The notes under the pieces are model-generated. The model was not told where the DNA came from, ran no database searches, and was given only the letters and a program-made list of their open reading frames with translations. A stretch of DNA of 40,155 bases from an uncultured Caryophanales bacterium (lineage in GTDB: Bacteria; Bacillota_I; Bacilli_A; RF39; UBA660), in the NCBI GenBank assembly GCA_947089915.1, contig CAMUMB010000007.1, positions 1-40,155 on the forward strand, read 5' to 3'. A program made the position numbers and the translations under genes. Shown here in pieces: positions 1 to 40,155 of this stretch. The first letter of the stretch is position 1, and every line of letters starts with the position of its first letter.

Positions 1-63
1 AAATATAAAGGAAAAACAGGTAGTTTGTATATAAACTATGCACACTACCAAAATATGAAGTGA
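1..63 (+). CDS. C-terminal end of an unidentified gene (partial)
   Basis: Reading frame 1 is the only plus-strand frame open across the left edge. It gives 20 codons and a TGA at 61-63 that overlaps the ribosome-binding site of the following endonuclease IV gene, as expected for an upstream operon member cut by the window edge. The tail is rich in Lys, Tyr and Gly and is too short to assign to a family. In Bacillus the gene before nfo encodes a DEAD-box helicase, but this tail does not let me confirm that. An open stretch of this length could also be chance. Confidence 0.35.
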   Translation, partial: KYKGKTGSLYINYAHYQNMK

Positions 64-71
64 GGAATTAT

Positions 72-983
72 ATGAAAGATTTAATTATAGGAGCACATGT
101 ATCCTTTAACAAAGAGGAACAATTAGTAGGTAGTGTATTAGAAGCAATCAGTTATGATGCGAATACGTTCATGTTTTATACGGGAGCTCCTCAAAATACA
201 AATAGAGCTAACATTAATCCAGAGTTGACAAAGCAAGCCCATGAAATGATGAAAGAACATGGAATTGATTCTGACCATGTAATTGTCCATGCTCCTTATA
301 TCATTAATTTAGCTAACAATGGATCAAATTATGATTTTGCAATCCAATTTTTAAAACAAGAAATCAAAAGAGTAGAAGAATTGGGTATTACCAAAATGGT
401 TCTTCATCCTGGATCTCATGTTGGACTTGGTGTAGAAGAAGGCCTTAAAAATATCATTTTTGCCCTCAATCAAGTAATTAATCAGGATACACAGGTTACA
501 ATCTGTTTAGAAACAATGGCTGGAAAGGGGAGCGAATGTGGACGTACATTTGAAGAAATTAAAACTATTTTGGATGGCATGAAATACCCAGAAAAGGTAA
601 TGGTTTGTTTAGATACATGTCATATCAACGATGCAGGATATTCTGTACAAGAATTTGACGCTACTTTGGAACAATTTGATCAGATTATCGGACTTAGTAA
701 ATTGGCTTGTCTTCATATCAATGATAGTAAAAATACTCTTGGTAGTCATAAAGATCGCCATGAAAATATTGGATATGGAACAATCGGTTTTGAGAATTTA
801 TTACATGTCATTTATCATGAAAAATTGGCACCAATTCCTAAAATTTTAGAAACACCTTATGTGAGTGCAGAAGATACCAGTACAAAAAGAGCGTATCCTC
901 CATACAAATTTGAAATTGAAATGATTCGTAAACGAACATTCGATTCCAAACTTATCCAAAGAATACGCGATTTTTATAAATAA
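72..983 (+). CDS. nfo: Deoxyribonuclease IV (AP endonuclease IV)
   Basis: A 303-residue class II AP endonuclease of the xylose-isomerase TIM-barrel fold. It cuts 5' of abasic sites in base excision repair. The N-terminus carries the family signature GAHVSF, and metal-binding motifs follow in order: HAPY and LHPGSH in the first half, LETMAG, CLDTCH and LHINDSK in the second, and KILETP near the end. Length matches the family. I prefer ATG at 72, which sits 6 nt after TGAGG; an in-frame GTG at 60 has no good ribosome-binding site. The 3' end overlaps the converging DUF2624 gene by 10 nt. The nfo/DUF2624 pairing is also found in Bacillus (yqfS-yqfT). Confidence 0.95.
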   Translation: MKDLIIGAHVSFNKEEQLVGSVLEAISYDANTFMFYTGAPQNTNRANINPELTKQAHEMMKEHGIDSDHVIVHAPYIINLANNGSNYDFAIQFLKQEIKRVEELGITKMVLHPGSHVGLGVEEGLKNIIFALNQVINQDTQVTICLETMAGKGSECGRTFEEIKTILDGMKYPEKVMVCLDTCHINDAGYSVQEFDATLEQFDQIIGLSKLACLHINDSKNTLGSHKDRHENIGYGTIGFENLLHVIYHEKLAPIPKILETPYVSAEDTSTKRAYPPYKFEIEMIRKRTFDSKLIQRIRDFYK

Positions 984-1237
984 CGTTTATATTTATCCAA
1001 ATAGAAGTAGAGGAGTTCCTCTGCTTTTTGATATGTTTTTTCACTCAAATGCAATTTGGCATCTTTTAAAATGGCCTCAGGAGAACCAAAAACGACATTT
1101 TTCCACTTTGTTTGAATGGTATCATATAAATAATGAACTTCTTCATTGCTTAAAACAACACCATTTTGTTCAGCAAATTGATAAATATCTTCTATTTTTA
1201 AGTTTTCTACATACTTACGGATTATTTTTTCAATCAT
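974..1237 (-). CDS. DUF2624 (YqfT-like) small protein
   Basis: An 87-residue, mostly helical protein of unknown function. The N-terminal segment (helix, then an LS-x-EE turn and helix around residues 15-45) resembles DUF2624/YqfT of Bacillus, which also lies beside nfo. No catalytic motif, signal peptide or membrane segment is visible. It is transcribed toward nfo, with the stop codons overlapping by about 10 nt, so here the pair is convergent rather than co-directional. The family assignment rests on short sequence resemblance plus neighbourhood. Confidence 0.7.
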   Translation of the reverse strand: MIEKIIRKYVENLKIEDIYQFAEQNGVVLSNEEVHYLYDTIQTKWKNVVFGSPEAILKDAKLHLSEKTYQKAEELLYFYLDKYKRYL

Positions 1238-1319
1238 GTTACACCTCTAAAGTAATATATGTATAAAATTTAGAATAATGTAGTATCGTTTCCATAAAAT
1301 AAAATCAAGAGGTGATTAT

Positions 1320-1940
1320 ATGTACAAAGAAATGCCACTTCCTTATGCTTATGATGCATTGGAACCTTTCATCGATACAAGAACAGTTGGCTTGCACTAC
1401 GAGAAACATTATAGAAACTATTTAAACAAGTTAAACCAATTATTACAAAAAAACAACTATAAAAATGAATATTCAAAAGAAGAATTGGTAACGCATTTGG
1501 ATATGTTTCCTTTAAAAGATCGTGGTGATATTTTGTATCATTTAGGTGGTGTTTTAAATCATGAACTTTACTTTTCGAATATGAACCCAAAACAAAATAA
1601 TAGACCTGTAAAATCGATTTTAAATGCGATTGATCAAGCTTATGGTAATTATGAAAATTTTAAAAAGGAGTTTTTAAAAACAGCTTCTTATTTAGTTGGA
1701 TCTGGATATACGTTCCTAGTTTTAAATGGAAAAAAAGAGTTAGAAATCATCAATTTGAGTAATCAGGAAACCCCTTATACCTATGATTTAATTCCTTTAC
1801 TTGCTCTCGATTTATGGGAACATGCCTATTATTTAAACTATCAAAATGAGAGGGTTAGATACATAGAAAATTTTTTTGAGATTATAGACTTTGAACAGAT
1901 CAATCAATTATATGAAAAAGCATTATTCAAAAAATCGTAA
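1320..1940 (+). CDS. sodA: Superoxide dismutase, Fe/Mn type
   Basis: A 206-residue cytoplasmic enzyme that dismutates superoxide to peroxide and oxygen. The four metal ligands are visible: His26 in LHYEKHY, His81 in NHELYF, Asp164 and His168 in DLWEHAYY. The NHxxxW-type motif is altered (Phe instead of Trp at its end) and the usual GSGWxW reads GSGYTF, so this is a divergent member. Whether it uses Fe or Mn cannot be decided. Start ATG follows GAGGTGAT by 3 nt. The next gene (class B PBP) overlaps its last codons, so the two are probably cotranscribed, as sodA and pbpA neighbour each other in B. subtilis. Confidence 0.92.
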   Translation: MYKEMPLPYAYDALEPFIDTRTVGLHYEKHYRNYLNKLNQLLQKNNYKNEYSKEELVTHLDMFPLKDRGDILYHLGGVLNHELYFSNMNPKQNNRPVKSILNAIDQAYGNYENFKKEFLKTASYLVGSGYTFLVLNGKKELEIINLSNQETPYTYDLIPLLALDLWEHAYYLNYQNERVRYIENFFEIIDFEQINQLYEKALFKKS

Positions 1941-3990
1941 TATTCGTTATTATAAACCAAGTAAAGATATCAAAGTAATTATCGAAAAAAGATTTAATCT
2001 ATTAATTGGAATCATTACCATACTCGGATTTGTTTTACTCGTTGGGCTATTTCGAGTTCAAGTGATTGGACATGATGTCTATACAGCAAAATTAGAACAA
2101 TTGAGCCGTAAAATTGTAGAGGGAAGTACGGCTCCACGTGGACGTATTTATGATAGGAATCATCAATTGCTTGTCGACAATCAACCTATCAAGGTAATTT
2201 ATTATAAAAAACAAACGGGAATTTCTACAAAAGAAGAAATTGATCTTGCCTATCAGGTTGCGGATGCGATTACCGTTTCCACTCATAAATTAACTGATAA
2301 AAATTTGAGGATATTTTGGGTCAAACAACATCCGAGTGAGGCAAAAGCAAAAATTACAGAAGAAGAATGGAGAGCTTTAGAAGAACGAAAAATTTCCTCA
2401 AGTGACATTGAAACTTATAAAATAGAACGTGTGACAGAAGAAGAACTCTCTTCTTATATCGAAAGAGATTTAGAGGCAGCCTATATATATACATTGATGA
2501 ACAAAGGTTATTCTTATGCAGAAAAAGTGATTAAAAATGAAAATGTAACAGATGAAGAATATGCCTTTGTTGCAGGTAATGTGGATGCTTTAAGGGGATT
2601 TGATACAAAACTAGATTGGAATCGTTCCTATTTATATGGTGATACTTTTAGAACAATACTTGGAAGTGTAACTTCAAGTGAAAGTGGAATTCCTGCTGAA
2701 CTTAAGGATTATTATGTCAGTAAGGGATACGCATTAGATGATCGAGTTGGTATTAGCTATTTGGAATATCAATACGACGATTATTTAAAGGGAACAAAAG
2801 ACAAGTATGAAATTGGAATCGATGGAAGTAAGACACTGATTGAAGAAGGAACGCGCGGGAATGATTTGGTTTTAACGATTGATATTACGTTACAACAGAC
2901 GATTGAGCAAATTATTGCAGAGGAAATTATCAAAGCCAAATCAGAACCCAATACCGAATATTACAATCATGCTTTTGTAATTGTATCGAATCCCAATACG
3001 GGAGAAATTTTAGCGATGGCAGGAAAACAGGTGTTGCTTCGAAATGGCGAATATGTAGTTTATGATTATGCACCTGGAATCACGACTTCTCCAGTTGTAG
3101 TAGGATCTGTCATTAAAGGTGCGTCTCATATTGTTGGATATAATAGTGGTGCTTTACAGATTGGGGAGCAAAGGTATGATGCCTGCGTCAAATTACGTGG
3201 TGCACCAGAAAAATGTTCTTGGAAACCACTTGGTCATTTAAACGATATTACAGCTTTAAGACTTTCTTCTAATACCTATCAGTTTTATACCGCTATGAAA
3301 GTAGCAGGAGCATCTTATTATTATGACATGCCATTCCAAGCAAGTCCCGATGCATTTGCACTTTATCGTAATACATTTGCACAGTTTGGTTTAGGGGTCA
3401 AAACAGGGATTGATTTACCATTAGAGAGTCTTGGTTATAAAGGAAAAAGTGAAGTGGGTGGTTTACTTTTAGATTTTTCCATTGGACAATATGATACATA
3501 TACACCAATTCAACTTTCTCAATATGGAGCAACCATTGCGAACGGAGGTAGTAGGTTACAACCTTATCTAGTAAGTCAAGTGTATGCTTCTAAAGCAGAA
3601 CCCTTTACAAATCTACTTTATCAAAAACAACCTAATATTTTAAATACAGTAGAAACAGAACCACAATATTTGGAACGTGTCAAAATGGGATTTATAGAAG
3701 TGATGAAATATGGTGGAACAGGATCTGGGTATATGAATTTAGATTATTATCCAGCTGGTAAAACAGGAACAAGCCAAAGTTTTATTGATACCGATGGGGA
3801 TGGGGTAATTGATAAGGAAACCATTACCAATACATTTGTTGGGTTTGCCCCTGCGGACAATCCTAAGGTGGCATTTACCGTCATATCTCCTAATGTTTAT
3901 CATTATGACAATGGAAGTGACTATCAGTCCTATGTCAATCGTAGGATTAGTAAGCGTGTAACGGATGCCTATTTTGCACTCTATCCATAA
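1912..3990 (+). CDS. Class B penicillin-binding protein (PBP2-type transpeptidase)
   Basis: A monofunctional DD-transpeptidase that cross-links peptidoglycan outside the membrane. It has one N-terminal membrane segment (about residues 26-50), a dimerisation region opening with APRGRIYDRN, and a C-terminal transpeptidase domain. The catalytic triad motifs are present: Ser399-x-x-Lys402 (GSVIKG), Ser452-x-Asn454 (SSN) and Lys617-Thr-Gly619 (AGKTGTSQ). The start is uncertain: ATG 1912 and TTG 1891 both lie inside the end of sodA and neither has a strong ribosome-binding site, so translation may be coupled. It probably corresponds to PbpA/PbpI-type PBPs and would partner with a SEDS glycosyltransferase such as the one at 33.8 kb. 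Confidence 0.9.
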   Translation: MKKHYSKNRNIRYYKPSKDIKVIIEKRFNLLIGIITILGFVLLVGLFRVQVIGHDVYTAKLEQLSRKIVEGSTAPRGRIYDRNHQLLVDNQPIKVIYYKKQTGISTKEEIDLAYQVADAITVSTHKLTDKNLRIFWVKQHPSEAKAKITEEEWRALEERKISSSDIETYKIERVTEEELSSYIERDLEAAYIYTLMNKGYSYAEKVIKNENVTDEEYAFVAGNVDALRGFDTKLDWNRSYLYGDTFRTILGSVTSSESGIPAELKDYYVSKGYALDDRVGISYLEYQYDDYLKGTKDKYEIGIDGSKTLIEEGTRGNDLVLTIDITLQQTIEQIIAEEIIKAKSEPNTEYYNHAFVIVSNPNTGEILAMAGKQVLLRNGEYVVYDYAPGITTSPVVVGSVIKGASHIVGYNSGALQIGEQRYDACVKLRGAPEKCSWKPLGHLNDITALRLSSNTYQFYTAMKVAGASYYYDMPFQASPDAFALYRNTFAQFGLGVKTGIDLPLESLGYKGKSEVGGLLLDFSIGQYDTYTPIQLSQYGATIANGGSRLQPYLVSQVYASKAEPFTNLLYQKQPNILNTVETEPQYLERVKMGFIEVMKYGGTGSGYMNLDYYPAGKTGTSQSFIDTDGDGVIDKETITNTFVGFAPADNPKVAFTVISPNVYHYDNGSDYQSYVNRRISKRVTDAYFALYP

Positions 3991-4411
3991 AATATAAAAA
4001 AAAGGTTGAATTAAATTGAAAGTTCCCGATAGTAAAAAAGAATGATTATACAGGAGTAATTGCCCGTGATAATTAAAGAAAAAGAATAAAAAAAGAGTAT
4101 TAGCAGTGAAAAGATTGCATACGAAAACTATATGTACTGTAATCTTTTCACGATTAAATTCCCATATATGTTTTCTTATTGATTAAATAATTTTTAATTT
4201 ATTATATATTTGAATTCTTTAATGTCAAGAAAATTTTAAAAATGGATAACCAATAAAGACAAGCTTTATTTGGATCAATATTATAAAAGTGCATAATTGT
4301 CAATGGTCAAGATAAACTCACTTCGTTCGCCATTGACAATTTTAAAGACTTATTTCCCATCTGGTAAAAAACGGGAACTTACTTTTTTATTTAAAGAATA
4401 TAAAAAAAAGA
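3991..4411. other. Gene-free spacer rich in hairpins
   Basis: No coding potential on either strand. It holds at least three perfect or near-perfect stem-loops: 4106-4119 with 4138-4151 (14 bp, one G-U), 4252-4258 with 4264-4270 (7 bp), and 4295-4306 with 4330-4341 (12 bp). Copies of AAGTTCCCG at about 4019 and its reverse complement at about 4372 bracket the region. It could be a decayed miniature inverted-repeat element or an untranslated RNA. No known RNA family was recognised. Confidence 0.4.
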
Positions 4412-4439
4412 TTGAAAAATATGAGATATTTGTTATAAT
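4412..4439 (+). promoter_or_regulatory. Sigma-A promoter for rpmG
   Basis: TTGAAA at 4412-4417, a 16-nt spacer and an extended -10, TG-t-TATAAT, at 4431-4439. Transcription would start about 27 nt before the L33 start codon and probably continue into efp. Confidence 0.7.
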
Positions 4440-4472
4440 ATAAATAATGCTTTTAAAAAGGAGGAGTTTACT

Positions 4473-4640
4473 ATGGCAAAAAAAGGTGAAAATAGAGAAA
4501 ATATCACATTAAAGTGTACAGTATGTAATGAAAAGAATTACCGTACTCCAAAAAACAAAAAAAATACGACTACTCGTTTAGAGTTAAACAAGTATTGTCC
4601 AAGATGCCAACAACATACATTACATAAAGAAGAAAAATAG
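4473..4640 (+). CDS. rpmG: 50S ribosomal protein L33
   Basis: A 55-residue ribosomal protein of the large subunit near the E site. It begins [10 protein letters not shown] and contains two Cys pairs, CTVC and CPRC, that form the zinc ribbon of the zinc-binding (C+) L33 form. Many Bacillota also carry a cysteine-free paralogue used under zinc limitation; none is visible here. Start ATG follows AAGGAGGAG with good spacing, and a strong promoter lies just upstream. It is a complete gene of normal length. Confidence 0.95.
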
Positions 4641-4684
4641 TATTAAGTGAGAACTTAAATGAAATTTGAAAAAGAGCCCATATT

Positions 4685-4867
4685 ATGAATGATTTATATT
4701 CAGCAATAAATTATGCAACTTTGATTCGTTTGCAAGCAACTAGTGATGTACAACCAGTGCAAGAACAACCGAAACAAAAGACATATTATCAGCCAACTAG
4801 AAATCCATATACGCAAAGCAATCAAAGAAAAAGAATTGAATCACAAAGTCAATCAAAATTTCAATAA
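4685..4867 (+). CDS. Small Gln/Tyr-rich hypothetical protein
   Basis: A 60-residue open frame between L33 and EF-P on the same strand. The first 20 residues could form one helix; the rest is polar and disordered, rich in Gln, Pro, Tyr, Asn and Arg. No domain is recognised. The ribosome-binding site is poor (AAAGAG about 10 nt upstream) and there is no independent promoter. Its position in the rpmG-efp transcript and the tight 18-nt gap to efp favour a real gene, but chance is possible. Confidence 0.45.
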   Translation: MNDLYSAINYATLIRLQATSDVQPVQEQPKQKTYYQPTRNPYTQSNQRKRIESQSQSKFQ

Positions 4868-4885
4868 TAGAAAGGAGTAAGTGAA

Positions 4886-5443
4886 ATGATAGAAGTAAAT
4901 GATATTAAAACTGGTATGACACTTATTATTGAAGATAATATATATCAGGTAATTGAATTTTTACATGTAAAGCCGGGTAAAGGATCAGCTTTCATGAAAA
5001 CGAAGCTTAAAAACTTAAGAACTAGTGGAACAATTGAAAGAACATTTAACACTAATGTGAAATTTGAAAAAGCAAATATCGAAAAATCAAATGTACAATA
5101 TTTATATAATACTGGGGACACTTATTATTTCATGAATATGGAAACTTATGAACAATTAGAGTTATCCAGTGACCAAATCGGAGATGATAAGAATTACCTA
5201 ATCGAAAATATGATGGTGATTGTTTCATTCTTTAAAGGAGAACTATTAGGAGTTATTTTACCAGATAAAATTGAAATGACCATTACTTCAACGGAACCAG
5301 CAGTCAAAGGAAACACAACCAATAATGCAACAAAAGATGCCTATGTAGAAACAGGACTTTTAGTACGAGTTCCACTTTTTATTGAACAAGGTGAAAAAAT
5401 CTTAGTTTCTACAAGTGATGGAAAGTATGTATCAAGAGCTTAG
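4886..5443 (+). CDS. efp: Elongation factor P
   Basis: A 185-residue translation factor that binds between the P and E sites and relieves ribosome stalling at consecutive prolines. It has the three-domain KOW/OB/OB organisation. The N-terminal domain ends in the conserved modification loop KPGKGSAF (around residues 29-36), with Lys at the position modified in other bacteria. The C-terminal OB domain ends GEKILVSTSDGKYVSRA, typical of the family. Start ATG follows GAAAGGAGT. The stop codon lies in the loop of a terminator. Confidence 0.96.
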   Translation: MIEVNDIKTGMTLIIEDNIYQVIEFLHVKPGKGSAFMKTKLKNLRTSGTIERTFNTNVKFEKANIEKSNVQYLYNTGDTYYFMNMETYEQLELSSDQIGDDKNYLIENMMVIVSFFKGELLGVILPDKIEMTITSTEPAVKGNTTNNATKDAYVETGLLVRVPLFIEQGEKILVSTSDGKYVSRA

Positions 5444-5453
5444 GCTCTTTTTT
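5434..5453 (+). terminator. Rho-independent terminator after efp
   Basis: AAGAGC pairs with GCTCTT across a 4-nt loop containing the efp stop codon, followed by a T run. Confidence 0.7.
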
Positions 5454-5520
5454 CTATGAAATTTTACGTTTTAAAAGGAAATGGAGAAAAGAATCACTAT
5501 GTTAATAGTGAGGTGATTAT

Positions 5521-6390
5521 TTGAAAAAATTTTATAATGGGTGTTATGACATCGTATTTAAAACAGTTATCTGTGATGAGAATAACCCCCATATGTTAAA
5601 AACATTCTTAGAGCATATTTTGAAAATAGAAATAGATGAAATAGAGTTTCTACAGAATGAACTCTCTGTAAGTGATGTAGGGGAACGAAAGAAAACAGTA
5701 GATTTATTAGTAAAGCCGAAGAATAAATACATTCATATTGAATTAAATCAAAGTCATAAGAATTATCTTCATATTCGGAACTTTTGTTTCTTTACCAATT
5801 TATATTCCAAAAATACAAGAAAAGGAAAAGAATTTGATTTAACAAGTGAATTTGTGCATATTGATTTATCCTATGGTAAAAAAGATGAGTTAGAAAAAAG
5901 AACCTATTATGTAATGGATAAAGATGGCTATTTGTATATAGAAAATATGAAAATCATAGAGTACAATATGGACAGGATAACCGATTTTTGGTATTCTAAA
6001 AACAAAGAGAAGATAGAAGAATACAAATATCTTATTATGTTAGGACTTGATAGAATATCACTCAATGAAATAGCCAAAGGAGACAAATATATGGAAGAAT
6101 ATACAAAGAAAGTAGAAGAATTGAATGATAGAGATGCATTTACCAGTTGGATTACTCCAGAAGAAGATGCAGAGATGATACTCAATACGGAAAAGCACAT
6201 TTCCTATGATGAAGGAAAAAACGAAGGAATAGATATTGGAATGGGGCGTGGAATTGATATTGGATTAGAACAGGGAATGAAACAGGAAAAGGGAATAATT
6301 GCTAGGAACTTATTAAAAGTGGGTTTAGATATCAAAGTTATTATGGATGCAACAGGACTTTCTAAAGAACAAATTGAAGAACTGAAATAA
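5521..6390 (+). CDS. Rpn family recombination-promoting nuclease / putative transposase (PD-(D/E)XK)
   Basis: A 289-residue protein of the PDDEXK_2/Rpn type. The candidate nuclease core is Asp61 (KKTVDLL) followed by Glu74-Leu-Asn76 (YIHIELNQ) after a beta hairpin. The C-terminal third holds Gly-rich repeats (EGIDIGMGRGIDIGLEQG) and ends in a helix, KVIMDATGLSKEQIEEL, typical of the family. Rpn proteins promote RecA-independent DNA exchange in E. coli; the role here is inferred. The start is TTG at 5521, 5 nt after GAGGTGATT. A second copy with a nonsense codon lies at 25827-26684. The two share an upstream segment of about 40 bp and a 335-bp tract without mismatches. Confidence 0.85.
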   Translation: MKKFYNGCYDIVFKTVICDENNPHMLKTFLEHILKIEIDEIEFLQNELSVSDVGERKKTVDLLVKPKNKYIHIELNQSHKNYLHIRNFCFFTNLYSKNTRKGKEFDLTSEFVHIDLSYGKKDELEKRTYYVMDKDGYLYIENMKIIEYNMDRITDFWYSKNKEKIEEYKYLIMLGLDRISLNEIAKGDKYMEEYTKKVEELNDRDAFTSWITPEEDAEMILNTEKHISYDEGKNEGIDIGMGRGIDIGLEQGMKQEKGIIARNLLKVGLDIKVIMDATGLSKEQIEELK

Positions 6391-6399
6391 GTTCTTTTT
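6377..6399 (+). terminator. Rho-independent terminator after the Rpn gene
   Basis: AAGAAC pairs with GTTCTT over an 8-nt loop that includes the stop codon, followed by a T-rich tail. Confidence 0.55.
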
Positions 6400-6446
6400 C
6401 TCTGTTCTCTTTTCGTGTATAATAATAAATAAGGATGTGAGGAAAA

Positions 6447-7184
6447 ATGGATAAAACTGTACTCATAACTGGAGCAGGAAAAGGAATAGGAGCTACAATT
6501 GCGAAAGAGTTTGCAAGTAAAGGATACAATTTGATTCTCAACTATTGTACAAGTGAAGAAGAAACAAAGAAACTGAAAGAAGAGCTTACAAAAGAATACC
6601 CAATACAGGCAATTTCTATTAAGGCAGATATATCTATAGAAGAAGAAGTAAAACATATGGTATCTGTTGCATTCCAAACATTTGGTCATATTGATATTTT
6701 AGTGAACAATGCAGGAATTGCGATTGATACCCTATATGAAAATAAGACGGTAGAAAATTTTAGAAAAACATTGGATGTCAATTTAATTGGGACTTTTTTA
6801 GTGAGTAAATATGTGGGGAATATAATGTATGAGAATCAAAATGGCACAATTATCAATATCGCCTCTACCAATGGAATCGATGAATATTTTCCAATGTGTT
6901 TAGACTATGATGCATCTAAAGCTGGGGTTATTTCTTTAACACACAATTTGGCTTTGCAATATGCACCATATATAAGGGTGAATGCTGTTGCCCCTGGGTG
7001 GGTTGCAACCGAAAATGAAATAAAGGAATTGGATCAGGATTATATTGCATCCGAACAGGATAAAATTTATCTGCGAAGATTTGGTGAGCCAAAGGAGATT
7101 GCGAAAGTTGTATCTTTTCTGGCAAGCGATGATGCAAGTTTTGTGAATAACGCAATTATAAGAGTAGATGGAGGACAGAGATGA
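6447..7184 (+). CDS. SDR-family oxidoreductase (FabG-like)
   Basis: A 245-residue classical short-chain dehydrogenase/reductase using NAD(P)H. The Rossmann nucleotide motif TGAGKGIG lies at residues 8-15, NNAGIA follows at mid-protein, and the catalytic Ser (NIASTNG) and Tyr-x-x-x-Lys (YDASKAG) are intact. Sequence and length resemble 3-oxoacyl-ACP reductase, but its neighbour is a PLP enzyme, not fatty-acid genes, so the substrate is unknown. Start ATG follows GTGAGGA. The end overlaps the start of the next gene (ATGA), indicating an operon of two genes. Confidence 0.85.
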   Translation: MDKTVLITGAGKGIGATIAKEFASKGYNLILNYCTSEEETKKLKEELTKEYPIQAISIKADISIEEEVKHMVSVAFQTFGHIDILVNNAGIAIDTLYENKTVENFRKTLDVNLIGTFLVSKYVGNIMYENQNGTIINIASTNGIDEYFPMCLDYDASKAGVISLTHNLALQYAPYIRVNAVAPGWVATENEIKELDQDYIASEQDKIYLRRFGEPKEIAKVVSFLASDDASFVNNAIIRVDGGQR

Positions 7185-8443
7185 AAGAAATGTATGAAAC
7201 ATTAGGGGTTAGAAAAGATATCACGGACATGGTGAAACAAGCTGAAATTGTATTGCAACCAGAATTGAAAAAAATAGACGCACTTGCTGATTATCAGAGT
7301 TTAAAGGTACTTAATGCGTTTCATAAATATCAAGTATCCGAAATTCATATGCGTAGTACAACTGGTTATGGGTATGATGATATTGGTAGAGATACAATTG
7401 AGAAGGTATTTGCGGAAGTATTGGGTGCAGAAGATTGTTTGGTCAGAAATCAATTTATATCAGGATCGCATGCCTTGACTGTTTGCTTTTTTGCACTTTT
7501 AAGACCAGGGGATACATTGCTTAGTATTTCTGGAGAACCCTATGATACATTACATCAAGTGATTGGGATAGCAGAAAACCCAAGCTCGCTTGCTTCTTAT
7601 GATATTCAGTATGAACAGATAGATTTGGTAAATGATGCTTTTGATATTCCAAGAATTCAAGAGCGGTTAAGAGAGTCAAAGGTGAAAGTAATTGAAATTC
7701 AAAGATCAAAAGGATATTCTAGTCGAAAGAGCATTGGAATTGAACAAATAAAAGAAGTAATCAGAAAAATAAGGGAAGTAGATTCTGATGTCATCATCAT
7801 GGTAGACAATTGTTATTGTGAGTTTGTGAATGAAATAGAGCCAACTCAAGTAGGTGCTGATATTATGGTAGGTTCTTTGATAAAAAACTTAGGTGGCGGA
7901 ATTGCACCAAATGGTGCTTATATTGCCGGTAGAAAAGACTTGGTAGAGCTTGCTGCCGAACGTTTGACAGTGCCTGGAGAAGGAAAAGAAGTAGGCCCTA
8001 GTTTAGGGGTCAATAAATCATTATTACAAGGATTATTCTTTGCTCCTACGGTTGTTGCTAGTAGTTTAAAAACCGCTATTTTAGCCAGCTATTTATTGGA
8101 ACAATTAGGTTATACAGTAGAACCTAGATACTGTGATTCTAGAGCCGATATTGTACAGATGATTACATTCGGCACTCCTGATGATTTGATACATTATTGT
8201 CAAGGAATCCAAATGGGCTCTTTTATAGATGCCCATTCAATTCCAATTCCTGGAGATATGCCTGGATATGAAGATCAAATTATCATGGCGTCAGGTAGTT
8301 TCACACAAGGTTCTTCTATTGAATTATCTTGTGATGGTCCAATTCGCCCACCTTATATTGCATATATGCAAGGCGCTTTAACCTATCCAGCAGGAAAATT
8401 AGGTGTTATGAAAGCGATTTCTTATTTGCTTGAAAATAGATAA
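7181..8443 (+). CDS. Methionine gamma-lyase family PLP enzyme (aluminium-resistance-type, YnbB-like)
   Basis: A 420-residue fold-type I PLP-dependent protein. It is recognised by the conserved early segment with EIHMRSTTGYGYDDIG, the LISGSHAL-like stretch (FISGSHALTVC), SGEPYDTLHQVIG, and the candidate PLP-binding Lys in GSLIKNLGGGIAPNGAYIAG. The family is annotated as cystathionine beta-lyase/methionine gamma-lyase-like or aluminium resistance protein; the true substrate is not established. It begins at ATG 7181, 5 nt after GGAGG. It overlaps the SDR gene by 4 nt, so the reductase and this enzyme are probably translated together. An alternative in-frame ATG lies at 7190. Confidence 0.85.
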   Translation: MKEMYETLGVRKDITDMVKQAEIVLQPELKKIDALADYQSLKVLNAFHKYQVSEIHMRSTTGYGYDDIGRDTIEKVFAEVLGAEDCLVRNQFISGSHALTVCFFALLRPGDTLLSISGEPYDTLHQVIGIAENPSSLASYDIQYEQIDLVNDAFDIPRIQERLRESKVKVIEIQRSKGYSSRKSIGIEQIKEVIRKIREVDSDVIIMVDNCYCEFVNEIEPTQVGADIMVGSLIKNLGGGIAPNGAYIAGRKDLVELAAERLTVPGEGKEVGPSLGVNKSLLQGLFFAPTVVASSLKTAILASYLLEQLGYTVEPRYCDSRADIVQMITFGTPDDLIHYCQGIQMGSFIDAHSIPIPGDMPGYEDQIIMASGSFTQGSSIELSCDGPIRPPYIAYMQGALTYPAGKLGVMKAISYLLENR

Positions 8444-8460
8444 AATTTTCATAAATCGCA

Positions 8461-8489
8461 TTGACAAACATACTATATTTATGTATACT
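8461..8489 (+). promoter_or_regulatory. Sigma-A promoter for infC-rpmI-rplT
   Basis: A consensus TTGACA at 8461-8466, 17-nt spacer, TATACT at 8484-8489. It sits directly before the L20 leader. Confidence 0.85.
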
Positions 8490-8510
8490 ATAAAAGAAAA
8501 TTAAAAAAGG

Positions 8511-8615
8511 AAAGCAGAAGTGTCCACTTCTCACCCGATTGCTTAAGCTTTGGGTAGATGCCAATCAAACGATAATTGGAATTTTAAGTGGATACTTTTA
8601 TGTATTCACTTTTTT
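8511..8615 (+). ncRNA. L20 leader RNA with attenuator terminator (infC operon)
   Basis: The 5' untranslated region resembles the Bacillota L20 leader: a segment containing AGAAGTGTCCACTTCTCACCC, then a spacer, then TAAGTGGATAC. The last part forms a terminator hairpin, 8587-8595 with 8602-8610, followed by TTTTT just before the infC ribosome-binding site. In Bacillus, L20 binds this leader and promotes termination, giving autogenous control of infC-rpmI-rplT. The pairing is seen in the sequence; the mechanism is established for the family. Confidence 0.8.
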
Positions 8616-8630
8616 ATGGAGGTGTCAGGT

Positions 8631-9158
8631 ATCGCAAGAGAAAAAGATATGTACATTAACGAACAAATACGTGCAAAAGAAGTTATGGTAATAGGACCAA
8701 ATGGAGAGCAACTAGGTGTAAAGCCGATTAAAGATGCACTTACCTTAGCTTCTTACGCTGGTTTTGACTTGGTTTTGATGAGTCCAAATGCAACTCCACC
8801 GGTTTGTAAAATTATGGATTATAATAAATTCAAATACGAGAGTAAAAAGAAACAAAAAGAAAATATGAAAAAACAAAGAGAAACCAATTTAGAAGTAAAA
8901 GAATACCGTCTATCGGTTACGATAGATGTGCATGATTTTGATACACGTGTTCGTAATGCATCTAAGTATTTAGAAAAAGGTCATAGAATTAAAGTGTCTG
9001 TTCGTTTTCGTGGAAGACAAATGGCGCATCAAGAATTAGGTCGTGATGTATTAATGCGTTTTGCAGATGCAGTAAAAGAAATTGCTGTTATCGAACAACA
9101 ACCGAAAATGGAAGGCTATTTTATGACCATGATGCTAATGCCAAACAAAGAAAAATAG
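8631..9158 (+). CDS. infC: Translation initiation factor IF-3, ATC start
   Basis: A 175-residue IF-3 that binds the 30S subunit and checks start-codon pairing. The N-domain begins YINEQIRAKEVMVIGPNGEQ and the C-domain contains KEYRLSVTIDVHDFDTR and the RFRGRQMAHQELG segment. The true start is most likely ATC at 8631, 8 nt after GGAGG (8618-8622). The in-frame ATG at 8616 overlaps that ribosome-binding site and cannot use it. Non-AUG starts (AUU, AUC, AUA) are typical of infC and let IF-3 limit its own synthesis. First gene of a three-gene operon under L20 leader control. Confidence 0.95.
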   Translation: MAREKDMYINEQIRAKEVMVIGPNGEQLGVKPIKDALTLASYAGFDLVLMSPNATPPVCKIMDYNKFKYESKKKQKENMKKQRETNLEVKEYRLSVTIDVHDFDTRVRNASKYLEKGHRIKVSVRFRGRQMAHQELGRDVLMRFADAVKEIAVIEQQPKMEGYFMTMMLMPNKEK

Positions 9159-9169
9159 GAGGAATAATT

Positions 9170-9364
9170 ATGCCAAAAATGAAAACCCATAAGGGAACTG
9201 CAAAAGTTTGTAAAGTAAGACCTGGTGGAACTGTTAAAATTGGAACGCCAGGATCAAGACATAATACTGGAAAGAAAAATGCTGCTTCTAATCGTAAAAG
9301 CAGAAAAGGATCATTATTAAGTAGTTCAGACTACAAAAGAATTAAAACAAATTTAGGAAAATAG
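9170..9364 (+). CDS. rpmI: 50S ribosomal protein L35
   Basis: A 64-residue basic ribosomal protein of standard length, beginning MPKMKTHKGTAK and containing the conserved RHNTGKK segment. It lies 11 nt after infC and 18 nt before rplT, each with its own AGGAGG-type ribosome-binding site, so it is the middle gene of the classical operon. Assignment is secure from both sequence and position. Confidence 0.97.
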   Translation: MPKMKTHKGTAKVCKVRPGGTVKIGTPGSRHNTGKKNAASNRKSRKGSLLSSSDYKRIKTNLGK

Positions 9365-9382
9365 TATTAAAGGAGGAAATAT

Positions 9383-9937
9383 ATGGCAAGAGTAAAAGGT
9401 GGCACAATTCATCGTGCACGTCGTAAAAAAGTAATGGATAGAGCCAAAGGATACTTTGGAAGTAAACACAGATTATATAGAACTGCAAAAGAACAAGTGA
9501 TGCATTCATTAAGTTATGCATATAGAGATAGAAGACAAAAGAAAAGAGATTTTAGAAAGTTATGGATTACAAGAATCAATGCTGCTTGTAGAGACAATGA
9601 TATCAGTTACTCTAGATTTATCAATGGATTAAATAAGGCAGGTGTTACCGTAAACCGTAAAATGTTATCTGAAATTGCAATTGATAATCCAGCAAGTTTT
9701 ACTGATTTAGTTGGAATTGCTAAGGATGCTTTAAATGGAAAAACAGCTGCACCTAAAAAGATAGAAAAGGAAGCTATCACAAAGAAAGCTGAAACAAAAG
9801 TAGAAAAATCAGTAAAAGAAGAAGCAGTAGATTTATCTAAAATGACAGTTGCAGAATTACGTGAACTTGCAAAGTCAAAAGGTATTGAAGGTGTTTCTAC
9901 CATGAAAAAAGCAGAATTATTGGATGCTTTGAAGTAA
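9383..9937 (+). CDS. rplT: 50S ribosomal protein L20 with C-terminal Rho_N/SAP-like extension
   Basis: Residues 1 to about 118 are a normal L20, a 23S-binding assembly protein and the operon's repressor, starting [16 protein letters not shown]. The protein then continues for some 65 residues: a Lys/Ala/Glu-rich linker (119-148) and a compact helical segment (150-184, with [17 protein letters not shown]) resembling the Rho N-terminal or SAP helix-extension-helix nucleic-acid-binding fold. Standard L20 lacks this. The frame is continuous, the stop is followed at once by a terminator, and lysine/glutamate codon use is like its neighbours, so this is not a frameshift artefact. The role of the tail is unknown. 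Confidence 0.93.
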
Positions 9938-9959
9938 TCACAAACGTGATTATTTTTTT
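9935..9959 (+). terminator. Terminator of the infC-rpmI-rplT operon
   Basis: TAATCAC pairs with GTGATTA over the loop AAAC, followed by seven T. The stop codon is in the stem. Confidence 0.85.
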
Positions 9960-9992
9960 ATGTAAAGAGCATACTAATACTGGTGATTTTTA

Positions 9993-10487
9993 ATGTATTA
10001 CTTAAATGTATTTTTTGTCTATTCTATTTTAGGGCATTTGTTAGAAACCTTTGTTTATATGGTAAACTCTGGAGAAAGTGGTATTTTATATGGATTTTGG
10101 ACACCAGTATATGGAATTGGATGTGTAATTATTATATCTTGTTACCATGCCTTGTTTCGTAACCACCATTTATCGAAAAAAATAGAAGCACTTACTGTCT
10201 TTTTAATTGGCGCTGTTTTATTAACAATTATTGAATGGATTGGTGGTATTTTAATTGAAATTTTCTTTGGATATGTATTTTGGGACTATAGTCATTTCAA
10301 ATTCAATATTGGTCCTTATATTGCATGGGAGATGGCTCTTGTATGGGGACTTGCATCTATGTTACTTATTTTTGTCTTAAAACCTAGAACGGATAAGATC
10401 ATAAAAAAGATACCCAAATGGGCAACAATATTATGTAGTATCCTATTCATTATAGATGTTATTTGTACTGTTTGTTTCAAATTGTAA
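9993..10487 (+). CDS. Putative ABC transporter permease family membrane protein (PF06541-like)
   Basis: A 164-residue integral membrane protein with about five hydrophobic segments. The order YSILGHLLETFVY, then GFWTPVYGIG, IEWIGGILIE, and FGYVFWDYSHFKFN-IGPYIAWE-W matches the CmpB/'putative ABC-transporter type IV' family. Its function has not been shown. No ATPase partner lies beside it. Start ATG follows GGTGAT. Its stop codon directly abuts the stop of the converging UPF0316 gene. Confidence 0.8.
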   Translation: MYYLNVFFVYSILGHLLETFVYMVNSGESGILYGFWTPVYGIGCVIIISCYHALFRNHHLSKKIEALTVFLIGAVLLTIIEWIGGILIEIFFGYVFWDYSHFKFNIGPYIAWEMALVWGLASMLLIFVLKPRTDKIIKKIPKWATILCSILFIIDVICTVCFKL

Positions 10488-11003
10488 TTATTTGATATAA
10501 CCGTTTTGAACATATTTGGTTTCATTTACAACGATAAAGGCTTTTTTATCAATGGAATGAATCAATTTTTTTAAATGTTCAAAATTATTTTTTTGAATTT
10601 CAATAAATAGCATATATTTTTCATTTGCCTTATCTTGACCTTTGACATCAATGACAGATACGGCATAACCTTCTTTTCTTAATACATCAATTAATTTATG
10701 GTTGTTGTTACTGGTAACTACTTGTACTCCAAAATTACCCTTGATAAAGCGATCAGATAAATAGCCCCCAATATAGGTTCCTGTCGCAAATCCCAAAGAG
10801 TAAGCAATCGCAATCCAAAGACTGGTTTCCGTTGTATTTAAAGCCTCTTTGACAATGACAAACCAGACAAAAACTTCAATAAATCCAACCATACTCGCAA
10901 GTAAAGTTCTCCCTTTTACCGTGATTAAAGTACGTATCGTTCCTAGGGAAACATCAATAATTCTTACAAAAAATATCTTAAGACATAATAGAAATAAAGC
11001 CAT
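10488..11003 (-). CDS. UPF0316 / DUF2179-domain membrane protein
   Basis: A 171-residue protein with three N-terminal membrane segments (about residues 1-85), including RIIDVSLGTIRTL and GFATGTYIGGYLSD, followed by a soluble DUF2179-like domain (about 90-165). This is the architecture of UPF0316 proteins such as YebE, whose function is unknown. The soluble domain resembles small-ligand or nucleotide-sensing modules, which is inference only. It is transcribed divergently from the VanY genes across a 68-nt gap. Confidence 0.85.
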   Translation of the reverse strand: MALFLLCLKIFFVRIIDVSLGTIRTLITVKGRTLLASMVGFIEVFVWFVIVKEALNTTETSLWIAIAYSLGFATGTYIGGYLSDRFIKGNFGVQVVTSNNNHKLIDVLRKEGYAVSVIDVKGQDKANEKYMLFIEIQKNNFEHLKKLIHSIDKKAFIVVNETKYVQNGYIK

Positions 11004-11071
11004 TTTTCATTTTCCTTTCTACTGGTTTGAAATTTTAATCAATATTGGTTATAATAAAGTAAGGTGATGAT

Positions 11072-12034
11072 ATGAAACGTAGACGAATTAAAAAAGAAGT
11101 TTATATTTTTGGGATTATTTTAATACTAGTTATAGTATTTGCAGTTTTTGGAATTCGATACCTCATATATCGCGGAACAGATGAATATAAGTTGAAAAAA
11201 ATAGGATATCAAAAAGATGAAATTGCAATTATCGAAAAGTTAGAAAAAGAGGAAGTTTCTAAGGTCTTACAAATGGAATATAATATTTCTATTCCAAAAT
11301 TATTGAAAGAGAAGTATTTTATATTTGCAAATTTAGATGACTATTTGGACTATGCAAAACAAAACCAAGATGAAAATCTTTCACATGCCGTTAGTATGGT
11401 CAATGTTGGAGCCAATCATGAATACTATGATCAAAATTTTGTAATACCAACAAAGACGGATTTGAAAAATGAATATTTGATATTGGTTAATAAATTTCAT
11501 TATTTGGGAAAAGACTTTGTACCAGATGATTTAGTATCGGTTAAAAATTGGTATGCCTATGGGGAAAATGAAATTCGGGAAGAAGTATATCGTCAATTTA
11601 TTGCCATGTTTAATGATGCCCAAAAAGAAGATTTAAAATTAATTATAAATTCCTCTTATCGCACTTATGAACGTCAGGAAAGCCTATGGAATGGTTATAA
11701 GAGGTCGCAAGGACAAGAATGGGCAGATAGTGTAGCTGCAAGAGCAGGATATTCCGAACATCAAACAGGTCTTACTTTGGATATTACGACCGATGGCGAA
11801 TATACGACCATGGATAAATTTGATCAATCCGATGAATTTAAGTGGCTTAGTAAAAATGCCCATAAGTATGGTTTTATTTTAAGATATCCGAAAGGAAAAG
11901 AAGATATTACAGGTTATGATTATGAATCTTGGCATTATCGTTATGTAGGAGTGGAAACAGCTACTAAAATTTATAACATGGGAATTACTTTTGATGAATA
12001 TTATGCATATTATAAAGATGAAATAGAGGGTTAG
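11072..12034 (+). CDS. D-alanyl-D-alanine carboxypeptidase, VanY/LAS family (copy 1)
   Basis: A 320-residue zinc DD-carboxypeptidase that trims terminal D-Ala from peptidoglycan stem peptides. An N-terminal membrane anchor (about residues 10-32) leads to an extracytoplasmic region. The helical part before the catalytic domain includes GYQKDEIAIIEKL, shared with copy 2. The peptidase domain carries SSYRTYERQ, the zinc motif SEHQTGLTLD (His and Asp ligands) and the catalytic ESWHYRYVG. Start ATG follows AAGGTGAT. Only one nucleotide separates its stop from the next paralogue, so the two are surely cotranscribed. Confidence 0.9.
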   Translation: MKRRRIKKEVYIFGIILILVIVFAVFGIRYLIYRGTDEYKLKKIGYQKDEIAIIEKLEKEEVSKVLQMEYNISIPKLLKEKYFIFANLDDYLDYAKQNQDENLSHAVSMVNVGANHEYYDQNFVIPTKTDLKNEYLILVNKFHYLGKDFVPDDLVSVKNWYAYGENEIREEVYRQFIAMFNDAQKEDLKLIINSSYRTYERQESLWNGYKRSQGQEWADSVAARAGYSEHQTGLTLDITTDGEYTTMDKFDQSDEFKWLSKNAHKYGFILRYPKGKEDITGYDYESWHYRYVGVETATKIYNMGITFDEYYAYYKDEIEG

Positions 12035-12035
12035 T

Positions 12036-13085
12036 ATGAAGAAAGTTTTAGGCTTATTGTGTATTATTTTCATTACATTGACTGTTTTTTTGGTATGGAA
12101 ACAAAATAAGAGTGAACCGAAAAACCCTTATTTGGAAAAGGGATATACAGAAGAAGAGGTTCGTAAAATTGAAACATTAAATGAAGCAAATCAATCCTAT
12201 TTATTAGAAACAGATTATCAAAGTAATATTTTGGAATATTTGAGTGCAACTGATTTTAAAGAGGAAAACTTAAAAGAATATATTCGTTTAGGTTTATTAT
12301 ATGGACTTTCGATAGAAGATACAATGTATATTGTGAATCATCAGTATAATGATATTGAAACTTATGATGCAAAGACAGTTGCCTTTATGCATGAACCATA
12401 CTATATTCATGAATATTTAGAAAGGTATCTAAATTATAGTAATAATCATCAAGATTTTGAAACGAGTTCTGTTATAACGAATGTCAATAGTAATTTGGAT
12501 TATGCTTTTTATACGCAAGATTATACAGTAGATTTAGATAAAAGATATTTGATATTAGTGAATAAATACTATAAATTATCTAGTGATTATGTGCCGGATA
12601 ATCTGGTAACAATTGAAGCAAAATATGGTAAATCACTTTCATTAGAAAGTACTGTTTATGAACAATATAAATTGATGTGGAATGCTGCCAAACAAGAAGG
12701 CTTAAACCTTTATATTTGTTCTCCTTATCGAAGTTATTCTACACAACTTGGACTTTATAATAATTATGTAGCGCAGGATGGGAAGGTTGCAGCCGACACG
12801 TATTCGGCAAGAGCGGGCTATTCAGAACATCAAACGGGACTTGCCTTTGATGTCATTACGCCTACTTCTACTTTGGCTACCTTTCAATACACAAAAGAAT
12901 TTGAATGGATTAAGGTGCATGCACATGAATATGGGTTTATTTTGAGGTATCCGGAAGGGAAAGAGTATTTGACAGGTTATGTGTATGAACCATGGCATTA
13001 TCGCTATGTAGGAGTAGATGTTGCGACCAAAATCTATGAAACGGGATTAACTTATGAGGAATATTATGCATATTATGTGAGATAG
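12036..13085 (+). CDS. D-alanyl-D-alanine carboxypeptidase, VanY/LAS family (copy 2)
   Basis: A 349-residue paralogue of the preceding gene. It has an N-terminal anchor (residues 1-22), a longer helical stalk domain with GYTEEEVRKIETL, a repeated Tyr/Asn-rich region (about 100-160) and a full peptidase domain with CSPYRSYSTQ, SEHQTGLAFD and EPWHYRYVG. All zinc and catalytic residues are intact. Its ribosome-binding site overlaps the end of copy 1. A terminator follows its stop codon, so copy 3 has its own transcription or relies on read-through. Confidence 0.9.
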   Translation: MKKVLGLLCIIFITLTVFLVWKQNKSEPKNPYLEKGYTEEEVRKIETLNEANQSYLLETDYQSNILEYLSATDFKEENLKEYIRLGLLYGLSIEDTMYIVNHQYNDIETYDAKTVAFMHEPYYIHEYLERYLNYSNNHQDFETSSVITNVNSNLDYAFYTQDYTVDLDKRYLILVNKYYKLSSDYVPDNLVTIEAKYGKSLSLESTVYEQYKLMWNAAKQEGLNLYICSPYRSYSTQLGLYNNYVAQDGKVAADTYSARAGYSEHQTGLAFDVITPTSTLATFQYTKEFEWIKVHAHEYGFILRYPEGKEYLTGYVYEPWHYRYVGVDVATKIYETGLTYEEYYAYYVR

Positions 13086-13105
13086 GTAAAATTATCTCAC
13101 TTTTT
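13077..13105 (+). terminator. Terminator after VanY copy 2
   Basis: GTGAGATA pairs with TATCTCAC across an 8-nt loop, followed by five T. The stop codon is in the stem. Confidence 0.75.
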
Positions 13106-13128
13106 CATATACTATAGTGGTGAAGTAT

Positions 13129-13797
13129 ATGAATGAAGAAACATTCAAAAAGTGTGTTTATGTAGTTTTATTTCTTCTCATTGCAATCTTTTTCACAAAG
13201 GATATTAATTTTTTTGGACCAAAGTTTTATAGAGATGTTACTGAAATTGAAGATTCTAAGGAGTTGACAGTGTTAGTTAACAAAAATTATAAATTGAAAG
13301 AGGATTATATTCCTCCAGATTTAGAACAAATTTCTCTTGATTACGCAACAGATGAAAAATATATGAGAAGAGAAGCAAAAGAAGCCTTTGAGCATTTGAG
13401 TGAAGATGCCAGACAAATGGGATATCAAATTATTGCAACTTCTACTTATCGTAGTTACGATTATCAAGAAAAATTATATGATTATTATGTACAAATGAAG
13501 GGACAAGATTATGCCGATTCTTGTTCTGCAAGACCAGGACATTCTGAACATCAAACGGGGCTTGCTGTAGATGTAATGGGGTCAAATCAAGACTATGATT
13601 TATTTGAACAATCAATTGAATTCAATTGGATGAAAGAGAATTCACACAAATATGGATTTATTTTAAGATATCCTAGTAGGAAGGAAAAAATAACGGGATT
13701 TAAATATGAACCATGGCATTATCGTTATGTGGGAAGAGAGGTTGCAACTATAATTTATAAAAATAATTGGACATTAGAAGAATATAAAGAACAATAA
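13129..13797 (+). CDS. D-alanyl-D-alanine carboxypeptidase, VanY/LAS family (copy 3, short)
   Basis: A 222-residue paralogue that keeps the N-terminal membrane segment (about residues 6-24) and the peptidase domain (TSTYRSYDYQ, SEHQTGLAVD, EPWHYRYVG) but lacks the stalk domain of copies 1 and 2. The conserved lead-in LVNKNYKLKEDYIPPDL is shared with both others (LVNK...Y.PD.L). I prefer ATG at 13129, preceded by TGGTGA with 5-nt spacing, over an in-frame GTG at 13117. Confidence 0.88.
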   Translation: MNEETFKKCVYVVLFLLIAIFFTKDINFFGPKFYRDVTEIEDSKELTVLVNKNYKLKEDYIPPDLEQISLDYATDEKYMRREAKEAFEHLSEDARQMGYQIIATSTYRSYDYQEKLYDYYVQMKGQDYADSCSARPGHSEHQTGLAVDVMGSNQDYDLFEQSIEFNWMKENSHKYGFILRYPSRKEKITGFKYEPWHYRYVGREVATIIYKNNWTLEEYKEQ

Positions 13798-13825
13798 TCT
13801 ATGTTATAATGAAATCGGTGATTAA

Positions 13826-14308
13826 ATGGAAACGATAAAACATGAATTTCCACCTTATTATGATGCAAATTCCAAAATATTAATTTTAGGGACCATACCA
13901 TCTGTCAAATCAAGAGAGGTAGGATTTTACTATTGCCATCCACAAAATCGTTTTTGGAAGGTATTAGCGAATCTTTATCAAGAAGAGATTCCTCATACGA
14001 TAGAAGAAAAAAAACAATTTTTAACACATCACCATATTGCTTTATGGGATGTGCTTGCATCCTGTGCAATAGAGGGTTCATCAGATCAGTCGATTCGTTG
14101 TCCAATTTGTAATGATTTATCTGTTATTTTAAATCATAGCGCGGTTGAAAAAATTTATACTACAGGAAAAAAAGCTTATGATTTATATCAAAAATATTGT
14201 TATCCAAAGACAAAAATTGACGCCATTTTGCTTCCTTCCACAAGTCCTGCGAATGCAGCATATTCTTTGGAAAAATTGGTTAAGGCTTACTCACAAATAA
14301 AAGAGTAA
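13826..14308 (+). CDS. DNA-deoxyinosine glycosylase (UDG family 6, hypoxanthine-DNA glycosylase)
   Basis: A 160-residue repair enzyme that removes deaminated adenine (hypoxanthine) from DNA. The family 6 UDG signature near the N-terminus reads LGTIPSVKSREVGFYY, followed by HPQNRFWKVL, and the C-terminal loop is LPSTSPANA. ALWDVLASC at mid-protein also fits. Complete length. It follows the VanY genes by 28 nt with a GGTGAT ribosome-binding site and ends in a terminator. With nfo at the left end, the window encodes two steps of base excision repair. Confidence 0.88.
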   Translation: METIKHEFPPYYDANSKILILGTIPSVKSREVGFYYCHPQNRFWKVLANLYQEEIPHTIEEKKQFLTHHHIALWDVLASCAIEGSSDQSIRCPICNDLSVILNHSAVEKIYTTGKKAYDLYQKYCYPKTKIDAILLPSTSPANAAYSLEKLVKAYSQIKE

Positions 14309-14315
14309 GTTTTTT
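14286..14315 (+). terminator. Terminator after the deoxyinosine glycosylase gene
   Basis: CTTACTC pairs with GAGTAAG over a 10-nt loop, followed by six T. The stop codon lies in the right arm. Confidence 0.75.
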
Positions 14316-14377
14316 ACTTGTGGCTAAAAAAATCATAAATATTTTATTTTGTCATATTTTGTAGTAGAGGTGGAATA

Positions 14378-15532
14378 ATGAAGAAGATTGTAACATTATG
14401 TATTTGTTTTGGGTTACTACTATCTATAAATTTGGTAAAAGCGGATACAGATTTAGCGCCTAATGCGAAAAGTGCGATTTTGATAGAAGCAAGTACAGGA
14501 AAAATTATATATGAAAAAAATAGTCATGAAAAATTAGCTCCAGCTTCTATGACCAAAATGATGAGTATGCTTGTGATTGTAGAAAGTATTGAAAAGGGTA
14601 TTATCGGTTGGGATGATATGGTAACTGCATCTGAAAATGCATCCAAAATGGGTGGTAGTCAGATTTTATTAGAAACAGGAGAGCAAATGAGTGTATCCGA
14701 TTTGTTTAAAGGTGTTGCGGTTGCTTCTGGGAATGATGCTGTGGTTGCTCTTGCAGAAGCAATTGCCGGTACAGAAGACGAATTTGTGAATATGATGAAC
14801 CAAAGAGCAAAGGAACTAGGTTTAACAGATACAGTTTTTAAAAATCCACATGGATTAGATGATGCAAATCATTATTCAAGTGCATACGATATGATGTTGA
14901 TTGCAAAAGAGTTAGTAAAACATGAGAGAGTATTAGAATATACTTCCATTTATGAAGATTATTTAAGAAAGGGAACTTCTAAAGAATTGTGGCTTGTCAA
15001 TACGAATAAATTAACGCGTTTTTATCCTGGGGTTGATGGTTTAAAGACAGGATATACAGATACCGCTGGATATTGTTTAACCGCTACTGCTAAAAAGAAT
15101 GGAATGCGCTTAATTGCAGTCGCTATGGGAGAAGCAGATGGTAAGGTACGAAATGCAGAAGTAACTTCTATGTTGGATTATGGGTTTGCTCAATATAAAG
15201 TAAATGAAATATTAAATACTAGTACTATTATTTCTAAAGTAGAAATTGAGAAGGGAAAAGAAAAACAAGTGGAATTAGTGCCATTACAAAATGCAACAGT
15301 AGTAACGCGGAAAACAGAAACACTTGGGAAAATTACTTATGACTTACACCTAAATGCTGTAAAAGCACCAGTTAAAGTTGGAGATAAGGTAGGAACACTT
15401 GATATATTAGAAAATGGTAATAAAATTGATCAAATTGATGTGACTGTAAAAGAGAATGTCAAAAAGGCTAATTTTTTCGATTTATTTCTTCGTTATTTTG
15501 GTGATATGCTAAGTGGAGCAATTCAAATATAA
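14378..15532 (+). CDS. dacF: D-alanyl-D-alanine carboxypeptidase, DacF/PBP5 type
   Basis: A 384-residue serine DD-carboxypeptidase. A signal peptide ends near residue 22. The three penicilloyl-enzyme motifs are Ser57-x-x-Lys60 (PASMTKMM), Ser117-Gly-Asn119 and Lys223-Thr-Gly225. A PBP5 C-terminal beta domain (about 275-355) and a terminal amphipathic helix that would hold it to the membrane follow. In B. subtilis dacF is the forespore gene directly before spoIIAA. Here the same order holds, but a pilin-like gene and a lipoprotein are inserted between them, with a terminator after dacF. I therefore call it DacF, although DacA-like paralogues have the same domains. Confidence 0.88.
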   Translation: MKKIVTLCICFGLLLSINLVKADTDLAPNAKSAILIEASTGKIIYEKNSHEKLAPASMTKMMSMLVIVESIEKGIIGWDDMVTASENASKMGGSQILLETGEQMSVSDLFKGVAVASGNDAVVALAEAIAGTEDEFVNMMNQRAKELGLTDTVFKNPHGLDDANHYSSAYDMMLIAKELVKHERVLEYTSIYEDYLRKGTSKELWLVNTNKLTRFYPGVDGLKTGYTDTAGYCLTATAKKNGMRLIAVAMGEADGKVRNAEVTSMLDYGFAQYKVNEILNTSTIISKVEIEKGKEKQVELVPLQNATVVTRKTETLGKITYDLHLNAVKAPVKVGDKVGTLDILENGNKIDQIDVTVKENVKKANFFDLFLRYFGDMLSGAIQI

Positions 15533-15543
15533 TGAATATATGG

Positions 15544-15567
15544 GACAATTTATAGAATTGTCTTTTT
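15544..15567 (+). terminator. Terminator after dacF
   Basis: GACAATT pairs with AATTGTC over a 5-nt loop, followed by T-rich sequence. Confidence 0.75.
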
Positions 15568-15603
15568 GCATATAAATAATCGTTGTTACAATTCCTTCTG
15601 TAC

Positions 15604-15632
15604 TTGTCAAAATGGAGAATTTGTGATAATAT
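15604..15632 (+). promoter_or_regulatory. Sigma-A promoter for the pilin-like gene
   Basis: TTGTCA at 15604-15609, 17-nt spacer, TAATAT at 15627-15632 preceded by an extended TG. Predicted transcription starts about 105 nt before the gene, leaving a structured leader. Confidence 0.65.
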
Positions 15633-15638
15633 AAAGCT

Positions 15639-15741
15639 ATCAGAATGAATCATAGAAAAATAGTTTACGAGTAGAATATACACAAGTTGACTATTTGTAA
15701 ACGGAGGGGTTATATTCTCTTTTATATTATAGGAAGGAATG
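15639..15741 (+). promoter_or_regulatory. Structured 5' leader of the pilin-like gene
   Basis: The leader contains mutually exclusive pairings: 15658-15663 with 15691-15696, 15663-15668 with 15697-15702, and 15673-15680 with 15711-15718. These could form alternative structures near the ribosome-binding site. I do not recognise a known riboswitch; the c-di-GMP aptamer consensus is not present. Confidence 0.35.
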
Positions 15742-15747
15742 ATGTAC

Positions 15748-17679
15748 ATGAAAAGAAAAGGATTTACGTTAATAGAATTATTAGCAGTAATTGTAATACT
15801 AGCAGTAATTGCTCTAATCGCAACGCCAATGATTATGGATGTGATTGAAAAGTCTAGAATGGGAGCATTTAAAGATAGTGTGTTAAGTGCATTTCATCAG
15901 GTGGATTACTATTTAGTAGAAAATGAGTTAGGACAGGTCCCAGAAGAAGGGTTGGACGTTACTAAGATAGGACTTCAAAAGAGTCAATTTAAGTATGGTG
16001 AATTCTATCAAAGAGAAGAATTAGAAGTTGTAAATATAAGTGATGGAAGATTTTGTGCAATCGGAGGAATGGAAAATCTACAAGTATTTAAAGGAGAATG
16101 TGATTTCACTACACCAAGATGTGAATTAAGAATAGAGGGAGAAAAGGGAGTAGGTGAATGGTATAATAAAAATCCAAAGGTAGTGATGGAAACAAGTGAA
16201 GCATTAACAGGCGGACTTACTTTTGGAATCGGTAAAACAGAAAACTATAATAATGAAGTAAAGCAAGGAAATATAGGAAAAGCTGAATATCAAACAACAG
16301 AGACTACAACAACAAGAGTTTATTGTTATGTCAAAAATGTGGGAGATAATAGGGGAAGTAATTATATTGATGTGAAAATTGATCAAACATTCCTAGAAGA
16401 AGCAACATTTAGTTATACAACAACAAGTAAGAGTATAAGAGTGATTGCAAGTGGAAAAGACCAACAAAGTGGGATTACAAGGTATCAATTTAGTAAAGAT
16501 AATGGAGTAACATGGAGTGAAATACAACAAAGTAATAGCTATAAATTTGATAACCTACAGACAGGCGAATACCCAATAAAAGTAAGAGTATATAATGGAA
16601 CATATGTAGATAGTTTAAAAGAAAATAATCTATATAAAGAAAGTGAAACAAAAGTAGTAAAAACAGAGGATTTAATTGCTCCAACTTATGAAGTGAATCC
16701 AAAAGGATGGACTACTGGAGATGTAAAAGTAACCATAAAATATGGAGATCAAGGAACAAAACTATTGAAAACGACAGTAAATGTAACAAGTAATTTAAGT
16801 GCAACAAGATGTAGCAATGTGTATAATGGAACATATACGTGTGATGGAGAAAGCACTAAGAATATAGAAGCAGGAGTCTGGTATTTAGTAGATTCCGATG
16901 TAGAACTTACATATGGTGAAAATGGAAGTGTAATTGCACAAGTAGTTGATGGTGTCAATTATAAAAGTGGAAGTAGTATAGTAATTGGTACAATTGATAA
17001 GGTAGATCCATCAGTTTATGTCGAAGTTAATAAAAAAATTGCAACATTTACATTAGAGGATAATTCTGAATTAGTAGGGTATTCAGTTATGTCTCAAATG
17101 GAATTACCAGACGATTGGGTACCTATAAGTGGGAAGCAATCAATTGTGACATGGGAGGCTAGTCAAGCAGGAATATACTATGTATATGTAAAGGATATTG
17201 CTGGAAGAATATCTTATGCAACATTTGAAATGGCACAAACTTCTTTCTCTTATGAAGCTACAAAATCAACATATGCAGCAACGGATATTGGGCATAAGCA
17301 TACGGGAAATAGAAACTCTGGGGGAGGATGTTATACAGTTCAAAAACAGTCATGTCAAACTTGTACTATTACAACAGTAGAATTGTCAACATCAATTAAT
17401 TCGGATGGAACGTATAATTGGATTCGTTCTACGAGACATTCTAGATGTGGCCAAGCGAACTCAGATTCATCCATTGGTAGAAGGAATTATTCTGGAAGCA
17501 ATCAAGTTGGGTCATCATCACATTCTTATGGTTGTTCCACTTATTATGAATTAGGTTGTGGAAAATCAGAAACAACTGTTTATACATGCCCAAATGGTGG
17601 TACTTTAAATGGAACTACTTGTACATTATATACATGTCCAAATGGCGGAACTTTAAGCGGAACAATTTGTGATTATTAA
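15748..17679 (+). CDS. Large type IV pilin-like / pseudopilin protein with Cys-rich C-terminus
   Basis: A 643-residue protein with a textbook class III prepilin signal: KRKGFTLIELLAV, cleavage after Gly, Glu at mature position 5 and a long hydrophobic helix. The mature part is far larger than a normal pilin. It contains beta-rich segments resembling Ig-like repeats (two regions with ITRYQFSKDNGVTW and GIYYVYVKDIAGR patterns) and a Cys-rich tail (about 530-643) ending in two copies of YTCPNGGTLxGTxC. No prepilin peptidase or assembly ATPase lies in the window. Start chosen at ATG 15748, which begins the usual MKRKGFTL; ATG codons at 15739 and 15742 are alternatives nearer GGAAGGA. It lies between dacF and spoIIAA, but no spore role is shown. 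Confidence 0.8.
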   Translation: MKRKGFTLIELLAVIVILAVIALIATPMIMDVIEKSRMGAFKDSVLSAFHQVDYYLVENELGQVPEEGLDVTKIGLQKSQFKYGEFYQREELEVVNISDGRFCAIGGMENLQVFKGECDFTTPRCELRIEGEKGVGEWYNKNPKVVMETSEALTGGLTFGIGKTENYNNEVKQGNIGKAEYQTTETTTTRVYCYVKNVGDNRGSNYIDVKIDQTFLEEATFSYTTTSKSIRVIASGKDQQSGITRYQFSKDNGVTWSEIQQSNSYKFDNLQTGEYPIKVRVYNGTYVDSLKENNLYKESETKVVKTEDLIAPTYEVNPKGWTTGDVKVTIKYGDQGTKLLKTTVNVTSNLSATRCSNVYNGTYTCDGESTKNIEAGVWYLVDSDVELTYGENGSVIAQVVDGVNYKSGSSIVIGTIDKVDPSVYVEVNKKIATFTLEDNSELVGYSVMSQMELPDDWVPISGKQSIVTWEASQAGIYYVYVKDIAGRISYATFEMAQTSFSYEATKSTYAATDIGHKHTGNRNSGGGCYTVQKQSCQTCTITTVELSTSINSDGTYNWIRSTRHSRCGQANSDSSIGRRNYSGSNQVGSSSHSYGCSTYYELGCGKSETTVYTCPNGGTLNGTTCTLYTCPNGGTLSGTICDY

Positions 17680-17692
17680 AAGGAGAATGTCT

Positions 17693-18085
17693 ATGGGAAA
17701 AACAATATATGTCATTATAATAATACTTTGTACAATAGTAACAACAACAGGTTGTGGAAAGAGAATAGAGCCTGAGGAAAATAGTAAAACGAATACATCC
17801 GCAAGTGTATTCCAAGATCAAATCGTAGAGACATTTGAATTTACTAATACATCACTTATATATGAAGAGGGAAAAACAAAATTGCAAACAACGGTAACCA
17901 ATATAAGTGGCAAGAACTCCTATTTATCAGAGTTTAAAATCCATGTTAAAGTTGAAAATGAAATAATAGATTTGATTGGATTTGTGGGAGAAGAGTTGCA
18001 ACCAAAAGAAAGTCGAGTCATAATGAGCTATAGTATAGAGGATTTAACAAATGCTTCTTCTATCTCTTATGAAGTTGTCCGATAA
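17693..18085 (+). CDS. Putative lipoprotein
   Basis: A 130-residue exported protein. Residues 1-21 form a hydrophobic signal ending TTTGC, a plausible though atypical lipobox with Cys21 lipidated. The mature region starts with a polar linker and continues as a beta-rich domain (FEFTNTSLIYEEGKTKLQTT then TNISGKNSYL) like small FxLYD-type extracellular modules. Start ATG 17693 follows AAAGGAG. It is 13 nt after the pilin-like gene and ends in a terminator, so the two form an operon and the lipoprotein may help its neighbour at the cell surface (inference). Confidence 0.7.
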   Translation: MGKTIYVIIIILCTIVTTTGCGKRIEPEENSKTNTSASVFQDQIVETFEFTNTSLIYEEGKTKLQTTVTNISGKNSYLSEFKIHVKVENEIIDLIGFVGEELQPKESRVIMSYSIEDLTNASSISYEVVR

Positions 18086-18107
18086 GTAAGCATAGCTTAC
18101 TTTTTTT
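18085..18107 (+). terminator. Terminator after the lipoprotein gene
   Basis: AGTAAGC pairs with GCTTACT over a 3-nt loop, followed by T7. It separates the pilin unit from spoIIAA. Confidence 0.85.
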
Positions 18108-18135
18108 GCAAATAAATTCTAATATATTCTAGTTT

Positions 18136-18142
18136 TGTCGAA
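18136..18142 (+). promoter_or_regulatory. Candidate Spo0A box upstream of spoIIAA
   Basis: TGTCGAA, an exact 0A-box core in the context TTTTGTCGAAAT. It lies about 28 nt before TG-c-TAAAGT (18167-18175), which could serve as a -10 element. In Bacillus the spoIIA operon is activated by Spo0A~P with sigma-H. The 7-mer alone is not rare in 40 kb of A+T-rich DNA, so position is the main support. Confidence 0.45.
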
Positions 18143-18193
18143 ATGATTTTCAGTTCATTTTGTTTGTGCTAAAGTAAAATAGCGAGGTGAAAT

Positions 18194-18541
18194 ATGTTAG
18201 AAACAACATTAGAATTTCGAAAGGGGATTTTATTTGTAAGACTAAATGGAGAGTTGTCAAAAACAACAACAAGTATTTTACAAATAGAAGTAACGGATAC
18301 CATTTTGCAAAATGGAATTCAAAATGTAGTATTCAATATGGATCATTTAAAAAGCATTGATATGAAAGGAATGAGTTCGTTATTATATCATTATGAAATT
18401 TGTAAAAATAGAAAAGGCAATTGTTATATCTGTAACATTTCTGATGAGTGGGTGTATATGAAACTCAAAAAGAATAGAATTTTAAACTACTTACATGAAA
18501 TGGATAATGAATTAACTATTCTGCAAGCTGTTACTGTATAG
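18194..18541 (+). CDS. spoIIAA: SpoIIAA-like anti-anti-sigma factor (STAS domain) without the phosphorylatable Ser
   Basis: A 115-residue single STAS domain, the size of SpoIIAA (about 117 residues). In canonical SpoIIAA the kinase/anti-sigma SpoIIAB phosphorylates the Ser of the D-S-S-G-L-G loop, and the unphosphorylated form frees sigma-F. Here the loop after the NVVFNMDHLKSID strand reads Asp56-Met57-Lys58-Gly59-Met60-Ser61. Met57 therefore occupies the phosphoacceptor position and Lys58 the next Ser. The gene is 9 nt before sigF, with no spoIIAB between. It has a good ribosome-binding site (GAGGTG) and an intact frame. The call rests on fold, size and position between dacF and sigF/spoVA. 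It may bind sigma-F or another partner directly. Confidence 0.8.
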   Translation: MLETTLEFRKGILFVRLNGELSKTTTSILQIEVTDTILQNGIQNVVFNMDHLKSIDMKGMSSLLYHYEICKNRKGNCYICNISDEWVYMKLKKNRILNYLHEMDNELTILQAVTV

Positions 18542-18550
18542 GAGGAAAGT

Positions 18551-19204
18551 ATGACAAATGAAATGATTACAATGTATGATAATTATATTTATTACATTAT
18601 TTCTAAATATTATAGCGGATATCCAAGCAAAGAAGACTTATTTCAAGTAGGTAGAATTGGTCTTTTGAATGCCTATAGTAAATATGATTCATCTTATGGA
18701 GTCCAATTTAAGACATATGCATTTGAATTTATTAAAGGAGAAATGTCTAAATTTATTAGACAAGATCGCCCTGCTAAATATAGTCGTAATGTTACTAAGT
18801 TAAAATACTTGATTGAAAAAACAACTGCAATTATGACACAAGAATTGATGCGTGCTCCAACTGTAAGTGAACTTGCTAGTTATCTAGGGGAACCAGAAGA
18901 AAATATTATAGAAGCGATGCAAACTATTTATCATATGCAAAGTATTCAATCACCAATTATGCAAGATGAAAAAGAAATTACATTAGAGGATAATATTGCA
19001 TCACAACAGGTCGATATAGATACTATGATAGCCTTTAGAGACTCTTTACAATCTTTATCTCCATTTGAACAAGAATTGATTAAAAGAAGGTATGTTTATG
19101 GTCAGACACAATCTGAAATCGCAGAATATATGGGAATTAATCAGGTACAAGTCTCTAGAAAAGTAAAAAAAATTGGTGAAAAAATCCACCAAAATGTTGC
19201 CTAA
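18551..19204 (+). CDS. sigF: Sporulation sigma factor, sigma-F type
   Basis: A 217-residue sigma-70 factor of the SigB/F/G group that would direct the first forespore-specific transcription. Region 2 contains SKEDLFQVGRIGLLNAYSKYD and FKTYAFEFIKGEM; region 3 APTVSELASYLG; region 4 is a clear HTH, YGQTQSEIAEYMGINQVQVSRK. It is shorter than B. subtilis sigma-F (255) mainly at the N-terminus, starting directly in region 2. Its place after spoIIAA and before spoVA genes favours sigma-F over sigma-G. Start ATG follows TAGGAGGAAAG, overlapping the spoIIAA stop. With spoIIAB missing, its anti-sigma control is unexplained. Confidence 0.85.
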   Translation: MTNEMITMYDNYIYYIISKYYSGYPSKEDLFQVGRIGLLNAYSKYDSSYGVQFKTYAFEFIKGEMSKFIRQDRPAKYSRNVTKLKYLIEKTTAIMTQELMRAPTVSELASYLGEPEENIIEAMQTIYHMQSIQSPIMQDEKEITLEDNIASQQVDIDTMIAFRDSLQSLSPFEQELIKRRYVYGQTQSEIAEYMGINQVQVSRKVKKIGEKIHQNVA

Positions 19205-19229
19205 AAGAACAAATTGTTCTTTTTCTTTT
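19203..19229. terminator. Bidirectional terminator between sigF and the converging gene
   Basis: AAAAGAAC pairs with GTTCTTTT over a 5-nt loop, with T-rich tail on the plus strand and A-rich flank serving the minus strand. Confidence 0.7.
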
Positions 19230-19902
19230 ATATAGATTTTCCTTTATTTGAAAAAGAAGTTTCATTTGATAATATATTGTTTTGTCTTGTTTCAATATAG
19301 GATTTGATGAAAGGGTAAAGAAAAGGGTCTATGTATCTTTTCGTTTGTTCCAGTAAAAGTTTGCTGCTTCTCCAAGTCAATCTGCTTATGATATCTTCTT
19401 TATCTATATCTTTTTCTTCTACCATTATTAGAGGATTTATCTTTTTTTTATTTTTTATTGTTACAAGCTTTTCTTTTTCTAAAAAATTTTTAAAGATAGT
19501 ATCCATATAGCGCTTCATCGCTTGTTCATACTCACCCATCGGTGTTAATGAAATTGCCCCATTTTCTATTTTATAATCATAAAATCTACCACTTATGTAA
19601 ATATGATTTGGAATAACTAATTTTTCTTCAATTGGAATACAGTAGTATTCTAAAATAAAATGATATGGTTTTTTATTTTGTAAAACTTGTTGTTTGATTT
19701 CGTTTTCTGTTAAAACAATTCTATATTGTATATGACATGGCATATTCACTGTCCTTGGTAGATACTTTTCTAGAGTAGGAATAATCTCTTCAATTGTAAA
19801 TCCAGCCTGTTTTTTCCAATATTCTGCAATTTCTGATGTAAACTCTGGAAAATCTTTTTTGTATTGTTCTATTTTTTCTCTCTCTAAATCATAATTAAAC
19901 AT
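19228..19902 (-). CDS. Hypothetical protein inside the sporulation island
   Basis: A 224-residue soluble protein that I do not recognise. It is charged and mixed alpha/beta, with no signal peptide, membrane segment, Cys pair or nucleotide-binding motif. The N-terminal 45 residues (EREKIEQYKKDFPEFTSEIA) look helical; the centre is beta-rich with HFILEYYCIP; the C-terminus is polar and Ser/Asn-rich. It has its own ribosome-binding site (AAGGGGA) and is convergent with sigF and divergent from spoVAC. Its location between sigF and spoVA makes a spore-related role possible, but nothing in the sequence proves it. Confidence 0.7.
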   Translation of the reverse strand: MFNYDLEREKIEQYKKDFPEFTSEIAEYWKKQAGFTIEEIIPTLEKYLPRTVNMPCHIQYRIVLTENEIKQQVLQNKKPYHFILEYYCIPIEEKLVIPNHIYISGRFYDYKIENGAISLTPMGEYEQAMKRYMDTIFKNFLEKEKLVTIKNKKKINPLIMVEEKDIDKEDIISRLTWRSSKLLLEQTKRYIDPFLYPFIKSYIETRQNNILSNETSFSNKGKSI

Positions 19903-19963
19903 AGTATTCCCCTTTTCATTTAAGCTATTATACTTTATTTTGCAAGGAAGTCAAGTTCAAAAA

Positions 19964-19993
19964 TGTATAAAAAAAAACTTTATTTCCATAATA
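19964..19993 (+). promoter_or_regulatory. Candidate forespore (sigma-F/sigma-G) promoter for spoVA
   Basis: TGTATA at 19964-19969, 17-nt spacer and CATAATA at 19987-19993, close to the sigma-G consensus TGAATA-N17/18-CATACTA. The implied leader would be only about 10 nt, with the start near the AGGAGG, which is unusually short. Confidence 0.45.
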
Positions 19994-20010
19994 ATCCTAG
20001 GAGGAAAAAC

Positions 20011-20457
20011 ATGGAAAAAAATAAATATAATGATTTGGTTACAAAATATACACCAAAAGAGAATCGATTAAAGAATGGTTTACTTGCCTTTTTTATCGGT
20101 GGAATCATGGGTGTAATTGGAGAATTTTTAGTAGAAATATGGTCCTATTATTTAAATATTCCAACGAAAGAAGCGGGAACATTTATGATTATTACACTTA
20201 TTTTTGCTGGGTGTCTACTTACCTGTTTTGGATTTTTTGATAAGTGGGTCAATTTTGCGAAAGCTGGGTTATTTGTTCCGATTACTGGCTTTGCGCATGC
20301 GATGATGAGTGCCGCTTTGGAATATCGAAAAGAAGGCTTTGTTACTGGATTAGGTGCTAGTATGTTTAAATTATCTGGTTCTGTTATTATATTTGGAGTT
20401 GTAAGCGCTTATGTATTTGGTTTGATACGAATTCTTTTATTTGGAGGGCAAATATGA
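20011..20457 (+). CDS. spoVAC: Stage V sporulation protein AC
   Basis: A 148-residue membrane protein of the SpoVA channel that moves Ca-dipicolinate into the forespore and releases it in germination; SpoVAC is reported as a mechanosensitive component. Four to five membrane segments are visible, with the family segments LLAFFIGGIMGVIGEF, VPITGFAHAMMSAALEY and GLGASMFKLSGSVI. I start at ATG 20011, 6 nt after a perfect AGGAGG; an upstream in-frame ATG at 19963 would add 16 basic residues and has no ribosome-binding site. The stop overlaps spoVAD. Confidence 0.93.
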   Translation: MEKNKYNDLVTKYTPKENRLKNGLLAFFIGGIMGVIGEFLVEIWSYYLNIPTKEAGTFMIITLIFAGCLLTCFGFFDKWVNFAKAGLFVPITGFAHAMMSAALEYRKEGFVTGLGASMFKLSGSVIIFGVVSAYVFGLIRILLFGGQI

Positions 20458-21443
20458 CATTTCAATATAAAAACGTATATATTAATGAAACTGCTACCGT
20501 AACTGGTCCTTATGAAAAAAAAGGACCATTAAGCCACTATTTTGACAAAAGTCATGATGAGTTTTATTTTGGAACAAAGACATGGGAGAATGCAGAAAGT
20601 AAGTTGATTGAAGAAAGTGTTGATATTTTGCTTACTAAAAAAGGGTGTACGAAATTTGATATTGATTTATTCATTTCAGGTGATTTACTCAATCAAACTG
20701 TAGCTTCTAACTATGCTGCAAGTCATTTGGGAATTCCTTTTATGGGCGTTTATAATGCGTGTGCAACAAGTGTAGAAGGATTGATCTTGGGTGCTAATAT
20801 GGTGGAAGCAAAGCAGATTCAAAATTGTATCTGTGACGCTTCTTCTCATAATAATGCAGCAGAAAAACAATTTCGTTATCCTGTTGAGTATGGTGGACCA
20901 AAACCGAAAACGACGACATTTACTACAACTGGATGTGCAAGTGCCTATTTGAGTAGTGAAAAGTCGGGTATTCGAGTTGAAAGTGCGACAGTTGGGACCG
21001 TAACGGATATGGGAATTAAGGATGCCTATCATATGGGAGCTGTTATGGCGCCTGCCTGTGCAGATACCATTTATCGTCATTTGATGGATACCAAAAGAGA
21101 GATTGGATATTATGATCTGGTTTTAAGTGGGGATTTGGGTGTTTATGGTGAGAATATCTTAAAAGATTATATGAAAACAGAATATGGAATTACATTAGAA
21201 AATTATGATGACACGGCCACAATGATTTTTGATGTGGAAAGTCAACCTGTATATGCAGGTGGAAGTGGACCAGCATGTGCTCCTTTGGTTACTTATAGTT
21301 ATATTTTTGATCAAATGAAAAAGAAAGAATATAAGAAAGTTTTACTTGTAGCAACGGGTGCTTTAATGTCTACTACAATGGTGAATGAGAAAATGAGTAT
21401 TCCAAGTATTGCACATGCAATTAGTTTGGAGGTTACCCTATGA
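20454..21443 (+). CDS. spoVAD: Stage V sporulation protein AD
   Basis: A 329-residue soluble partner of the SpoVA channel with a thiolase fold that binds dipicolinic acid in Bacillus. Recognisable segments include ETATVTGPYEKKGPLSHYFD at the N-terminus, the NACATSVEG loop at mid-protein and VLLVATGALMSTTMVNE near the C-terminus. Length is close to the 338 residues of B. subtilis. It overlaps spoVAC (ATGA) and spoVAE (ATGA), so the three are translationally coupled. No spoVAA, spoVAB or spoVAF is present. Confidence 0.95.
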   Translation: MTFQYKNVYINETATVTGPYEKKGPLSHYFDKSHDEFYFGTKTWENAESKLIEESVDILLTKKGCTKFDIDLFISGDLLNQTVASNYAASHLGIPFMGVYNACATSVEGLILGANMVEAKQIQNCICDASSHNNAAEKQFRYPVEYGGPKPKTTTFTTTGCASAYLSSEKSGIRVESATVGTVTDMGIKDAYHMGAVMAPACADTIYRHLMDTKREIGYYDLVLSGDLGVYGENILKDYMKTEYGITLENYDDTATMIFDVESQPVYAGGSGPACAPLVTYSYIFDQMKKKEYKKVLLVATGALMSTTMVNEKMSIPSIAHAISLEVTL

Positions 21444-21790
21444 TTTATATCAATGCTTTCCTTTTTGCAGGGTTGGTTTGCTTATTAGGACAAATTATAT
21501 TAGATAATACGAAATTGACTGCAGGTCATGTTACCACCATTTTTGTGGTATTAGGTGCATTTCTAGATATTTTTAGTATTTATGATAAATTTGTATTATG
21601 GGCCGGTGGAGGTGCTTTGGTTCCAATTACGAGTTTTGGGCATTTGTTGATTCATGGCGCATTAGAAAAAGCCCAAGATTTTGGTCTCATTGGACTTGCA
21701 ATGGGTATGTTTGACTTAACATCATCTGGTATTATTTCAGCAATTGTTATTTCTTTCTTCTTATCTCTTATTTTTCAGCCAAAAGATTAA
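21440..21790 (+). CDS. spoVAE: Stage V sporulation protein AE (SpoVAEb type)
   Basis: A 116-residue hydrophobic protein with three to four membrane helices and the family segments GQIILDNTKLTAGH and LVPITSFGHLLIHGA. Together with SpoVAC and SpoVAD it makes the minimal C-D-Eb set conserved in most spore formers. Its sequence resembles SpoVAC in the central VPIT-FGH motif, as is usual for this pair. It ends in a terminator, so the spoVA unit has three genes. Confidence 0.93.
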   Translation: MIYINAFLFAGLVCLLGQIILDNTKLTAGHVTTIFVVLGAFLDIFSIYDKFVLWAGGGALVPITSFGHLLIHGALEKAQDFGLIGLAMGMFDLTSSGIISAIVISFFLSLIFQPKD

Positions 21791-21818
21791 AACCAGACTA
21801 TTTTCTGGTTTTTCTTTT
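21789..21818. terminator. Bidirectional terminator between spoVAE and the converging gene
   Basis: AAACCAGA pairs with TCTGGTTT over a short loop, followed by T-rich sequence. Its left flank ends the minus-strand gene. Confidence 0.75.
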
Positions 21819-22082
21819 TGCTGTTACAAATGCAACCTCTCCATTTAAATGATAAGATATTTGAAAATTTATTCCTTGTTGCTTCAATGAATTTTTAAAT
21901 TCTCTACATTCGATAGAATCTAAATGACCTACGATAATGTCATGATAGCTTCCGTCTTTTTGATTACCGTTACAATCTGTAGAGTAATATTTTCCTAATT
22001 CTGAATTTCGTAAGGAATAGAAACAAATAATACGATTCTCTATATCTCGGAGTTTTGCAATTTTTTCACTCTTTTCCATCAT
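21798..22082 (-). CDS. Small hypothetical protein
   Basis: A 94-residue soluble protein that I cannot place. The N-terminal 25 residues are a charged helix (KIAKLRDIENRIICFY), followed by a Gly/Asp-rich middle (DCNGNQKDGSYHDIIVGHL) and a beta-rich C-terminus. Start ATG follows GAGGGGGA. It is convergent with spoVAE, sharing its terminator region, and divergent from smc. A good ribosome-binding site and its own terminator support a real gene. Confidence 0.65.
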   Translation of the reverse strand: MMEKSEKIAKLRDIENRIICFYSLRNSELGKYYSTDCNGNQKDGSYHDIIVGHLDSIECREFKNSLKQQGINFQISYHLNGEVAFVTAKRKTRK

Positions 22083-22195
22083 AATTTCCCCCTCTTCGGT
22101 TCTCTATTATAGCAAAATCCAATAATTTGTCGAATTTGCTAGCTTTCTTCTAGCATTTTATAGTATAATGAAAAGGCAAATGTATGGTGATGAAT

Positions 22196-25144
22196 ATGTA
22201 TTTAAAAAAGATGATTGCAAGCGGATTCAAATCGTTCGCAGATAAAATAACCATTGATTTTACTAAAGGAATTACAGGAATTGTCGGACCAAATGGGTCT
22301 GGAAAGAGTAATGTAGTGGATGCTGTTAGATGGGTACTTGGAGAACAATCTGTCAAATCTCTTAGAGGAGATGGCAATATGACAGATGTTATTTTCTCTG
22401 GAAGTAAGTCAAGAAATGCCTTAAATGTGGCTTCAGTAACTTTAGTTTTTGATAATACGGACCACTATCTTCCAATCCAGTTTGATGAAGTATCCATTCA
22501 AAGAAGAGTTTATAAAGATGGTGCCAATGAGTATGCCATTAACAATGAAAAATGTAGACTCAAAGATATAGTTGATATTTTGCTTGATAGTGGTATGGCA
22601 AAAGAAAGTTTCAATATCATTTCGCAGGGAAAAATTGAAGAAATTATCAGTAGTAAACCAACTGATCGTAGGGTTATTTTTGAAGAAGCAGCCCAAGTTT
22701 TAAAATATCGAAGAAGAAAAGAAGAGGCACTTCGTAAACTAGAACGTACACATGAGAATATGACTCGCGTGGATGATATTTTACACGAATTAGAAGAACA
22801 AGTAGAACCTTTAAAAAAACAACATGATGAGGCGATTGTTTACCAAGAAAAAATGGCTGAACTAGAAAAAGTAGAAGTTGCTGTAACCGTAAAGGATATT
22901 ACCGACATGAATTTTGTTTATCAAAATAACAAGAAAAGAATTGCGGATTTAAATGAAGAACTTTTGCGAATTACAACTGGCAATAGTACAAATGAAGCAA
23001 AAATTGAAGAATATAAAATTAAAATTCAAAAATTAGATGAGGAAATTTCTAATAGTACAAAAGAATTATTAGAAAAAACAACCCAAGTGGAAAAAAAGAG
23101 TAGTGAGAAAAATATTCTATTAGAACGTAAAAAATATGAAGTAGAAGATCAAAAATTACATGAAAACCTATTACAATTAAAAGAACAACAATTGAAACTA
23201 GAAAGTGATATTCATACATTAGAAGCAGAAATTGCATCTTATGAAAGTGAAATGAAGACAAAAGAAGCAGCTGTTCAATTGTTAGAACAAAATTATCATA
23301 AGCATAAAGAGAGTAGAGAACAAATTGAAAAGAAATTAACAGGATTATTACGGGAAAAATCTACTTTAGAATATACCATTCGTCATTTACAAGAAAGTAT
23401 CGATAGTGGAAGTACACTTCCTTATGCCGTTCGTTCTATTCTAGAATCTCCTAAGTTACATGGAATTCATAATGCAATTGGAAATTTAATTGAAGTAGAA
23501 GAAATGTATGCAACTGCGATTACAACCTCTTTGGGGTATGCGACTACTTATTTAGTGGTTGATGACGAACAGGTTGCAAAAGAAGCAATTATTTATTTAA
23601 AGCAAAACAATATTGGAAGAGCAACTTTCTTCCCCATTTCTATCATTGCATCAAAAGAAGTAGATTCTAGTACATTACAAATATTAAAAGGACAAGCAGG
23701 TTTTATTGGAATTGCCTCTGATTTAATAAAGTATGATCCTACATATGATTCCATTATGAAAAATCAACTTGGAAATGTGATTGTTGCAGAAGATATTGAT
23801 GCTGCAACTTATATCAGTAAAAAAATGAATTATCGTTATAAGATTGTTACTTTAGATGGAGAACTGTTACACGTAGGTGGTTCTTTAACTGGTGGAAATG
23901 CAAAAAATACAAAGAGTGTTTTAACAGAAAAATATGAATTAGAAAGAGCATTACAACAACAAAATACTTTAGTAGAACAAATCAAAGCATTAGAAAATAA
24001 GATTAATGAGATGGATGAAAATAGCCGTTCTTTAGAAGATAAATTATATCTAGAAAATAAAGAATTTTTATCTGTAAAAGAGATTAAAGAACAAAAAACA
24101 AATTTATTACAAGAATTTCAAGGCCACTTATTACAGATTGAACAAGAAATTCGTGGGACCAATCATTTATTAGATGGCAGTTTGAGTAAAGAAGAGGAAA
24201 CAGTACTTGCTTCCTATTATCAAGCTGTAGAAGAAATGAAAAAAGAAGAGCTTCATTTACACGAATTACAAAATCAAAAAGAGGGCTTTTCTACAGATTT
24301 AAAAGATTTTGAATTCTCACTTCGTCAAGAAAATAGTGCTTTCTATAACAAGAATAAAGAATTAAAAGAACTTGAAATTGAAGTCAATCGAATGGATGTT
24401 AAATTAGATCATTTACTATCAAAATTGAACGAGACTTATAGTATGACTTATGAAAAAGCGACTACATTATATACACTTGATTGTGATGTAGAGGAAGCAA
24501 GAGAACAAGTAAGTACCTTAAAACGTATCATTCGTGATTTAGGAACGGTTAATTTAGGCGCAATTGAGGAATATGAGCGTGTGAATGAACGATATACATT
24601 TCTAAATCATCAAAGAGAAGACTTGACGAAAGCAGAAGATACCTTATTAGAAATCATTCAGGAAATGGATTCGGTTATGGAAACAGAATTTGCAAAAACA
24701 TTCCAAACCATTAATGAAAATTTTTCTAAAACATTCCAAGAATTATTTAAAGGTGGAACCGCTTCTTTGAAACTGACAGATCCAGATAATTTACTAGAGA
24801 CTGGAATTGAAATTGTCGCATCCCCACCAGGTAAGAAATTAACGAGTATTTCTTTATTATCTGGAGGAGAAAAAACATTTACGGCAATTAGTTTATTGTT
24901 TGCAATTTTAAAATCAAGACCAGTACCTTTTTGTATTTTGGATGAGGTAGAAGCTGCCTTAGACGAAGTCAATGTGGATAGTTTTGGTGAATATTTAATG
25001 CATTTGAAGGATAAAACACAATTTATCTTAATTACGCATAAAAAAAGAACAATGGAATATGCAGATGTTCTTTATGGAATTACAATGCAGGAGTCTGGTG
25101 TTAGTAAACTTGTTAGCGTAAAACTAGAAGAAATCCAAAAGTGA
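22196..25144 (+). CDS. smc: Chromosome partition protein SMC (short-armed)
   Basis: A 982-residue condensin ATPase that compacts and separates chromosomes as a dimer with ScpA/ScpB. The N-terminal head has GPNGSGKS at residues 31-38 and the Q-loop region ISQGKIEEIISSKP. Two coiled-coil arms flank a hinge (about 405-565, including LGNVIVAEDIDAA and HVGGSLTGGN). The C-terminal head has the signature LLSGGEKTF and Walker B CILDEVEAALD. All domains are present, so the shortfall against about 1180 residues in Bacillus lies in the arms, as in Mollicutes SMC. I prefer ATG 22196, 6 nt after GGTGA, over ATG 22184. scpA and scpB are not adjacent. Confidence 0.95.
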   Translation: MYLKKMIASGFKSFADKITIDFTKGITGIVGPNGSGKSNVVDAVRWVLGEQSVKSLRGDGNMTDVIFSGSKSRNALNVASVTLVFDNTDHYLPIQFDEVSIQRRVYKDGANEYAINNEKCRLKDIVDILLDSGMAKESFNIISQGKIEEIISSKPTDRRVIFEEAAQVLKYRRRKEEALRKLERTHENMTRVDDILHELEEQVEPLKKQHDEAIVYQEKMAELEKVEVAVTVKDITDMNFVYQNNKKRIADLNEELLRITTGNSTNEAKIEEYKIKIQKLDEEISNSTKELLEKTTQVEKKSSEKNILLERKKYEVEDQKLHENLLQLKEQQLKLESDIHTLEAEIASYESEMKTKEAAVQLLEQNYHKHKESREQIEKKLTGLLREKSTLEYTIRHLQESIDSGSTLPYAVRSILESPKLHGIHNAIGNLIEVEEMYATAITTSLGYATTYLVVDDEQVAKEAIIYLKQNNIGRATFFPISIIASKEVDSSTLQILKGQAGFIGIASDLIKYDPTYDSIMKNQLGNVIVAEDIDAATYISKKMNYRYKIVTLDGELLHVGGSLTGGNAKNTKSVLTEKYELERALQQQNTLVEQIKALENKINEMDENSRSLEDKLYLENKEFLSVKEIKEQKTNLLQEFQGHLLQIEQEIRGTNHLLDGSLSKEEETVLASYYQAVEEMKKEELHLHELQNQKEGFSTDLKDFEFSLRQENSAFYNKNKELKELEIEVNRMDVKLDHLLSKLNETYSMTYEKATTLYTLDCDVEEAREQVSTLKRIIRDLGTVNLGAIEEYERVNERYTFLNHQREDLTKAEDTLLEIIQEMDSVMETEFAKTFQTINENFSKTFQELFKGGTASLKLTDPDNLLETGIEIVASPPGKKLTSISLLSGGEKTFTAISLLFAILKSRPVPFCILDEVEAALDEVNVDSFGEYLMHLKDKTQFILITHKKRTMEYADVLYGITMQESGVSKLVSVKLEEIQK

Positions 25145-25217
25145 AATCTGTGTGAAAATATTGTCAAATATTGAATATTTAGTTAATCCATGTTAGACTG
25201 TTAAAGGAGGTTATTGT

Positions 25218-25748
25218 ATGAAAGATAAAAATGTAGATTATAGTAGCATACTAAATAAAATTGTATATTGCTTATATGTTGTAATTGCGCTACTTATTTT
25301 AAATAGTATCTTACTGACTGTATCTATTGGAACCAAAGGAACAACAAATACAAATAATAGTAATAATGAGCAAGAGGAATTACCTTATGATGTAAGCCAG
25401 TTTACGGAAATGACAACTGACCAAGCAATGGTGGCAATTGAGGCAGGTGGAATTCAAGTATTCTATATTGGACATTCTAGCTGTGGTTTCTGTAGAAGAT
25501 ATGTTCCAGTGTTACAAGAGGCCCAAAAGGCATATGGTTTTAAAACACTTTATATTGATACCGATAAGTTAACGAGTGCAGATGTTGAAAAATGGAGTGC
25601 ATTAGATGACTATGTAAAAGAAAGCTTTGGTTATACACCTCTAACTGTTATTACCAAAGATGGTCAATATCTAGATGGGCAACTTGGATATATGGACTAT
25701 AATGCATTAAAAGCCCTTTTAGAAAAAAATGGATTTCAAGCAAAATAA
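25218..25748 (+). CDS. Membrane-anchored thioredoxin-like protein
   Basis: A 176-residue protein with one N-terminal membrane helix (about residues 12-36), a polar linker rich in Asn and Glu, and a thioredoxin-fold domain. The redox motif is CGFC within IGHSSCGFCRRY; the cis-Pro loop is YTPLTVI; an ID(T)D strand precedes it. It would act outside the cytoplasm in thiol-disulfide exchange or reduction, but the partner is unknown. Start ATG follows AAAGGAGGTTATT. It has its own terminator and appears monocistronic. Confidence 0.8.
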   Translation: MKDKNVDYSSILNKIVYCLYVVIALLILNSILLTVSIGTKGTTNTNNSNNEQEELPYDVSQFTEMTTDQAMVAIEAGGIQVFYIGHSSCGFCRRYVPVLQEAQKAYGFKTLYIDTDKLTSADVEKWSALDDYVKESFGYTPLTVITKDGQYLDGQLGYMDYNALKALLEKNGFQAK

Positions 25749-25770
25749 GAGTAAAAGCTCTTATTTTTTT
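25743..25770 (+). terminator. Terminator after the thioredoxin-like gene
   Basis: AAATAAGAG pairs with CTCTTATTT over a short loop, followed by T. Confidence 0.8.
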
Positions 25771-25826
25771 GATGTATTAAAAGGAAATTGAGAAAAAACT
25801 TACTATGTTAATAGTGAGGTGATCAT

Positions 25827-26684
25827 TTGAAAAAATTTTATAATGGATGTTATGACATCATATTTAAAACAGTTATCTGTGATGAGAATAATCCTCATAT
25901 GCTAAAAACCTTCCTAGAACATATTCTGAAAATAGAAATAGATGAAATAGAGTTTCTACAGAATGAACTGAGTGTAAGTGATGTGAATGAACGAAAGAAA
26001 ACAGTAGACTTACTTGTGAGAACAAAGGATAGATACATTCATATTGAGTTAAATCAAAGCCATAAAGGTTATCTCCATATTCGGAATTTCTGTTTCTTTA
26101 CCAATCTATATTCCAAAAATACATGAAAAGGAAAAGAATTTGATTTAACAAGTGAATTTGTGCATATTGATTTATCCTATGGTAAAAAAGATGAGTTAGA
26201 AAAAAGAACCTATTATGTAATGGATAAAGATGGCTATTTGTATATAGAAAATATGAAAATCATAGAGTACAATATGGACAGGATAACCGATTTTTGGTAT
26301 TCTAAAAACAAAGAGAAGATAGAAGAATACAAATATCTTATTATGTTAGGACTTGATAGAATATCACTCAATGAAATAGCCAAAGGAGACAAATATATGG
26401 AAGAATATACAAAGAAAGTAGAAGAATTGAATGATAGAGATGCATTTACCAGTTGGATTACCCCAGAAGAAGATGTAGAGATGATACTCAACACGGAAAA
26501 GCACATTTCTTATGATGAGGGACACACTGTTGGATATGGAGAAGGAAAGAGTGAAGGAATCGATATTGGATTAGAACAGGGAAAATTAAACGAGAAATTA
26601 GAAATTACTAGAAACATGTTAAAGAAAAATATCGATATTTCAATGATTTCTGAAATAATATGTTTTACGAAAGAGCAGATATAA
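25827..26684 (+). pseudogene. Rpn family nuclease/transposase, interrupted by a nonsense codon
   Basis: A second copy of the gene at 5521-6390, with the same TTG start and the same 40-bp upstream segment. Codon 100 is TGA (26124-26126) where the intact copy has AGA, so only 99 residues would be made, enough to include the candidate nuclease Asp and Glu but not the rest of the domain. The frame remains open for the remaining 174 codons after the stop, which indicates a recent event. The first 300 nt differ from the other copy at about 36 positions; the 335 nt just after codon 100 are identical; the Gly-rich 3' end differs again. Confidence 0.85.
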
Positions 26685-26794
26685 GAGATAAAATAATTTT
26701 TTTGATGTACAAGAATTGAATTGTATCGCCATTTTGTGTTTTGCAAAATCAGAAAACTATGATACACTAGTAAAAGCAGAAAATGGTGATGAAA

Positions 26795-28390
26795 ATGTTA
26801 AAAGTAAATGATGTGAGTTTAAGATTTCAAACACGAGTGTTGTTTGATCATGTAAACCTAGAATTTAAAGATGATAATTGTTATGGAATTATTGGCGCGA
26901 ATGGTGCAGGGAAATCTACTTTTTTAAAGATACTTAGTGGTGAGATTGAATCTACAAAAGGTGAAGTCATGATTGGAAAAGGAGAAAGAATCTCTGTTTT
27001 AAGACAAAATCATAATGAATTCGATGAATATGGTGTTCTAGAGACTGTTATTATGGGGGATGCTGAACTGTACCAAATTATGAAAGAAAAAGAGGCTATC
27101 TATATGAAGCCTGATTTTTCGATGGAAGATGGGATGCGTGCAGCGGAATTAGAAGCAAAATTTGAAGAGAAAAATGGTTGGCAAGCAGAAAGTGATGCAG
27201 CTGTTTTATTGGTAGGATTAGGTCTTTCAAATGCATTACATGAGAAAAAAATGAGTGAATTAGAAGATAGGGACAAGGTAAAAGTTTTACTAGCACGTGC
27301 CTTATTTGGAAACCCAGATATACTACTTTTGGATGAACCAACGAATGGTTTAGATGAGATAAGTATTTTATGGCTAGAAGAATTTTTAATTAATTTTAAG
27401 AATACTGTTTTGGTAGTATCCCATGATCGTCATTTTTTGAATAAAGTATGTACCCATATGTTGGATATTGATTTTGAAAAAATTACTTTATTTGTTGGAA
27501 ATTATGATTTTTGGTATCAATCTAGCCAATTGATTCAAAAACAAATGCGTGATTCCAATAAAAGAAAAGAAGAAAAAATCAAAGAATTAGAAGATTTTAT
27601 TCGTCGTTTTAGTGCGAATGCATCCAAATCAAAGCAAGCAACTTCTCGTAAAAAATCATTAGAGAAAATTGTATTAGAAGATATCAAACCTTCTAGTAGA
27701 AAATATCCTTATATGCAGTTTGAATTAGAAAGGCCCCTTGGAAAAGAAGTTATTACATTAGAAAAAATCAATTATAGTATGGATGGGGAACCTATTCTAC
27801 AAAACTTAAATTTAACCATACGTCCTAATGATAAGATTGCATTAATTGGTAATAACGAGATGGCAAAAACAGCCCTACTCAAGATTTTAGCAGGAGAATT
27901 AAAACCAGATAGTGGGACGATTAAAATTGGGTCTAGTGTAAAAGTCTCTTATTTTGCCAAAAATCATGATGCTTATTTTGAGGATCCTGTATCTTTAATT
28001 GAATGGTTACAAAATTATTCTGAGGTAAAGGATGAGAGTTTTGTAAGAGGATTTTTAGGGAGAATGTTATTTTCTGGTGAAGAATCCTTAAAGAGAGTTA
28101 CTGTTTTATCAGGAGGAGAAAAGGTAAGGGCAATGTTTTCTAAAATTATGCTAGAAAAAGGGAATGTTTTATTATTAGATGAGCCAACCAATCACTTGGA
28201 TATTGAATCAATTACTGCTTTAAATGAGGGATTAGATAAGTATAGGGGTGCTTTGGTATATGCGACTTTTGATCAGGAACTCATTCAAAGTATCAGCAAT
28301 CGTTTGATTGAAATTTTTGAAGATGGAACGATTCGTGATAAACAAATATCTTACGAAGAATATTTACAAAAATATAGTAGCGCGAACTAA
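26795..28390 (+). CDS. ABC-F family ATPase (YbiT-like)
   Basis: A 531-residue protein with two ABC cassettes and no membrane domain; ABC-F proteins act on the ribosome. Cassette 1 has Walker A GANGAGKS (34-41), a degenerate signature (LEDRDK), Walker B ILLLDEPTNGLD and the H-switch SHDRHF. The linker contains RRFSANASKSKQATSRKK, very like YbiT. Cassette 2 keeps LSGGEKVR and LLLDEPTNHLD, but its Walker A reads GNNEMAKT (352-359, Ala for Gly) and its H-switch His is Phe492. The degenerate first signature is normal for YbiT; the altered cassette 2 is not. Start ATG follows GGTGAT by 4 nt. Confidence 0.9.
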   Translation: MLKVNDVSLRFQTRVLFDHVNLEFKDDNCYGIIGANGAGKSTFLKILSGEIESTKGEVMIGKGERISVLRQNHNEFDEYGVLETVIMGDAELYQIMKEKEAIYMKPDFSMEDGMRAAELEAKFEEKNGWQAESDAAVLLVGLGLSNALHEKKMSELEDRDKVKVLLARALFGNPDILLLDEPTNGLDEISILWLEEFLINFKNTVLVVSHDRHFLNKVCTHMLDIDFEKITLFVGNYDFWYQSSQLIQKQMRDSNKRKEEKIKELEDFIRRFSANASKSKQATSRKKSLEKIVLEDIKPSSRKYPYMQFELERPLGKEVITLEKINYSMDGEPILQNLNLTIRPNDKIALIGNNEMAKTALLKILAGELKPDSGTIKIGSSVKVSYFAKNHDAYFEDPVSLIEWLQNYSEVKDESFVRGFLGRMLFSGEESLKRVTVLSGGEKVRAMFSKIMLEKGNVLLLDEPTNHLDIESITALNEGLDKYRGALVYATFDQELIQSISNRLIEIFEDGTIRDKQISYEEYLQKYSSAN

Positions 28391-28407
28391 GTTTACGCTT
28401 TTTTGTA

Positions 28408-28434
28408 GACAATTTATTGTAATTCCATAGAATA
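28408..28434 (+). promoter_or_regulatory. Candidate sigma-K (late mother-cell) promoter
   Basis: GACA at 28408-28411 and CATAGAATA at 28426-28434, 15 nt after the AC. This fits the sigma-K pattern AC-N15/17-CATANNNTA. It lies about 20 nt before the start of the Gly/Phe/Pro-rich gene. Confidence 0.45.
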
Positions 28435-28454
28435 AGATAAAGGGGGGTTCATGT

Positions 28455-28658
28455 ATGAATGGTAGAGTGAATTACCGTCCTGGATTTCGACCAGGTTTTG
28501 GAAGGCCAGGCTTTGGTAGACCTGGATTCGGGCGACCTATTAACAATGGATTTGGCTTTGGGATTCCATTTTTGCTTGGGGCAGCAACTGCGACGGCATT
28601 AACACCATATTTTTATAGACCATATCCTTATTATGGTTATCCAGTATATTATTATTAA
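28455..28658 (+). CDS. Small Gly/Phe/Pro/Arg-rich protein, probable spore coat type
   Basis: A 67-residue protein of low complexity. It starts with tandem GFGRPGFGRP repeats (about residues 9-30), has a short hydrophobic stretch (GIPFLLGAATATALTP, about 36-51) and ends in Tyr/Pro-rich sequence. Such composition is common among late spore-coat and outer-layer proteins of Bacilli. The GGGGGG ribosome-binding site, a sigma-K-like promoter and a terminator surround it. No homologue can be named from sequence alone; the spore link is inference from composition and promoter. Confidence 0.7.
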   Translation: MNGRVNYRPGFRPGFGRPGFGRPGFGRPINNGFGFGIPFLLGAATATALTPYFYRPYPYYGYPVYYY

Positions 28659-28659
28659 G

Positions 28660-28685
28660 AAAAGACACTGTATAAAGTGTCTTTT
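28660..28685. terminator. Bidirectional terminator
   Basis: AAAAGACACT pairs with AGTGTCTTTT over a 6-nt loop. It serves the coat-like gene on plus and the small membrane peptide on minus, whose stop codon lies at its edge. Confidence 0.85.
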
Positions 28686-28764
28686 ATGCATAGTAATAGA
28701 TGAGAAACGAGCAAATACAAGCAAGAAGAATGAGTAAGATTACTTGAAATATTACTTTTTTCAT
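28684..28764 (-). CDS. 26-residue single-pass membrane peptide downstream of def
   Basis: A short gene with an excellent ribosome-binding site: AGGAGG begins inside the def stop codon (TAGGAGGATAT, then ATG). The peptide is Met-Lys-Lys, then about 18 hydrophobic residues including two Cys (LLACICSF), then three Tyr and Ala. The frame ends in a terminator. The coupling to def, the strong translation signal and the clean single-helix composition argue that it is expressed. Function unknown; small membrane peptides of this kind can regulate membrane enzymes or act in spores. Confidence 0.6.
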   Translation of the reverse strand: MKKVIFQVILLILLACICSFLIYYYA

Positions 28765-28772
28765 ATATCCTC

Positions 28773-29321
28773 CTATATCAGTCGAATTTCCTGTTCGGAG
28801 AAGAATGGTTTATTTTTATTGATATGATCAAAGAATAAAATCCCATTTAAATGATCAATTTCATGTTGAAAAGCGATAGACAAGTCTTCTCTTGCTCTTA
28901 CACGAATTAAATTACCATCCTCATCATATCCTTCTACAGTAACACGTGCATATCTTGGAACATGTCCTTCTACTTCTCTATTCACACTTAGACATCCTTC
29001 ACCTGCATCTGCCGCAATGATTTCGGTAGAATTGCTTACAATAACAGGATTAATCACAACATAGTTATCAAATTTTCCTTCTTCATATTCCTCTACAATT
29101 ACAATAATCCGCTTGTTGATTCCAAGTTGCGGAAAAGCAAGTCCCATACCAGGACGCAAATTATATTTTTCTGCTTTTTCCTCGATTTGACTAAAGGTTA
29201 AGTGATCAATCATTTGTTGAATTAGTTTTTTTTCCTCTTTACTAAGTGGGAAGGTTGCATCTTTACTAACTGCACGTAAGCGCTTGTCTTTTTCATCTAA
29301 TATATCTAAGGGTTTAAACAT
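28773..29321 (-). CDS. def: Peptide deformylase
   Basis: A 182-residue metalloenzyme that removes the formyl group from nascent proteins. Motif 1 reads GMGLAFPQLG (Phe where Ala is usual), motif 2 EGCLSV with the Cys metal ligand, and motif 3 QHEIDHLNG with both His ligands and the catalytic Glu. Insertions between motifs fit the type 2 (Gram-positive) form. I take ATG 29321, preceded by GGAG at 8-nt spacing; a GTG at 29342 is possible but lacks a ribosome-binding site. The stop overlaps the signal for a 26-residue membrane peptide. Confidence 0.95.
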   Translation of the reverse strand: MFKPLDILDEKDKRLRAVSKDATFPLSKEEKKLIQQMIDHLTFSQIEEKAEKYNLRPGMGLAFPQLGINKRIIVIVEEYEEGKFDNYVVINPVIVSNSTEIIAADAGEGCLSVNREVEGHVPRYARVTVEGYDEDGNLIRVRAREDLSIAFQHEIDHLNGILFFDHINKNKPFFSEQEIRLI

Positions 29322-29387
29322 ACCTATCAACTCCGTTTGCACTTATTTTAGCACAAATATTTGAATTTAAAAAGTACAAATTTGAAA

Positions 29388-29417
29388 TCTAAAAGAAAAA
29401 GAAGAGAAATCTCTTCC
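29388..29417 (-). terminator. Terminator after the YjcZ-like gene
   Basis: On the minus strand GAAGAGA pairs with TCTCTTC over a 2-nt loop, followed by TTTTTCTTTT. Confidence 0.75.
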
Positions 29418-29422
29418 TTATA

Positions 29423-29617
29423 TTAGTTACCCCAAGCTCTAGCTCCGATGATGATAACTAATAAGATAAATAGAACTAGAATGATAGCAGCACCATATCC
29501 AGCACCGTATCCATATCCACCAGTAGGGTAGCTACCTCCACCACAGCATGGGTTTCCACAACCATACCCTTGGTAGGAACCCTTTAAAAGATTACAAACA
29601 TATAATAGGGCATACAT
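29423..29617 (-). CDS. YjcZ-like small spore protein
   Basis: The 64-residue frame has a Gly/Tyr/Cys-rich middle (GYGCGNPCCGGG, GGYGYGAGYGAA) and a C-terminal hydrophobic helix (AIILVLFILLVIIIGA). This is the layout of the YjcZ/YrrS-type sporulation peptides, usually 25-50 residues, and it supports a spore role. The N-terminal 13 residues are unusual, there is no ribosome-binding site before the only in-frame ATG (29617), and a 22-bp inverted repeat ends exactly at that ATG. The 5' end may have been replaced by an insertion, so the true start is uncertain. Confidence 0.65.
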   Translation of the reverse strand: MYALLYVCNLLKGSYQGYGCGNPCCGGGSYPTGGYGYGAGYGAAIILVLFILLVIIIGARAWGN

Positions 29618-29685
29618 ATTAAAATTAAAAAAGTAAAGGTTGATTTTTAATCATTTTATATAGCCTTTACTTTTTTAATTTTAAT
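29618..29685. repeat. 22-bp perfect inverted repeat
   Basis: Arm 29618-29639 is the exact reverse complement of 29664-29685, with a 24-nt loop. The arms are A+T-rich around a GTAAAGG core, and the left arm ends next to the ATG of the YjcZ-like gene. It could be a terminator-like hairpin or the remnant of a mobile sequence. Confidence 0.75.
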
Positions 29686-29804
29686 CATATAATATTTTGA
29701 AAACAAAAGAAAAAAAGAACTTTTTTGCTTTTGTTGTTACCTATCTTTCTATATTGTTATAAAATGTTAGCAATGATTTTCATTTAATGTGCATATATTT
29801 GGGG

Positions 29805-29838
29805 TGCATATAAAAGGGGTCATTCCCTTTTATATGCA
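29805..29838. repeat. 14-bp inverted repeat at the left of the element
   Basis: 29805-29818 pairs with 29825-29838 over the loop GTCATT. A competing 12-bp arm at 29786-29797 is also complementary to 29831-29842. No T run follows on either side, so it is not a simple terminator. Confidence 0.7.
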
Positions 29839-29842
29839 CATT

Positions 29843-29866
29843 GAAACAATGAGACAATGAGACAAT
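29843..29866 (+). repeat. Three tandem 8-bp repeats (iteron-like)
   Basis: GAAACAAT, GAGACAAT, GAGACAAT in direct tandem, directly beside the 14-bp inverted repeat. The arrangement of hairpin plus iterons is typical of a protein-binding origin or recombinase site. Confidence 0.6.
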
Positions 29867-29878
29867 TATAATCTCTTT

Positions 29879-30115
29879 TTAAAATTCTCTTGAAAGATAT
29901 TCTATAGAAATGATTTCATTTTCTTTATTAGTGAATTGAATATTGTAACCACAGATTTTAGCAAATTTGATTATAGTTTCAAAATCTGGTTGACTATTTC
30001 CTCTTTCATAACTAGAGATTGTTGTATCGGCTAAAGATAGTCTATCACCAATTTCTTTTTGTGACATACCCGCACTGATTCGCATATTTTTCAATACTAT
30101 TCCAATATTTACCAT
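29879..30115 (-). CDS. XRE-family HTH regulator (element repressor-like)
   Basis: A 78-residue Cro/cI-type DNA-binding protein. The HTH is clear: RISAGMSQKEIGDRLSLADTTISSYERG (about residues 12-39), followed by PDFETIIKFAKICG. It is little more than the HTH domain. It lies 3' of the second HTH gene on the same strand and probably helps control rep or recombinase expression. Start ATG follows TGGAGTGAT. Confidence 0.85.
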   Translation of the reverse strand: MVNIGIVLKNMRISAGMSQKEIGDRLSLADTTISSYERGNSQPDFETIIKFAKICGYNIQFTNKENEIISIEYLSREF

Positions 30116-30164
30116 GTTTTATCACTCCAAAGAAATTATTACAAATATTCTTCAAATAATCATA

Positions 30165-30187
30165 AAATCGCAAGAAACTTGCGATTT
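30165..30187 (-). terminator. Hairpin between the two HTH genes
   Basis: AAATCGCAAG pairs with CTTGCGATTT over AAA, a perfect 10-bp stem. On the minus strand a short T run follows, so it may end the upstream HTH transcript; it also overlaps a plus-strand -35 sequence and could be an operator. Confidence 0.5.
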
Positions 30188-30207
30188 ACATAAAACTATG
30201 GTATAAT
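30179..30207 (+). promoter_or_regulatory. Plus-strand promoter antisense to the HTH gene
   Basis: TTGCGA at 30179-30184, 17-nt spacer and TG-g-TATAAT ending at 30207. It points rightward, through the minus-strand HTH gene at 30226-30462, toward the small gene and rep. Confidence 0.5.
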
Positions 30208-30225
30208 CCGTTTTAGATTTATTAA

Positions 30226-30462
30226 CTATTGTTTATAGTATATTATATCTTCTACATTGCAATCTAATACATAACAGAATTTAGCTAAAATTTCTGTATC
30301 AAGTCTACTCAATGGTTGGTTTTCATAATATGCTTTAACTGTTTGGTGTCGTAAATCGGTAAGCTTACTCATTTGATATATTGTAATACCGTATTTATCC
30401 ATTAGCTCTTTTAATTTTATATTAATTTTTCCTATATTTTTAGTTTCAGTTACTTTTCTCAT
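30226..30462 (-). CDS. HTH transcriptional regulator, Cro/cI-like
   Basis: A 78-residue XRE-like protein with a short N-terminal tail and an HTH, MDKYGITIYQMSKLTDLRHQTV (about residues 22-43), then RLDTEILAKFCYVLDCNVEDII, typical of the small Cro-type regulators of Bacillota plasmids and integrative elements. The ribosome-binding site is AGGAGGG. It faces the plus-strand rep side across a 113-nt divergent region, where a regulator would act. A convincing plus-strand promoter lies 3' of it and would make antisense RNA across the gene. Confidence 0.82.
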   Translation of the reverse strand: MRKVTETKNIGKINIKLKELMDKYGITIYQMSKLTDLRHQTVKAYYENQPLSRLDTEILAKFCYVLDCNVEDIIYYKQ

Positions 30463-30575
30463 AGCACCCTCCTATTGTAGTATATCAAAGTAATGCTTTT
30501 ACAAATATTACCATTAGAATAGCACTATTTAAATGCAATATATGACGAAAAATATTTTAGAAAAGGAGATATTCA

Positions 30576-30803
30576 ATGAACATATTAAAAACAAAAGTAG
30601 ATTTTTCGAATAAGAATGTTACAGATTATGTTAATGAAATTTTAACCCCGTTAAATAAATTCTACTCTTCTAATTATAAAGAGATTTTGAATGCTAGGAA
30701 TGAAAATAATACAAAAATATTTGAACAAGTATATGATTTATATCTTCAGAAGTTAGATACTTTTTGTAAGATTATAGAAGAAAATGCAAACAACAAAAGT
30801 TAA
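30576..30803 (+). CDS. Small hypothetical protein of the element
   Basis: A 75-residue, acidic, apparently helical protein (YVNEILTPLNKFYSSNYKEIL and FEQVYDLYLQKLDTFCKIIEE). I recognise no family. Start ATG follows AAAAGGAGA with 6-nt spacing. It sits first on the plus strand of the element, 200 nt before rep, and its stop is followed by a weak imperfect hairpin (CAACAAAA with TTTTGTTG). Many small rolling-circle plasmids carry such accessory or copy-control genes before rep; that role is a guess. Confidence 0.65.
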   Translation: MNILKTKVDFSNKNVTDYVNEILTPLNKFYSSNYKEILNARNENNTKIFEQVYDLYLQKLDTFCKIIEENANNKS

Positions 30804-30894
30804 GTAAATACTAGCTTTTTTTGTTGCAAAAAATTATAAGCAAAAAAAATGTACAGAAAATTTGACAAATTGAAAAACAGTCATTTATCATGAT

Positions 30895-30933
30895 AGTATG
30901 AATTACAAATATTATCATTTAGTAATTCATATT
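30895..30933. other. Candidate rolling-circle origin stem-loop
   Basis: A perfect 10-bp stem (30897-30906 with 30922-30931) presents a 15-nt loop, AAATATTATCATTTA. The loop resembles the CRESS nonanucleotide (consensus around TAGTATTAC or TAATATTAC). It lies 75 nt before the rep start, as in CRESS replicons. A 10-bp palindrome, TATCATGATA, directly precedes it. Confidence 0.6.
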
Positions 30934-30936
30934 GAT

Positions 30937-30983
30937 GAAAAACTATAGTATGTGCACAAATAATCGATGAACTATAGTTTTTC
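30937..30983. repeat. 13-bp inverted repeat before rep
   Basis: 30937-30949 pairs with 30971-30983 without mismatch, with a 21-nt loop that contains GTGCAC and ATCGAT palindromes. A further small stem, 30983-30987 with 30994-30998, would hide the rep ribosome-binding site. Possibly the rep operator, an attenuator or part of the origin. Confidence 0.6.
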
Positions 30984-31006
30984 TCCTCGAGCAAGGAGAT
31001 GTTATC

Positions 31007-32023
31007 ATGAAAGATATAAAATCTAGAAAATATTTTATAAGAGTTTGTCAAGAAAACCATACGGTTGAAGATGGTATTGTTACATATAATTTTAATGAAA
31101 TATATGAGAAACTATGTTCTAAATATGATAAAGTAATGTATATTATTCATGATAAGGATCCTAAAAATATTCATGCTCATTTTATCGTTCAAAATCATGC
31201 ACAAATTAGAAAAAGCACCTTAATAAATTTAATTAAATATTGTGATATCCAAAAACAAAGAGGTTCTAATTTGCAATGTTATGAATATTTACAACATAAG
31301 GGCATAGAGAATAAAGAGCCATATGATAAAATGAATATAAAGTGTAATTTTCCTAATGAGCTAGAAATTTGGTTAAAAGAAATTAATGAAAGTGAAAGCA
31401 ACTATCAAAAAATGATTAATGCTTTGTATAGTGGAAGTACACCAGAGGAAATAATGATAAATTATCCAAAAGAGTACTTTACTCACAGAAACAAAATACA
31501 TACAATTTATAGTGATTTAAATTTAAAAAAGGCAACTGAAAGTTGGAGAGATATACAGGTTTTCTATATATGGGGCGATAGTAGAACAGGAAAAACAAGA
31601 AGTGTTATCGAGTATTGTAAAAATAACAATATCCCATACTATAGAGTTACAGAGTATGAAAAGGATCCGTTTCAAAATTATACATGTGAACCATGTCTAA
31701 TATTAGATGAATATAGAGAAAATTTTCCAGTATCAAGTTTATTAACGTATCTAGATGGGTACGAAAAAACATTTCTATCATCAAGATATTCAAATAAATA
31801 TGCATTATATAATACAGTGTTTATTATATCTAATATTCCATTATCCCAACAATATACTCATTGTGATGAAAAAACAAGAATGGCTATCAAGAATAGAATA
31901 AAATATGAACTTAAATATACAGAAACTGAAATTGTCATATTAGAGAAAAATGTAGTAATAAAAATAATTCCCAATCCATATTATTCTAATAAATTGGGAA
32001 AGGAAAATATAAATGAAAAATAA
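31007..32023 (+). CDS. CRESS-type replication initiator (HUH endonuclease plus SF3 helicase)
   Basis: A 338-residue Rep that would nick the origin and unwind DNA for rolling-circle replication. The N-terminal HUH domain has motif II His56-Ala-His58-Phe-Ile-Val-Gln62 and a candidate catalytic Tyr94 in EYLQHKG, a form seen in plasmid Rep_2/pCRESS proteins. The helicase domain has Walker A GDSRTGKT (190-197), Walker B CLILDEYR (230-237) and motif C FIISN (272-276). This two-domain design is shared by eukaryotic CRESS-DNA viruses and bacterial pCRESS plasmids. The ribosome-binding site AAGGAG lies in a small hairpin. Its end overlaps a 34-codon ORF. Confidence 0.88.
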   Translation: MKDIKSRKYFIRVCQENHTVEDGIVTYNFNEIYEKLCSKYDKVMYIIHDKDPKNIHAHFIVQNHAQIRKSTLINLIKYCDIQKQRGSNLQCYEYLQHKGIENKEPYDKMNIKCNFPNELEIWLKEINESESNYQKMINALYSGSTPEEIMINYPKEYFTHRNKIHTIYSDLNLKKATESWRDIQVFYIWGDSRTGKTRSVIEYCKNNNIPYYRVTEYEKDPFQNYTCEPCLILDEYRENFPVSSLLTYLDGYEKTFLSSRYSNKYALYNTVFIISNIPLSQQYTHCDEKTRMAIKNRIKYELKYTETEIVILEKNVVIKIIPNPYYSNKLGKENINEK

Positions 32024-32117
32024 TAAAATTGTGATAAAAAATATCTATTATGACAACAAAAATACTATCACTGATTTAATTATTGCTTATTTGAAAGAAA
32101 AAGCTTATAATACATAG
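32013..32117 (+). CDS. 34-residue ORF between rep and the recombinase
   Basis: A short frame starting inside the last codons of rep (11-nt overlap, other frame) after GGGAAAGGA. It encodes a basic then helical peptide (DLIIAYLKEKAYNT at its end). It ends 28 nt before the recombinase start. Coupling to rep and location in an otherwise packed element support expression. Function unknown; it may be an accessory of the recombinase. Confidence 0.5.
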   Translation: MKNNKIVIKNIYYDNKNTITDLIIAYLKEKAYNT

Positions 32118-32145
32118 CATATGTATGCCTTTAAAAGGAGGAAAA

Positions 32146-33651
32146 GTGAACAAAGGTATAGATGTAGTTCTTTATATAAGATTGTCTGATGAAGACGAGC
32201 AAAAAGAAAACAATAATGAAAGTGAAAGTATCACTAATCAAAGAAAAGTCTTAACTGATTTTGCAAAGGAACGTAATTTTAATATTGTAAATGAATATAT
32301 AGATGACGGATACACAGGTCTATCATTTGATAGACCTGGTTGGAATAAGTTAATAGATGATATTGAAAAGGGTTCAATACAATGTATTTTAGTTAAAGAT
32401 TTTTCAAGATTAGGTAGAGAAAATTCTAAATTTTTGTATTATATTCAAAACTATTTTCCTACACACAATGTGAGAATTATTGCAGTTAATGAAAATTATG
32501 ATAGTGATGTTAATTTTGATGAGGATATTATTCCATTCAAAGCTGTTTTAAATGATTTATATAGTAAAGATATATCAAGAAAGGTCAGATCAACCTTAAA
32601 ATCAAAAATGAAAAATGGAGAATATGTTGGTAGTAGACCACCATATGGATATCTTAAAGACCCAAAGAATAAAAATAAATTAATTGTAGACCCATACGCG
32701 AGTATCATTGTTAAAAGAATTTTTAGTGAATTTTTAAATGGAAAAAACATGTCTATGATTGCCAAGAATTTAACACTTGATAACATTGATGTACCGTCAT
32801 ATTATAATAGTAAAGCATTTGATATGAAACCAAAAGAGAATATATGGAAAGCACAAACAATAAAATATATACTGACTAATGAAATGTATACTGGTTGTTT
32901 AGTACAAGGAAAGGTAGAAAATCTATCCTACAAAATTGGCAAACAAATGCGGAAAAGTAAAAATGATTGGGTTAAGTTTAAAAATGCCCATGAAGCTATT
33001 ATTGATAGTAATACATATCAGCAAGTACAACTTCTTTTCCAAACGAAAACACATTCAATTGTTAACAATAGTTACTTATTAACTGGTCTATTAAGGTGTA
33101 AAGAATGCGGAACATCATTGTGCATCTATAGTTCCACTAAAAAGCCATATATAAATTGCAAAACATATTTTCTAACACATAGAATGACATGTCATTCTCA
33201 TAGTATGAATTATTATGAACTTGAAAAACTTATATTAGATGAAACAAAAAATGCATTGAAAACAAGAATTATTGATTATGACACCATAAATGAAAGTCTT
33301 AATCTTAGCACTGATAAAATATTAAAAGAAATTGATGAAATAAAAAAACAAATACAAGATTTGGAAAGTAAATTAAAACTAATCTATGAGGATAGAATTA
33401 ATCAAATTATTAGCTTAGAAGATTATCAAAATTATTGTAAGGAATATAAAGAAAAAATAGAAAATAAAAATAATGAAATATTAGCCTTAAATGAACAATT
33501 AAAAGACATTCAAAATGATTTTACTTATGATGAATTAGTAAAAAGTATTCTAGAATTAGAACAACCAGATAAATTGTTAATGAAAAAGTTAATAAAAAAG
33601 GTTGTAATTGATAAAAATAAAGAGGTAGAAATATATTTTAATTTTTGTTAG
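32146..33651 (+). CDS. Large serine recombinase
   Basis: A 501-residue site-specific recombinase that would integrate and excise the element. The N-terminal catalytic domain has the nucleophile Ser in YIRLSDED, the arginine-containing DFSRLGRE and DDGYTGLSFDRPGW. A recombinase domain (about 165-290) follows, with PPYGYLKDP, then a zinc ribbon with LLRCKECGTSLC and a second Cys pair, and a long coiled coil (about 380-460). I choose GTG 32146, 3 nt after AAAGGAGGAAA, over ATG 32125, which has no ribosome-binding site. The coiled coil and zinc ribbon are typical of TnpX/phage integrase-type large serine recombinases. Confidence 0.93.
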   Translation: MNKGIDVVLYIRLSDEDEQKENNNESESITNQRKVLTDFAKERNFNIVNEYIDDGYTGLSFDRPGWNKLIDDIEKGSIQCILVKDFSRLGRENSKFLYYIQNYFPTHNVRIIAVNENYDSDVNFDEDIIPFKAVLNDLYSKDISRKVRSTLKSKMKNGEYVGSRPPYGYLKDPKNKNKLIVDPYASIIVKRIFSEFLNGKNMSMIAKNLTLDNIDVPSYYNSKAFDMKPKENIWKAQTIKYILTNEMYTGCLVQGKVENLSYKIGKQMRKSKNDWVKFKNAHEAIIDSNTYQQVQLLFQTKTHSIVNNSYLLTGLLRCKECGTSLCIYSSTKKPYINCKTYFLTHRMTCHSHSMNYYELEKLILDETKNALKTRIIDYDTINESLNLSTDKILKEIDEIKKQIQDLESKLKLIYEDRINQIISLEDYQNYCKEYKEKIENKNNEILALNEQLKDIQNDFTYDELVKSILELEQPDKLLMKKLIKKVVIDKNKEVEIYFNFC

Positions 33652-33782
33652 GTTTTAAAGGGACCCTATCCGCCATAATAATACATAATGTTCCCTCCAA
33701 TCTAGGTCTAATATATTGTATTAAAGAGTAGTAAATGTGTTAATGAAAAAGTCCTAATTTAGGAAAAAATTTTCTATTAGGA

Positions 33783-33812
33783 TTGAAAGGGAAACTTGGA
33801 TTATGGTATGAT
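33783..33812 (+). promoter_or_regulatory. Promoter of the SEDS gene
   Basis: TTGAAA at 33783-33788, 18-nt spacer and TG-g-TATGAT ending at 33812. It marks host sequence, so the element must end to its left. Confidence 0.6.
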
Positions 33813-33831
33813 AGGAATATAGGGTGAGAGT

Positions 33832-34995
33832 ATGAATATGCCAAAAAGATTTCGTGATCTAATTCATGACATGGATAAACCTTTATTTCTAGTAACAACT
33901 GCATTGTTTATTTTTGGTTTACTCAATATCGTTACTGCTTCTAGTCAAGCATCTGTTTTAAAATATAATGCATCTTTATATGGATTTTTCTATAAACAAC
34001 TTATCTTTCTATTACTAGGATTATGTGTATTTTTATTTATATTAAAAGAGCCCACCAAACGTTATCGGTTTTGGGGTCTTATTTCCTTTGCTGGGGTAAC
34101 AGGACTGATGATTTATTTAACCTTGTTTGGAGATTACAATAAAGGATCTTTAAACTGGATTCGAATCGGTTTTTTCTCAATTCAACCAAGTGAGTTTGCG
34201 AAACCAGTTATGATTATGTGTTTATCTATTTTGTTTGAATTGTTTTATAAAAAATTGCGTACGAAAAATCAAAATCATTATGATATGATTGGAATTATTT
34301 TATTGGTAGGTTGTATATTTCCAATTTTCGTATTTTTTCAAAAAGATTTAGGAACAATGACTATTTTATTTATTATTTTTATAAGTATGTTTTTGACTAG
34401 TCCAATTTTACGTATTGATAAAATCAAAACAATTGCTTTAGGTGTAATTTTAGTATTGTGTGCAAGTTCTATTTTGATTGCAAAAACAGGACATTTGTTA
34501 ACAAAAACACAACTTAGTCGTTTTGATTTCTTTGATCCTTGTGCAGATTATGAAAGTGGTGGATATCAAATTTGTAACGGTTTTATTGCCATCAATGATG
34601 GAGGATTATTTGGGGTAGGAATTGGCAATAGTAAGCAGGTTTCCTATATCCCCGAATCTCATACAGATAGTGTATTTGCGATTATAGCAGAAGAGTATGG
34701 CTTTCTACAGGCAACAGTTATTTTTATTGCTTATGTTATTATCTTATATCGTATTTTAAAATTAGCGATGCATGCGAATACAATACGTGGTAGATATATT
34801 TGTTTTGGGGTAGCTGTTTATATATTTTTACATATAGTAGTTAATTTAGGAGGACTTTTTGGTGTTATGCCTCTTACTGGAGTTCCTTTACCATTCTTAA
34901 GTTATGGGGGGTCATTTACATTATCCCTAATCATATCTTTGGGAATGGTACAACGGGTGCATATTGAAACTCAAAACCAAAGAATTAATGTTTAA
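33832..34995 (+). CDS. SEDS family peptidoglycan glycosyltransferase (FtsW/RodA/SpoVE)
   Basis: A 387-residue polytopic protein with about ten membrane helices that polymerises lipid II with a class B PBP. Family motifs are GSLNWIRIG with QPSEFAKP, the large loop with SGGYQICNGFIAINDGGLFGVGIGNS, PESHTDSVFAIIAEEYGF, and GVPLPFLSYGGS near the C-terminus. The membership is secure, but whether it is FtsW, RodA or the spore-cortex SpoVE cannot be settled here. It has its own promoter. ATG 33832 is closest to GGGTGAGA; ATG 33838 is possible. Confidence 0.9.
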   Translation: MNMPKRFRDLIHDMDKPLFLVTTALFIFGLLNIVTASSQASVLKYNASLYGFFYKQLIFLLLGLCVFLFILKEPTKRYRFWGLISFAGVTGLMIYLTLFGDYNKGSLNWIRIGFFSIQPSEFAKPVMIMCLSILFELFYKKLRTKNQNHYDMIGIILLVGCIFPIFVFFQKDLGTMTILFIIFISMFLTSPILRIDKIKTIALGVILVLCASSILIAKTGHLLTKTQLSRFDFFDPCADYESGGYQICNGFIAINDGGLFGVGIGNSKQVSYIPESHTDSVFAIIAEEYGFLQATVIFIAYVIILYRILKLAMHANTIRGRYICFGVAVYIFLHIVVNLGGLFGVMPLTGVPLPFLSYGGSFTLSLIISLGMVQRVHIETQNQRINV

Positions 34996-35024
34996 AAAAT
35001 ACATCATTTCGCAGATGTATTTTT
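34994..35024. terminator. Bidirectional terminator between the SEDS and FkbM genes
   Basis: AAAATACATC pairs with GATGTATTTT over an 8-nt loop, with T on one side and A on the other. It ends the plus-strand SEDS gene; its right arm reaches into the 3' end of the minus-strand FkbM gene. Confidence 0.8.
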
Positions 35025-35966
35025 GTTTTGTGGAATCGCGAGTAATACAATTTCAGTAGGAAAGATACTGCCCCCATAAGATCTTAAATAAAATTGATAG
35101 GTATCTGGACACATTTCTTCAATCATAGTAGGAATCTTCCATAAATCAACTAAGTTGTGATAAACAGAAATTAGTAATTTAGGATGTTCCTTTTGAATGT
35201 GATTTTTAGCCCCTATCAATGCTTGTTGTTCACTACCTTCAATATCCATTTTAATCATTGTAATAGGTTCTTCAATATCCAAATCTAGACTGGTGGTTTC
35301 TATTTCTTGTGTTCCTGACGCCTCCACTGTATTGGCAGATGCATCTACACTATTTTCACCTAAATACATAGTAGAAATTTGATCAATGACTGCTTTGGTT
35401 CGGATTTCTATATTGGGATATGGACTTGTATTTTGTTTTAGATGTTCTATCGTATCACTCGAAATTTCATAAGCATAGATTTTTTTATAGCTATCACTCC
35501 CATAAGTATGAATAAAATCTAGGACAGTATCTCCTATATAAGCACCCAAATCTACAAATACTTCATCTTTACATGAAACTAAGTCTAAATCAAAATAATG
35601 GGGATAATTTTTTTCGTGGGAACTATCCAATGTTGTAAAATCATATTGATACCAGTTATTTAAAATAGCCAATAATAATTTTTTGGAACGATAATCGTCT
35701 AGTTTCTCATATAACCAAACGAGCTTATTTAAATGCTCTGATAATGTTTCTGCCTTTAAATGAAAATGATCATATTCCTCGTTTTTGCAATCGAGTTTTC
35801 CCCAATATGGGAATTTCTTAAAATAATCCTCAATTGAATGTTGAATTTGGGAATTAATACTCAAGAATGTATTTTTGGTTTGTTCAAAAATTTCCTCTTT
35901 TGATAAACTTTTTAAGTGGCCAGTTAAGGATTGAAATTGTTTATCAATATAATTCAAGTGAATCAC
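35004..35966 (-). CDS. FkbM family methyltransferase
   Basis: A 320-residue protein. The N-terminal 120 residues are helical and of unknown role. The Rossmann methyltransferase domain follows: FVDLGAYIGDT (SAM-binding Gly motif), AYEIS at the second strand, then TMIKMDIEGSEQQALIGA, the hallmark of the FkbM family, and PKLLISVYH. Members methylate sugars or other hydroxyl groups; substrate unknown. It ends at the terminator shared with the SEDS gene and is divergent from rubrerythrin. The ribosome-binding site is GAGGTGAT. Confidence 0.88.
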   Translation of the reverse strand: MIHLNYIDKQFQSLTGHLKSLSKEEIFEQTKNTFLSINSQIQHSIEDYFKKFPYWGKLDCKNEEYDHFHLKAETLSEHLNKLVWLYEKLDDYRSKKLLLAILNNWYQYDFTTLDSSHEKNYPHYFDLDLVSCKDEVFVDLGAYIGDTVLDFIHTYGSDSYKKIYAYEISSDTIEHLKQNTSPYPNIEIRTKAVIDQISTMYLGENSVDASANTVEASGTQEIETTSLDLDIEEPITMIKMDIEGSEQQALIGAKNHIQKEHPKLLISVYHNLVDLWKIPTMIEEMCPDTYQFYLRSYGGSIFPTEIVLLAIPQNKNTSAK

Positions 35967-36038
35967 CTCTTCTTAAATAATATATGTTATTTTACCTTAA
36001 TATGAACTAAAAATAGGGAAAAAAGGATGCTGTTTCAA

Positions 36039-36067
36039 TTGACAACAGATATAAAAAAGACTATACT
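36039..36067 (+). promoter_or_regulatory. Sigma-A promoter for rubrerythrin
   Basis: TTGACA at 36039-36044, exactly 17 nt, TATACT at 36062-36067. Strong consensus, about 35 nt before the start codon. Confidence 0.8.
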
Positions 36068-36102
36068 TATCATGTAAGTAGTGAGTAGAAAGAAGGTATT
36101 TT

Positions 36103-36636
36103 ATGGAATTAAAAGGAACCCAAACAGAACAAAATTTATGGACTGCATTTGCAGGAGAAAGTCAAGCTAGAAATAAATATACATATTTTGCAAGTGTAGC
36201 AAAAAAAGAAGGTTATGAACAAATTAGAGCCATTTTTGAAGAAACTGCCAATAATGAAAAAGAACATGCCAAAATGTGGTTGAAAGAATTAGGTGGAATT
36301 GGAACAACAGCTGAAAACTTGAAAGCAGCAGCGGAAGGTGAAAACTATGAATGGACCGATATGTATGAAGGATTTGCTACAACGGCCAAAGAAGAAGGTT
36401 TTGACCGTATCGCATATCTATTTACAGAAGTTGCGAAAATTGAAAAGGAACATGAAGAAAGATATCGTAAGTTACTTCAAAATGTAGAAGATGGAACGGT
36501 ATTCAAAAGTGAACAACCTAAAATGTGGATTTGTCGTAACTGTGGGCACATTCATTTTGGAGAGGAAGCACCTAAAGTTTGTCCAGTATGTGCACATCCA
36601 CAAAGCTATTTTGAACAAAGAGCAGAAAACTATTAA
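36103..36636 (+). CDS. Rubrerythrin
   Basis: A 177-residue non-haem iron protein that reduces hydrogen peroxide in anaerobes. The N-terminal four-helix domain holds the diiron ligands in [28 protein letters not shown] and later [13 protein letters not shown]; the C-terminal rubredoxin domain has two Cys pairs (CRNC and CPVC) for the Fe(SCys)4 centre. Length and order are classical. It has a strong promoter and its own terminator. With SodA it forms an oxygen-defence set beside the oxygen-sensitive NifJ. Confidence 0.96.
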
Positions 36637-36648
36637 TTTTATAGAAGG

Positions 36649-36676
36649 AAAAGACAAAAATGGTCTTTTTTCTTTT
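36649..36676 (+). terminator. Terminator after rubrerythrin
   Basis: AAAAGAC pairs with GTCTTTT over a 7-nt loop, followed by T-rich sequence. Confidence 0.75.
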
Positions 36677-36712
36677 GGGTGTATGATATAATGATACTAA
36701 GGATGTGAACCT

Positions 36713-39700
36713 ATGAAAAAGACAATTACCGTGGATGGAAACGAGGCATGTAGTAGAACTGCTTACCTTTTTACAGAATTATCGGGAATTTATCCGATTA
36801 CACCATCTAGTCCTATGGCAGAACATATGGATGAATGGAGTCATCAAGGGGTAAAAAATTTATTTGGCGACACCGTAAAGGTAGTAGAGATGCAAAGTGA
36901 AGCAGGAGCTGCAGGCATGATTCATGGTGCCTTACAGGCAGGAACACTTGCGACCACTTTTACAGCGAGTCAAGGACTCTTATTAATGCTTCCGAATATG
37001 TATAAAATGGCAGGAGAAATGTTACCATGTGTTATGCATGTTGCTGCACGTTCTTTATCGACCCATGCTTTAAGTATTTTTGGGGACCATCAGGATATTT
37101 ATGTGACAAGAGCAACTGGTTTTGCAATGCTTGCTTCTTCTAGTGTCCAAGATACTAGTTATTTATCTGCAGTTGCGCATCTTTCTGCAATTGAAGCAAG
37201 TATTCCGTTTATGCATTTCTTCGATGGCTTTCGAACCAGTCATGAAATCCAAAAAATTGAAGTGTTAGAACGTGAAGATTATGCACCATTACTCAACCAA
37301 GATGCTTTATTGCGATTCCGAAAAAAAGCATTACAACCCAATCATCCAGTTACGCGGGGAACCAATCAAAATGACGATATTTATTTTCAAATGATGGAAG
37401 CAAGAAATACAAATTATAATCGATTGCCAGATATTGTTGCATCTTATATGGAAAAAATCAATGCACTAGCAGGTACTCATTATGCACCTTTCAACTATTA
37501 TGGAAGCGAACATGCCAAAAAAGTAATTATAGCGATGGGTTCTGTTTGTGATACCATCAAAGAAACAATTGATACGATGGATGAAGAAGTGGGTATGGTG
37601 GAAGTTCATTTATATCGCCCTTTTAGCGCAGAATATTTAAAGAAAGTATTACCGAAAACCGTAGAAGTAATTGCCGTATTAGATCGTACCAAAGAAGCTG
37701 GTAGCAATGGTGAACCTTTATATTTAGATGTTTTTAGTGTACTAGGAAAAGAATTTACTGTAGTAGACGGAAGGTATGGCCTTTCTAGTAAAAATACAAC
37801 ACCAAATCAAATTAGAGCAGTTTATAAAATGTTAGATCATCCACAACATAATTTTACAATTGGAATTGAGGATGATGTAACGGGTCTTAGTTTAAAAGTG
37901 GATGAAGTTAGGATAGAAGACCCTAATTCTTATCTCATCTATGGATATGGTAGCGATGGTATGGTGAGTGCAGGAAAATCACTCATTCAAATGATGGGGG
38001 AATGTACAGAACAGTATGTACAAGGCTATTTTGAATATGATTCCAAAAAATCAGGTGGTGTAACCGTTGGACATCTTCGTTTTTCAAATGAAAAAATTCG
38101 GAAACCTTATTATGTAGAAAACCCTAGAGTAGTGGTTGTTACAAAAGATAGCTATTTAACAGAATTTGAATTATTTGATTCAATTCAAGAAAATGGAATT
38201 TGTCTCATTCAGACGAGTTTAACAGGATCAGATCTTATGAAACGTATCTCTTCATATAACTTAAAATGCTTGCAAGAAAAACATGTTCAAATATATGTGG
38301 TAGATGCTTCTAAAATCGCAAGAACCTATGGTTTAAACAATAAGATTAGTATGATTATGGAAATGGCAATTGTCCAAGTTTCTCATATGATTGATTTAGA
38401 TACTGCAAAAAAATTTATGCAGAACTATATCACACATAAATTTGCCAAAAAAGGGGATGCCATTGTCAAAGCTAATTTGGATGCAATTGAAGCAGTAGAG
38501 GGTGCAATTTCACAAATGGAAATAACAGAGTTTGTAGATGGGAAACCTTATATTTCCTCTAATATTTATGGCATGATGCAAAAAAGAAAAGGGAATCAAT
38601 TAAAAGTATCGGCTTTTTTAAAAAATATAGATGGTACGTTTACGAGAGAGACAGCTGGAAATGAACGTGGTATTAGTGAATTTGTACCAAAGTGGTTGAA
38701 CCATAACTGTATTCAGTGTAACCAATGTTCTTTTGTCTGCCCTCATGGCGTTATTCGACCTTTTCTACTGAGTAAAGAAGAATATCAAAAAGCACCAGAT
38801 ATTGTAAAATCCAAATGCGTAAAACCAATCAATCCGAAACTCAATGAATATTATTATGTAATTGCCATCGCAATTAAAAATTGTACAGGTTGTGGAGTTT
38901 GTTTGAATACATGTCCTGGTCTTAAGCAAGAAAAGGCGCTTATTATGGATACATTAGAGAAGCAAACACTTAGCCAAGAACAAGAAATATTTGATTATGT
39001 GAGTACCCATATTACCAATAAAAAAGTGCTGCCAGATACAACTGTGATTGGAAGTCAATTGGAACAACCAAAATTTGCTTTTCATGGAGCGTGTGCAGGT
39101 TGTGGAGAAACGGCTTATATCAAATTATTAACCCAACTTTTTCCAAATAACCTTATGATTGCGAATGCAACAGGATGTTCTTCTATATATGGTGGAAGTG
39201 TTCCATCTTTCCCTTATGATGTACCTTGGGCAAGTTCTTTATTTGAGGACAATGCAGAGTATGGATATGGAATGTTAATGGGAAACCAAGTCATTCACCA
39301 TCATATGATAGCGCTAATTGAACAAAACAAGGAACATGAGTTGTATCCAATTTTAAAAGAATGGATTGCATGTATGGATGATTATGATGCTTGTAAGACC
39401 ATTATGGAAAAATTAGATGGAAAAGAATTACCTGAGGTATTAAAACCTTATCAAGAATATTTTCTTCCCAAAACAATTTGGACGATTGGTGGAGATGGTT
39501 GGGCTTATGACATTGGTTTTGGTGGAATTGATCATGTACTTTCAACCAATGATGATGTTAATATTTTAGTACTGGATAGTCAAGTATATTCCAATACAGG
39601 CGGGCAATCTTCTAAAGCAAGTCCTAAGGGTGCAATTGCTTCTTTCGCAACCAGTGGTAAGGAAACAGCCAAAAAGGATTTGGCACGTATGTTACTTGCT

Positions 39701-40141
39701 TATCCACATGTTTATGTTGCAACGATCTCTTTAGGCGCGAATATGGCACATATGATTAAAATTTTAAAAGAAGCGGCAACTTATAAAGGTCCATCGATTG
39801 TAATAGCTTATACACCTTGTATTTCTCATGGTATCGAAGGTGGAATGGAAAATAGTGTTTCTATGGAACGACTTGCTACAGAATGTGGATATATGCCTAT
39901 TTTTCACTACCATCCCGAAACAAAGAAATTTTATTTAGATAGCAAAGAACCTAATTTTGATTTATACGAGGAATTTTTGCAGAAGCAAACTCGGTATAAG
40001 ATGTTAGAAAAAGTAAATGTCAAAGAGGCAAAACAATTGTTAGCTGAAAATAAAGAGCAAGCGATGGAACGATATCAATATTATAAAATGTTGAGCGAAC
40101 AAGATAGTGTGAAAAGTTTTATGGAAAATCATCAACACTAG
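36713..40141 (+). CDS. nifJ: Pyruvate:ferredoxin (flavodoxin) oxidoreductase
   Basis: An 1142-residue homodimer-type enzyme converting pyruvate and CoA to acetyl-CoA, CO2 and reduced ferredoxin. Domain order is complete: domain I with YPITPSSPMAEHMDEW, the EMQSEAGAAG segment, the CoA-binding and linker regions, a ferredoxin-like domain with CIQCNQCSFVCP and CTGCGVCLNTCP for two [4Fe-4S] clusters, CAGCGE for the proximal cluster, and the TPP/Mg domain with GGDGWAYDIGFGG and SQVYSNTGGQ. A TG-a-TATAAT (36683-36691) is a likely -10. The gene is complete and ends 14 nt before the window edge. It marks an anaerobic fermentative metabolism. Confidence 0.97.
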   Translation: MKKTITVDGNEACSRTAYLFTELSGIYPITPSSPMAEHMDEWSHQGVKNLFGDTVKVVEMQSEAGAAGMIHGALQAGTLATTFTASQGLLLMLPNMYKMAGEMLPCVMHVAARSLSTHALSIFGDHQDIYVTRATGFAMLASSSVQDTSYLSAVAHLSAIEASIPFMHFFDGFRTSHEIQKIEVLEREDYAPLLNQDALLRFRKKALQPNHPVTRGTNQNDDIYFQMMEARNTNYNRLPDIVASYMEKINALAGTHYAPFNYYGSEHAKKVIIAMGSVCDTIKETIDTMDEEVGMVEVHLYRPFSAEYLKKVLPKTVEVIAVLDRTKEAGSNGEPLYLDVFSVLGKEFTVVDGRYGLSSKNTTPNQIRAVYKMLDHPQHNFTIGIEDDVTGLSLKVDEVRIEDPNSYLIYGYGSDGMVSAGKSLIQMMGECTEQYVQGYFEYDSKKSGGVTVGHLRFSNEKIRKPYYVENPRVVVVTKDSYLTEFELFDSIQENGICLIQTSLTGSDLMKRISSYNLKCLQEKHVQIYVVDASKIARTYGLNNKISMIMEMAIVQVSHMIDLDTAKKFMQNYITHKFAKKGDAIVKANLDAIEAVEGAISQMEITEFVDGKPYISSNIYGMMQKRKGNQLKVSAFLKNIDGTFTRETAGNERGISEFVPKWLNHNCIQCNQCSFVCPHGVIRPFLLSKEEYQKAPDIVKSKCVKPINPKLNEYYYVIAIAIKNCTGCGVCLNTCPGLKQEKALIMDTLEKQTLSQEQEIFDYVSTHITNKKVLPDTTVIGSQLEQPKFAFHGACAGCGETAYIKLLTQLFPNNLMIANATGCSSIYGGSVPSFPYDVPWASSLFEDNAEYGYGMLMGNQVIHHHMIALIEQNKEHELYPILKEWIACMDDYDACKTIMEKLDGKELPEVLKPYQEYFLPKTIWTIGGDGWAYDIGFGGIDHVLSTNDDVNILVLDSQVYSNTGGQSSKASPKGAIASFATSGKETAKKDLARMLLAYPHVYVATISLGANMAHMIKILKEAATYKGPSIVIAYTPCISHGIEGGMENSVSMERLATECGYMPIFHYHPETKKFYLDSKEPNFDLYEEFLQKQTRYKMLEKVNVKEAKQLLAENKEQAMERYQYYKMLSEQDSVKSFMENHQH

Positions 40142-40155
40142 ATGAAAAAGATATT

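Follow-up and report, generated by a model that had tools for sequence, protein, structure and literature searches.

In Bacillus subtilis the SpoIIAA/SpoIIAB/SpoIIE switch is the textbook route to unlike daughter cells and is usually held to be essential for endospores, and spoIIA is transcribed with sigma-H. This SpoIIAA-SpoIIAB-sigma-F/SpoIIE switch (PDB 1TH8, 1THN, 1TID and 1TIL) is the closest described relative of the locus reported here, which has a STAS gene at the spoIIAA position before sigF and whose STAS product has the SpoIIAA fold. Unlike B. subtilis, the locus has no kinase, phosphatase or phospho-Ser, has lost F55, S58, G62, R67 and G95, and carries a sigma-F with a shortened N-terminus. 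For the order RF39, one sentence in a published survey (PMC10868615, Microb Genom 2024) gives spoIIAB and spoIIE as reduced or absent and spoIIGA as present; the survey, which offers KEGG-level counts only, predicts RF39 spores with different regulation, and SpoIIAA has 0 occurrences in its main text. Neither that account, as its main text gives it, nor any other that we found in the open-access literature, to which our search was confined, describes the Ser-less SpoIIAA (altered at Ser58), the STAS-sigF pair, the conserved Spo0A box or the loss of STAS. That RF39 has reduced or no spoIIAB and spoIIE is already known, and the remainder appears to be new.

We analysed a window of 40,155 nt, the whole stretch of DNA under study, which is an entire contig (C7) of a metagenome-assembled genome (MAG) of 1.27 Mb in 79 contigs. 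The features of the locus are as follows.

14378-15532, plus strand: dacF-like D,D-carboxypeptidase gene, a neighbour without adjacency (HMM scans)
18084-18102, plus strand: intrinsic-terminator-like hairpin and T run, ending the upstream transcription unit (terminator scan)
18133-18142, plus strand: Spo0A box TTTTGTCGAA, with the core TGTCGAA at 18136-18142 (motif conservation)
18165-18175, plus strand: extended -10-like element TGTGCTAAAGT of a putative promoter (alignment of 70 upstream regions)
18184-18189, plus strand: ribosome binding site GAGGTG (sequence)
18194-18541, plus strand: Ser-less SpoIIAA-like STAS gene, 115 aa (ORF list, HMM scans, profile and fold matches)
18359-18370, plus strand: former phosphorylation loop D56-M57-K58-G59, in B. 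subtilis D57-S58-S59-G60 (alignment)
18551-19204, plus strand: sigF, 217 aa, N-terminus shortened, conserved regions 2, 3 and 4 present (HMM scans)
19963-20457, plus strand: spoVAC, neighbour (TIGR02838, 168 bits, above the cut-off)
20454-21443, plus strand: spoVAD, neighbour (HMM scans)
21440-21790, plus strand: spoVAE-type gene, neighbour (HMM scans)

The STAS gene and sigF lie on the same strand, 9 nt apart, and spoIIAB would not fit between them; the ORF coordinates are those claimed in the first-pass annotation, which had noted this spacing. Alignment with B. subtilis SpoIIAA agrees with its placement of Met57 at the phospho-Ser58 column, and the N-terminal shortening it described for the sigma factor is seen in a start near residue 33 of B. 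subtilis SigF, as in most family members (sister families, 1-14). Its description of the gene order as classical does not hold in full: two ORFs (15739-17679 and 17669-18085) separate the dacF-like gene from the STAS gene, and sigF is separated from spoVAC by an ORF on the minus strand (19228-19902). The first of these encodes 646 aa, with an N-terminus (GFTLIELLAVIVIL) that resembles type IV prepilins and a C-terminus rich in Cys, and at locus L010 sigF is followed by a large prepilin-like ORF. Elsewhere in the window, 5521-6390 and 25827-26684 form a near-identical pair of PD-(D/E)XK/transposase-like genes, the second copy split into two frames, and at 31007-33651 a gene for a Rep-like protein precedes one for a large serine recombinase, as in a mobile element (both pairs named by eye).

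The STAS protein scored 48.6 bits against Pfam STAS and 43.2 bits against the SpoIIAA model TIGR02886, whose curated cut-off is 114.75. A sequence profile matched it to SpoIIAA (E 4.8e-20), and the solved structure nearest to its model (pLDDT 96.2, pTM 0.89) was SpoIIAA in the SpoIIAA-SpoIIAB complex (TM 0.90, E 3.5e-11). Its closest fold and its gene's position upstream of sigF in the operon place the protein with SpoIIAA, whereas it falls below the TIGR02886 cut-off and lacks the column-58 Ser, the docking residues and a cognate SpoIIAB kinase. The sigF product has regions 2, 3 and 4 of the SigF/SigG/SigB sigma factors and matches that group below the cut-off (TIGR02980, 164 bits); against TIGR02885 it reached 155.5 bits, the curated cut-off being 321.45.

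Our survey of the window's family covered 193 genomes from 148 genera, MAGs of about 90% completeness that sample the family, which on the sigF tree and PMC10868615 is very probably the GTDB order RF39. The sigF tree gives 98% support to the split between the family and the seven sequences taken from sister families. The STAS profile matched 138 of the 193 genomes and the SigF/SigG-type profile 169. The first-pass annotation had reported spoIIAB missing, and no stand-alone copy was found in the window's genome or its relatives: in the former, the only matches were frames of histidine-kinase size and one protein of GyrB size, all far below the cut-off, and a PF13581 (HATPase_c_2) profile search of the 193 genomes returned above the cut-off only proteins of histidine-kinase or GyrB/HSP90 size, apart from three Rsb-type modules, which account for the three strong matches, and one 146-aa frame (in G032) right at the cut-off. 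With the SpoIIAB model TIGR01925, 49 of 247 genomes in the class gave a match; these belong to nine other families, and none of the matches listed comes from the window's family. The sister families keep the classical spoIIA operon. A move of SpoIIAB to another place in the genome is ruled out by these genome-wide and family-wide searches. The SpoIIE phosphatase domain occurs in 6/193 genomes, three of the six being the Rsb-type modules, and Fin, the other known anti-sigma-F factor, gave no match above the cut-off in the family search. The Rsb-type modules (L074 in G126, L075 in G149 and L076 in G210), each a PP2C phosphatase with a HATPase kinase, fused or adjacent, are the sole partner-switch-like kits seen in the family, and the G149 module has next to it a STAS gene that keeps the Ser (YISSAGL).

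The STAS-sigF pair itself is widespread. All 82 unselected STAS loci had sigF on the same strand at -23 to +60 nt, and among 80 named MAG contigs 77 had it at -26 to +88 nt, one had metK inserted and two had no sigF match in the stretch examined. Overlapping junctions of ATGA type are frequent. Assembly collapse, which the first-pass annotation had named as an artefact that could mimic the short junction, is excluded because the same junction recurs in dozens of independent MAGs. Beside sigF, conservation extends to spoVAC/D (44/77 loci) and one secreted-protein family (30/77), with nothing else widespread. This secreted or surface protein, of at least about 430 aa, ends about 68 nt 5' of the STAS gene in many genera (e.g. 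L099:1173-3032).

Column 58, the site of the phospho-Ser, is Ser in 29/29 sister-family SpoIIAA proteins, compared with Ser or Thr in 11/82 unselected family STAS proteins, which have E, N, M, S, K, L, Q and others there. The expectation that Met/Lys would be conserved failed, as few columns of the 82 proteins vary more, and this free variation rules out Met/Lys as a fixed replacement of Ser58. Six positions (F55, D57, S58, G62, R67 and G95) are invariant in the 29 classical sister-family proteins, and only D57 stays in the 82 family members; R67 is part of both the SpoIIE and the SpoIIAB interfaces (PMC11418112). On these alignments, the residues predicted to dock SpoIIAB and SpoIIE are shown to have decayed in the family and to be conserved in the sister families.

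Other positions of the family STAS proteins are newly conserved, namely E7, F/Y8, K/R10, G11, F14, R16, G19, C80 and E106, and the family has gained an EFRKGILFVRL signature. The pattern EFRKG had been used to find the 80-locus set, and conservation was therefore judged on the 82 unselected loci. The codons of the conserved residues vary freely at synonymous sites; the constraint thus acts on the protein, and an RNA-level cause of the conserved N-terminal stretch is ruled out. Between the two closest genomes dN/dS was 0.022/0.278 = 0.08 for STAS and 0.043/0.384 = 0.11 for SigF (values for distant pairs were saturated and left unused). Judged by these ratios and the structure model, the STAS protein is under purifying selection and its predicted fold is kept. 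The window's genome also has a second Ser-less STAS paralog of about 79 aa (G000:C11:5244-5483, minus strand, locus L065), with relatives at L066-L073; the paralog is directly 5' of yqfC-yqfD-like genes in L066, L067 and L069-L071 and divergent from a murT/gatD-like pair in most of its loci (genes named by eye).

Upstream of the STAS gene, where 2 terminator-like sites were found and 0.4 expected in the region, the Spo0A box at 18133-18142 is the only exact match to its sequence in the window. The core TGTCGAA lies within 200 nt upstream of STAS in 70/81 loci, with 1.2 expected from shuffles, and in 2/395 control upstream regions from the same contigs; the box is nearly always about 58 nt 5' of the STAS start and recurs in 54/60 of an independent set. 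The extended -10-like element that follows has the family consensus TGcTAAAtT, and its hexamer comes 34 nt after the first base of the core. In 18 of 21 STAS-less genomes the box stands upstream of sigF itself, mostly 53-91 nt away. A box at a fixed promoter place and a Spo0A gene in the genome both point to a Spo0A-controlled operon, in which binding and activation are predicted. The arrangement resembles the Spo0A/sigma-A promoters of B. subtilis spoIIG/spoIIE type, in which a -10-like element likewise follows the Spo0A box at about 34 nt, and differs from them in that the predicted promoter precedes STAS-sigF. Among the ways in which the first-pass annotation had thought sigma-F might be gated, the conserved box favours transcriptional control. 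B. subtilis spoIIA has Spo0A boxes as well as the partner switch, and 17/29 sister-family operons with SpoIIAB also carry the box; therefore, the box alone is no replacement for the switch. The sister-family operons make an ancestral Spo0A input probable, the change being the loss of everything after it. In terms of gene content, SpoIIAB, the SpoIIE phosphatase and the target residue are shown to have gone together, with the STAS fold, the operon and the Spo0A box kept; the proposal that kinase and target residue were lost as a unit is supported.

We consider it likely that the switch was dismantled in the ancestor of the family, that Spo0A-driven transcription gates sigma-F and that the Ser-less STAS protein is an accessory. 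This ancestor would have lost SpoIIAB, both kinase and anti-sigma, along with the phosphatase SpoIIE, and kept the sporulation programme (Spo0A, sigma-F, SpoIIR, SpoIIGA and SpoVA). Spo0A~P-activated transcription would be the main on-switch of sigma-F, which would therefore be active once made, with no anti-sigma/anti-anti-sigma step, and would still drive spoIIR from a forespore-type promoter. The SpoIIR-SpoIIGA-sigma-E signal would then act as the cell-type checkpoint, and the STAS protein would be kept as a non-phosphorylated accessory. In B. subtilis, sigma-F without SpoIIAB acts in the wrong cell, and transcription alone therefore leaves forespore confinement unexplained.

The surrounding programme is largely in place. 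Spo0A (Spo0A_C) was found in 177/193 genomes, and SpoIIR and SpoIIGA, which the first-pass annotation had singled out along with spoIIE, in 166/193 and 163/193; all three are in the window's genome, and with SigF they are retained in 84-92% of family genomes. A SigH-like protein was found below the cut-off. Upstream of spoIIR, the pattern TG[TA]ATA-N15-18-CANNA, a motif chosen after viewing the sequences, occurs in 18/20 relatives (L284-L303), with 0.16 expected. The B. subtilis sigma-F -10 element GGnnAnAnT preceded spoIIR in 0/20 and is ruled out there. The motif has a sigma-F/sigma-G-like layout and perhaps reflects a shifted promoter preference of sigma-F. Given this motif and the retention of SpoIIR and SpoIIGA, the signal to sigma-E is probably intact.

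The Ser-less STAS protein could instead bind directly to sigma-F or to RNA polymerase through a new surface around its N-terminal hairpin (E7-F8-R9-K10-G11, F14 and R16), serving as a co-factor or as a one-step anti-sigma. A former anti-anti-sigma stripped of kinase and phosphosite would then have come to regulate sigma-F directly and without phosphorylation, and forespore fate would be set without SpoIIAB or SpoIIE, an idea we think rather doubtful. It draws on the predicted co-transcription with sigF, often across overlapping junctions, and on the intact fold, the strong purifying selection and a new signature conserved as protein. However, a single-chain model of STAS and sigma-F, with the TAG read through, gave pTM 0.39 and no confident placement, which is a weak test. 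In 21 of the genomes sampled, moreover, sigF stays but has no STAS gene next to it. These genomes are scattered so as to require at least 13 state changes on a quick tree, many of whose branches are weak; no sigma-F column was relaxed in these lineages (familywise p 0.7). On these three results the first-pass suggestion of STAS as a direct sigma-F ligand, taken as obligatory, is so far unsupported.

We regard it as unlikely that an unrelated or unrecognised anti-sigma encoded elsewhere took over from SpoIIAB. Forespore confinement of sigma-F is needed in all studied systems, and the family has many small proteins without a name. Yet Fin is absent, and no neighbour of sigF other than spoVAC/D and the secreted-protein family is widely conserved. 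Moreover, sigma-F E149, which we align with sigma-G E156, lies at a position that is E in 13/18 sister proteins and in the window but mostly Y, E or F in the family. As E156 is a SpoIIAB-sensitivity site in sigma-G (PMC3174212), the loss of conservation at this position also argues against a replacement.

We think it very unlikely that these bacteria have stopped forming spores and carry the STAS gene, with the rest of the sporulation set, as a relic. About 10-15% of the family lacks sigF, SpoIIR and SpoIIGA altogether, and a machine-learning study scores its sampled RF39 MAGs as non-sporulating (PMC12536801), but STAS and SigF are under purifying selection, the Spo0A box and the putative spoIIR promoters are conserved, and SpoIIR, SpoIIGA, SigF and Spo0A are jointly retained in most genomes. 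It is extremely improbable that SpoIIAB was missed through an assembly gap or, as the first-pass annotation had envisaged, moved with a second Ser-bearing SpoIIAA, for although the genomes are incomplete MAGs and a second STAS gene exists, that gene is Ser-less with no kinase adjoining, and SpoIIAB is absent from all family genomes searched by a method that matches it in other families of the class.

A family with sigma-F, SpoIIR and SpoIIGA that lacks the switch suggests that the switch is dispensable over evolutionary time. Its genomes form a natural deletion series, with no kinase, a Ser-less STAS or no STAS at all, that bears on the minimum needed to confine the first forespore sigma factor. 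Where a pipeline treats spoIIAB as universal among sporulation genes, such gut bacteria may be scored as non-sporulating.
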